Source: a bacterium (lineage in GTDB: Bacteria; Bacillota; Bacilli; Lactobacillales; Streptococcaceae). From it: a stretch of 42,832 nt of DNA. The notes under the pieces are model-generated. The model was not told the DNA's origin. It was given only the letters and a program-made list of their open reading frames with translations, and did not search any database. Where the stretch lies: NCBI GenBank assembly GCA_905221235.1, contig CAJNCJ010000014.1:1-42832 (forward strand). Reading direction: 5' to 3'. Below are positions 1 to 42,832 of this stretch, piece after piece (the first letter of the stretch is position 1; the number at the start of each line of letters is the position of its first letter). Made by a program: the position numbers and the translations under genes.

Positions 1-54
1 TTTGGTTTTCGGAACTTTGAAAACTTCAAAAAACGGATTTTTATCGCTCTGAAT

Positions 55-86
55 ATCAAAAAAGAAAGGACAAATTTCGTCCTTTC
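55..86 (-). terminator. Intrinsic terminator for glnPQ, inside the IS transposase 3' end
   Basis: The arms gaaaggac (64-71) and gtcctttc (79-86) enclose a 7-base loop. On the minus strand the hairpin is followed by a run of Ts (complement of 57-63). The plus-strand side has no T run, so it should stop leftward transcripts leaving glnQ. The hairpin is built from transposase codons. Confidence 0.7.
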
Positions 87-95
87 TCGATCTTA

Positions 96-165
96 GCTTT
101 TCTTCAACCCACTACAGTTGACAATGAGCCGCTTTTCTTCAACCCACTACAGTTGACAAAGAGCC
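96..165. repeat. Tandem 35-bp duplication of the IS terminus
   Basis: Two head-to-tail copies of a 35-base unit lie at 96-130 and 131-165. They differ at one base (T125 versus A160). Each unit starts gcttttcttcaaccc and ends gagcc, so the presumed right terminal repeat of the insertion sequence is present twice. Confidence 0.85.
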
Positions 166-186
166 GGAAATCCTTACAGTTTGCGT

Positions 187-927
187 TTAGACGTTTAAGA
201 CCTTGTCCAAGAAATCTTTCAGACGTGGGTGTTGCGGGTTATCAAAGATTTGGTCAGGTGTTCCGTCTTCTAGGAACTCGCCATCTGCAGTAAAGATAAC
301 GCGGTTGGCAACCTGACGAGCAAATCCCATCTCATGGGTTACGATGATCATGGTCATACCTTGTTCAGCCAATTCCTTCATAACGTTTAGTACGTCTCCA
401 ACCATCTCAGGGTCAAGGGCAGAAGTTGGTTCATCAAAGAGCATGATGTCTGGATTCATTGCTAGTCCACGAGCGATGGCCACACGTTGTTTTTGACCAC
501 CTGATAGGCTATCTGGGTTAGCATTAGCTTTATCTGCTAGCCCAACCTTGTCAAGCAACTCCATTCCCAATTTCTCAGCTTCTTCCTTAGTCATCAACTT
601 GTGCTCAATAGGAGCAAAGGTGATATTGTCCAAAACAGACATATGTGGGAAAAGATTGAAGTGTTGGAACACCATTCCGATATTTTCACGGACGTGGTCA
701 ACGTTGGTTGTTTTTTCAGTTAAGTCATAACCGTTCACAGTGATGTGACCGCTCGTAACTTCTTCTAGAAGATTAAGGCTACGAAGGAAGGTTGACTTAC
801 CAGAACCTGAAGGACCGATGATACAAACAACATCTCCTTCATAGAACTTAGTTGTAATTCCTTTTAAAACTTCATTTTTTCCGTAGCTTTTGTGTAAATC
901 ATTTACATCAATTTTTAATTTTGCCAT
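187..927 (-). CDS. glnQ: Glutamine/polar amino-acid ABC transporter ATP-binding protein GlnQ
   Basis: This is a 246-residue cytoplasmic ATPase that powers the GlnP importer. Walker [10 protein letters not shown] is at about 38-46, the Q-loop glutamine at about 88 (VFQHFNLFP), the signature LSGGQ at 141-145 and Walker B with DEPTSALD at about 165-171. The H-loop lies in the later THEMGFA motif. Length and motifs fit the polar amino-acid (PAAT) importer ATPases. Its ATG overlaps the glnP stop by one base, so the two are transcribed and probably translated together. Known pneumococcal GlnPQ imports glutamine and glutamate; the same substrates are inferred here. Confidence 0.93.
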
Positions 928-3092
928 TAACGAATCCTCTTTTCTAAGCGTTTCGCTAGTTTAGTCAAAAGTGTGATAATTACAAGATAGAAGATAGCAA
1001 GGATTGCATACATCTTGAAACTTTGGTAGTTACGGGCAATGATAATCTTACCAGTTTGGAAGAGTTCAACCAAACCGATAGCAGATACGATAGTTGTATC
1101 TTTAAGAGCGATAACGAATTGGTTAACAAAGTTTGGCAACATCAATTTAGTTGCTTGTGGCAAGATAATCTTACGCATGGTTTTTCCATAAGAGATACCC
1201 AAGCTTCGGCTGGCTTCCATTTGTCCAACTGGAACGGCCTGAATACCACCACGAACGATTTCAGCTATATAGGCAGCTGCATTGAGAGATAGGGCAATAG
1301 TACCAGCTACAAAGTCGTTAATTGGACTTTGTTGGCCTGTGATAGACTCGATGAAGTTTGGAATTCCCCAGAAGATGAAGGCTGCAAGAATCATCAATGG
1401 AATACCACGGATAACGTCAACGAAAATCTCAGAGATCACACGAAGAGATTTGTATGGGCTAACGCTAAACATACCGAAGATAATCCCAATGACAATGGCA
1501 ATAGCAAACGAGATAAGAGCTAGAGCAAGAGTGATGCCAAGACCGCTAAGGAGTTGTTTGTAGTTGTTTTGAAGCAAGCCCCAGATAGTTGTTTCATCAA
1601 CAGTGCTTGTTGAAGTTGTTGATGATTCACTAGCTAGGTATTTGTCAAGAATCTTTTGGAATTCACCGTTTGCTTTAAGGTTTGCAAGTCCGTTATTGAA
1701 CATTTCAATCAATTCTGGATTTGCACCTTTTTTAACAGCAAAGGCTGTTTCACCGATTGGTGTTCCAGCGATTGGAGTTTTCAATTTTTGTCCTTGGCTG
1801 ATAGAATATTTGAGAACAGGCTCATCATCCATAACAGCATCAATGGCACCGGTGTTTAAACTGTCATACATTGATGAACCGTCAGCGAAGGTTTTGATTT
1901 TGTATCCGTATTTGCTTTGATTTTCAGTTAGGAAGGTTTGAGAAGCAGTTCCGTTTTTAACACCGACTGTCTTCCCTTTCAAATCTTTATAAGAAGCAAT
2001 GGTGCTTGATTCTTTGACACCGAGGATTGTGTTTGCAGTGTAGTATGATTCTGAGAAGTCAAAAGTTGCCTTACGAGCATCTGTGACAGACATACCAGCA
2101 ATGATACCATCTGCTTGACCAGCTTGGACAGCACTGATAGCGGCATCGAAACCAGGGTTGGTAATTTCAATTTCGAAACCTTGGTCTTTAGCGATGGCCT
2201 TAATCAATTCCATGTCAATACCAGTAAATTGGTTGCTTGAGTTTTGGAAAACAAAAGGTGCAAAAGAAGAATCGCTGGCAATGATGTATTTAGCTTTAAC
2301 AGGAATAGCTTTTAAGCCTGCAAGAGTAGTTGTAGTTGGCACTGCTGAAGATGATGAAGCAGTCCATTTCTTGATGATTTTATCAAGACTACCATCTTTT
2401 TTCATTTCAGCCAAGGCTTGGTTAAATTCAGTGACTAGGTGCTCGTATTTGCTTCCTTTTTTAACACCGAAAGCAAAGCTACCTACAGCCTCGCCATCCA
2501 TTTCAATATGGAGGTCTTGACCTTGGTTGATGGCATATTCTATAACAGGTTTGTCATCCATCATAGCATCGATGGCACCAGCACTCAAGCTGTTGTTCAT
2601 CAAATCACTAGTGTCAAATGTTTTAATAGTAAAGCCGTATTTATCTTTAATCGTTTCTAGGAAACGTTGAGCGGCTGTTCCGTTTTTAACACCAACAGTT
2701 TTACCAGACAATTGGTCGTACTTGCTAATCTTGTGTGCCTTTGTAGTTGCAATGACAACTTTTGTATCATAGTAAGTATCAGACATGGTAAAGACTTTTT
2801 CACGTTCTTTCGTCTTTGTCATCCCTGCCATGATAGCGTCAGCTTGACCAGCTTGAACCGCATTGACCGCTGCGTCAAATCCAGGATAGGACATCTGAAT
2901 GTTCCACCCTTTAATCTCAGCGACTTTGTTGATAATGTCAACATCAATCCCTTTATAAGTTTGATCTGAATCTTTAAACTCAAAAGGTGCATAGGCGGTA
3001 TCAGATACAATCTTAATCGTCTCTGCTTTGGCAATACCTAATGAGAAAATTGGGAATAAAATTAGCAAAAATGCTAGAAATTTTTTCTTCAT
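927..3092 (-). CDS. glnP: Glutamine ABC transporter, tandem substrate-binding domains fused to permease
   Basis: This 721-residue membrane protein begins with a signal sequence (residues 1-23, ending AKA). Two type-3 solute-binding domains follow at about 25-245 and 262-485; each carries the [14 protein letters not shown] and VGVKNGTA motifs, so they are duplicated copies. A linker leads to a BPD_transp_1 permease domain at about 510-721, with several membrane segments and the EAA-like loop [14 protein letters not shown]. Having two receptor domains per subunit means up to four per dimeric transporter, as known for lactococcal GlnPQ. The SD is a clear GGAG before the ATG at 3092. A GlnR-type operator lies upstream. 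Confidence 0.93.
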
Positions 3093-3121
3093 TTTTAGTC
3101 TCCTTTTCCGAATATTTTCCC

Positions 3122-3150
3122 ATTATATCAGAAAAAGTAAAAAAAGGCAA
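3122..3150 (-). promoter_or_regulatory. glnPQ promoter
   Basis: On the minus strand TTGCCT (complement of 3145-3150), a 17-base spacer and TATAAT (complement of 3122-3127) form a good housekeeping promoter with a TG one base before the -10. The start point would be near 3115, about 23 bases before the glnP ATG. Confidence 0.7.
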
Positions 3151-3165
3151 ATTTTTATATTTTTG

Positions 3166-3182
3166 TGTCAGAAAATATAACA
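3166..3182. promoter_or_regulatory. GlnR operator upstream of glnPQ
   Basis: TGTCA-gaaaata-TAACA fits the GlnR/TnrA consensus TGTNA-N7-TNACA exactly. It sits 15 bases upstream of the glnP -35 box. GlnR repression of glnPQ under nitrogen excess is established in pneumococcus; binding here is inferred from the sequence. Confidence 0.75.
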
Positions 3183-3202
3183 TTAAATTTTTCTTTTCTT
3201 TC

Positions 3203-3230
3203 TTGAATTGCTACTATAAAGTGCTATAAT
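3203..3230 (+). promoter_or_regulatory. Promoter of the CPBP protease gene
   Basis: TTGAAT (3203-3208), a 16-base spacer and TATAAT (3225-3230) lie 35 bases before the ATG at 3265. It is divergent from the glnPQ promoter and lies beyond the GlnR site, so that operator could affect both genes. Confidence 0.65.
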
Positions 3231-3264
3231 AATAGTATATAATAGAAGAAAAGAGGACGGAGAT

Positions 3265-4218
3265 ATGAAGAACAAAAGAATATTTAAAGACTTCCAAGCT
3301 TCCCAAATGCGGTTAAACCTCTACACAAGCCCCTTGTTAGCCTTTGTTTTTGTCTTCATAGGAGAGTTTGTGGCTTATACTCTGTATGGTATTAGTTTGT
3401 TAGCTCTCATAGGACTTGCTAGAAATTTTGGAGAAGCTGGTCAAAATCTTGCAACCTACTTGCAGACCTTGCAGCAGAGTTTGACGGATAAAACAGGTGA
3501 TTTTCGTTTAATTTTAGAATTGCTGGCCTTTGGTTTTATTCTCAACACTGTGTTCAGATGGACTAGAAAAGTTGAGAAAAGACCTATTCGAACCTTGGGA
3601 TTTTATAGAGAGAATTTCCTCAGCAATCTCTTTAAAGGATTTTGCCTAGGCCTGACACTTTTTCTTCTGACCTTATTAGGTTTAGTAGCCTTAGGGCAAT
3701 ATCGTTTTGAGTCTATTCACTTGAATCCTTATTCGCTTGCCTTTGTTGTCTTTACTATCCCATTTTGGATTTTACAGGGGACAGCAGAAGAAGTAGTGTC
3801 GCGTACTTGGCTCCTTCCTCAATTGGCTTCAAGAACCAATCTAAAACTAGCTGTTCTTATATCGAGCCTGTTCTTTACCCTGCTTCATGTGGGAAATTCT
3901 GGTCTAACACCACTATCTCTAGTGAATCTCTTCTTATTCGGAGTTGCCATGTCACTTTACCTCCTCAAAACAGATACAGTTTGGGGTGTAGCAGGTATTC
4001 ATGGGGCTTGGAATTTTGCTCAGGGCAATCTCTTTGGGATTTTAGTTAGTGGTCAACCATCAGGAACGTCATTGATGACCTTTTTACCACAAGGCGATCA
4101 GAGCTGGCTATCAGGAGGATCTTTTGGGATTGAAGGTTCTATCATGACAAGTTTAGTCTTGCTACTGCTGATTGTCTATCTCGCTTACCAATTAAAGAAA
4201 GAAAATGAAAGGATGTGA
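3265..4218 (+). CDS. CPBP-family intramembrane metalloprotease (Abi-like)
   Basis: This is a 317-residue polytopic membrane protein with about eight hydrophobic segments. The CPBP (CAAX protease and bacteriocin-processing) motifs are intact: EEVVSR at 175-180, a histidine at 208 in FTLLHVG and HGAWN at 246-250. These residues form the active site in the family. The family includes prenyl-CAAX proteases and proteins linked to bacteriocin maturation or self-immunity, but no bacteriocin gene is near, so the substrate is unknown. The SD is gaggacggag. Its stop lies in the left arm of its own terminator. Confidence 0.8.
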   Translation: MKNKRIFKDFQASQMRLNLYTSPLLAFVFVFIGEFVAYTLYGISLLALIGLARNFGEAGQNLATYLQTLQQSLTDKTGDFRLILELLAFGFILNTVFRWTRKVEKRPIRTLGFYRENFLSNLFKGFCLGLTLFLLTLLGLVALGQYRFESIHLNPYSLAFVVFTIPFWILQGTAEEVVSRTWLLPQLASRTNLKLAVLISSLFFTLLHVGNSGLTPLSLVNLFLFGVAMSLYLLKTDTVWGVAGIHGAWNFAQGNLFGILVSGQPSGTSLMTFLPQGDQSWLSGGSFGIEGSIMTSLVLLLLIVYLAYQLKKENERM

Positions 4219-4236
4219 CTTCGGTCCGTCCTTTTC
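4208..4236 (+). terminator. UUCG-capped terminator of the CPBP gene
   Basis: aaaggatgtgac (4208-4219), loop ttcg (4220-4223) and gtccgtccttt (4224-4234) pair with one bulged T, and Ts follow. The TGA stop (4216-4218) is inside the stem. Confidence 0.65.
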
Positions 4237-4257
4237 TTCGTGAAAATGCAACAAGTA

Positions 4258-4266
4258 TGCTAAAAT
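4258..4266 (+). promoter_or_regulatory. Extended -10 promoter of uvrB
   Basis: TG-c-TAAAAT at 4258-4266 is an extended -10 element 28 bases before the uvrB ATG. I see no good -35. It falls directly after the CPBP terminator. Confidence 0.5.
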
Positions 4267-4294
4267 AGGAATAGCACATCGAGAGAGGATTCTT

Positions 4295-6283
4295 ATGATT
4301 AACCGCATTACAGATAATCAATTTAAACTAGTATCAAAATATCAACCATCAGGAGACCAACCCCAAGCTATCGAGCAGTTGGTAGATAACATCGAGGGGG
4401 GAGAAAAAGCTCAGATTCTGATGGGGGCGACTGGTACAGGGAAGACCTATACCATGAGTCAGGTCATTTCCAAAGTCAATAAACCAACTCTGGTCATCGC
4501 CCACAATAAGACTCTGGCAGGACAGCTCTATGGGGAGTTTAAGGAATTTTTCCCTGAGAATGCTGTTGAGTACTTTGTATCTTACTATGATTATTACCAG
4601 CCCGAGGCCTATGTCCCTTCTAGTGATACCTATATTGAAAAGGACAGCTCTGTCAATGACGAGATTGACAAACTCCGCCACTCAGCGACTTCGGCTCTTT
4701 TGGAACGCAATGATGTCATTGTCGTGGCTTCGGTTTCTTGCATCTATGGTTTGGGTTCGCCCAAAGAATACGCCGACAGCGTCGTTAGTCTCCGTCCAGG
4801 TCTCGAAATTTCTCGTGATAAACTCTTAAATGACTTGGTCGATATTCAGTTTGAGCGCAATGACATTGATTTCCAACGCGGAAGATTCCGTGTGCGTGGG
4901 GATGTGGTGGAGATTTTTCCAGCTTCCCGTGATGAGCATGCCTTTCGAGTAGAATTTTTTGGAGACGAAATTGACCGTATTCGTGAGGTTGAGGCCCTGA
5001 CTGGTCAGGTATTGGGCGAAGTGGATCATTTGGCGATTTTCCCAGCCACTCACTTTGTGACCAATGACGACCATATGGAAGTGGCCATTGCGAAAATTCA
5101 GACTGAGTTGGAAGAGCAGTTAGCTGTCTTTGAAAAGGAAGGTAAACTGTTAGAAGCCCAGCGGTTGAAACAGCGGACAGAGTATGATATCGAGATGTTG
5201 CGTGAGATGGGTTATACAAATGGGGTTGAAAACTACTCACGTCACATGGATGGACGTAGCGAAGGAGAGCCTCCTTATACGCTTCTTGACTTTTTCCCAG
5301 ATGATTTCTTGATCATGATTGATGAAAGTCACATGACCATGGGACAGATTAAGGGAATGTACAATGGAGACCGCTCTCGTAAGGAAATGCTGGTTAATTA
5401 TGGTTTTCGTTTGCCGTCTGCCTTGGACAATCGACCTTTACGCCGTGAGGAGTTTGAAAGTCATGTGCACCAGATTGTCTACGTTTCAGCGACACCTGGT
5501 GACTATGAAAATGAACAGACCGAGACAGTGATTGAGCAAATTATTCGTCCGACAGGTCTTTTGGACCCAGAGGTGGAAGTCCGTCCGACTATGGGACAGA
5601 TTGATGACCTCTTAGGTGAAATTAATGCCCGTGTTGAAAAGAACGAGCGTACCTTTATCACAACCTTAACCAAGAAGATGGCAGAAGACTTGACCGACTA
5701 CTTCAAGGAAATGGGCATCAAGGTCAAGTACATGCACTCGGATATCAAGACCTTGGAGCGGACGGAGATTATCCGTGACCTGCGCTTGGGCGTCTTTGAC
5801 GTCTTGGTCGGAATCAATCTCCTCCGTGAAGGGATTGACGTTCCTGAAGTAAGCTTGGTTGCCATTCTCGATGCTGACAAGGAAGGTTTTCTTCGTAACG
5901 AGCGTGGCCTCATCCAGACCATTGGTCGTGCTGCCCGTAACAGTGAAGGTCATGTCATCATGTATGCTGACACGATGACTCAGTCTATGCAACGTGCCAT
6001 CGATGAAACGGCACGTCGTCGCAAAATTCAGATGGCTTATAATGAAGAGCATGGTATCGTACCACAGACAATCAAGAAAGAAATCCGTGACTTGATTGCA
6101 GTGACCAAGGCAGTTGCCAAGGAAGAGGACAAGGAAGTCGACATCAACAGCCTCAACAAACAAGAACGTAAGGAACTAGTCAAGAAACTGGAAAAACAAA
6201 TGCAAGAAGCCGTCGAAGTGCTTGACTTTGAACTAGCAGCTCAGATTCGTGATATGATGCTGGAAGTCAAGGCGTTGGATTAA
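4295..6283 (+). CDS. uvrB: Excinuclease ABC subunit B
   Basis: This is the 662-residue damage-verifying helicase of nucleotide excision repair, which is loaded by UvrA and then recruits UvrC. Walker A GATGTGKT is at 44-51. The beta-hairpin region rich in tyrosines (YDYYQPEAY, about 92-100) that clamps the strand is present, as are DESH and the SATPGDYE helicase motif. The C-terminal UVR domain (about 625-660) contacts UvrC. Full family length. The SD agagga precedes the ATG. mutX follows after 12 bases, giving a two-gene DNA-maintenance operon. Confidence 0.97.
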
Positions 6284-6295
6284 GGAGGAGAAAAA

Positions 6296-6763
6296 ATGTC
6301 CCGTTCCCAATTAAGCATTTTAACAAATATTTGTCTGATTGAAGACCTCGAAACCCAGCGCGTGGTTATGCAGTATCGCTCTCCTGAAAAGAATCGCTGG
6401 TCTGGTTATGCCTTTCCAGGAGGCCATGTAGAAAATGGCGAGTCTTTCGCAGAGTCTGTCATTCGTGAAATCTATGAAGAAACAGGTCTGACAATTCAAA
6501 ATCCACAACTGGTCGGTATAAAGAACTGGCCTTTGGATACAGGAGAGCGCTACATTGTTTTTTGTTATAAGGCGACCGAGTTTACTGGAACTCTTCAATC
6601 TTCAGAAGAGGGAGAAGTTTCTTGGGTACAAAAAGACCAGATTCCAAATTTGGATCTGGCCTATGATATGTTACCCTTGATGGAGATGATGGAAGCTCCT
6701 GACAAGTCGGAGTTTTTCTACCGCCACCGTACAGAAGATGGCTGGGAGAAGGAAATCTTTTAG
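6296..6763 (+). CDS. mutX: Nudix hydrolase, MutT/MutX-type
   Basis: This 155-residue hydrolase has a complete Nudix box, GHVENGES..REIYEETGL, at about residues 42-64. The box matches Gx5Ex7REUxEExGU, so the Mg-binding glutamates are present. Streptococcal MutX sanitises 8-oxo-dGTP, and I recall the pneumococcal MutX protein being almost the same; other Nudix substrates cannot be excluded from sequence. A strong SD (aaggaggag) follows uvrB closely. Its stop overlaps the stop of the convergent niaR (TAG at 6761-6763, CTA at 6760-6762), leaving no room for a terminator. Confidence 0.8.
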   Translation: MSRSQLSILTNICLIEDLETQRVVMQYRSPEKNRWSGYAFPGGHVENGESFAESVIREIYEETGLTIQNPQLVGIKNWPLDTGERYIVFCYKATEFTGTLQSSEEGEVSWVQKDQIPNLDLAYDMLPLMEMMEAPDKSEFFYRHRTEDGWEKEIF

Positions 6764-7275
6764 TCTTTTACTAAATAACCAAGCTGATCCAAGGCCTCCT
6801 CGATATAGTGGAGGTCTTGTTGTGTTTCGGCTTCGACTAGATGGTAGTGGATACCATCTGTTAATTCAGACAGAGGTCTAAAGTCTGAATGCTTGACTTG
6901 CTCTAGAAAATGTTGCACATCTCTGCGGCAAGACAGTTTCAGCAAAGTTTCAATTTCTCCATAAACAGGATGATCAATCAAGGTATTCTGAACACGCCCT
7001 CCATTATCTACGATAGCAAGGAGTTCTTGCCCGATTTCTTCAACTTCATGTTTAACTTTGAAAAGTTTGTGGACGTATGGATTGACATCAACTTGCTTAT
7101 AGACGTAGCCACGATTGGTGGATAGGATAGGAGCGCCATCGGCTCTCAAAATTGCAATGTCTTGTACAATGACTTGTCGTGTGACATGAAAATGTTCAGC
7201 CAAACTTTGACCATTGATAGCTTTAGGAGCTTCTTTCAAGAGTTGGAGCAGGGCTTGTTTGCGATCTTTTGTCAT
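6760..7275 (-). CDS. niaR: Niacin-responsive transcriptional repressor NiaR (HTH plus 3H domain)
   Basis: This 171-residue DNA-binding protein has an N-terminal winged helix (HTH_11, about 5-60, with SLAEHFHVTRQVIVQDI as the recognition region). A C-terminal 3H ligand domain (about 72-168) follows, whose histidines at 76, 102, 143 and 145 are candidates for the conserved metal/ligand set. The family represses niacin uptake and NAD salvage genes when niacin is plentiful. It lies 11 bases downstream of niaX in one operon and is probably autoregulated through the NiaR site upstream of niaX. Confidence 0.85.
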   Translation of the reverse strand: MTKDRKQALLQLLKEAPKAINGQSLAEHFHVTRQVIVQDIAILRADGAPILSTNRGYVYKQVDVNPYVHKLFKVKHEVEEIGQELLAIVDNGGRVQNTLIDHPVYGEIETLLKLSCRRDVQHFLEQVKHSDFRPLSELTDGIHYHLVEAETQQDLHYIEEALDQLGYLVKD

Positions 7276-7286
7276 AGTTTTTCCTT

Positions 7287-7814
7287 TTAACGGCGTTTTC
7301 GAAGCACTTTATAGACAGCTAGTGCTAATGTATAGTCTACCATACTATGGATAATTGTGCCAAATCCAACTAGCACAAAGAGAACATAAAACATATTTTC
7401 TACATTAGTACCGGAAGTTGCATAAAAAACGACACAAGCTAATACTTCAGCAAGGGCATGGACAAGCGCTAACACAAAGTTGAAAATCCAGGAAGCTTTT
7501 GGTTTATCTAGTGTATCGGGGAATTTTTGTAGGTAAATAGCCCCCAAAGTCCCAAAAAAAATATGGAAAAAAGCTCGAAAAACGATAACCATGGGATAGC
7601 CAGCCATCAAAAATCCAAAACTAGAGGCTAGGATGACAAAAACTGCCATCAAGGGCGATAAGAACATGGCAATAAAAATAGCGATGTGACTTCCTAAAGT
7701 ATAGGAAGCAGGTGGAATAACGATCTTGAAAGGCATAACAATTGGAATCAAAATTGCAATAGCTGTTAAGAGGGCAGTCATTGTCATAAATTGTGTCTTT
7801 TTCCGTGTATTCAT
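7287..7814 (-). CDS. niaX: Niacin ECF transporter substrate-binding component NiaX
   Basis: This S component of an energy-coupling factor importer is about 175 residues long with around five or six membrane segments. It needs the shared EcfA/A'/T module, which is not in this window. I chose the ATG at 7814 (MNTRKKTQ) because aaaggagattctt is an ideal SD there. A longer frame reaches back to 7868 but would place the NiaR operator inside the coding region. The niacin substrate is inferred from co-transcription with niaR and from the NiaR box, matching the known pneumococcal niaX. Confidence 0.8.
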   Translation of the reverse strand: MNTRKKTQFMTMTALLTAIAILIPIVMPFKIVIPPASYTLGSHIAIFIAMFLSPLMAVFVILASSFGFLMAGYPMVIVFRAFFHIFFGTLGAIYLQKFPDTLDKPKASWIFNFVLALVHALAEVLACVVFYATSGTNVENMFYVLFVLVGFGTIIHSMVDYTLALAVYKVLRKRR

Positions 7815-7825
7815 AAGAATCTCCT

Positions 7826-7848
7826 TTTTGACTGTATATACACTAGTA
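7826..7848 (-). promoter_or_regulatory. NiaR operator of niaX-niaR
   Basis: On the minus strand the site begins TACTAGTGTATATACAGT. It matches the published pneumococcal NiaR consensus TACWRGTGTMTWKACASYT with one mismatch at the last base shown. It lies 12 bases before the niaX ATG, directly downstream of a likely -10 (TATACT or TACTAT), where bound repressor would block initiation. Confidence 0.75.
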
Positions 7849-7950
7849 TAGTATAACAAACAAGACAATAAAGCAAGGATTTACTTAAGTTTATAGGCCA
7901 TTTTAAATTAAATATTGGTAAAGATTTCACTAAAAAGAAACTGTATAGAG

Positions 7951-7984
7951 CAAAATCTCCACCTTCAAGCTTGAAAGTGGAGAT
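7951..7984 (-). terminator. Terminator of coaB-coaC-panT
   Basis: atctccac (7955-7962) pairs with gtggagat (7977-7984), with further pairing inside around aagctt. Read on the minus strand it is followed by TTTT. The plus-strand side also has a T run, but no plus-strand gene enters there. Confidence 0.6.
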
Positions 7985-7988
7985 GTTT

Positions 7989-8552
7989 TTATTTTTTCAA
8001 AGTCTGTAGTCGTGGAACAATAGCTAGAGTAAGAACTGCGGAAATAACTAATTCAGCAATCGAATTTGTTGAGATAACAGTTGCTAGGAGTTTTTGGATA
8101 TTACCATCAAAAACATTTCCAAAAAGGTAGAAAATTCCACCAAGTACAAAGACTGTATTGGTAAGTGAACCTAGGGCACCAGCTAAAATCAGACCAGTCT
8201 TGTTTTTCATTAGTTTATAGACTAAGTAAGGAGTCAAACCAATCAAAATACGTGGGACGATGGCAATGATAGCTGAGTAGATGTTTCCGTTTGGTACGAA
8301 TGGTGAGAAGAGGTAGCTTGTTGGTAAAATTGTAATCGTGTTAACGGTCAAACTAAGTAGTCCCATCAAAAATCCAAGTGTAACCCCAACTCGTGGACCG
8401 TAAATAATGCTGGCAATAATGACAGGAATATGAACAATGGTCGGTTTGATTGGGAATGGAAAAAGGTTAAAGATAAGTGAGCTCAGAAAGTGTATCACGA
8501 GCATAGTTGCAAAAAAGATAGCAATGGGTGCAATATTAGAGCGTTTTTTCAT
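7989..8552 (-). CDS. panT: Pantothenate ECF transporter S component (PanT-like)
   Basis: This 187-residue membrane protein has about five or six hydrophobic segments and the layout of an ECF S component; it starts MKKRSNIAP. Its coding region overlaps the 3' end of coaC by 17 bases and follows coaB-coaC. Placement with coenzyme A genes is the basis for assigning pantothenate, as in the comparative-genomic definition of PanT; the protein sequence alone would only say ECF S component. It would use the general EcfAA'T module coded elsewhere. The SD aaagga lies inside coaC. Confidence 0.75.
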   Translation of the reverse strand: MKKRSNIAPIAIFFATMLVIHFLSSLIFNLFPFPIKPTIVHIPVIIASIIYGPRVGVTLGFLMGLLSLTVNTITILPTSYLFSPFVPNGNIYSAIIAIVPRILIGLTPYLVYKLMKNKTGLILAGALGSLTNTVFVLGGIFYLFGNVFDGNIQKLLATVISTNSIAELVISAVLTLAIVPRLQTLKK

Positions 8553-9087
8553 CGAGAGTTTCCTTTATTCTTTCTAAAATAATTGTGAGGTCAGCTAAAG
8601 CTCCTCGTCCGTGGTCTCCACAAGCTAGTAGGGATTCCTTAGGAGCAATCAGCTGATAGCCGTAGCTTTCTAATGTTTTCAGATTAGCCTGAGTTGCCGG
8701 ATGGTCATACATTTTTGTATTCATTGCTGGTGCGATGAGTTTGGGAATATGACTGGGCAGGGCTAGAGCTGTACTGGTTACCATGTTGTCCGCAAAGCCG
8801 TGGGCTAGTTTTGCCATAGTGTTAGCTGTTGCAGGTACCACGATAAATAAATCCGTTTCTTTACCAAGTTCGATATGATTAACCTGTTCAGGATAGGGTT
8901 CCTTCATGACATCCAGGTGGACGGAATTCTGTGAGAGTACCTGTAGTGTCAAAGGTTGGATAAACTCTGTAGCAGCCTGAGTCATTAAGACAGTGACTTG
9001 ATGGCCTTGTTTTTTTAGAGAACTGACTAAATCTGCCGACTTGTAAGAGGCGATTGATCCCGTTACAGCCAAGAGAATATGTGCCAT
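8536..9087 (-). CDS. coaC: Phosphopantothenoylcysteine decarboxylase CoaC
   Basis: This 183-residue flavoprotein decarboxylates 4'-phosphopantothenoylcysteine to 4'-phosphopantetheine. The N-terminal flavin fold (LLAVTGSIASYK, 5-16), the catalytic histidine at 71 (NHIEL), the PAMN motif at 120-123 and the active-site cysteine at 156 (ACGDHG) are all present. In most bacteria CoaB and CoaC are one fused protein; here they are separate genes, as usual in streptococci. The SD is gaaagga. coaB ends 11 bases upstream. Confidence 0.92.
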   Translation of the reverse strand: MAHILLAVTGSIASYKSADLVSSLKKQGHQVTVLMTQAATEFIQPLTLQVLSQNSVHLDVMKEPYPEQVNHIELGKETDLFIVVPATANTMAKLAHGFADNMVTSTALALPSHIPKLIAPAMNTKMYDHPATQANLKTLESYGYQLIAPKESLLACGDHGRGALADLTIILERIKETLDEKTL

Positions 9088-9098
9088 AGCTTTCCTTT

Positions 9099-9788
9099 CT
9101 AAGAATGATAGTTTTGAATTTTTTCAAGGAGGAGTTTTGCAATTTCTTCTTTAGTCTGGACTGTTTGAAGCTGATCTTTCTCAACAAAGATTGCTCGATG
9201 CTGGTTTGCTGAGATTTTAGTCAGATCATTTGCAATGATTAAGTCTGCTTGGTTCTTGATAAGACTTTTTCTGGCAATCTCGATGAGATAATCCTCAGAG
9301 ACATCAACTAGCAGTTTGAAACCAATCAGATGAATAGCAGGATTCCACTCCTTGACTAGAGAGATGATTTTGGGAGTCTTTTTTAGGAACAAAACCTGAA
9401 CCTCATCAGTTGAAGAAATCTTAGCTTGATGATTTTGCTTGCTTAAAAATTCTTCTAGATTGGAACTAGATTGAACTTCCTCCAGCCCTGTCATATAGAT
9501 AGGAGTGTAGTCGGACACCGCCATTGAGTGAATCAAGACCTGATAATCCTGAACACGTTCTTGCATTTCAAGGAGAAGGTCCTTGGTATTGTTAATTTCT
9601 CGAATAGTTAGGTTGGGATGGGCTTCTGGCTTCAGAGCACGTTTTGTCATTATTAAACAAACTTCATGCCCTGCAGCAAGCAGGGTTTCTGTGATGATTT
9701 TCCCTAAGCGACCTGTAGAATGGTTAGTGATAGAGCGGACGCTATCGATAGCTTCACTGGTACCGCCCGATGTAACTAAAATTTTCAT
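9099..9788 (-). CDS. coaB: Phosphopantothenate-cysteine ligase CoaB
   Basis: This 229-residue ligase joins cysteine to phosphopantothenate and is the stand-alone form of the CoaBC C-terminal half. The start region shows the family motif GGTSEAIDSVRSITNHSTG (8-26). The conserved lysine-containing loop and ANDL segment (IIANDLTKIS) are also present. I use the ATG at 9788. A GTG 15 bases earlier also opens the frame, but it falls within the -10 element. Neither start has a Shine-Dalgarno sequence. The promoter spacing predicts that transcription starts at the A of this ATG. Confidence 0.9.
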   Translation of the reverse strand: MKILVTSGGTSEAIDSVRSITNHSTGRLGKIITETLLAAGHEVCLIMTKRALKPEAHPNLTIREINNTKDLLLEMQERVQDYQVLIHSMAVSDYTPIYMTGLEEVQSSSNLEEFLSKQNHQAKISSTDEVQVLFLKKTPKIISLVKEWNPAIHLIGFKLLVDVSEDYLIEIARKSLIKNQADLIIANDLTKISANQHRAIFVEKDQLQTVQTKEEIAKLLLEKIQNYHS

Positions 9789-9794
9789 AGCACT

Positions 9795-9823
9795 ATTGTA
9801 CACAAAAATAAACGGTAAGTAAA
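9795..9823 (-). promoter_or_regulatory. coaB promoter predicted to give a leaderless mRNA
   Basis: On the minus strand TTTACT (complement of 9818-9823), a 17-base spacer and TACAAT (complement of 9795-9800) are followed by exactly six bases and then the coaB ATG. The usual start point, seven bases past the -10, is the A of that ATG. Confidence 0.55.
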
Positions 9824-9857
9824 ATGAAAGTGATAAAATTTCGGTAAAAGAAAAGAA

Positions 9858-9874
9858 TATAGTTTCAAACTATA
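9858..9874. repeat. Perfect 17-bp palindrome between coaB and fhs
   Basis: TATAGTTT-C-AAACTATA is a perfect inverted repeat. It lies 34 bases upstream of the coaB -35 and about 100 bases upstream of the fhs -10. It lacks a terminator T run and is not within a gene, so an operator is likely; the regulator is not known. Confidence 0.6.
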
Positions 9875-9924
9875 AAGCCATATAAAATTTAAGAAAGGAC
9901 TCTAAAAACCTTAAAAACAGGGAT

Positions 9925-9955
9925 ATTTACGAACGTTTAGAGAGTTTTCGGATGT
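9925..9955. promoter_or_regulatory. Possible inverted PurBox pair upstream of fhs
   Basis: ATTTACGAACGTT at 9925-9937 matches 11 of 13 positions of the PurBox consensus AWWWCCGAACWWT. The reverse complement of 9943-9955 matches fewer (about 10). fhs belongs to the PurR regulon in lactococci. The second half is weak. Confidence 0.35.
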
Positions 9956-9971
9956 TAAAAATCTTGTTTTG

Positions 9972-9980
9972 TGTTATAAT
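9972..9980 (+). promoter_or_regulatory. Extended -10 promoter of fhs
   Basis: TG-t-TATAAT at 9972-9980 lies 33 bases before the fhs ATG. The -35 position is poor, which would suit an activator-dependent promoter. Confidence 0.6.
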
Positions 9981-10013
9981 GAATTATCATATAAGAGGTT
10001 AGAGGAGTTTTGA

Positions 10014-11684
10014 ATGAAAACAGATATTGAAATCGCACAGAGTATTGAGTTGAAGCCAATCGTTGATGTTGTAGAGAAACTTGGTATTTCTTACGACGAT
10101 TTGGAGTTGTACGGAAAGTACAAGGCTAAGCTCAGCTTTGATAAAATTCGTGCAGTTGAGAGCAATCCAGTTGGGAAATTGATCTTGGTTACTGCCATCA
10201 ATCCAACACCTGCCGGTGAAGGAAAATCAACCATTACCATTGGTCTTGCGGATGCCTTGAATAAAATTGGCAAGAAAACCATGATCGCTATCCGCGAACC
10301 ATCTCTTGGTCCTGTAATGGGGATTAAGGGTGGTGCTGCTGGTGGTGGTTACGCTCAAGTTCTGCCAATGGAAGACATCAATCTCCACTTTACGGGGGAT
10401 ATGCATGCCATTACGACTGCCAACAATGCGCTTTCTGCCTTGATTGACAACCACTTGCACCAAGGGAATGAGTTGGGAATTGACCAACGTCGTATCCTTT
10501 GGAAACGTGTTGTGGACTTGAATGATCGCGCCCTTCGTCATGTGACAGTTGGACTTGGTGGTCCTCTAAATGGTATCCCACGTGAGGATGGCTTTGACAT
10601 TACCGTTGCTTCCGAAATCATGGCGATTCTTTGCTTGGCTACGGACATCGAGGACTTGAAACACCGTTTGGCTAATATCGTTATCGGTTATCGCTATGAC
10701 CGTACACCTGTTTCTGTAGGTGATTTGCAGGTTGAAGGTGCCTTAGCTTTGATTTTGAAGGATGCGATTAAGCCGAACCTGGTTCAAACAATTTATGGTA
10801 CACCTGCCTTTGTACACGGTGGTCCATTTGCCAATATCGCTCACGGATGTAACTCTGTCTTGGCAACGACAACAGCCCTTCACTTGGCTGATTACACAGT
10901 TACTGAAGCTGGTTTTGGTGCAGACCTTGGTGCTGAGAAATTCCTTGATATTAAGACACCAAACTTGCCAACATCTCCAGATGCAGTAGTTATTGTTGCA
11001 ACCCTTCGTGCCCTTAAGATGAATGGTGGTGTGGCTAAAGACGCTTTGACAGAAGAAAACGTAGAAGCTGTTCGTGCCGGTTTTGCTAACTTGAAACGCC
11101 ACGTAGAAAATATCCGTAAGTTTGGTATTCCAGCAGTTGTAGCGATTAACGAATTTGTATCTGATACAGAAGCAGAAATCGCAGCCTTGAAAGAACTCTG
11201 TGCTTCTATTGATGTGCCAGTTGAACTAGCAAGTGTCTGGGCTGATGGCGCAGAAGGAGGAGTAGCGCTTGCTGAAACTCTTGTCAAGACTATCGCTGAA
11301 AACCCATCTAACTATAAACGTTTGTATGACAATGACCTTTCTGTCCAAGAAAAGATTGAAAAGATTGTTACTGAAATCTACCGTGGTAGCAAAGTAAACT
11401 TTGAAAAGAAAGCTCAAACACAAATCGCTCAAATCGTTCAAAACGGTTGGGACAAATTGCCAATCTGTATGGCTAAAACTCAGTACAGCTTCTCAGATAA
11501 TCCAAATGCACTTGGAGCACCTGAAAACTTTGAAATTACCATTCGTGAATTGGTACCAAAATTAGGTGCAGGCTTCATCGTTGCCTTAACTGGTGATGTC
11601 ATGACTATGCCAGGACTTCCAAAACGACCAGCAGCCCTCAACATGGATGTTGAAAGCGATGGAACAGTATTAGGTTTGTTCTAG
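10014..11684 (+). CDS. fhs: Formate-tetrahydrofolate ligase
   Basis: This 556-residue cytoplasmic enzyme makes 10-formyl-THF from formate, THF and ATP, supplying one-carbon units for purines and fMet-tRNA. The nucleotide-binding loop [10 protein letters not shown] is at about 65-74. The [18 protein letters not shown] segment near 98-115 and the C-terminal DVMTMPGLP motif are typical, and length is normal. The SD gaggag precedes ATG. It is a single gene with its own promoter; a BOX element and then a terminator follow it. It works together with glyA at the far side of the window. Confidence 0.97.
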
Positions 11685-11702
11685 TATATTGAAATTGACT
11701 TC

Positions 11703-11806
11703 ATACTCTCCGAAAATCAAATTCAAACCACGTCAGCTTCACCTTGCCGTACTCAAGTACAGCCTGCGGCTAGCTTCCTAGTTTGCACTTCGATTTTCAT
11801 TGAGTA
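11703..11806 (+). repeat. BOX element, modules A-C (no B)
   Basis: The element begins atactctccgaaaatc and ends attttcattgagta. The boxA part (about 11703-11759) includes the complement of the BOX-A core, and the boxC part (about 11760-11806) is standard. It lies between the fhs stop and the fhs terminator, so it is transcribed as fhs 3' UTR. Confidence 0.88.
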
Positions 11807-11809
11807 ATA

Positions 11810-11845
11810 AATGAGTTTGGAAATACTATCCAAGCTCATTTTTTA
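11810..11845 (+). terminator. fhs terminator
   Basis: aatgagtttgga (11810-11821) pairs with tccaagctcatt (11829-11840) with one G-T pair, followed by Ts to 11844. Confidence 0.85.
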
Positions 11846-11909
11846 TCTAGATATAAGAAGTCGCCTTCTAGACGTAACCAGTCTAGGTAAAGATATTTTC
11901 CCTGAATTC

Positions 11910-11918
11910 TGATATAAT
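11910..11918 (+). promoter_or_regulatory. Extended -10 promoter of pcrA
   Basis: TG-a-TATAAT at 11910-11918 lies 33 bases before the ATG; no clear -35 is visible. Confidence 0.6.
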
Positions 11919-11951
11919 AGAAATATTGACTTCAAGAGTAAGGAAGAGAAG

Positions 11952-14243
11952 ATGAACGCATTATTAAATGGAATGAATGACCGTCAGGCTGAGGCGGTGC
12001 AAACGACAGAAGGTCCCTTGTTAATCATGGCGGGGGCTGGTTCTGGAAAGACCCGTGTTTTAACCCACCGTATTGCTTATCTGATTGATGAAAAGATGGT
12101 CAATCCATGGAATATCTTGGCCATTACCTTTACCAACAAGGCTGCGCGTGAGATGAAAGAGCGTGCTTATAGCCTCAATCCAGCTACTCAGGATTGTCTG
12201 ATTGCAACCTTCCACTCCATGTGTGTTCGTATTTTGCGTCGCGATGCGGACCATATTGGCTACAACCGTAATTTTACAATTGTCGATCCTGGTGAACAGC
12301 GAACGCTCATGAAACGGATTCTCAAGCAGTTGAACTTGGATCCTAAAAAATGGAATGAACGAACTATTTTGGGAACCATTTCCAATGCTAAGAATGATCT
12401 GATTGATGATGTAGCTTATGCTGCCCAAGCTGGCGATATGTACACGCAAATCGTGGCCCAGTGTTATACAGCCTATCAGAAAGAGCTTCGTCAGTCGGAG
12501 TCGGTTGACTTTGATGATTTGATTATGCTGACCTTACGTCTCTTTGATCAAAATCCTGATGTCTTGACCTACTACCAGCAGAAGTTTCAGTACATCCATG
12601 TTGATGAGTACCAAGATACCAACCACGCTCAGTACCAATTGGTCAAACTCTTGGCTTCCCGTTTTAAAAATATCTGTGTGGTTGGGGATGCGGACCAGTC
12701 TATCTACGGTTGGCGTGGTGCTGATATGCAGAATATTTTGGACTTTGAAAAGGATTACCCCCAAGCCAAGGTTGTTTTGTTGGAGGAGAATTATCGTTCA
12801 ACAAAAACTATTCTCCAAGCGGCCAACGAGGTCATTAAAAACAACAAAAACCGCCGTCCTAAGAATCTCTGGACCCAAAATGCGGATGGAGAGCAAATCG
12901 TTTACTATCGTGCCAATGATGAGCTAGATGAGGCTGTATTTGTAGCCAGAACTATCGATGAGCTTGGTCGGAGTCAAAACTTCCTTCACAAGGATTTTGC
13001 AGTTCTTTATCGTACTAATGCGCAGTCCCGTACTATTGAGGAAGCCTTGCTCAAGTCAAATATCCCTTATACAATGGTCGGAGGAACCAAGTTCTACAGC
13101 CGTAAGGAAATTCGCGATATTATCGCTTACCTCAACCTCATTGCTAATTTGAGTGACAATATCAGCTTTGAGCGTATTATCAACGAACCGAAACGTGGAA
13201 TTGGCCCAGGTACGGTCGAGAAAATCCGTGACTTTGCGAATATGCAAGATATGTCCATGCTAGATGCTTCTGCAAACATCATGTTGTCTGGTATCAAGGG
13301 TAAGGCAGCTCAGTCTATCTGGGATTTTGCCAATATGATTCTAGATTTACGAGAGCAGCTGGACCACTTAAGCATTACTGAGTTGGTTGAGGCTGTCCTA
13401 GAAAAAACAGGTTACGTTGATATTCTTAATGCCCAAGCAACTCTGGAAAGTAAGGCTCGGGTTGAAAATATCGAAGAGTTCCTTTCTGTGACGAAGAACT
13501 TTGATGACACCTCTGATGTGTCAGAAGAGGAAACTGGTCTGGACAAACTGAGTCGTTTCTTAAATGACTTGGCCTTGATTGCCGACACAGATTCAGGTAG
13601 TCAGGAGACATCAGAAGTGACCTTGATGACCCTGCATGCTGCTAAGGGTCTTGAGTTTCCAGTTGTATTTTTGATTGGTATGGAAGAAAATGTCTTTCCG
13701 CTTAGCCGTGCGGCTGAAGATCAAGATGAATTAGAAGAAGAACGCCGTTTGGCCTATGTAGGAATTACGCGTGCAGAGAAAATTCTCTATCTGACAAATG
13801 CCAATTCGCGCCTGCTTTTTGGTCGTACCAACTACAACCGTCCGACTCGTTTTATTAACGAAATCAGTTCAGACTTGCTTGAGTATCAAGGTCTGGCTCG
13901 TCCAGCAAATACAAGCTTTAAAGCATCATATAGTAGTGGTGGCCTTGCCTTCGGTCAAGGTATGAGTTTGGCTCAAGCTCTTCAAGAACGGAAACGCAAT
14001 GCTGCACCAAAATCTATCCAGTCAAGCGGTCTCCCATTTGGTCAATTTACAGCTGGAGCAAAATCAGCGTCTAGTGAAGCAAATTGGTCTATTGGTGACA
14101 TTGCTCTCCACAAAAAATGGGGAGAGGGAACTGTTCTGGAAGTTTCAGGTAGCGGTGCAACTCAGGAATTGAAAATCAATTTCCCAGAAGTAGGTTTGAA
14201 AAAACTTTTAGCCAGTGTGGCTCCAATTGAGAAAAAAATCTAA
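11952..14243 (+). CDS. pcrA: ATP-dependent DNA helicase PcrA (UvrD family)
   Basis: This 763-residue superfamily 1A 3'-5' helicase acts in rolling-circle replication, repair and removal of RecA filaments. Walker A GAGSGKT is at 28-34. Motif II VDEYQDT, motif [13 protein letters not shown], motif [12 protein letters not shown] and motif [13 protein letters not shown] are all present. The C-terminal end (about 695-763, [19 protein letters not shown]) is the Tudor-like domain that contacts RNA polymerase. The SD aagga is close to ATG. Its terminator overlaps the radC control region. Confidence 0.96.
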
Positions 14244-14249
14244 TTTTCC

Positions 14250-14285
14250 ATCCTTCTCACGAATAATAAAGTGAGGAGGATTTTT
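14250..14285 (+). terminator. pcrA terminator whose 3' arm contains the radC ribosome binding site
   Basis: atccttctcac (14250-14260) pairs with gtgaggaggat (14271-14281) with one T-G pair. The ten-base loop is gaataataaa and five Ts follow to 14285. The radC SD gaggagg is in the right arm. Confidence 0.75.
14258..14265 (+). promoter_or_regulatory. Competence combox (ComX promoter) of radC
   Basis: CACGAATA differs from the streptococcal combox TACGAATA in one base and has a T-rich stretch about ten bases upstream. radC is a late competence gene in pneumococcus. A start 5-7 bases downstream would give RNA beginning near 14271, just ahead of the SD. Confidence 0.6.
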
Positions 14286-14966
14286 ATGTATAGTATTTCA
14301 TTCCAAGAAGATTCACTATTACCAAGAGAAAGGCTTGCAAAAGAAGGAGTTGAAGCGCTCAGTAATCAAGAGTTGCTAGCTATTTTACTCAGGACAGGAA
14401 CACGGCAAGCCAGTGTTTTTGAAATTGCCCAGAAAGTTTTGAACAACCTTTCAAGCCTAACGGATTTGAAAAAAATGACCCTGCAGGAATTGCAGAGTCT
14501 GTCTGGTATCGGGCGCGTTAAGGCCATAGAATTACAAGCCATGATTGAACTGGGGCATCGTATTCATAAACACGAAACCCTTGAGATGGAAAGTATTCTC
14601 AGTAGCCAAAAGTTGGCCAAGAAGATGCAGCAGGAATTGGGGGATAAAAAACAAGAGCACCTGGTGGCGCTCTATCTCAATACTCAAAATCAAATCATCC
14701 ATCAACAGACCATTTTTATCGGCTCAGCTACTCGTAGTATCGCAGAACCACGAGAGATTCTTCACTATGCTATCAAGCATATGGCGACTTCACTCATCTT
14801 GGTCCACAATCATCCTTCAGGAGCGGTAGCCCCTAGCCGAAATGATAATCAGGTTACAAAACTTGTAAAAGAAGCTTGCGAACTGATGGGAATTGTCCTC
14901 TTGGACCATTTGATTGTCTCTCATTCTAATTACTTTAGTTATCGTGAAAAGACAGATTTAATCTAA
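14286..14966 (+). CDS. radC: RadC-family DNA repair/competence protein (JAB domain)
   Basis: This 226-residue protein has a helix-hairpin-helix region at about 65-85 ([12 protein letters not shown]) and a C-terminal JAB/MPN metalloprotease-like domain. The metal motif HNHPSG with H174, H176 and D187 is intact. The family is induced in competence, but its molecular role is unsettled. I take the ATG at 14286; a GTG at 14271 opens the frame but lies in the SD itself. The gene sits behind the combox and terminator described separately. Its stop overlaps that of the convergent amidotransferase. Confidence 0.9.
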
Positions 14967-15652
14967 AGTTCATTAACGACATAGTCAAAGAGGTTTTTAT
15001 CTTTGGGACGATTTTCAAAAAGAAATTCTGGATGCCATTGGACACCGAGAAAGGCGACATCATCCGTACTCATGACAGCCTCAATGATACCATCTTTAGG
15101 ATCATGAGCTGCAATCTTTAAGTTAGGTGCTAAATCCTTGATGCTCTGGTGGTGGAAGGAGTTGATATGGGAGATTTCTCCATAGATTTCTCGGAGAACG
15201 GTATTTGGTTCTGTCACTAAGCGTTGGGTTGTGTACTCGGCGGAACAATCCTGCCAGTGATCTTCGATATCTTGATACAAAGTTCCACCCATGGCAACGT
15301 TAAAGAGTTGTGTTCCACGGCAGACAGAAAAAATTGGCTTTTTCTGTTTAATAGCTTCCTTGATGAGGGCCAGTTCGAAGATATCTCTTTGAAGGTGGTA
15401 GTCATCGCTATCAATGGTTTTTGGTTCACCATAGAATTTTGGATCAACATTTTGTCCACCTGACAAGATGAGCTTGTCAACCATACTGATATAGTGGCAG
15501 GCCATTTCTTGATCACCAATCGGTAGGATGATGGGAATCCCTCCAGCGTCTTTAACGCCTTCAACAAAGCCTTTTGCTGCGTAGCTCATCATGATGTCAT
15601 CATCTGGATGAGTTTTTTCGTTTCCTGTAATCCCTATAACTGGTTTTTTCAT
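14963..15652 (-). CDS. Class I glutamine amidotransferase-like hydrolase (peptidase C26, PuuD-type)
   Basis: This 229-residue protein has the gamma-glutamyl hydrolase fold. The catalytic triad is visible: C111 in FSVCRGTQ, and H207 with E209 in GVQWHPEF. Such stand-alone domains include gamma-glutamyl-GABA hydrolase (PuuD) and para-aminobenzoate-unrelated hydrolases; the substrate here is unknown. It follows rex by 17 bases and is probably in its operon. The start ATG at 15652 is preceded by gaaagcgaaaatcatttt, which holds no strong SD, so translation may depend on coupling with rex. It converges on radC with a four-base overlap of the two reading frames. Confidence 0.8.
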
Positions 15653-15669
15653 AAAATGATTTTCGCTTT

Positions 15670-16311
15670 CTAATCCTCTTTTCGCATGAAGTAGAGGAGG
15701 GTTTGGAGTTCACTTGTCAAATCAACATACTGAACGACCACATCTTTTGGTAAATGCAGATGGACTGGTGAAAAACTAAGAATTCCTTTCACGCCAGCAT
15801 CAACCAAGAGATTGGCAACTTCTTGTGACTTAACGCTGGGAACGGTCAGGATAGCAGTCTTCACATCGGCATCCTTGATTTTATCCTTGATTTGAGAAAT
15901 TCCGTAAATGGGAATCCCATCAGGAGTTTGGCTACCGACTTCAGGATGGTCATCAAGGTCAAAGGCCATGATAATCTTCATCTTGTTACGCTCGTGGAAG
16001 CGGTAGTGGAGAAGGGCATGGCCCATATTTCCAATACCTACCAGCATGACATTGGTAATAGAGTTATCATTGAGCAAATCGGCAAAAAATGTCATCAGTT
16101 TTTTGACATCATAGCCAAAACCACGGCGACCTAGTTCACCAAAATAGGAAAAATCACGACGTACGGTCGCGGAATCAATACCGATAGCCTCTGCAATTTG
16201 CTTAGAGTTGGCACGTTCAATCTTTTCTGCATGAAATCTTTTAAAAATTCGATAGTAGAGAGAGAGTCTTTTCGCTGTAGCTTTTGGAATAGCAGACTGT
16301 TTATCTTTCAC
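15670..16311 (-). CDS. rex: Redox-sensing transcriptional repressor Rex
   Basis: This 213-residue dimeric repressor releases DNA when NADH/NAD rises; its family controls fermentation and anaerobic genes. An N-terminal winged helix (about 12-80, with [22 protein letters not shown] read in two parts as recognition helix and wing) is followed by a Rossmann domain with VGIGNMG at 91-97 and a C-terminal swapped helix ending LLYFMRKED. The start codon is GTG at 16311, with a gaaagg SD about ten bases upstream. A Rex operator covers its own promoter. Confidence 0.95.
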
Positions 16312-16350
16312 AAAATCACAACCTTTCTATTCTTCTATTTTATAGAAACA

Positions 16351-16368
16351 TTGTGAAAAAATCAACAA
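16351..16368. promoter_or_regulatory. Rex operator over the rex promoter
   Basis: TTGTGAAAAAATCAACAA matches 16 of 18 positions of the Rex consensus TTGTGAAWWWWTTCACAA. On the minus strand a -35 (TTGTTG) and a -10 (TATAAA) flank or overlap it, so self-repression is expected. Confidence 0.65.
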
Positions 16369-16373
16369 AAACA

Positions 16374-16399
16374 AGAAAAAACTAAGAAAAATCTTAGTT
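16374..16399 (-). terminator. Terminator of the prs-iscS-DUF1831-DUF4649 operon
   Basis: aactaaga (16380-16387) pairs with tcttagtt (16392-16399) around a four-base loop. On the minus strand Ts follow (complement of 16375-16380). It overlaps the last codons of the DUF4649 gene. Confidence 0.75.
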
Positions 16400-16609
16400 T
16401 TGATGTAAAAAATCTGCATGTGATAGAAAACGGTAGAGGTCTCCTACCAGTCCTTGGTAAACTTCCTGCCCTTTAAAGGTCAAAGAAGTCACATAAAGTG
16501 TATCTGGTAGGGTCACACATCCTGACAAAGCCAGCATGAGAGCCTCATAATCTTCATACTTGAGAGTCCGCTCTACATGATAGTTATCCTTATAGGTCAG
16601 TTCAAACAT
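16394..16609 (-). CDS. DUF4649 family small protein
   Basis: This acidic cytoplasmic protein of 71 residues starts MFELTYKDNYHV and has no membrane segment. I recognise it as the streptococcal DUF4649 family, of unknown function. I chose the ATG at 16609 because the alternative upstream GTG (16645) overlaps the preceding gene by 29 bases; the SD at either start is weak (agaaag). It is the last gene of the operon after prs, iscS and DUF1831. A link to sulfur or amino-acid metabolism would rest only on that position. Confidence 0.7.
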   Translation of the reverse strand: MFELTYKDNYHVERTLKYEDYEALMLALSGCVTLPDTLYVTSLTFKGQEVYQGLVGDLYRFLSHADFLHQN

Positions 16610-16616
16610 TTCGGCT

Positions 16617-16964
16617 CTATCTTTCTGATTTTGTAAAGACACCACGTTCTACCAAGCTATCCATGAGGAAGTAGAATTTTTCCTGATGAATGTGGTGGTC
16701 TTCTGATTTGAAAATATCAACTAGACGTAGCCCAAACTTGTCAGTGATATTGATTTTAGCACCTGTAAGTTCCTTGTTAATGATGATTTTGAGTTGGAAG
16801 CCCTCACCACTGTTTGGAACCTTTTCAAGTAGGCGAGTCAGTTCATAGTTACCAACCTTAGTCTCAAAAAAGGTGTTGTCCTTAAGGGTGAATTTTTTAA
16901 CAGAAGGGCTAAGAGTGTAGTCGTAACGACAATTTTTTAACTGAATGATTTTTTCAAATGCCAT
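16617..16964 (-). CDS. DUF1831 family protein
   Basis: This soluble protein of 115 residues starts MAFEKIIQL. It corresponds to the lactic-acid-bacterial DUF1831 family, sometimes labelled a putative amino-acid metabolism protein. No catalytic motif is visible to me. It lies four bases after the cysteine desulfurase, with the SD gaggtt inside that gene's end. The tight pairing with iscS suggests a helper role in sulfur transfer, but this is inference. Confidence 0.75.
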   Translation of the reverse strand: MAFEKIIQLKNCRYDYTLSPSVKKFTLKDNTFFETKVGNYELTRLLEKVPNSGEGFQLKIIINKELTGAKINITDKFGLRLVDIFKSEDHHIHQEKFYFLMDSLVERGVFTKSER

Positions 16965-16968
16965 AAGG

Positions 16969-18084
16969 CTAACCTCCGATAATTTCTTTTAAGGTTTTTG
17001 CGAGGGTATGTAGGTCTTCAACAGTATTTTGTGGCGACAAACTGATACGAACGGATTCCTTCAGACGTTCTGAATTTGCTCCGTACATAGCTTCAAGAAC
17101 ATGGCTGGATTGTACAATGCCTGCCGTACAGGCTGAGCCAGTAGAGATTGAAATTCCAGCTAAATCTAGACGAAGGAGTAAGAGGTCATTTTTCTGGCCA
17201 GGAAATCCAATATTGAGAACATAAGGGAGATGGTGTTCGCCTCTATTCAGGTAATATTGAACTCCCTCTAGCTCTGCCAGAAAAGCAGTTTCTAAATTTT
17301 GTACATGTTGAAAATGTTCTTCTTGTTTTTCTAGGTCTTCTTTTAGGGCTGCAACCATGCCTACGATGGCAGCTAAATTTTCAGTTCCTGCACGTTTTTT
17401 CTGTTCTTGGTCTCCGCCATGTAGATAGGAATCAAAATTCATGCTAGATGCGTAGAGAAAGCCGATTCCCTTAGGGCCATGGAACTTGTGGGCAGAAGCA
17501 GTGAGAAAATCAATGCCCAATTCTTCTGGGTGTATAGGGATTTTACCAATAGCCTGAACTGCATCGACATGATAGACGGCTGGGTGTTGCTTGAGTATTT
17601 GGCCAATTTCAGCAATGGGTAGTAGGTTTCCTGTCTCATTATTGGCAAACATGGTAGAAACCAAAATCGTATCATCACGTAAGGATTCTTGGATTTGCTG
17701 GGCCGTGATCTCTTGATTTTCTGGTTGGATAATGGTTGCTTCAAAACCAAAGTGTTGAACCAAGTAATCAATCGTTTCAAGGACAGCATGGTGCTCAATA
17801 GCAGTTGTGATGATATGTTTTCCTTGTTCTTGGTGACGAAGGCAGTAGCCAATGATGGCAGTATTGTTGCCCTCTGTTCCTCCAGCAGTGAAAAAGATAT
17901 GTTGAGGTTTTGTCTCCAGTAACTGGGCTAGTTCCTGACGGGCTTCTCGCAAGAGTTTACCAGCTTGACGACCATGACCATGAATACTAGAAGGGTTTCC
18001 GTGGGTTTCTTGCATAACCTTGGTCATCGCTGAAATAGCAACTGCTGACATGGGAGTCGTTGCAGCATTGTCCAAATAAATCAA
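16969..18084 (-). CDS. iscS: Cysteine desulfurase, IscS/NifS type
   Basis: This 371-residue PLP enzyme takes sulfur from cysteine for Fe-S clusters or tRNA thiolation. The PLP lysine is K200 in SAHKFHGPKG, H99 (EHHAVLE) stacks on the cofactor, and the persulfide cysteine is C319 in STGSACTAG. The short loop is of the IscS/NifS kind, not SufS. The start codon is TTG at 18084: prs ends only nine bases upstream, aaggtgat supplies the SD, and no ATG fits. It belongs to an operon with prs upstream and DUF1831 downstream. Confidence 0.9.
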   Translation of the reverse strand: MIYLDNAATTPMSAVAISAMTKVMQETHGNPSSIHGHGRQAGKLLREARQELAQLLETKPQHIFFTAGGTEGNNTAIIGYCLRHQEQGKHIITTAIEHHAVLETIDYLVQHFGFEATIIQPENQEITAQQIQESLRDDTILVSTMFANNETGNLLPIAEIGQILKQHPAVYHVDAVQAIGKIPIHPEELGIDFLTASAHKFHGPKGIGFLYASSMNFDSYLHGGDQEQKKRAGTENLAAIVGMVAALKEDLEKQEEHFQHVQNLETAFLAELEGVQYYLNRGEHHLPYVLNIGFPGQKNDLLLLRLDLAGISISTGSACTAGIVQSSHVLEAMYGANSERLKESVRISLSPQNTVEDLHTLAKTLKEIIGG

Positions 18085-18093
18085 AGGATCACC

Positions 18094-19053
18094 TTATTTC
18101 TTTTTGTTGTAGGCAAAGAGTGGGCTGACTGGTTTTCTTTCGTGGATACGGACGATAGCATCACCAATTAACTCACTAGCAGTGATGTAGCATACGTTTT
18201 TAGGAGTTTTTTCTTTTGTTGCTACTGAATCAGTCACAAGAATTTCTTTAATCTTAGTATTGTCAAGAAGTTCAGCAGCTCCTTCGACGAAGAGACCATG
18301 ACTAGAAACAGCATAAATTTCTGTAGCTCCTTCACGTTCAACGATTTTAGCAGCTTCAGAGAAGGTACGCCCTGTATTTAAAATATCGTCAATCAAGATA
18401 GCTTTTTTACCTTCAACATCACCGATAATATAACCTTCGTTACGAGTTGCATCGTCTTGAGGGTAGTCGATAATGGCGATAGGAGCATCAAGATACTCAG
18501 CCAAGCTACGAGCACGTTTGACACCTGAATTTTTAGGGCTAACGACAACAACATCTGAACCAAGTAGGCCCTTATCGCAGTAATGTTTTGCAAATAGGGG
18601 AACTGTGTAGAGGTTATCGACAGGAATATCAAAGAAACCTTGCACCTGAACAGCATGTAAATCAAGCGTAAGGACACGGTCAACTCCAGCCTTAACCAGC
18701 ATATTAGCAACTAGTTTAGCTGTAAGTGGCTCACGAGGTGAAGCAATGCGGTCTTGACGTGCATAGCCAAAATATGGAAGGACAACGTTGATACTGTGGG
18801 CACTTGCACGCACACAAGCGTCGACCATGATCAACAATTCCATTAGGTGGTTGTTAACAGGGAAACTTGTTGATTGGATGATGTAAACATCATAACCACG
18901 GACACTTTCTTCGATATTCACTTGGATTTCTCCGTCTGAAAATTGACGTGATGATAATTTTCCAAGTGGGACACCAACAGCTTGTGCAATTTTCTGTGCA
19001 ATCTCTTGGTTAGAGTTGAGTGCGAAAAGTTTCATGTTTTTTCTATCTGACAT
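18094..19053 (-). CDS. prs2: Ribose-phosphate pyrophosphokinase, second streptococcal type (Prs2)
   Basis: This 319-residue enzyme should make PRPP from ribose 5-phosphate and ATP for nucleotides, NAD, His and Trp. N-terminal and C-terminal PRTase folds are present, with RQFSDGE at about 36-42, YARQDR near 101-106 and REPLTAKL. It departs from classical Prs in two signature places: [11 protein letters not shown] for DLHAGQIQGFF, and a PRPP loop DDILNTGRT for DDMIDTAGT. I recall streptococci carrying two prs genes, of which this is the divergent one; activity is inferred. The SD gagga precedes ATG. Confidence 0.88.
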
Positions 19054-19139
19054 TATAGACCGTCCTCTGTAAACTTTTTAAATCCTAGCTATATCTGCCT
19101 AGCCTATATGAACTTGGATTTTTGTATTTTATCTTTTCT

Positions 19140-19148
19140 ATTTTACCA
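19140..19148 (-). promoter_or_regulatory. Probable prs2 promoter with a long leader
   Basis: On the minus strand TG-g-TAAAAT is formed by the complement of 19140-19148. It would give a leader of about 80 bases before the prs2 ATG. I see no strong known riboswitch in it. Confidence 0.4.
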
Positions 19149-19164
19149 AAAAATAGAGATTATT

Positions 19165-19734
19165 TCAGCTATTTTTCATGCTTTTGACAAATCGAACCAA
19201 TTTTGAAGGAGCTTTTTGATAAGCAATCTGATTTTCATCTAAAAATTGCTGGAAATCCTGTTTGCCTTGCTCGTGATTTTCTACTTCAAGCTCTAATTCG
19301 TAATCTGTAATATCAAAGTACTGACTCTCATCTAGTGCCATGAGGCCAATAGCTGTTTGCATTTCATAGCGAAGCGTTGTTAGACAACCAAGGACCTGCC
19401 ATTTTTTACTTTGGATACCATGTTTAGCCAATTCATCCAGCACCAGTCCCTGAGGAAGTTCTTCCTTGCTCAGATAATCTTCAGCATCTTTTAGTTGCAA
19501 TTTTTGGTTGTATTCCATGTTTCCAACACTTTGCGGGACTTTGAGAGTCAATTCCGCCCAGTCTTCAAAGGTTCGAATACGCATAGCGACTTTCTTTTCT
19601 CGTAGTTCAAAATCAGGCGTGTCGATGTAGTAATTTTTTTGAAGAACAGGAGTGACACCTGTGAACTGCTCTTTTAGACGATCATATTCATCTTTTTTCA
19701 AGAGTGTTTTCAATTCAATTTCTAAATGTTTCAT
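19165..19734 (-). CDS. CYTH domain protein (YjbK-like)
   Basis: This soluble protein of 189 residues belongs to the CYTH/triphosphate-tunnel family. The N-terminal EIELK (4-8) is the hallmark ExExK motif. Charged tunnel residues such as MRIRTFEDWAELTLK and the later ELELEVEN are present. The family acts on triphosphate-containing substrates, and the role of the YjbK branch is unclear. I chose ATG at 19734 for its SD aaaggtaag. It lies head to head with relQ, as YjbK lies near YjbM in Bacillus. Confidence 0.85.
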   Translation of the reverse strand: MKHLEIELKTLLKKDEYDRLKEQFTGVTPVLQKNYYIDTPDFELREKKVAMRIRTFEDWAELTLKVPQSVGNMEYNQKLQLKDAEDYLSKEELPQGLVLDELAKHGIQSKKWQVLGCLTTLRYEMQTAIGLMALDESQYFDITDYELELEVENHEQGKQDFQQFLDENQIAYQKAPSKLVRFVKSMKNS

Positions 19735-19771
19735 TTTTCTTACCTTTTCTTTATCGTTGAAAGCGGATTTA

Positions 19772-19780
19772 TGATATAAT
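19772..19780 (+). promoter_or_regulatory. Extended -10 promoter of relQ
   Basis: TG-a-TATAAT at 19772-19780 lies 81 bases before the relQ ATG, so relQ has a fairly long leader. The -35 spacing is poor. Confidence 0.55.
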
Positions 19781-19861
19781 AGCTTTGTATTTATTGTATA
19801 TAAATCTGGAGAAAAAATCAAAGATATTTTTGAAGGATAATATGAGAACAAGGGAGAATAT

Positions 19862-20533
19862 ATGACCTTAGAATGGGAAGAATTTCTAGATCCTTACATT
19901 CAAGCTGTTGGTGAGTTAAAGATTAAACTTCGTGGTATTCGTAAGCAATATCGTAAGCAAAATAAGCATTCTCCGATTGAGTTTGTGACTGGTCGGGTCA
20001 AGCCAATTGAGAGTATAAAAGAAAAAATGGCCCGTCGTGGCATTACTTATGCGACCTTGGAGCATGATTTGCAGGATATTGCTGGTTTACGTGTGATGGT
20101 TCAGTTTGTAGATGACGTCAAGGAAGTAGTGGAAATTTTGCACAAGCGTCAGGACATGCGAATCATACAGGAACGAGATTACATTACTCATCGAAAATCC
20201 TCAGGCTATCGTTCTTACCATGTGGTAGTTGAATATTCGGTTGATACCATAAATGGAGCCAAGACCATTTTAGCGGAAATTCAAATTCGTACCTTGGCCA
20301 TGAATTTCTGGGCAACAATAGAACATTCTCTCAACTACAAGTACCAAGGGGATTTCCCAGAGGAGATTAAGAAGCGACTGGAAATTACAGCTAAGATTGC
20401 CCATCAGTTGGATGAAGAAATGGGTAAAATTCGTGATGATATCCAAGAAGCCCAGGCTCTTTTTGATCCTTTGAGTAGAAAATTAAATGACGGTGTAGGA
20501 AACAGTGACGATACAGATGAAGAATACAGGTAA
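19862..20533 (+). CDS. relQ: Small alarmone synthetase RelQ
   Basis: This 223-residue single-domain (p)ppGpp synthetase lacks hydrolase and regulatory domains. RelA/SpoT motifs are present: RxKxxxSI (RVKPIESI, about 46-53), DIAGLRV (72-78), [11 protein letters not shown] (about 109-120) and the catalytic-site EIQIRT (about 140-145). The C-terminal helix drives tetramer formation in the family. It makes ppGpp, pppGpp or pGpp under cell-wall or other stress. nadK overlaps its end, continuing the relQ-nadK-rluA order known in Firmicutes. Confidence 0.94.
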
Positions 20534-21335
20534 ACGAATTGATCTGATAGCTAATAGAAAACCACAGAGTCAAAGGGTTTTGTATGAATTGCGAGATCGT
20601 TTGAAGAGAAATCAGTTTATACTCAATGATACCAATCCGGATATTGTCATCTCCATAGGTGGGGATGGCATGCTCTTGTCGGCTTTTCATAAGTACGAAA
20701 ACCAACTTGATAAGGTCCGTTTTATCGGTGTTCATACTGGACATTTGGGCTTCTATACAGACTATCGTGATTTTGAGTTGGATAAGCTAGTGACTAATTT
20801 GCAGCTAGATACCGGAGCAAGAGTCTCTTACCCTGTTCTAAATGTGAAGGTTTTTCTTGGAAATGGAGAGGTCAAGATTTTTCGTGCCCTCAACGAAGCC
20901 AGCATCCGCAGGTCTGATCGAACCATGGTGGCAGATATTGTCATCAATGGTGTTCCCTTTGAACGTTTTCGCGGAGATGGGCTAACAGTTTCGACACCGA
21001 CTGGTAGTACAGCCTATAACAAGTCTCTTGGGGGTGCAGTTTTACACCCTACCATTGAGGCTCTTCAGTTGACGGAAATTGCCAGCCTTAATAATCGTGT
21101 CTATCGAACGCTGGGTTCGTCCATTATTGTTCCAAAGAAGGATAAGATTGAACTTATTCCAACAAGAAACGATTACCATACCATTTCGGTTGACAATAGC
21201 GTTTATTCTTTCCGTAATATTGAGCGAATTGAGTATCAAATCGACCATCATAAGATTCACTTTGTCGCATCACCTAGCCACACCAGTTTCTGGAATCGTG
21301 TTAAGGATGCATTTATCGGCGAGGTGGACGAATGA
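20517..21335 (+). CDS. nadK: NAD kinase
   Basis: This 272-residue enzyme phosphorylates NAD to NADP. GGDGML at 48-53 and the downstream [13 protein letters not shown] are the two family signatures. I use ATG 20517 (MKNTGKRID), the usual streptococcal start. A GTG at 20505 in the same frame has the better SD (taggaaaca) and would add four residues, so either is possible. The coding start overlaps relQ by 17 bases or more and the end overlaps the next gene by four, showing translational coupling. Confidence 0.93.
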
Positions 21336-22228
21336 GGTTTGAATTTATCGCAGATGAACATGTCAAGGTTAAGACCTTCTTAAAAAAGCACGAGGTTTCT
21401 AAGGGGCTGCTAGCTAAGATTAAGTTTCGTGGTGGAGCTATTCTGGTCAATGACCAACCACAAAATGCAACGTATCTATTGGATATTGGAGACCGAGTTG
21501 TCATTGATATTCCTGCTGAGGAAGGTTTTGAAACTCTAGAAGCTATCGAGCGTCCACTGGATATTCTCTATGAGGATGACCATTTTCTAGTTTTGAATAA
21601 ACCCTATGGAGTGGCTTCTATTCCTAGTGTCAACCATTCCAATACCATTGCCAATTTTATCAAGGGTTACTATGTCAAGCAAAATTACGAAAATCAGCAG
21701 GTTCACATTGTGACTAGACTTGATAGAGACACTTCTGGCTTGATGCTCTTTGCCAAGCACGGCTATGCCCATGCACGATTAGACAAGCAGTTGCAGAAAA
21801 AGTCCATTGAAAAACGCTACTTTGCCCTCGTTAAGGGAGATGGATATTTAGAGCCTGAAGGAGAAATTATTGCTCCGATTGCGCGTGATGAAGACTCCAT
21901 TATTACTAGAAGAGTGGCTAAAGGTGGAAAGTATGCCCATACATCCTACAAGATTGTAGCTTCTTATGGAAATATTCACTTGGTAGATATTCGCCTGCAT
22001 ACTGGACGTACCCACCAAATCCGAGTCCATTTTTCTCATATCGGTTTTCCTTTGTTGGGAGATGATTTGTATGGCGGTAGTCTGGACGATGGCATCCAAC
22101 GTCAGGCCTTGCATTGCCATTACCTATCCTTTTATCATCCATTTCTAGAGCAGGACTTGCAGTTAGAAAGTCCCTTGCCGGATGATTTCAGCAACCTTAT
22201 TACCCAGTTATCAACTAATACTCTATAA
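21332..22228 (+). CDS. RluA-family 23S rRNA pseudouridine synthase (RluD-like)
   Basis: This 298-residue RNA-modifying enzyme has an N-terminal S4-like region (about 10-60) and a catalytic domain with RLDRDTSG at 129-136, where D131 is the nucleophile. The GRTHQIRVH motif follows near residue 225. Specificity among RluA, RluC and RluD sites cannot be read from sequence. It overlaps nadK by four bases (ATGA), with the SD gaggtgg. It is the last gene of the relQ operon; pta follows with its own -10. Confidence 0.9.
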
Positions 22229-22242
22229 AAAATGTTTCAGAG

Positions 22243-22248
22243 TATAAT
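22243..22248 (+). promoter_or_regulatory. Probable pta -10 box
   Basis: TATAAT at 22243-22248 lies 24 bases before the pta ATG. No clear -35 is visible, so read-through from the relQ operon may also contribute. Confidence 0.4.
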
Positions 22249-22271
22249 TATTATCTTAAAGGAGAAAACTC

Positions 22272-23246
22272 ATGGAAGTTTTTGAAAGTCTCAAAGCCAA
22301 CCTTGTTGGTAAAAATGCTCGTATCGTTCTGCCTGAAGGGGAAGAGCCACGTATTCTTCAAGCGACAAAACGCTTGGTAAAAGAAACAGAAGTAATTCCT
22401 GTTTTGCTTGGAAATCCTGAAAAAATTAAAATTTATCTTGAAATTGAAGGAATCATGGATGGTTATGAGGTCATCGACCCTCAAAATTATCCTCAATTTG
22501 AAGAAATGGTCACTGCCTTGCTGGAGCGTCGTAAGGGTAAAATGACTGAAGAAGAAGCGCGCAAGGTTTTGGTTGAAGATGTCAACTACTTTGGTGTTAT
22601 GTTGGTATACTTGGGCTTGGTTGACGGAATGGTATCAGGTGCGATTCACTCAACTGCTTCAACAGTTCGCCCAGCCCTTCAAATTATCAAAACACGTCCA
22701 AATGTAACGCGTACTTCAGGTGCCTTCCTCATGGTTCGTGGTACGGAACGTTATCTATTTGGTGACTGTGCTATCAATATTAATCCAGATGCAGAAGCCT
22801 TAGCTGAAATTGCGATCAACTCAGCAATTACAGCTAAGATGTTTGGAATCGAGCCTAAAATTGCCATGCTAAGCTATTCTACTAAAGGTTCAGGATTTGG
22901 AGAAAGCGTTGATAAGGTTGTTGAAGCAACTAAAATTGCTCACGACTTGCGCCCTGACCTTGAAATCGATGGTGAGTTGCAATTTGATGCGGCCTTTGTT
23001 CCAGAAACTGCAGCTCTGAAAGCTCCTGGAAGTACAGTAGCTGGTCAAGCAAATGTCTTCATCTTCCCAGGTATCGAGGCAGGAAATATCGGCTACAAGA
23101 TGGCCGAACGTCTTGGTGGCTTTGCGGCCGTAGGACCTGTTTTACAAGGTTTGAATAAGCCAGTTAACGACCTTTCTCGTGGATGTAATGCAGATGATGT
23201 TTACAAGTTGACCCTCATCACAGCAGCTCAAGCTGTTCATCAATAA
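22272..23246 (+). CDS. pta: Phosphate acetyltransferase
   Basis: This 324-residue cytoplasmic enzyme interconverts acetyl-CoA and acetyl phosphate. With acetate kinase (not here) it yields ATP from pyruvate-derived acetyl-CoA, important in streptococci that make acetyl phosphate from pyruvate oxidase. It is the short catalytic form without the DRTGG regulatory extension. The motifs SGAIHSTASTVRPALQI and the C-terminal NKPVNDLSRGC are typical. The SD aaaggag precedes ATG. It ends at a two-way terminator facing pepT. Confidence 0.96.
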   Translation: MEVFESLKANLVGKNARIVLPEGEEPRILQATKRLVKETEVIPVLLGNPEKIKIYLEIEGIMDGYEVIDPQNYPQFEEMVTALLERRKGKMTEEEARKVLVEDVNYFGVMLVYLGLVDGMVSGAIHSTASTVRPALQIIKTRPNVTRTSGAFLMVRGTERYLFGDCAININPDAEALAEIAINSAITAKMFGIEPKIAMLSYSTKGSGFGESVDKVVEATKIAHDLRPDLEIDGELQFDAAFVPETAALKAPGSTVAGQANVFIFPGIEAGNIGYKMAERLGGFAAVGPVLQGLNKPVNDLSRGCNADDVYKLTLITAAQAVHQ

Positions 23247-23283
23247 AGAGAAGTGCTACTAAATAATTCGTATTTATAATCAA

Positions 23284-23330
23284 AAAACGCATAGTATCAG
23301 TACAGAAACCTTGATACTATGCGTTTTATT
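23284..23330. terminator. Bidirectional terminator between pta and pepT
   Basis: aaaacgcatagtatca (23284-23299) pairs perfectly with tgatactatgcgtttt (23312-23327), a 16-bp stem. A T run follows on both strands. Confidence 0.9.
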
Positions 23331-23384
23331 GTGTGAAGATTTACTTCATTTTCTCTTAAAATTGAGTTTTTGCCCAGCCTATTT

Positions 23385-24608
23385 TTAGTCTTTATAAGCT
23401 ACGATACCAATGATGGTATCAACTGCACGTTCCATAGTCTGAAGGCTGACGTATTCAAAACGTCCATGCATATTTTCTCCTCCCGCAAAGATATTAGGGG
23501 TCGGGATTCCCATAAAGGAAATCTTAGAGCCGTCTGTCCCGCCGCGAATTGGTTCAATAATAGGCGTGATACCTAAATCTTCCATAACGGCCTTAGCAAT
23601 GGCAATTGGAGTCATATCTTTTTCAATGACTTCTTTCATATTGTAGTACTGATCTGTTAAGTTTAGGGTGACACGGTCGCTACCAAGTTCTTGATTCATC
23701 TTATTAGCGATAGACTGCATAGCTGCTTTACGCGCTTCAAAGGCATCTTTTTCAAAATCGCGAATGATGTAGCTTGCACGCGCCTCCTCAACGCTTCCAG
23801 TCACATCCATAAGATGATAGAAACCTTGGTAACCTTCTGTTAACTCAGGCCGGTCATTTTCTGGAAGTTGATTGTGAAAATCAATTGCTAGCTGAAGTGC
23901 GTTGACCATCTGACCTTTGGCAGTACCAGGGTGGACATTTCGTCCTTGGAAATGCAATTCAGCTCCAGCTGCTGAGAAGGTCTCGTACTGAAGCTCACCT
24001 AATGGACCACCATCAACTGTGTAGGCAAAGTCAACATCAAAATCATCTGCATCAAATTTATTAGCACCAACACCGATTTCTTCATCTGGACCAAAACCAA
24101 CACGAATCTCACAGTGTTTGATTTCAGGGTGAGCAGTCAGATATTCAATGGCTGTCATAATCTCAGCAATACCAGACTTATCATCGGCTCCTAGCAAGGT
24201 TGTTCCGTCGGTTGTGATGAGCGTTTGTCCTGGATATTTTTCAAGACTCTTAAAGTCAGCTGGATCGAGTTTAAAACCAGAATTCCCTAGTTCAATTACT
24301 CCCCCATCATAGTTTTCAATCACCTGCGGATCAACACCTTCGGCATTAAAATCAGCAGTATCCATGTGGGAGATGAAGCCAATTTTACGTGTTAAAGATG
24401 GATCATTGGCTGGCAAGGTCCCAATCGCAAAACCATTTGGAAGGTAGTAGACATTTTGCAGACCAACACGTTTCATTTCTGGGATAAGGATATTGGTTGC
24501 GAAATCAACCTGACTCTGTGTACTTGGAGTAGTAGTTGAGTGTTCATCAGAGCGCGTGTTGACCTTAACGTAGGTTAAAAAGCGGTCCAAGAGATTTGGA
24601 TAAGTCAT
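23385..24608 (-). CDS. pepT: Peptidase T (tripeptide aminopeptidase)
   Basis: This 407-residue M20B metallopeptidase removes N-terminal residues from tripeptides. Zn ligands and catalytic residues are visible: H81 and D83 in HMDTADF, D142 in GADDKSG and the E176-E177 pair in DEEIGVG. The full length covers the catalytic domain and the inserted dimerisation domain. It feeds amino acids from peptides in this auxotrophic genus. The SD aaaggag precedes the ATG. It is divergent from hemH with a palindrome between the two promoters. Confidence 0.95.
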
Positions 24609-24637
24609 AAAAAACTCCTTTTGAATTCATTTTTTCC

Positions 24638-24666
24638 ATTGTATCATAGAAAGAAAAGAAAAACAA
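24638..24666 (-). promoter_or_regulatory. pepT promoter
   Basis: On the minus strand TTGTTT (complement of 24661-24666), a 17-base spacer and TACAAT (complement of 24638-24643), with a TG before the -10. Confidence 0.6.
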
Positions 24667-24677
24667 AAGACAGAAGT

Positions 24678-24692
24678 TAGGGAAATTCCCTA
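24678..24692. repeat. Palindrome between the pepT and hemH promoters
   Basis: TAGGGAA-A-TTCCCTA is a perfect inverted repeat with one central base. It is centred about 50 bases upstream of either expected start point. There is no T run, so an operator is more likely than a terminator. Confidence 0.6.
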
Positions 24693-24700
24693 TGTTAGCG

Positions 24701-24729
24701 TTTACTTATTAATGGATAAATGATAAAAT
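24701..24729 (+). promoter_or_regulatory. hemH promoter
   Basis: TTTACT (24701-24706), a 17-base spacer and TAAAAT (24724-24729) with TG before the -10 lie 32 bases before the ATG. Confidence 0.55.
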
Positions 24730-24761
24730 AAACTTGATCAAAATATCACAAGGAAGCAGTT

Positions 24762-25856
24762 ATGAAAAAAGCAATTTTAATGATGACATTCGGTTCGCCA
24801 GAAGAGATTACCTTTGAAGGTGTGGCTGATTTTTTCACAAATATTCGTCGTGGAGTGAGACCTCAAGACCACGAGATTCAAACACTCTATGATAATTATG
24901 TACTTATTGGAGGTACGCCTCTGCAAAGAATTACCCGTGAAGAGGTTGCCTTAGTAGAAGCTAAACTGGGGAATGAGTATAGTGTTTATTTTGCTAATAA
25001 GTTTTCTAGACCTTTTATCCCAGATGTGATTGGTCAAATGGAAGCAGACGGTATTGAGCAGTGTATTTGCTTGATTTTAGAACCTCATTATTCTTTTTAC
25101 TCTGTCATGGGTTATGAGAAATTTTTAGAAAGCAAGCAAATTCAATTTTTGGTTATTAAGGACTGGTATCAAGAAGAAGCGCTCTTAAACTATTGGGTGG
25201 ATGAAATTGCTAAGATTTTAAAAGAAGAAGTAAAGCAGGATAGCTTTAAAGTCATCTTTTCAGCCCATAGTGTGCCTATTTTTGCCTTGGATTTTGGTGA
25301 CCCATATATTGACCAAATTTTCGAAAATAGCAAGCTAGTCGCTGAAAAACTAGGACTGAGTTCAGAACAATATACCAACACTTGGCAGAGTGAAAGTGAT
25401 ATCGGGATTCCATGGATTAAGCCAGATGTTTTGGAGTATCTCAGAGAACAGACAGAACATCCAGACCATTATATTTTTGTTCCTATCAGCTTCATTAGCG
25501 AGCATATTGAAGTCTTGTTTGATAATGATGTGGAATGTTATGACTTATGTCAGGAATTTGGTGTAAACTACCATCGTCCACCAATGCCAAATACAGATTC
25601 TCGTTTGATTGATGCCTTGGTTAATACAGTCAGAGCTAATGAGGACAAAGAGTTTAAGGAATTTCTCCCAGAAGAAGAAACCTTTGATGAGTTAGTTCCT
25701 TCAGACGAGACGAAAAACATTTTGGCTGAATCTCAAGATTTGCAAATGCCAGAATTTGTGAAAAAATTGATTGAGAAAAAAGGTCGGGAAAATGTTAAGA
25801 TGCCTTATTTGATCAAGAAAATGCTTGAGAAAGCAGGCAAGTTACCAAAAGAGTAA
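24762..25856 (+). CDS. hemH: Ferrochelatase family protein (HemH/CpfC)
   Basis: This protein of 364 residues, about 50 longer than the Bacillus enzyme, inserts metal into a porphyrin in characterised members. The catalytic pair is intact: H169 in FSAHSVP and E250 in [12 protein letters not shown], matching H183 and E264 of the Bacillus enzyme. The C-terminal 60 residues are a charged extension (ending AGKLPKE) without a recognised domain. Streptococci lack the other heme-synthesis genes, so its substrate is unclear. It is a single gene with its own promoter and terminator. Confidence 0.88.
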
Positions 25857-25860
25857 AGAA

Positions 25861-25895
25861 AAAGGATTTAGCTTTTGCGCTAGATCCTTTTAATC
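25861..25895. terminator. Bidirectional terminator between hemH and mscL
   Basis: aaaggatttagc (25861-25872) pairs with gctagatccttt (25879-25890) with one G-T pair, followed by Ts on the plus strand. The minus strand also gives a T run. Confidence 0.85.
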
Positions 25896-25897
25896 GA

Positions 25898-26284
25898 TTA
25901 TTTTTTCTCAAGAAGGGCTTTGATTTCTTGAAGTACTTCCAACTCAGTTGGACCAGCTGGAGCTTCCTCAGCAGCTTCTTCTTTCTTAGTAAGGTTTTGA
26001 GCTTTTTCCATTGCTTTAATCACAAAGAATAGTACAGTACCAACTACAAGGAAGTTGATAACACCACTCAAGAAGTTACCGTAAGCAACACCATTCCATG
26101 AAAGTTCAGCAATACGTTCGATTTTTGCAGCTTTCAAAGCAGGATTCAATAGAAGTGGAGTGATGATATCGTTAACGAATGAAGTTACGATAGCACCAAA
26201 AGCAGAGGCAATGATCACACCGACAGCAAGGTCAACAACATTACCACGAAGCAAAAATGCTTTAAGATCTTTTAACATTTTCAT
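25898..26284 (-). CDS. mscL: Large-conductance mechanosensitive channel
   Basis: This 128-residue pentameric channel is an emergency release valve under osmotic downshock. The N-terminal helix MKMLKDLKAFLLRGNVVDLAVGV leads into TM1, written here in two parts: FLLRGNVVDLAVG at about 10-22 is the family signature. TM2 is at about 70-92 and a charged C-terminal helix follows. I chose the first ATG (26284) since the SD aaagga is five bases away; a second ATG six bases on is also possible. Confidence 0.96.
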   Translation of the reverse strand: MKMLKDLKAFLLRGNVVDLAVGVIIASAFGAIVTSFVNDIITPLLLNPALKAAKIERIAELSWNGVAYGNFLSGVINFLVVGTVLFFVIKAMEKAQNLTKKEEAAEEAPAGPTELEVLQEIKALLEKK

Positions 26285-26314
26285 AATTTCCTTTCAAAAA
26301 AAAGTTTATAATTC

Positions 26315-26343
26315 ATTATATATTAATAAAGAAAAGCTTGCAA
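26315..26343 (-). promoter_or_regulatory. mscL promoter
   Basis: On the minus strand TTGCAA (26338-26343), a 17-base spacer and TATAAT (complement of 26315-26320), a strong consensus-like promoter. Confidence 0.75.
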
Positions 26344-26361
26344 GATATATGCTCAGAAATT

Positions 26362-26793
26362 TTATTTTTTAAAAATAAAAACCTTACTAAAAATATAATT
26401 AAGAATAATTATCAATATTTGAGCAAGTATTGTTTCGATTGCATTGATTTTGTCAAGATTACCGTTTACGAACTGACCAATAATATTAGGAAACTGGGTT
26501 ACAAATAGAAAAGTAAGGAGTAAATCTAACAGAAAAGTAGAAAGGCGTGCAATCGAAAATTTCACTAAACGTCTTGGCCAATTCTGTCTAGACTGCTTAA
26601 ATACAATCTTATCATTTGTGATAAAGGCAAAGAGGATACCAATAATATTTGCCAGGCCAGTAGCAAGGAGTTCTTGATGACTTAGTTGATAAATAACTAG
26701 TCGTGAGAGAATCGAAACTAGAGTTGTTGCAAGGCCAAAAAAGAGATAGGCTAAGATTTCATTGTTAAAAAATTTTTGAATAGGAATTTTCAT
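26362..26793 (-). CDS. GtrA-like membrane protein
   Basis: This protein of 143 residues has four predicted membrane helices and the GtrA-family pattern, including FAFITNDKIVFK in the middle. Family members are thought to help move undecaprenyl-linked sugars in wall or teichoic-acid glycosylation; no glycosyltransferase gene is next to it, so the partner is unknown. The start MKIPIQKF at 26793 has no SD, and the next Met is far downstream. The promoter lies so close that the mRNA probably begins at the ATG. There is no clear terminator. Confidence 0.8.
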   Translation of the reverse strand: MKIPIQKFFNNEILAYLFFGLATTLVSILSRLVIYQLSHQELLATGLANIIGILFAFITNDKIVFKQSRQNWPRRLVKFSIARLSTFLLDLLLTFLFVTQFPNIIGQFVNGNLDKINAIETILAQILIIILNYIFSKVFIFKK

Positions 26794-26799
26794 GGTTTA

Positions 26800-26808
26800 A
26801 GTATAGCA
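26800..26808 (-). promoter_or_regulatory. Extended -10 promoter of the GtrA-like gene, predicted leaderless
   Basis: On the minus strand TGCTATACT (complement of 26800-26808) is followed by six bases (taaacc) and then the ATG at 26793, which puts the expected start point on the A of ATG. Confidence 0.6.
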
Positions 26809-26823
26809 TAAAGCAGGCTATTG

Positions 26824-26832
26824 TGCTATACT
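26824..26832 (+). promoter_or_regulatory. Extended -10 promoter of queT and its riboswitch
   Basis: TGCTATACT at 26824-26832 is the exact mirror of the GtrA-side element. The start point would be near 26839, giving a leader of about 78 bases that contains the riboswitch. Confidence 0.65.
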
Positions 26833-26854
26833 AGTAAGGTTGAATAAAGCAACC

Positions 26855-26914
26855 CTTGGTGCTTAGCTTCTTTCACCAAGCATATTACACGCGGATCACC
26901 CGCTAAAGGAGAAA
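26855..26914 (+). ncRNA. preQ1-II riboswitch controlling queT
   Basis: The P2 stem cttggtg (26855-26861) with caccaag (26874-26880) encloses a pyrimidine-rich loop (cttcttt) that can pair with the purine SD region aaaggag. Then come catattacacg and the P4 hairpin gcgg-atcac-ccgc. This is the preQ1-II architecture known from streptococcal COG4708 (QueT) genes, where ligand binding hides the SD and blocks translation. Confidence 0.88.
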
Positions 26915-26916
26915 AG

Positions 26917-27426
26917 ATGAAAAAATTAACTATTCGTGATGTTGCAGATATTGCAATCGTTGCTGCTATCTATGTCGTTTTGACTGTCACACCGCCCTTA
27001 AATGCTATCAGCTATGGTGCTTATCAGTTCCGTATTTCAGAAATGATGAACTTTATGGCTTTTTACAATCCTAAGTACATCATCGGAGTTACCATCGGTT
27101 GTATGATTGCTAATTTCTTTAGCTTCGGACTGCTAGATGTCTTTGTTGGTGGTGGATCAACCTTGGTATTCCTCAGTCTAGGTGTATGGCTTTTTGCAAA
27201 ATACAGCAAAGATTACCTCTTTAATGGATTGATTCGAAAAGATCATTTCTTCTTTTCAATCCTCTTTTCAATTTCCATGTTTACCATCGCTGCAGAGTTG
27301 AATATTGTAGCGCAATTACCATTTTTCCTTACTTGGTTTACAACAGGAGTTGGTGAATTTGCCTCATTGATTATTGGAGCGATTATTATTGGTAAAATTG
27401 GTCGTCGAATCGATTTAAGTAAATAG
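26917..27426 (+). CDS. queT: Queuosine precursor ECF transporter S component QueT
   Basis: This 169-residue membrane protein of the QueT (COG4708) family has about five or six hydrophobic segments. The substrate assignment (preQ1 or a related 7-deazaguanine) comes from its preQ1-II riboswitch and the family. It would salvage precursors for queuosine, the wobble base of tRNAs with GUN anticodons, using a shared ECF energy module coded elsewhere. The SD aaaggag is the sequence that the riboswitch can sequester. Confidence 0.9.
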   Translation: MKKLTIRDVADIAIVAAIYVVLTVTPPLNAISYGAYQFRISEMMNFMAFYNPKYIIGVTIGCMIANFFSFGLLDVFVGGGSTLVFLSLGVWLFAKYSKDYLFNGLIRKDHFFFSILFSISMFTIAAELNIVAQLPFFLTWFTTGVGEFASLIIGAIIIGKIGRRIDLSK

Positions 27427-27434
27427 AACAAGAC

Positions 27435-27463
27435 AAGCTGGGTGACTCTTACCTGGCTTTTTC
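27435..27463 (+). terminator. queT terminator
   Basis: aagctgggt (27435-27443) pairs with acctggctt (27451-27459) using two G-T pairs, followed by Ts. Confidence 0.75.
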
Positions 27464-27486
27464 TTATGGAAAATTTCTAAGGAAAC

Positions 27487-27515
27487 TTGACAAGTTTTTC
27501 TAACTATAGTATACT
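27487..27515 (+). promoter_or_regulatory. tRNA-Thr promoter
   Basis: TTGACA (27487-27492), a 17-base spacer and TATACT (27510-27515), near consensus and suited to a stable RNA gene; the start is about four bases before the mature 5' end. Confidence 0.8.
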
Positions 27516-27525
27516 TTTTAAGTAA

Positions 27526-27598
27526 GCTGATTTAGCTCAGTTGGCAGAGCGCATCCATGGTAAGGATGAGGTCGCCGGTTCAATCCCGGCAATTAGCA
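27526..27598 (+). tRNA. tRNA-Thr (GGT anticodon)
   Basis: The acceptor arm gctgatt/aattagc has one G-T pair, the D stem is gctc/gagc and the anticodon stem is catcc/ggatg. The loop atggtaa gives anticodon GGT, and the T arm is gccgg-ttcaatc-ccggc. Length is 73 bases with discriminator A; CCA is not encoded. It is a single gene, decoding ACC and ACU. Confidence 0.93.
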
Positions 27599-27616
27599 TT
27601 AAATAGACAGAAAAGC

Positions 27617-27638
27617 CCTTGATTTACAAGGTTTTTTT
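27617..27638 (+). terminator. tRNA-Thr terminator
   Basis: ccttg (27617-27621) and caagg (27627-27631) are followed by seven Ts. Confidence 0.8.
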
Positions 27639-27697
27639 GTTATGTCTGCCCCAAATTTTTCAAAGATACTTCTTATGCACCTGTGTAAATAAAACTA

Positions 27698-27883
27698 ATA
27701 CTCAATGAAAATCAAAGAACAAACTAGGAAGCTAGCCGCAGGTTGCTCAAAGCACTGCTTTGGGGGTGCAGATAGAACTGACGAAGTCAGCTCAAAACAT
27801 GTTTTTGAGGTTGTAGATGAAACTGACGAAGTCAATAACCATACATACGGTAAGGCGACGCTGACGAAGTTTGAAGAAGTATA
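27698..27883 (-). repeat. BOX element, modules A-B-B-C
   Basis: Plus-strand order is boxC 27698-27744, boxB 27745-27789, boxB 27790-27834 and boxA 27835-27883. Both B units are exactly 45 bases. The boxA includes tacggtaaggcgacgctgac, one base different from the standard BOX-A primer core, and lacks part of its usual outer end. Its outer end is 15 bases from the asd RNA promoter. Confidence 0.92.
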
Positions 27884-27898
27884 AAGAGTTTCGTCAGT

Positions 27899-27927
27899 TG
27901 ACAAAAGTGATTCTCTTTAGTAGAATA
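27899..27927 (+). promoter_or_regulatory. Promoter of the asd small RNA
   Basis: TTGACA (27899-27904), a 17-base spacer and TAGAAT (27922-27927) predict a start near 27934. Confidence 0.75.
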
Positions 27928-27933
27928 GTAGAT

Positions 27934-28075
27934 GCGATGAGTCGATAGGTAGTCTTCGGGCTACTATTGAGCATAAGGAGGTCATAACGCAGGAGCGGAC
28001 CTTGATGAGTTGTGTGAACCTGCTCATCACATGAAGATGCCTCTTAGTCCCTGGTCTAACGACTGGGGATTTTTA
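27934..28075 (+). ncRNA. asd RNA motif (small RNA upstream of asd)
   Basis: This non-coding stretch has its own strong promoter and terminator directly before asd. It has several stem-loops, such as gtagtc-ttcg-ggctac near 27951-27966 and gatgagt...gctcatc near 28003-28027. Position, size (about 140 bases) and context fit the lactic-acid-bacterial asd RNA motif, reported as an independent small RNA in S. pyogenes. It lacks a T-box or lysine-riboswitch core, so I do not call it either. Function unknown. Confidence 0.7.
28048..28075 (+). terminator. Terminator of the asd RNA
   Basis: tccctggtc (28048-28056), loop taac and gactgggga (28061-28069) are followed by five Ts. Confidence 0.85.
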
Positions 28076-28100
28076 TTTTCCAAAAAATGATGAAAAAGCT

Positions 28101-28128
28101 TTGCAATTCATGGAAAAAGTAGTATAAT
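28101..28128 (+). promoter_or_regulatory. asd-dapA promoter
   Basis: TTGCAA (28101-28106), a 16-base spacer and TATAAT (28123-28128) lie after the asd RNA terminator and 46 bases before the asd ATG, so asd does not need read-through from the RNA. Confidence 0.75.
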
Positions 28129-28173
28129 ACATCTATTATAGAAATTTTTAGAAAATTCCGAAAGAGGTTATTT

Positions 28174-29250
28174 ATGGGATATACAGTTGCTGTAGTCGGC
28201 GCGACAGGTGCTGTCGGTGCTCAAATGATAAAAATGTTGGAAGAATCAACACTTCCAATCGATAAAATCCGTTTACTTGCTTCTGCACGTTCAGCAGGCA
28301 AGACTTTGAAATTTAAAGATCAAGATATTACGATTGAAGAAACGACTGAAACAGCTTTTGAAGGAGTTGACATTGCTCTCTTTTCAGCAGGTGGTTCGAC
28401 ATCAGCTAAGTATGCACCATACGCAGTGAAAGCTGGAGCGGTAGTAGTAGATAACACATCTTATTTCCGTCAAAATCCAGACGTACCATTGGTTGTCCCA
28501 GAGGTCAATGCTCACGCACTTGATGCTCACAACGGGATTATTGCTTGCCCTAACTGTTCAACAATCCAAATGATGGTGGCTCTTGAGCCAGTTCGTCAAA
28601 AATGGGGCTTAGATCGTATCATCGTTTCAACTTACCAGGCTGTTTCAGGTGCTGGTATGGGTGCGATTCTTGAAACACAACGTGAACTTCGTGAAGTGTT
28701 GAATGATGGTGTGAAACCACGTGATTTGCATGCGGAAATTTTGCCTTCAGGTGGTGACAAGAAACACTATCCTATCGCCTTCAACGCTCTTCCACAAATT
28801 GATGTCTTCACTGACAATGATTACACTTACGAAGAGATGAAGATGACTAAGGAAACTAAGAAAATCATGGAAGATGATAGCATTGCAGTATCTGCAACAT
28901 GTGTGCGTATTCCAGTCTTGTCAGCTCACTCTGAGTCTGTTTACATCGAAACAAAAGAAGTGGCTCCAATCGAAGAAGTCAAAGCAGCTATCGCAGCCTT
29001 CCCAGGGGCTGTTCTTGAAGATGATGTAGCTCATCAAATCTATCCGCAAGCCATCAATGCAGTTGGTTCACGTGATACCTTTGTTGGTCGTATCCGTAAA
29101 GACTTGGATGCAGAAAAAGGAATTCACATGTGGGTTGTTTCAGATAACCTTCTCAAAGGTGCTGCTTGGAACTCAGTTCAGATTGCAGAAACTCTTCACG
29201 AGCGTGGATTGGTTCGTCCAACAGCTGAATTGAAATTTGAATTAAAATAG
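28174..29250 (+). CDS. asd: Aspartate-semialdehyde dehydrogenase
   Basis: This 358-residue NADP enzyme reduces aspartyl phosphate to aspartate semialdehyde, the branch point to lysine, peptidoglycan stem peptide, threonine and methionine. The NADP loop GATGAVG is at 9-15 and the catalytic cysteine is C128 in ACPNCSTIQ. The SD gaaagagg precedes ATG. dapA follows after 55 bases with no terminator between them, so they form the lysine-branch operon. Confidence 0.96.
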
Positions 29251-29305
29251 TCATATCGTTTAGGAGTTCAGATGAACTCCTTCTTTGAAATAGAGAGGTG
29301 TTTTC

Positions 29306-30241
29306 ATGTCTTATCAAGATTTAAAAGAGTGTAAAATCATCACGGCCTTCATTACCCCCTTCCATGAGGATGGTTCCATCAATTTTGATGCCATTCCAGC
29401 CTTGATTGAGCATTTATTGGCCCATCACACAGACGGAATTCTTTTAGCTGGAACGACTGCTGAGAGTCCAACTTTGACCCACGATGAGGAGTTGGAACTC
29501 TTTGCGGCTGTACAAAAGATTGTCAATGGACGTGTTCCTTTGATTGCAGGTGTAGGTACTAATGATACACGAGACTCAATCGAATTTGTCAAAGAAGTAG
29601 CAGAATTTGGTGGTTTCGCAGCTGGACTTGCTATCGTACCTTACTACAACAAGCCTTCTCAAGAAGGAATGTATCAGCACTTTAAGGCGATTGCAGATGC
29701 TTCTGACTTACCTATTATCATCTATAACATTCCAGGTCGTGTGGTTGTCGAATTAACTCCAGAAACCATGCTTCGTTTGGCTGACCATCCAAATATCATT
29801 GGTGTCAAAGAATGTACGAGCTTGGCAAATATGGCTTACTTGATTGAACACAAGCCAGAAGAGTTCTTGGTCTATACTGGTGAGGATGGAGATGCTTTCC
29901 ATGCCATGAATCTTGGTGCGGACGGGGTTATTTCTGTTGCATCTCATACAAATGGGGATGAGATGCACGAGATGTTCACTGCCATTGCAGAAAGCGATAT
30001 GAAAAAAGCAGCGGCTATTCAGCGTAAATTCATTCCTAAAGTCAATGCCCTCTTCTCTTATCCAAGTCCTGCTCCTGTTAAGGCAGTTCTGAACTATATG
30101 GGATTTGAAGCTGGACCAACTCGTCTACCTCTTGTTCCAGCACCAGAAGAAGATGCAAAACGCATTATCAAGGTTGTTGTTGATGGCGACTACGAAGCAA
30201 CTAAGGCAACTGTAACAGGTGTTTTAAGACCAGATTACTAA
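29306..30241 (+). CDS. dapA: 4-hydroxy-tetrahydrodipicolinate synthase
   Basis: This 311-residue aldolase condenses pyruvate with aspartate semialdehyde, the committed step to lysine for cell-wall cross-links. The Schiff-base lysine is K168 in GVKEC, the active-site tyrosine is Y140 in YNIPGR and GTTAES (49-54) binds substrate. It uses the product of asd directly upstream. The SD gagagg precedes ATG. A two-way terminator follows. Confidence 0.96.
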
Positions 30242-30251
30242 TAAATACAAT

Positions 30252-30284
30252 AAAATCCATGACCGAACGATCATGGATTTTTCT
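30252..30284. terminator. Bidirectional terminator between dapA and mnmE
   Basis: aaatccatga (30253-30262) and tcatggattt (30271-30280) pair perfectly. Ts follow on the plus strand, and the minus strand gives TTTTATTG. Confidence 0.85.
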
Positions 30285-31657
30285 TATTTTCCTAAACAGA
30301 ATTGGCTAAAGAGTTGGGTAATGAGTTCATCTGGAGCAGCATCCCCTGTGATTTCTCCGAGGATTTCCCAAGTACGGGTCAAGTCAACTTGAAGTAAATC
30401 AACTGGCATTCCTAGTTCAAGACCTTCATTAACAGCTTGTAGACTTTCAACTGCCTTCTCAATCAAGGAAATGTGACGGGCGTTAGATAGATAAGTAGCA
30501 TCTTGCTCAACCAAACCAGCATTTTCAAAGAAGAGGTCATTAATGCGTTCTTCAATCTTATCGATATTTTGGTTTTTAAGGACTGAAATACGGATGACAT
30601 CTTCAGGTAGTTCTGAAGTTTCAATTGCTTCAGGAAGATCAGTTTTGTTAAGCAGAATAATGCGATTAGTCTCTTGACTGATTTCTAAGAGTTGGCTATC
30701 TTGGGCGGTCAGTGGTTCACTGGCATTTAGCACTAGAAGAACCAAATCAGCTTCCTTAAGGGCTTTTTTCGAACGCTCAACACCGATTTGTTCCACAATG
30801 TCATCTGTTTCACGAATTCCAGCTGTATCAATCAATTTGAGAGGGACACCGTTGATATTGACATATTCTTCGATGACATCACGGGTGGTTCCAGCAATGT
30901 CTGTAACGATAGCCTTGTCTTCACGCAAGAGGTTGTTGAGGAGGCTAGATTTTCCAACGTTAGGGCGTCCGATGATAGCAGTTGAAATTCCCTCACGAAG
31001 AATTTTACCGCGACGTGCTGTTCGAAGGAGGTTGGTTAGCAATTGCTCAAACTCCATAGTTTTCTCGCGAACTACGGCAGTAGTAGCTTCCTCAACATCG
31101 TCATACTCAGGATAGTCAATATTAACCTCGACTTGGGCAAGTGTATTGAGGATTTCTTGACGGGTATTGTTAATGAGGTCAGAAAGGGAGCCGTCTAATT
31201 GCTTAACTGCAATGTTCATAGCCTTGTCTGTCTTGGCACGGATGATATCCATTACCGCTTCAGCCTGTGTCAAATCCACACGGCCGTTTAGAAAGGCGCG
31301 CTTGGTAAATTCACCGGGTTCTGCCAACCGAGCTCCTTCACGGATAGCCAGTTGGAGAATCTCATTGGTCACCGCAATCCCACCGTGGGTGTTAATCTCG
31401 ATAATATCCTCACGAGTGAAGGTTTTTGGAGACTTCATAGCTCCAACCATAACCTCGTCCATGACCTTACCAGTAAGAGGATCAACAATGTGACCATAGT
31501 TGAGCGTGTGGCTAGCAACCTGACTCAAGTCTTTTCCTTTAAAAATCTTTTGCGCAATCGCAAAACTATCTGTTCCGCTCAAGCGGACAATACCAATGGC
31601 TCCTTCACCTAATGGAGTCGAGATAGCAGCGATGGTATCAAATTCACGTGTAATCAT
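30284..31657 (-). CDS. mnmE: tRNA modification GTPase MnmE
   Basis: This 457-residue GTPase works with MnmG to add the cmnm5 group to U34 of certain tRNAs. It has an N-terminal folate-binding domain (1-120), a helical domain, then a G domain with GRPNVGKSS (230-238), the TT switch in IAGTTRD (254-260) and DTAG (277-280). NKTDL and the C-terminal FCLGK, carrying the conserved cysteine, follow. I chose ATG at 31657, which has the SD aaagga; an upstream in-frame codon lacks one. Confidence 0.96.
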
Positions 31658-31708
31658 AATGTTTCCTTTAATTGCTCTTTTCTTGGAATATTCCGAGTTT
31701 CTTTTCAA

Positions 31709-31737
31709 ATTGTAACAAATTTAGGCTATTTCTTCAA
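31709..31737 (-). promoter_or_regulatory. mnmE promoter followed by a short palindrome
   Basis: On the minus strand TTGAAG (complement of 31732-31737), a 17-base spacer and TACAAT (complement of 31709-31714), with TG before the -10. A 16-base palindrome, cttggaatattccgag (31682-31697), lies in the leader. Confidence 0.6.
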
Positions 31738-31756
31738 TGGATGCTACTTGGAGATT

Positions 31757-31785
31757 GAAAAAGCCTAAGCATTTCTGCTTAAGCT
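31757..31785 (-). terminator. Terminator of the tautomerase gene
   Basis: agcctaagc (31762-31770) pairs with gcttaagct (31777-31785) with one G-T pair. On the minus strand Ts follow. Confidence 0.7.
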
Positions 31786-31788
31786 AGC

Positions 31789-31971
31789 TTATTTAGTGCG
31801 CATTTCCCCTTGTGGGAAGTAAGTTCCTTCTGGCATGTCGTTGATGATGACATGGACAGCAGATTGAGGGGCTCCAGTGTTACGGACAACAGCTTCCGTT
31901 ACTTCCTTAGCAAGAGCTTTCTTTTGCTCGAGCGTGCGTCCTTCAAATAAATCGATGCGTACAAATGGCAT
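31789..31971 (-). CDS. 4-oxalocrotonate tautomerase family protein
   Basis: This small enzyme has 60 residues, starting MPFVRIDLFEGR. After Met removal Pro-1 is the catalytic base of the family. The length and two basic residues near R10 and K16 fit the hexameric 4-OT subunit. I chose ATG at 31971, with SD gaggaag, because it exposes the proline; a longer frame would bury it. No aromatic degradation genes are near, so the physiological substrate is unknown. Confidence 0.87.
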   Translation of the reverse strand: MPFVRIDLFEGRTLEQKKALAKEVTEAVVRNTGAPQSAVHVIINDMPEGTYFPQGEMRTK

Positions 31972-32003
31972 AATAGCTTCCTCCACTAGTTTTGATTTCT
32001 TCT

Positions 32004-32012
32004 ATTTTACCA
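32004..32012 (-). promoter_or_regulatory. Extended -10 promoter of the tautomerase gene
   Basis: On the minus strand TG-g-TAAAAT (complement of 32004-32012), with a weak -35. Confidence 0.45.
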
Positions 32013-32042
32013 CATTTTGCCGTTTAAAGCTTAAGAAAATTA

Positions 32043-32051
32043 TGATATACT
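32043..32051 (+). promoter_or_regulatory. Extended -10 promoter of the tdk-prfA operon
   Basis: TG-a-TATACT at 32043-32051 lies 42 bases before the tdk ATG; the -35 is poor. Confidence 0.55.
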
Positions 32052-32093
32052 AGAATGTAGCAAAAATTTAGAAATGGACGTGAAGCAAGAAAC

Positions 32094-32693
32094 ATGGCAC
32101 AGTTGTATTATCGTTATGGGACCATGAACTCTGGTAAGACCATTGAGATTCTCAAGGTGGCCTATAACTATGAGGAGCAAGGAAAAGGTGTTGTCATTAT
32201 GACCTCGGCTCTGGATACGCGTGACGGTGTTGGCTATGTGTCGAGTCGAATTGGCATGAAACGCCCAGCCATTGCGATTGAGGAAACGACGGATATCTTC
32301 GGCTATATTCGAGACCTACCAGAAAAAACTTACTGTGTGTTGGTCGATGAGGCCCAGTTTCTCAAGCGTCACCATGTTTACGACCTGGCTCGTGTTGTGG
32401 ACGAGTTAGACATACCTGTCATGGCTTTTGGTTTGAAAAATGACTTTCGCAATGAATTGTTCGAAGGTTCCAAATATCTCTTGCTCTTAGCAGACAAGAT
32501 TGACGAAATCAAGACCATCTGTCAGTACTGCAAGAAAAAGGCGACCATGGTCTTGCGTACACAGGATGGACTGCCCGTTTATGATGGAGAGCAGATCCAG
32601 ATCGGTGGAAATGAAACCTATATCTCGGTTTGCCGTAAACATTATTTTGCGCCAATGATATCATCTAATAAGGAGCAAAGCTATGACAATTGA
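32094..32693 (+). CDS. tdk: Thymidine kinase
   Basis: This 199-residue type II enzyme phosphorylates salvaged thymidine to dTMP. Walker A GTMNSGKT is at 9-16 and the catalytic E86 is in VDEAQFL. A zinc-binding lasso is formed by CQYC and a later CRKH pair. The SD is weak (gtgaag). The next gene overlaps its end by 11 bases, starting a run of closely packed genes (tdk, GNAT, prfA, prmC, tsaC, GNAT). Confidence 0.95.
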
Positions 32694-33162
32694 ACTAAGA
32701 GATGTTACAATGGGAAATTATTTTGATGTTTTGAATTTGGATGTCAAGGAATATCAAAAACAATTCATTGCAACCAACGCAATTAGTTTAGCTGAAGCAT
32801 ACGTCTACACTAAAAATGGAGATTTTGTAGCTCCATTGGCAGTTTATGATAATGATGTAATCATAGGTTTTGTGATGATAGCTTATGATAAAAAGATCGG
32901 AATTAGTAGTGGAAATTATTTACTATTTCGTTTTATGATTGATAAGAATTTTCAAAATCAAGGATATTTTAAACCAATAATGGATAATGTGCTAGACTAT
33001 GTTCGGACAGCACCAGCAGGTTTAGCCAATAAACTTTGGTTGTCTTATGAACCAGAAAATGAACATGCAAGATCTTGTTACCTCAGTTATGGATTTAAAG
33101 AAACTGGGGAAATATTTGAGAACGAAGTAGTAGCAGTCTATGATTTAACAATTGAGAAATAA
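32683..33162 (+). CDS. GNAT-family N-acetyltransferase
   Basis: This acetyltransferase has 159 residues. The acetyl-CoA-binding motif A is at about 85-105 ([16 protein letters not shown]), in a slightly unusual form in which the Q/RxxGxG loop reads QNQGYF. Motif B is near 125-145 ([17 protein letters not shown]). The substrate is unknown; the fold resembles small-molecule acetyltransferases of the spermine/diamine group. It is AT-richer than its neighbours. The SD aaggagc lies within tdk, and prfA follows after nine bases. Confidence 0.8.
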
Positions 33163-33171
33163 GGAGAAAAA

Positions 33172-34251
33172 ATGAACATCTATGATCAACTACAAGCTGT
33201 AGAAGACCGTTATGAAGAATTAGGAGAATTGCTGAGTGACCCGGATGTGGTCTCAGACACCAAGCGTTTCATGGAGCTTTCGAAAGAAGAGGCTTCTACT
33301 CGTGATACGGTGACAGCCTACCGTGAGTACAAACAAGTCCTTCAAAATATCGTTGACGCTGAAGAAATGATTAAGGAATCAGGTGGAGATGCGGACTTGG
33401 AAGAAATGGCCAAGCAAGAGCTCAAAGATGCCAAGGCTGAAAAAGAAGAATACGAAGAAAAACTGAAAATCTTGCTCCTTCCAAAGGATCCGAACGATGA
33501 CAAGAATATCATCCTAGAAATCCGTGGAGCAGCTGGTGGAGATGAAGCAGCACTTTTCGCAGGTGATCTCCTAACCATGTACCAAAAGTATGCTGAAGCT
33601 CAAGGATGGCGCTTTGAAGTTATGGAAGCTTCTATGAACGGTGTCGGCGGTTTTAAAGAAGTGGTTGCTATGGTTTCTGGTCAGTCTGTATACTCTAAAC
33701 TCAAGTACGAATCAGGTGCCCACCGAGTTCAACGTGTTCCTGTGACAGAAAGCCAAGGCCGTGTCCATACCTCGACAGCGACAGTTCTTGTTATGCCTGA
33801 AGTGGAAGAAGTAGAGTACGATATCGATCCTAAAGACCTTCGTGTTGATATCTACCACGCATCTGGTGCTGGTGGACAGAACGTCAATAAGGTTGCGACT
33901 GCCGTTCGTATCGTTCACTTACCAACCAATATTAAGGTTGAGATGCAGGAAGAACGTACCCAGCAGAAAAACCGTGAGAAAGCTATGAAAATCATCCGTG
34001 CGCGTGTTGCTGACCACTTTGCCCAGATTGCACAAGATGAACAAGACGCTGAGCGTAAGTCTACTATCGGTACTGGTGACCGTTCAGAACGTATCCGTAC
34101 CTATAACTTCCCACAAAATCGTGTCACAGATCACCGTATCGGCTTGACCCTCCAAAAACTAGATACCATCTTGTCTGGAAAATTGGATGAAGTTGTGGAT
34201 GCTTTGGTGCTCTATGACCAAACACAAAAATTAGAAGAATTAAACAAATAA
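33172..34251 (+). CDS. prfA: Peptide chain release factor 1
   Basis: This 359-residue factor ends translation at UAA and UAG. The peptide anticodon PVT is at 190-192 and the GGQ that triggers hydrolysis is at 234-236. The length is full and it keeps the N-terminal coiled domain. The SD ataaggag precedes ATG. The stop overlaps the start of prmC (TAATG), which methylates the GGQ glutamine of this protein. Confidence 0.97.
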
Positions 34252-35087
34252 TGAAATTAGCTCAATTATTTTCAGATTTTGAAGAAGAGTTGATAAGACA
34301 AGGAGAGGAAGCTGAAAGCCTCTCTTTTGTCTATCGTAGCCTGAAAAATCTCTCTTTTACTGACTTCGTCTTTGCTCTTCAGCAGGAAGTGACGGAAGAG
34401 GAAGAAGTTTTTGTTAAAGGAATTTTCCAACAGTTAGTAGCTCATAAACCGGCACAGTATATCATTGGACAGGTAGATTTTTATGGAATGCAGTTAAAAG
34501 TTGATGAGCGGGTTTTGATTCCTCGTCCAGAGACAGAGGAGTTGGTTGAGCTTATCCTTGCTGAAAATCCTGAGACGAATCTTTCAGTTCTGGATATTGG
34601 AACAGGTAGTGGAGCTATTGCTCTCGCCTTAGCAAAAAACAGACCAAATTGGTCAGTGACAGCAGCGGATATTTCCCAAGATGCTTTAGATTTAGCTAGC
34701 GAAAATGCTAAAAATCAAAATCTTCAAATATTTTTAAAAAAATCTGACTGTTTTACAGAAATTTCTGAAAAATATGATATAATTGTTTCCAATCCACCCT
34801 ATATCTCTCGTGAAGATGAGTCAGAGGTCGGTTTGAATGTCTTGCATTCGGAGCCTCATCTAGCTCTCTTTGCAGATGAGGATGGCCTAGCTATTTACCG
34901 TAGAATTGCGGAAGATGCAAAAGACTATCTAAAAGATGGTGGTAAGATTTACCTTGAAATTGGATACAAGCAAGGTCAAAGTGTTCCTGAACTTTTTAGG
35001 AAATATCTTCCCGAAAAGCGAGTAAGAACACTCAAGGACCAATTTGGTCAAGATAGGATGGTTGTAGTTGATGATGGACAGGATTAG
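34251..35087 (+). CDS. prmC: Release factor glutamine methyltransferase PrmC
   Basis: This 278-residue SAM enzyme methylates the glutamine of the GGQ motif in release factors. The SAM loop DIGTGSG is at about 115-121 and the catalytic NPPY at 181-184. An N-terminal helical domain holds the release factor. There is one base of overlap with prfA and about 17 bases with the next gene, so the three are probably coupled in translation. Confidence 0.95.
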   Translation: MKLAQLFSDFEEELIRQGEEAESLSFVYRSLKNLSFTDFVFALQQEVTEEEEVFVKGIFQQLVAHKPAQYIIGQVDFYGMQLKVDERVLIPRPETEELVELILAENPETNLSVLDIGTGSGAIALALAKNRPNWSVTAADISQDALDLASENAKNQNLQIFLKKSDCFTEISEKYDIIVSNPPYISREDESEVGLNVLHSEPHLALFADEDGLAIYRRIAEDAKDYLKDGGKIYLEIGYKQGQSVPELFRKYLPEKRVRTLKDQFGQDRMVVVDDGQD

Positions 35088-35673
35088 ACAAGAATTGGAA
35101 AATGGTGGAGCTGTCGTTCTGCCTACAGAGACAGTTTACGGTCTTTTTGCCCAGGCTCTAGACGAAAAAGCAGTTGATCATGTTTACCAGCTCAAACGTC
35201 GCCCTAGAGACAAGGCACTCAATCTTAATGTTGCCTCTCTAGAGGACATTTTGCATTTTTCAAAGAATCAGCCAATTTATCTGCAAAAACTTGTAGAGAC
35301 CTTTTTACCAGGTCCCTTGACCATTATCCTTGAAGCCAATGACCGAGTTCCCTATTGGGTCAATTCTGGTCTTGCAACGGTGGGATTTAGGATGCCCAGT
35401 CACCCCATTACACTCGATTTAATTAGGGAGACGGGGCCCTTGATTGGGCCGTCTGCCAATATCTCAGGTCAGGCAAGTGGCGTGACCTTTGATCAAATTC
35501 TGAAGGATTTTGACCAAGAGGTTCTGGGTCTAGAAGACGATGATTTTCTAACTGGACAGGATTCAACTATTTTGGACTTGTCTAGAGACAAGGTGAAAAT
35601 CTTACGCCAAGGGGCGATTAAGCGAGAAGATATTCTTGCTCGGTTGCCAGAGATTTCTTTTGGGGAGGAATGA
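35071..35673 (+). CDS. tsaC: Threonylcarbamoyl-AMP synthase (Sua5/YrdC/TsaC)
   Basis: This 200-residue enzyme makes threonylcarbamoyl-AMP from threonine, bicarbonate and ATP, for t6A37 in tRNAs reading ANN codons. The family markers PTETVYGLFAQA (about 18-29), KRRPRDKALNLN and GPSANISGQ are present. It is the YrdC domain alone, without the Sua5 C-terminal domain. Three start codons lie in a row: TTG 35068, ATG 35071 and ATG 35074. The SD agga suits the TTG best, so the exact start is open. Confidence 0.9.
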   Translation: MMDRIRQELENGGAVVLPTETVYGLFAQALDEKAVDHVYQLKRRPRDKALNLNVASLEDILHFSKNQPIYLQKLVETFLPGPLTIILEANDRVPYWVNSGLATVGFRMPSHPITLDLIRETGPLIGPSANISGQASGVTFDQILKDFDQEVLGLEDDDFLTGQDSTILDLSRDKVKILRQGAIKREDILARLPEISFGEE

Positions 35674-35674
35674 G

Positions 35675-36106
35675 ATGCTAAGAGATTTAAGAGAAACTGA
35701 TGTGAAAGCCATTTGTAAAATTAACCAAGAAGCCTTAGGCTATTCTTTTAGTCCAGAGGAAACAGCTAGTCAACTAGCTAGATTATCTCAGGATTCACAT
35801 CATTTCCTACTTGCTTATGAGGATGCGGCTAGTCATGTACTACTTGGATATGTCCATGCTGAGGTCTATGAATCACTTTATTCTAAAGCAGGATTTAATA
35901 TTTTAGCCTTAGCAGTTTCACCTCAAGCGCAAGGGCAAGGTATCGGTAAAAGATTACTAAATGGGTTGGAGGAAGAAGCAAAAAGACGTGGTTATGGGTT
36001 TATCCGCTTAAACTCTGCCGAACATCGTCTGGGAGCTCATGCATTTTATGAAAAAGTTGGTTATACTTGTGATAAAATGCAGAAACGGTTTATTCGCATC
36101 CTATAG
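35675..36106 (+). CDS. GNAT-family N-acetyltransferase (RimI-like)
   Basis: This 143-residue acetyltransferase has a clear acetyl-CoA loop, QGQGIGKRLL, at about residues 85-94. A later NSAEHRLGAHAFYEKVGY segment is typical of the fold. The order next to tsaC recalls rimI beside t6A genes, but the target is not known. I chose ATG 35675 with SD ggggagg; a longer frame begins inside tsaC without an SD. It starts right after the tsaC stop. Confidence 0.82.
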   Translation: MLRDLRETDVKAICKINQEALGYSFSPEETASQLARLSQDSHHFLLAYEDAASHVLLGYVHAEVYESLYSKAGFNILALAVSPQAQGQGIGKRLLNGLEEEAKRRGYGFIRLNSAEHRLGAHAFYEKVGYTCDKMQKRFIRIL

Positions 36107-36155
36107 TTTATTTTCTTAGACTAAAGGACCTGTCACACAATAAAGGAGAAGACCT

Positions 36156-37412
36156 ATGATTTTTGACAAAGATGATTTTAAAGCATATGATGCTGATCTC
36201 TGGAATGCTATTGCCAAAGAAGAAGAACGCCAACAAAACAATATCGAGTTGATTGCTTCGGAAAACGTAGTTTCCAAGGCTGTTATGGCAGCTCAAGGGT
36301 CTATCTTGACGAATAAATACGCCGAAGGCTACCCAGGACGCCGTTACTATGGTGGAACTGATGTGGTAGACGTGGTAGAAAGTCTAGCTATTGAACGTGC
36401 AAAAGAAATTTTTGGTGCTAAATTTGCCAATGTCCAACCTCACTCAGGAAGCCAAGCCAACTGTGCGGCCTATATGGCCTTGATTGAGCCAGGTGATACC
36501 GTTATGGGGATGGATTTGGCAGCAGGTGGACACTTGACCCACGGGGCTCCTGTTAGCTTCTCAGGTCAAACCTACAACTTTGTTTCTTACAGTGTTGACC
36601 CTGAAACGGAACTCTTGGATTTTGATGCTATCTTGAAACAAGCCCAAGAAGTAAAACCAAAATTGATCGTAGCAGGTGCTTCAGCCTATTCTCAAATTAT
36701 CGACTTTTCAAAATTCCGTGAAATTGCTGATGCTGTTGGCGCTAAGCTCATGGTAGATATGGCTCATATCGCTGGTTTGGTTGCAGCTGGTCTTCACCCA
36801 AGCCCAGTGCCATACGCTCATATCACGACAACAACGACCCACAAAACCCTTCGTGGCCCTCGTGGTGGTTTGATTTTAACCAATGATGAAGAACTAGCTA
36901 AGAAAATCAATTCAGCAATTTTCCCAGGTATTCAAGGTGGTCCTTTGGAACATGTTGTTGCAGCTAAGGCAGTTTCTTTCAAAGAAGTTTTGGATCCAGC
37001 TTTCAAGGAATATGCTGCTAATGTTATCAAAAACAGCAAGGCTATGGCGGATGTCTTCTTGCAAGATTCTGATTTCCGTATCATTTCTGGTGGGACTGAA
37101 AATCACCTCTTCCTTGTTGATGTGACTAAGGTTGTAGAAAACGGAAAAGTTGCTCAAAACTTACTGGATGAAGTCAATATTACCCTAAATAAAAACTCAA
37201 TCCCTTACGAAACCTTATCACCGTTTAAGACAAGTGGTATTCGTATCGGATCTGCAGCCATTACTGCACGTGGATTTGGTGAAGAAGAGAGTCGCAAAGT
37301 GGCTGAACTTATCATTAAAACCCTTAAAAATGCAGAAAATGAAGCTGTCTTAGAAGAAGTGAGAAGTGAAGTCAAAGCATTGACAGATGCCTTCCCATTA
37401 TACGAGGACTAA
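36156..37412 (+). CDS. glyA: Serine hydroxymethyltransferase
   Basis: This 418-residue PLP enzyme turns serine and THF into glycine and methylene-THF, the main one-carbon source. The PLP lysine is K230 in [14 protein letters not shown], and the substrate-binding segments ELIASEN (31-37) and [13 protein letters not shown] (55-67) are intact. The SD aaaggag is strong. It links functionally to fhs elsewhere in the window. I see no strong promoter in the 49 bases upstream, so it may be read from the operon before it. Confidence 0.97.
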
Positions 37413-37419
37413 AATTTTT

Positions 37420-38394
37420 ATGGACATTTATATTAAGAAAGCCATTATCCATCAGTTCAGTCCGGATGATACCGAGCTGTTCTTAGCGGATAAGTTTCTC
37501 AATATCACTCCAAAAATCGAAGAATACCTACGTAAAAAAATTGAACGTGTGTATTCAGATGAAGCCAAGACTGGGATTTTCGAAGAAGAAAATCCCTTCT
37601 TCAATCACATCACAGACGATTTGTTGGAGACATCAGTAACACTGGCTAATCTCTGGAAAGAAGAGTTCAGTATTTCTGAAAACCTCAAGACCAATGACTT
37701 GATTTTTGTGCAATTTTCTAAAGAAGGCGTGGAGCACTTCGCTTTCTTGCGAATTGCCCTGCGGGAGACCTTGACCCACCTTGGAGGAGAAGTTGATAAT
37801 CCAATCAAGCTAACTCAGAATAACCTGCCTGGATTTGGAACGGGTGCTGATGAGGCCTTGGTGGTTAATCTTCAAAGTCGTAAGTACCATCTGATTGAAA
37901 AACGAATCAAGTACAACGGGACTTTTTTGAACTATTTTTCAGATAATCTCCTAGCCGTCGCCCCTAAGATTTCTCCCAAGAAATCCATCAAGGAACTAGA
38001 AAAAACAGCCCAGAGAATTGCTGAGACTTTTAACACAGATGATTTTCAATTTCAATCCAAGGTAAAATCTGCTATTTTTAATAATCTAGAAGAAAGCAAT
38101 GAATTGTCACCTGAGAAATTGGCTAATGACCTTTTTGACAATAATCTAACGGCTCGCTTAAGCTTTATTGACCAAGTCAAAGAAGCCGTACCAGAGCCAG
38201 TTCAGTTTGATGAAATTGATGCCAGTCGCCAATTAAAGAAATTTGAAAACCAAAAACTCTCCTTGTCAAATGGAATTGAGCTCATTGTTCCCAATAACGT
38301 CTATCAAGACGCAGAATCGGTCGAGTTTATCCAAAATGACAATGGAACTTACTCTATCTTAATCAAAAATATCGAGGATATTCAAAGTAAATAA
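37420..38394 (+). CDS. Nucleoid-associated protein (NdpA/YejK family)
   Basis: This soluble protein of 324 residues starts [13 protein letters not shown]. It corresponds to the 37-kDa nucleoid-associated protein family (PF04245), whose Escherichia coli member binds the nucleoid. No enzyme motif is visible. I chose the ATG at 37420; an earlier in-frame start overlaps glyA. The gap to glyA is seven bases. Its stop overlaps the start of pvaA (TAATG). Its function in streptococci is not known. Confidence 0.78.
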
Positions 38395-39008
38395 TGTTTA
38401 AACGAATTCGAAGAGTGCTTGTACTAGCAGTCTTCCTTTTTGCTGGCTATAAAGCTTACTGCATGCACCAAGATGTCAAGCAAGTCATGACCTATCAACC
38501 CATGGTGCGCGAAATCTTGAGTGAAAAAGACACCCCAGCAAACGAAGAGCTCGTGCTCGCTATGATTTATACTGAAACAAAAGGAAAAGAAGGCGACGTT
38601 ATGCAGTCTAGTGAGTCTGCAAGTGGTTCAACCAATACCATCAATGATAATGCCTCTAGCATTCGACAAGGTGTGCAAACTCTGACAGACAATCTCTATC
38701 TGGCCCAAAAGAAGGACGTTGATGTCTGGACGGCTGTGCAAGCCTATAATTTTGGGCCTGCCTATATCGATTTTATTGCCCAAAATGGCAAGGAAAATAC
38801 CCTAGCACTGGCCAAACAGTACTCCCGTGATACGGTTGCTCCCTTGCTGGGTAATACCACTGGAAAGACTTATAGTTATATTCACCCTATTTCTATTTTT
38901 CACGGTGCTGAACTTTATGTAAATGGGGGAAACTATTATTATTCTAGACAAGTGCAACTCAACCTTTACATCATCAAATGTTTCACTCTCTTTTCGACAT
39001 CTGGCTAG
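38394..39008 (+). CDS. pvaA: Lysozyme-like cell-wall protein (PvaA type)
   Basis: This exported protein of 204 residues has an N-terminal membrane anchor or signal (about 6-22) and a lysozyme/lytic transglycosylase-like domain. The likely catalytic glutamate is E61 in AMIYTETKG, followed by an AYNFGPAY segment around 125-132 typical of the fold. It matches pneumococcal vaccine antigen A as I recall it. The frame ends FSTSG because the stop lies in the loop of the terminator hairpin. One base of overlap with the nucleoid protein gene implies coupling. Confidence 0.82.
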
Positions 39009-39021
39009 TCCAGGTGTTTTT
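38998..39021 (+). terminator. pvaA terminator containing its stop codon
   Basis: catctgg (38998-39004) pairs with ccaggtg (39010-39016) with one T-G pair, followed by five Ts. The TAG is at 39006-39008, in the loop. Confidence 0.75.
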
Positions 39022-39081
39022 GTTATAAGTTTTCTTTAAGATAGATATATTACTCTAGAAAGGTAAAGGAGGAAATTCCCT

Positions 39082-40056
39082 ATGAGAAAGAAACTCTTTC
39101 TGACCAGTGCTGCGGTCTTGTGGGCAGTAACAGCTATGAATAGTGTCCATGCAGCAACTGATGTGCAAAAAGTTATCGATGAAACCTATGTTCAACCTGA
39201 ATATGTTCTAGGTTCTTCACTATCTGAAGACCAAAAAAATCAAACTTTAAAAAAATTAGGCTATAATGCCTCAACAGACACCAAAGAACTCAAGACTATG
39301 ACGCCTGATGTCTATTCTAAAATCATGAATGTGGCAAATGACTCTAGCTTACAACTGTATTCATCAGCCAAGATTCAAAAGCTGGGAGACAAGTCGCCAC
39401 TTGAGGTCAAGATTGAAACACCAGAAAATATCACTAAGGTGACCCAGGATATGTACCGAAATGCAGCCGTAACCTTGGGAGTGGAACATGCCAAAATCAC
39501 TGTAGCAGCCCCTATTCCAGTTACAGGAGAGAGTGCTTTAGCAGGAATTTATTATTCGCTAGAGGCTAATGGAGCTAAGGTACCGCAAGCCAATAAAGAC
39601 TTGGCTCAAGAAGAGCTGAAGGCTTTGTCAGATATCAATGCTGAAAACAAGGACAAGTCAGGTTATGATGCTAATAAATTAAACGTTGCCCTAGCCGATA
39701 TCAAGTCAGGACTCGCCAAAGCTAAAGAAAGCAAGGGAAATCTGACAGAGGAAGATGTCCGTAAAATCGTTGAAGATACCTTAAAAAATTATAAACTCGA
39801 TCAGGTGATAACAGGAAACCAGATCAATATCATCATCAATTTTGCTTTGAATCTCTCAAAGAGTGATATCCTCAGCAATACAGACTTCACTAAAACCCTA
39901 AATGACCTTAAACAAAGTATTGTTTCACAAGCTGGCGACAGTTTTAAAAATATCAACCTTAACTTTGATGCTGATAAGGCACTAGAAGAAGGTGGTAACT
40001 TCTTAAGCTCCCTCTGGCAAGCCCTTGTCAACTTCTTCAAGAGTTTTGGTTCTTAA
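39082..40056 (+). CDS. Secreted DUF1002 protein
   Basis: This protein of 324 residues has a signal peptide cleaved after about residue 24 (SVHA). It belongs to the DUF1002 family of extracellular Firmicute proteins, whose function is unknown. The mature part is acidic and helical with no cysteine or catalytic motif that I can see; the C-terminus is hydrophobic-aromatic (LWQALVNFFKSFG). The SD aaaggagg is strong. A BOX element starts at the last base of its stop codon, and no separate terminator is visible. Confidence 0.82.
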   Translation: MRKKLFLTSAAVLWAVTAMNSVHAATDVQKVIDETYVQPEYVLGSSLSEDQKNQTLKKLGYNASTDTKELKTMTPDVYSKIMNVANDSSLQLYSSAKIQKLGDKSPLEVKIETPENITKVTQDMYRNAAVTLGVEHAKITVAAPIPVTGESALAGIYYSLEANGAKVPQANKDLAQEELKALSDINAENKDKSGYDANKLNVALADIKSGLAKAKESKGNLTEEDVRKIVEDTLKNYKLDQVITGNQINIIINFALNLSKSDILSNTDFTKTLNDLKQSIVSQAGDSFKNINLNFDADKALEEGGNFLSSLWQALVNFFKSFGS

Positions 40057-40159
40057 TACTCTTCGAAAATCTCTTCAAACCACGTCAACGTCGCCTTGTG
40101 GTACTCAAGTACAGCCTGTGGCTAGTTTCCTAGTTTGCTCTTTGATTTTCATTGAGTAT
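40056..40159 (+). repeat. BOX element, modules A-C (no B)
   Basis: It begins atactcttcgaaaatctc and ends ttttcattgagtat. The boxA core reads ggtttgaag complement with gtcgccttg, and boxC is standard. Its first base is the last base of the DUF1002 stop codon. It closely resembles the copy at 11703-11806 in the same orientation. Confidence 0.9.
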
Positions 40160-40231
40160 AAGCTATTACAAAAAGGTAGTCAGATTTTTTAGAAAATCAT
40201 TTTATAAATATTCACAAATCTCCTATATTTA

Positions 40232-40240
40232 TGGTAAAAT
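40232..40240 (+). promoter_or_regulatory. Extended -10 promoter of the permease gene
   Basis: TG-g-TAAAAT at 40232-40240 lies 29 bases before the ATG at 40270. Confidence 0.5.
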
Positions 40241-40269
40241 AGAATCATCATTTTATTTTGGAGTCAAAG

Positions 40270-41661
40270 ATGAATATATTTAGAACAAAAAATGTTAGTT
40301 TAGATAAAACGGAGATGCATAGGCATTTGAAGTTATGGGATTTGATTTTGCTGGGTATTGGAGCCATGGTAGGGACAGGTGTCTTTACAATCACAGGTAC
40401 TGCAGCCGCAACTCTAGCTGGTCCAGCCCTAGTGATATCAATCGTCATTTCTGCCTTGTGTGTGGGATTATCAGCCCTCTTCTTTGCGGAATTTGCCTCG
40501 CGAGTACCTGCTACAGGTGGTGCCTACAGTTATCTCTATGCTATCTTAGGAGAATTCCCAGCTTGGTTGGCTGGTTGGTTAACCATGATGGAGTTCATGA
40601 CAGCCATATCAGGCGTAGCTTCGGGTTGGGCAGCTTATTTTAAAGGCTTACTCTCTCAATACGGGATAGCCCTTCCTCAGGCTTTAAATGGTACCTTTAA
40701 TCCTCAAGAAGGGACATTTGTTGATTTATTGCCTATTCTTGTTTTGTTCTTGGTGACCTCACTTGTTTTACTCAATGCTAAAGCAGCCTTACGCTTTAAT
40801 TCAATTCTAGTTATTTTGAAATTTTCCGCTTTAGCTCTCTTTATTTTGGTGGGAATTTGGCATATCAAGCTTGATAATTGGAGCAATTTTGCTCCTTATG
40901 GTTTTGGACAAATCTATGGTGCTAGTACTGGTATTATGGCTGGTGCGTCCTTAATGTTCTTTGGATTTTTGGGATTTGAATCCATCTCTATGGCTGTAGA
41001 TGAAGTCAAGACTCCTCAAAAAAATATTCCGAGAGGGATTGTCTTATCGCTTTCTATCGTAACCATTCTTTATGCCTTGGTGACGCTTGTCTTGACTGGT
41101 GTGGTTCACTATAGTCATCTAAATGTAGACGATGCTGTTGCCTTTGCCCTTCGTAGTGTTGGGATTAGTTGGGCAGCCAACTATGTGTCATTGGTGGCTA
41201 TCTTGACCTTGATTACAGTTTGTATTTCAATGACCTATGCCCTATCGCGTATGATTTACAGTTTAGCGCGTGACGGATTGATGCCTGCCGCCTTTAAAGA
41301 ACTAACGAAGACTAGCAAGGTACCAAAGAATGCTACTATCTTGACGGGTCTAGCCTCAGCGGTAGCTGCAGGAATATTCCCACTAGCTAGTATCGCAGCC
41401 TTCTTAAATATTTGTACCCTGTCTTACCTGATCATGCTGGCTTATGGGCTGATTCGCTTACGGAAAGAAAAAGGAATGCCCAAAGCTGGAGAATTTAAAA
41501 CACCATTGGTACCTTTGTTACCAATTTTATCAATCATCATTTGTTTATCCTTTATGTTGCAGTATAATATGGAAACCTGGATTGCTTTCCTAGTTGCATT
41601 GTTAGTAGGAAGTATGATTTATTTCACTTATGGTTATAAGCATTCTACCATAGAAGAATAA
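40270..41661 (+). CDS. APC-superfamily amino-acid permease (CAT/YfnA-like)
   Basis: This permease of 463 residues has about twelve membrane helices. The first helix holds the APC substrate motif GIGAMVGTGVF (about 28-38), and MFFGFLGFESISMAVDEVK lies near helix six. The pattern fits the cationic amino-acid transporter-like branch; the real substrate cannot be read. I chose ATG 40270, with SD ggag at six bases, over a TTG four codons earlier. It has its own promoter and terminator. Confidence 0.87.
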   Translation: MNIFRTKNVSLDKTEMHRHLKLWDLILLGIGAMVGTGVFTITGTAAATLAGPALVISIVISALCVGLSALFFAEFASRVPATGGAYSYLYAILGEFPAWLAGWLTMMEFMTAISGVASGWAAYFKGLLSQYGIALPQALNGTFNPQEGTFVDLLPILVLFLVTSLVLLNAKAALRFNSILVILKFSALALFILVGIWHIKLDNWSNFAPYGFGQIYGASTGIMAGASLMFFGFLGFESISMAVDEVKTPQKNIPRGIVLSLSIVTILYALVTLVLTGVVHYSHLNVDDAVAFALRSVGISWAANYVSLVAILTLITVCISMTYALSRMIYSLARDGLMPAAFKELTKTSKVPKNATILTGLASAVAAGIFPLASIAAFLNICTLSYLIMLAYGLIRLRKEKGMPKAGEFKTPLVPLLPILSIIICLSFMLQYNMETWIAFLVALLVGSMIYFTYGYKHSTIEE

Positions 41662-41667
41662 AGTGAG

Positions 41668-41701
41668 AATCTGTTGAGTTGTTGACACTCAGCAGATTTT
41701 T
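41668..41701 (+). terminator. Terminator of the permease gene
   Basis: aatctgttgag (41668-41678) pairs with ctcagcagatt (41688-41698) with one T-G pair, followed by Ts. Confidence 0.85.
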
Positions 41702-41739
41702 ATATGTGAAAGAAATTTCAATTTTTTTCTTAAAATAGC

Positions 41740-41768
41740 TTGACAGATTAAATTTTTAGGAGTAGAAT
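41740..41768 (+). promoter_or_regulatory. adcAII promoter
   Basis: TTGACA (41740-41745), a 17-base spacer and TAGAAT (41763-41768); the start near 41775 falls inside the AdcR boxes. Confidence 0.8.
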
Positions 41769-41769
41769 A

Positions 41770-41793
41770 TTTACCAGTTAATTAAACAGTTAA
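41770..41793. promoter_or_regulatory. Two tandem AdcR (zinc repressor) boxes
   Basis: TTTACCAGTTAA (41770-41781) and TTAAACAGTTAA (41782-41793) each match 11 of 12 positions of the AdcR consensus TTAACYRGTTAA. They abut and cover the transcription start, so zinc-loaded AdcR should block adcAII-pht. Confidence 0.75.
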
Positions 41794-41803
41794 GGAGTTA
41801 TCC

Positions 41804-42721
41804 ATGAAGAAACAAAGTTTATTTTTAGTATTGTTAAGTATCTTTCTTTTGTGTTTAGGTGCTTGTGGTCAAAAGGAAAGCCAGACAGGGAAAGGGATGA
41901 AAATTGTGACTAGTTTTTATCCTATCTACGCTATGGTAAAGGAAGTATCTGGTGACTTGAATGATGTTCGGATGATTCAGTCAAGTAGTGGGATTCACTC
42001 CTTTGAACCTTCAGCAAATGATATCGCGGCCATCTATGATGCAGATGTCTTTGTTTACCATTCGCATACGCTCGAATCTTGGGCAGGAAGTCTGGATCCA
42101 AATCTAAAAAAATCTAAAGTGAAGGTTTTAGAGGCTTCAGAGGGAATGACTTTAGACCGCGTTCCAGGACTAGAAGATGTGGAAGCAGGGGATGGAGTTG
42201 ATGAAAAAACGCTCTATGATCCTCACACTTGGCTAGATCCTGAGAAAGCTGGCGAAGAAGCGCAAATTATCGCTGATAAACTTTCAGAGGTGGATAGTGA
42301 GCATAAAGAAACTTACCAGAAAAATGCGCAAGCCTTTATCAAAAAAGCTCAAGAATTGACTAAGAAATTCCAGCCTAAATTTGAAAAAGCGACTCAGAAA
42401 ACATTTGTAACACAACATACAGCCTTTTCTTATCTAGCGAAGAGATTTGGACTTAATCAACTTGGTATTGCAGGCATCTCTCCTGAACAAGAACCAAGTC
42501 CAAGACAACTAACAGAAATTCAGGAATTTGTTAAAACCTATAAGGTTAAAACGATTTTTACAGAAAGTAATGCTTCTTCAAAAGTAGCTGAAACTCTTGT
42601 CAAATCAACAGGTGTGGGGCTTAAAACTCTGAATCCTTTAGAGGCAGACCCACAAAATGACAAGACCTATTTAGAAAATCTTGAAGAAAATATGAGTGTT
42701 CTAGCAGAAGAATTAAAGTGA
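41804..42721 (+). CDS. adcAII: Zinc-binding lipoprotein AdcAII (laminin-binding Lmb family)
   Basis: This solute-binding lipoprotein of 305 residues has a lipobox LGAC with the lipidated cysteine at 21. It captures zinc for the AdcBC importer coded elsewhere. The zinc ligands expected for the cluster A-I family are in place: H65, H141, H205 and E280. It lacks the histidine-rich loop of AdcA, and HSHTLESW near 86-93 is present. The SD aaggag precedes ATG. The pht gene follows after seven bases, the arrangement known in pneumococcus, where Pht proteins hand zinc to AdcAII. Confidence 0.93.
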   Translation: MKKQSLFLVLLSIFLLCLGACGQKESQTGKGMKIVTSFYPIYAMVKEVSGDLNDVRMIQSSSGIHSFEPSANDIAAIYDADVFVYHSHTLESWAGSLDPNLKKSKVKVLEASEGMTLDRVPGLEDVEAGDGVDEKTLYDPHTWLDPEKAGEEAQIIADKLSEVDSEHKETYQKNAQAFIKKAQELTKKFQPKFEKATQKTFVTQHTAFSYLAKRFGLNQLGIAGISPEQEPSPRQLTEIQEFVKTYKVKTIFTESNASSKVAETLVKSTGVGLKTLNPLEADPQNDKTYLENLEENMSVLAEELK

Positions 42722-42728
42722 GATAAGA

Positions 42729-42832
42729 ATGAAAATCAATAAAAAATATGTAGTGGGTTCAGTGGCAGTTCTTGCCCTAAGTGTTTGTTCCTATGAGCTT
42801 GGTCGCTACCAAGCCGGACAAGTTAAGAAAGA
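42729..42832 (+). CDS. Pneumococcal histidine-triad (Pht) family protein, 5' end only
   Basis: The window ends after 34 codons. The visible part, MKINKKYVVGS followed by a hydrophobic stretch and SVCSYELGRYQAGQ, is the typical Pht signal region with a cysteine at 20. The histidine-triad repeats would lie beyond the edge, so the paralogue (PhtA, B, D or E type) cannot be named; position after adcAII matches phtD. It should share the AdcR-controlled adcAII promoter. Confidence 0.85.
   Translation, partial: MKINKKYVVGSVAVLALSVCSYELGRYQAGQVKK

Follow-up and report, generated by a model that had tools for sequence, protein, structure and literature searches.

The stretch of DNA analysed, referred to below as the window, comprises 42,832 nt of contig CAJNCJ010000014.1 (assembly GCA_905221235.1, Streptococcaceae). 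On its plus strand lies an ORF at 11952..14243 that matched the Pfam families UvrD-helicase, UvrD_C and PcrA_UvrD_tudor and was identified as pcrA (UvrD/PcrA helicase), followed by the radC CDS at 14286..14966, which begins with the ATG at 14286 and matched Pfam RadC and UPF0758_N. Among the proteins used for the RadC tree described below, the nearest to its product came from an S. pneumoniae genome, at 99% identity, which places the window in the Mitis group. At its 3' end radC overlaps a convergent minus-strand ORF (14963-15652) by 4 bases (14963-14966), so that there is no space for a terminator between the two genes.

The plus-strand sequence between pcrA and radC contains a hairpin, located from the sequence and from predicted folds, with left arm ATCCTTCTCAC at 14250..14260, a 10-nt loop GAATAATAAA at 14261..14270 and right arm GTGAGGAGGAT at 14271..14281; the stem has 11 pairs, one of them G-U. 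The Shine-Dalgarno sequence (SD) of radC, AGGAGG at 14274..14279, is inside the right arm, and a TTTTT run at the end of the stem (14281..14285) doubles as the spacer between SD and ATG. A first-pass annotation of the window had described hairpin, T run, combox and radC SD as overlaid in one place, and this was confirmed from the sequence: a single block of 36 bases combines the stem, the T run, the ComX box and the SD. The region 14230-14330 folded at -20.7 kcal/mol (z -2.59), with 1 of 200 shuffles equally good. At -16.4 kcal/mol, with five Ts and a position 6 nt 3' of the pcrA stop, the hairpin has the sequence features of an intrinsic terminator, of which a loop of 10 and a T run of 5 are not ideal examples. 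Motif-based annotation handles such signals singly, and a simple terminator scanner with the usual loop limit (3-8) did not list this hairpin, whose loop is 10 nt.

The combox, CACGAATA, is located at 14258..14265 on the plus strand and is the box published for S. mitis radC, given there as TTTTT-9-cACGAATA-20-ATG (PMC6001120). It had been assigned to the loop in the first-pass annotation, which is correct for GAATA, while CAC is within the left arm. The extended ComX (sigma-X) promoter motif containing it (14244..14272, plus strand) agreed with the published consensus (PMC6560143) at 27 of 29 positions, the top score in a scan of the window for this motif; both mismatches are T-to-C, and one of them, C14258, pairs with G14273. 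In the part of Slager et al. (2019; PMC6560143) used here, the ComX motif ends immediately before the start site. By this published spacing the predicted ComX start (+1) is the G at 14273, within the right arm, and the left arm would accordingly be absent from ComX-started RNA. The start had earlier been put near 14271, after the left arm; its placement 3' of that arm stands, and the published motif predicts 14273 instead. The predicted ComX leader is 13 nt long, GAGGAGGATTTTT, and starts at the SD. For D39V, Table 3 of PMC6560143 gives 3 TPM for radC before induction and a log2 fold change of 9.8 at both 3 and 10 min of competence. Strong induction of radC was reported in two S. mitis strains (table values 167.3 and 297.6; PMC6001120), and PMC5069739 counts radC among the core SigX genes.

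ComX-like motifs were also seen elsewhere. On the minus strand at 23258-23286, one matched 26 of 29 positions; its core, CGAATT, is also that of the S. australis radC box. It lies on the T-tract side of a bidirectional hairpin (23289-23322). On one side is the minus-strand gene 23385-24608 (pepT-like by eye), on the other the plus-strand gene 22272-23246 (pta-like by eye) comes to its 3' end, and the motif, possibly an orphan promoter like tyg, would give an antisense RNA into the latter. On the plus strand at 3093-3121, a full combox core within a motif of 25/29 positions overlaps a minus-strand gene's ribosome site; the first 22 bases of this motif are also found in genomes G308 and G033, and the combox there is probably a by-product of the conserved SD. 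The first of these genomes, S. pneumoniae 19F, has ten loci (L148, L151, L157, L160, L258-L261, L263 and L264) with ORFs starting M[TI][VL]RHPGISPTNDLVAKKIF[SR]NPEI located 67-68 nt behind a combox, and a TGnTATAAT-like sequence is also present.

The two RNAs expected at the radC site were folded separately. In a 75-nt read-through RNA every SD base was paired with a predicted probability of at least 0.998, and opening the SD was predicted to cost 14.5 kcal/mol; the folding thus bears out the earlier proposal that read-through RNA would fold the SD into the stem. For the ComX-started RNA the predicted cost of opening was 1.8 kcal/mol, with SD and start codon in a weak predicted fold with the first part of the coding region (-4.2 kcal/mol). 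The companion proposal, that combox-started RNA would leave the SD free, is upheld by this low cost and needs the qualification that some SD bases are predicted to be weakly paired. By these predictions the locus has both features of the phage T4 gene e type, namely an SD paired in the upstream-started RNA and a 5' arm missing from the promoter-specific RNA.

Upstream regions of radC were compared in a non-random sample consisting of the 80 nearest loci, the best 30 loci of 59 genomes and hand-picked pattern matches, the hand-picked places coming from among the matches listed; shares among these upstreams are not species frequencies. The 202 loci yielded 113 distinct radC upstreams, which in the terminator count include a later-added variant (L304), and L098, with no combox in range, was omitted from the set of 112 used for shuffling. 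Upstreams were classed as strong if the hairpin was -12 kcal/mol or better and the p value against dinucleotide-shuffled left arms was 0.05 or below. In the swap control, the right arm was paired with left arms taken from other genes or species and aligned at the combox, with the radC class lacking the overlay serving as the negative control.

The window hairpin (row L003, which represents 25 loci including the window) exceeded its shuffled left arms at p 0.020, a modest value, given the abundance of pyrimidines in ComX promoters and of purines in SDs. Comparison across sequences gives stronger evidence for the pairing than this value does. The strong class held 40 of the 112 upstreams, including L093, L180 and L186, which are not counted as main overlay versions, and all five scored SD bases were paired in 39 of the 40. 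When arms were swapped, 10 of 11 distinct strong cases had their own left arm ranked within the top 5%, compared with 1 of 55 remaining radC cases (median rank 0.59); in a smaller version of the control, 9 of 9 overlay rows outdid all the foreign arms they were given, 18 or 20 per row. Compensatory changes that preserve a pair were found at 8 positions among 12 representatives, each in its own predicted fold and aligned at the SD. Mitis-group variants with a weaker stem reached -10.0 (L065), -12.8 (L064) and -13.9 kcal/mol (L042).

Conservation of the left arm, proposed in the first-pass annotation as a check, was found: the exact core is present in 94 of 284 genus genomes, in one copy each. 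Within a single clade such conservation is not evidence for pairing, because the left arm is also promoter sequence; across streptococci, the RadC tree, the compensatory changes and the swap control together indicate that the pairing has been conserved and has re-evolved. A repeat-borne element was excluded as the source of the block, the exact core being single-copy in each of those 94 genomes. In the S. anginosus group a hairpin beside a separate terminator (L093) had -14.0 kcal/mol, a shuffle p of 0.007 and a foreign-arm rank of 0.038, and other rows of the group gave p 0.18 and rank 0.045 (L127), p 0.10 (L114) and p 0.18 (L225); L093 and L127 point to a separate terminator plus some specific SD pairing. 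In the MYDISF-beginning clade, shuffle p was ~0.03 for L180 and L186, and foreign-arm ranks were 0.22 (L186) and 0.29 (L018).

An overlay hairpin with a T tail was present in 44 of the 113 distinct radC upstreams, in several unrelated sequence versions. Strong versions unrelated in sequence were those of pneumoniae/mitis/oralis/infantis, of S. australis and relatives (L107, L108, L254), of L286/L287/L289, of L288/L304, of L290 and of L113. A RadC tree was built from 86 proteins, after exclusion of 21 upstreams without full-length RadC and 6 rows repeating a protein already used. On this tree the overlay label required 4 changes, at least 3 of them forced by well-supported branches, against an average of 27.8 changes when the labels were shuffled. 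The tree itself does not separate gain from loss, and the unrelated sequences of the overlays favour gains. Judged by these comparative tests, the radC overlay is real, recurrent and selected.

Separate terminators were sought over 160 nt with a finder whose stem threshold was -6 kcal/mol, which lets in some weak 'separate' hits. By this measure 39 of the 113 upstreams had the overlay only and 54 a separate terminator only, with 5 having both and 15 neither; the alternation was significant (Fisher p 1e-12) without correction for kinship. In 3 independent pairs the separate-terminator trait changed opposite to the overlay in 1.7 on average and never in the same direction, a comparison below the reach of significance because there were too few switches. 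A T run of at least 4 between SD and ATG was present in 38 of 40 strong and in 13 of 72 other radC upstreams. A co-directional ORF ended 19-63 nt upstream in 38 of 39 overlays, the 19-nt distance belonging to L047, where pcrA has a shifted end; in the exception, L082, no intact ORF was seen upstream of the overlay.

The ORFs upstream of overlays encoded PcrA, a Cys/Met PLP enzyme, an AI-2E transporter, a family-8 glycosyltransferase and a product of 92 aa without a Pfam match. Because the block stays at radC while these five kinds of upstream gene vary, it belongs to radC and not to pcrA. The earlier designation as the pcrA terminator is accurate for the pneumoniae/mitis/oralis clade only, other genes lying upstream in S. 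infantis relatives and other species. An element bound to pcrA was excluded by the S. infantis relatives, in which pcrA lies at another place and the block is still at radC. The relocated pcrA was followed by a terminator-like hairpin, judged by eye, in two S. infantis-type loci (L269, L270); in L268 (S. peroris type) no such hairpin was present within 110 nt after pcrA.

Pneumococcus has been reported to be without Rho (PMC6212727), which would leave intrinsic hairpins as its means of insulation. From the comparison of upstream sequences, termination or insulation is the best-supported role of the radC overlay, and termination accounts for the overlay pattern at least as well as competence-dependent translation of radC. 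Among the 54 upstreams with a separate terminator only, the stem ended within 14 nt of the combox core in 21 and within 7 nt in 13 (examples of stems near the combox are L095, L207, L208, L213, L222, L228, L292, L294, L298 and others), and with a stem end this close the T tract probably also serves as the T-rich ComX element. Two economical solutions seem to exist among streptococci, in which either the tail of the terminator serves as promoter or its stem serves as promoter plus SD.

Only 20 nt separate the combox from the ATG, and a terminator placed in this gap could not form its right arm without the SD; radC alone therefore cannot separate hiding from termination, and hiding may be a by-product. 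The ComX gene ssbB has an equally short leader, and 42 of its distinct upstreams were analysed (43 rows minus L203, a misfiled radC; related species were kept separate). Thirteen of these paired better than shuffles at p 0.05, and 6 of the 42 (L192, L371, L200, L368, L353, L344) had strong SD-hiding hairpins across the combox, none of the 6 with a T run. Ranked against foreign arms, the own left arm fell in the top 5% for 9 of the 42 upstreams (binomial p 2e-4, KS p 9e-5, kinship uncorrected). With the same finder, a separate terminator was absent from 5 of 6 strong and 14 of 36 other ssbB upstreams (Fisher p 0.075). For ssbB of some species these comparisons point to hiding without termination, and are no more than suggestive; the Mitis-group ssbB (L374) was not strongly paired (-7.6 kcal/mol, p 0.62).

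The comEA hairpin of -12.0 kcal/mol was insignificant against shuffles (p 0.14). Places with a combox and a short leader were also scored in five genomes, using 27 of the 30 places listed. Strong pairing (-12 kcal/mol, p ≤0.05) was found at 3 of 4 radC places against 0 of 23 others, some of the 23 probably not being real ComX promoters. A rule for all ComX genes was excluded by the insignificant comEA pairing and by these 23 places. We tentatively put forward, as a proposition somewhat more likely to be wrong than right, that in the ComX regulon translation is recurrently shielded by the upstream strand of the promoter itself, and that this shielding is under selection. If it is true, genes with leaders of ~13 nt would keep the untranscribed promoter strand complementary to the SD, so that only ComX-started RNA is translatable; shielding would have been fused repeatedly with a terminator at radC and would be terminator-free at ssbB, and one sigma factor would gate late competence proteins twice, at transcription and, via the start site, at translation.

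We consider it probable that the radC block is a composite insulator that combines a terminator, hiding of the SD in leak-through RNA and a bypass by ComX. Polymerase arriving from the upstream gene would make the whole hairpin and halt at the T run, as at an intrinsic terminator. RNA that leaks through would refold the hairpin, hold the radC SD in the 11-pair stem and should stay untranslated. In competence, ComX polymerase would bind the T-rich stretch and the combox in the left arm and loop and start at 14273, giving an RNA that begins GAGGAGGAUUUUU-AUG, forms no hairpin, meets no terminator and has an accessible SD. The first and last of these steps are best supported, by sequence comparison and by the published motif and expression data, and a terminator with a ComX bypass is judged very probable. 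Given the short leader, the intermediate step follows physically from termination at the hairpin; that it brings a benefit apart from termination is our inference: as modelled, SD hiding would be a plausible second lock, and the chances that hiding by itself lowers RadC made from leak-through RNA are about even.

It is this intermediate step alone that is disputed if the hairpin merely ends the upstream transcript and the SD sits in its stem for want of space, hiding being unselected; the probabilities of that simpler account and of the composite insulator consequently overlap, and we give the simpler account a little less than an even chance. The near-exclusive alternation of overlays with separate terminators, the T run and the short gap to the upstream gene are all as it predicts, and non-strong radC upstreams pair no better than with foreign arms (1/55, median rank 0.59). 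The near absence of radC RNA before induction, as tabulated in PMC6560143, fits it too and could come from the terminator alone, in which case SD hiding would have no job to do. It is opposed by ssbB, where own arms were among the best 5% in 9 of 42 upstreams (p 2e-4) and a T run was present in 0 of the 6 strong hairpins.

Less again is to be said for chance complementarity, by which some pairing is always to be expected between a T/C-rich ComX promoter and a nearby purine-rich SD. In the Mitis versions even shuffled left arms average some -7 to -10 kcal/mol, and the comEA hairpin shows that -12.0 kcal/mol can be reached at p 0.14; against this stand the compensatory changes, the repeated origin with a T run, the contrast of 3/4 radC places with 0/23 others, and above all the swap control, by which this explanation is already largely refuted, and it is considered highly improbable. 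The least probable reading is that the pcrA-radC transcript carries a regulatory attenuator or ligand-sensing leader of radC, whether a riboswitch or an RNA bound by a protein; the combox would then provide a second promoter. A terminator with the SD in its stem does resemble an attenuator, but there was no Rfam match, an Rfam 15 scan of 13800-15100 returning a single chance lncRNA hit (E 0.58, far below the gathering score), and the several sequence versions share only geometry and combox.

As a composite insulator, the block would be a compact and testable design for silencing a gene beside an active neighbour in a bacterium lacking Rho: a single stretch of 36 bases would act as terminator, as alternative-sigma promoter or as ribosome site, depending on where transcription starts. 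Because the block arose repeatedly at radC, selection on the arrangement can be tested directly. The repeated origin also suggests a possible insulation of competence genes, which must be off until needed, at both the RNA and the protein level. No description of the radC overlay was found in the passages of freely accessible papers that were searched, PMC5167698 among them; a terminator or start at the site may well be annotated in subscription papers, supplements or PneumoBrowse tracks.

Several known systems share parts of the arrangement. Like intrinsic (Rho-independent) terminators, the radC hairpin has a stable stem with a T run immediately behind it and starts 6 nt past the upstream stop codon; unlike them it has a long loop, a promoter inside and a right arm reused as SD. 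It resembles the late-competence ComX/SigX promoters with short leaders (combox, cin-box), in that its combox, T-rich element and spacing fit the motif, and differs from these promoters, as described in the parts of PMC6560143, PMC5069739 and PMC6001120 used here, in the overlap with a hairpin and terminator. Bacillus attenuators such as the vmlR and rplJL leaders, as far as the accounts used here describe them, likewise can terminate or hide an SD, whereas at radC, which has no known ligand or leader peptide, the position of the transcription start would decide. The closest counterpart is in phage T4, where early read-through RNA of gene e (lysozyme), soc, 49 and I-TevI hides the ribosome site and late-promoter RNA is without the 5' part of the structure; in related phages, T4-type late promoters lie in the region encoding the 5' strand (PMC3014915, in the part used here). 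As at gene e, RNA started upstream of radC is predicted to hide the SD, and a promoter near the ribosome site would yield RNA without the 5' arm. In contrast to gene e, radC is a bacterial chromosomal gene under a competence sigma factor, its hairpin shows features of a terminator, and the arrangement has been built at this one gene from several unrelated sequences. By analogy, the radC case would be a bacterial, competence-sigma version of the T4 gene e principle, fused with a terminator.
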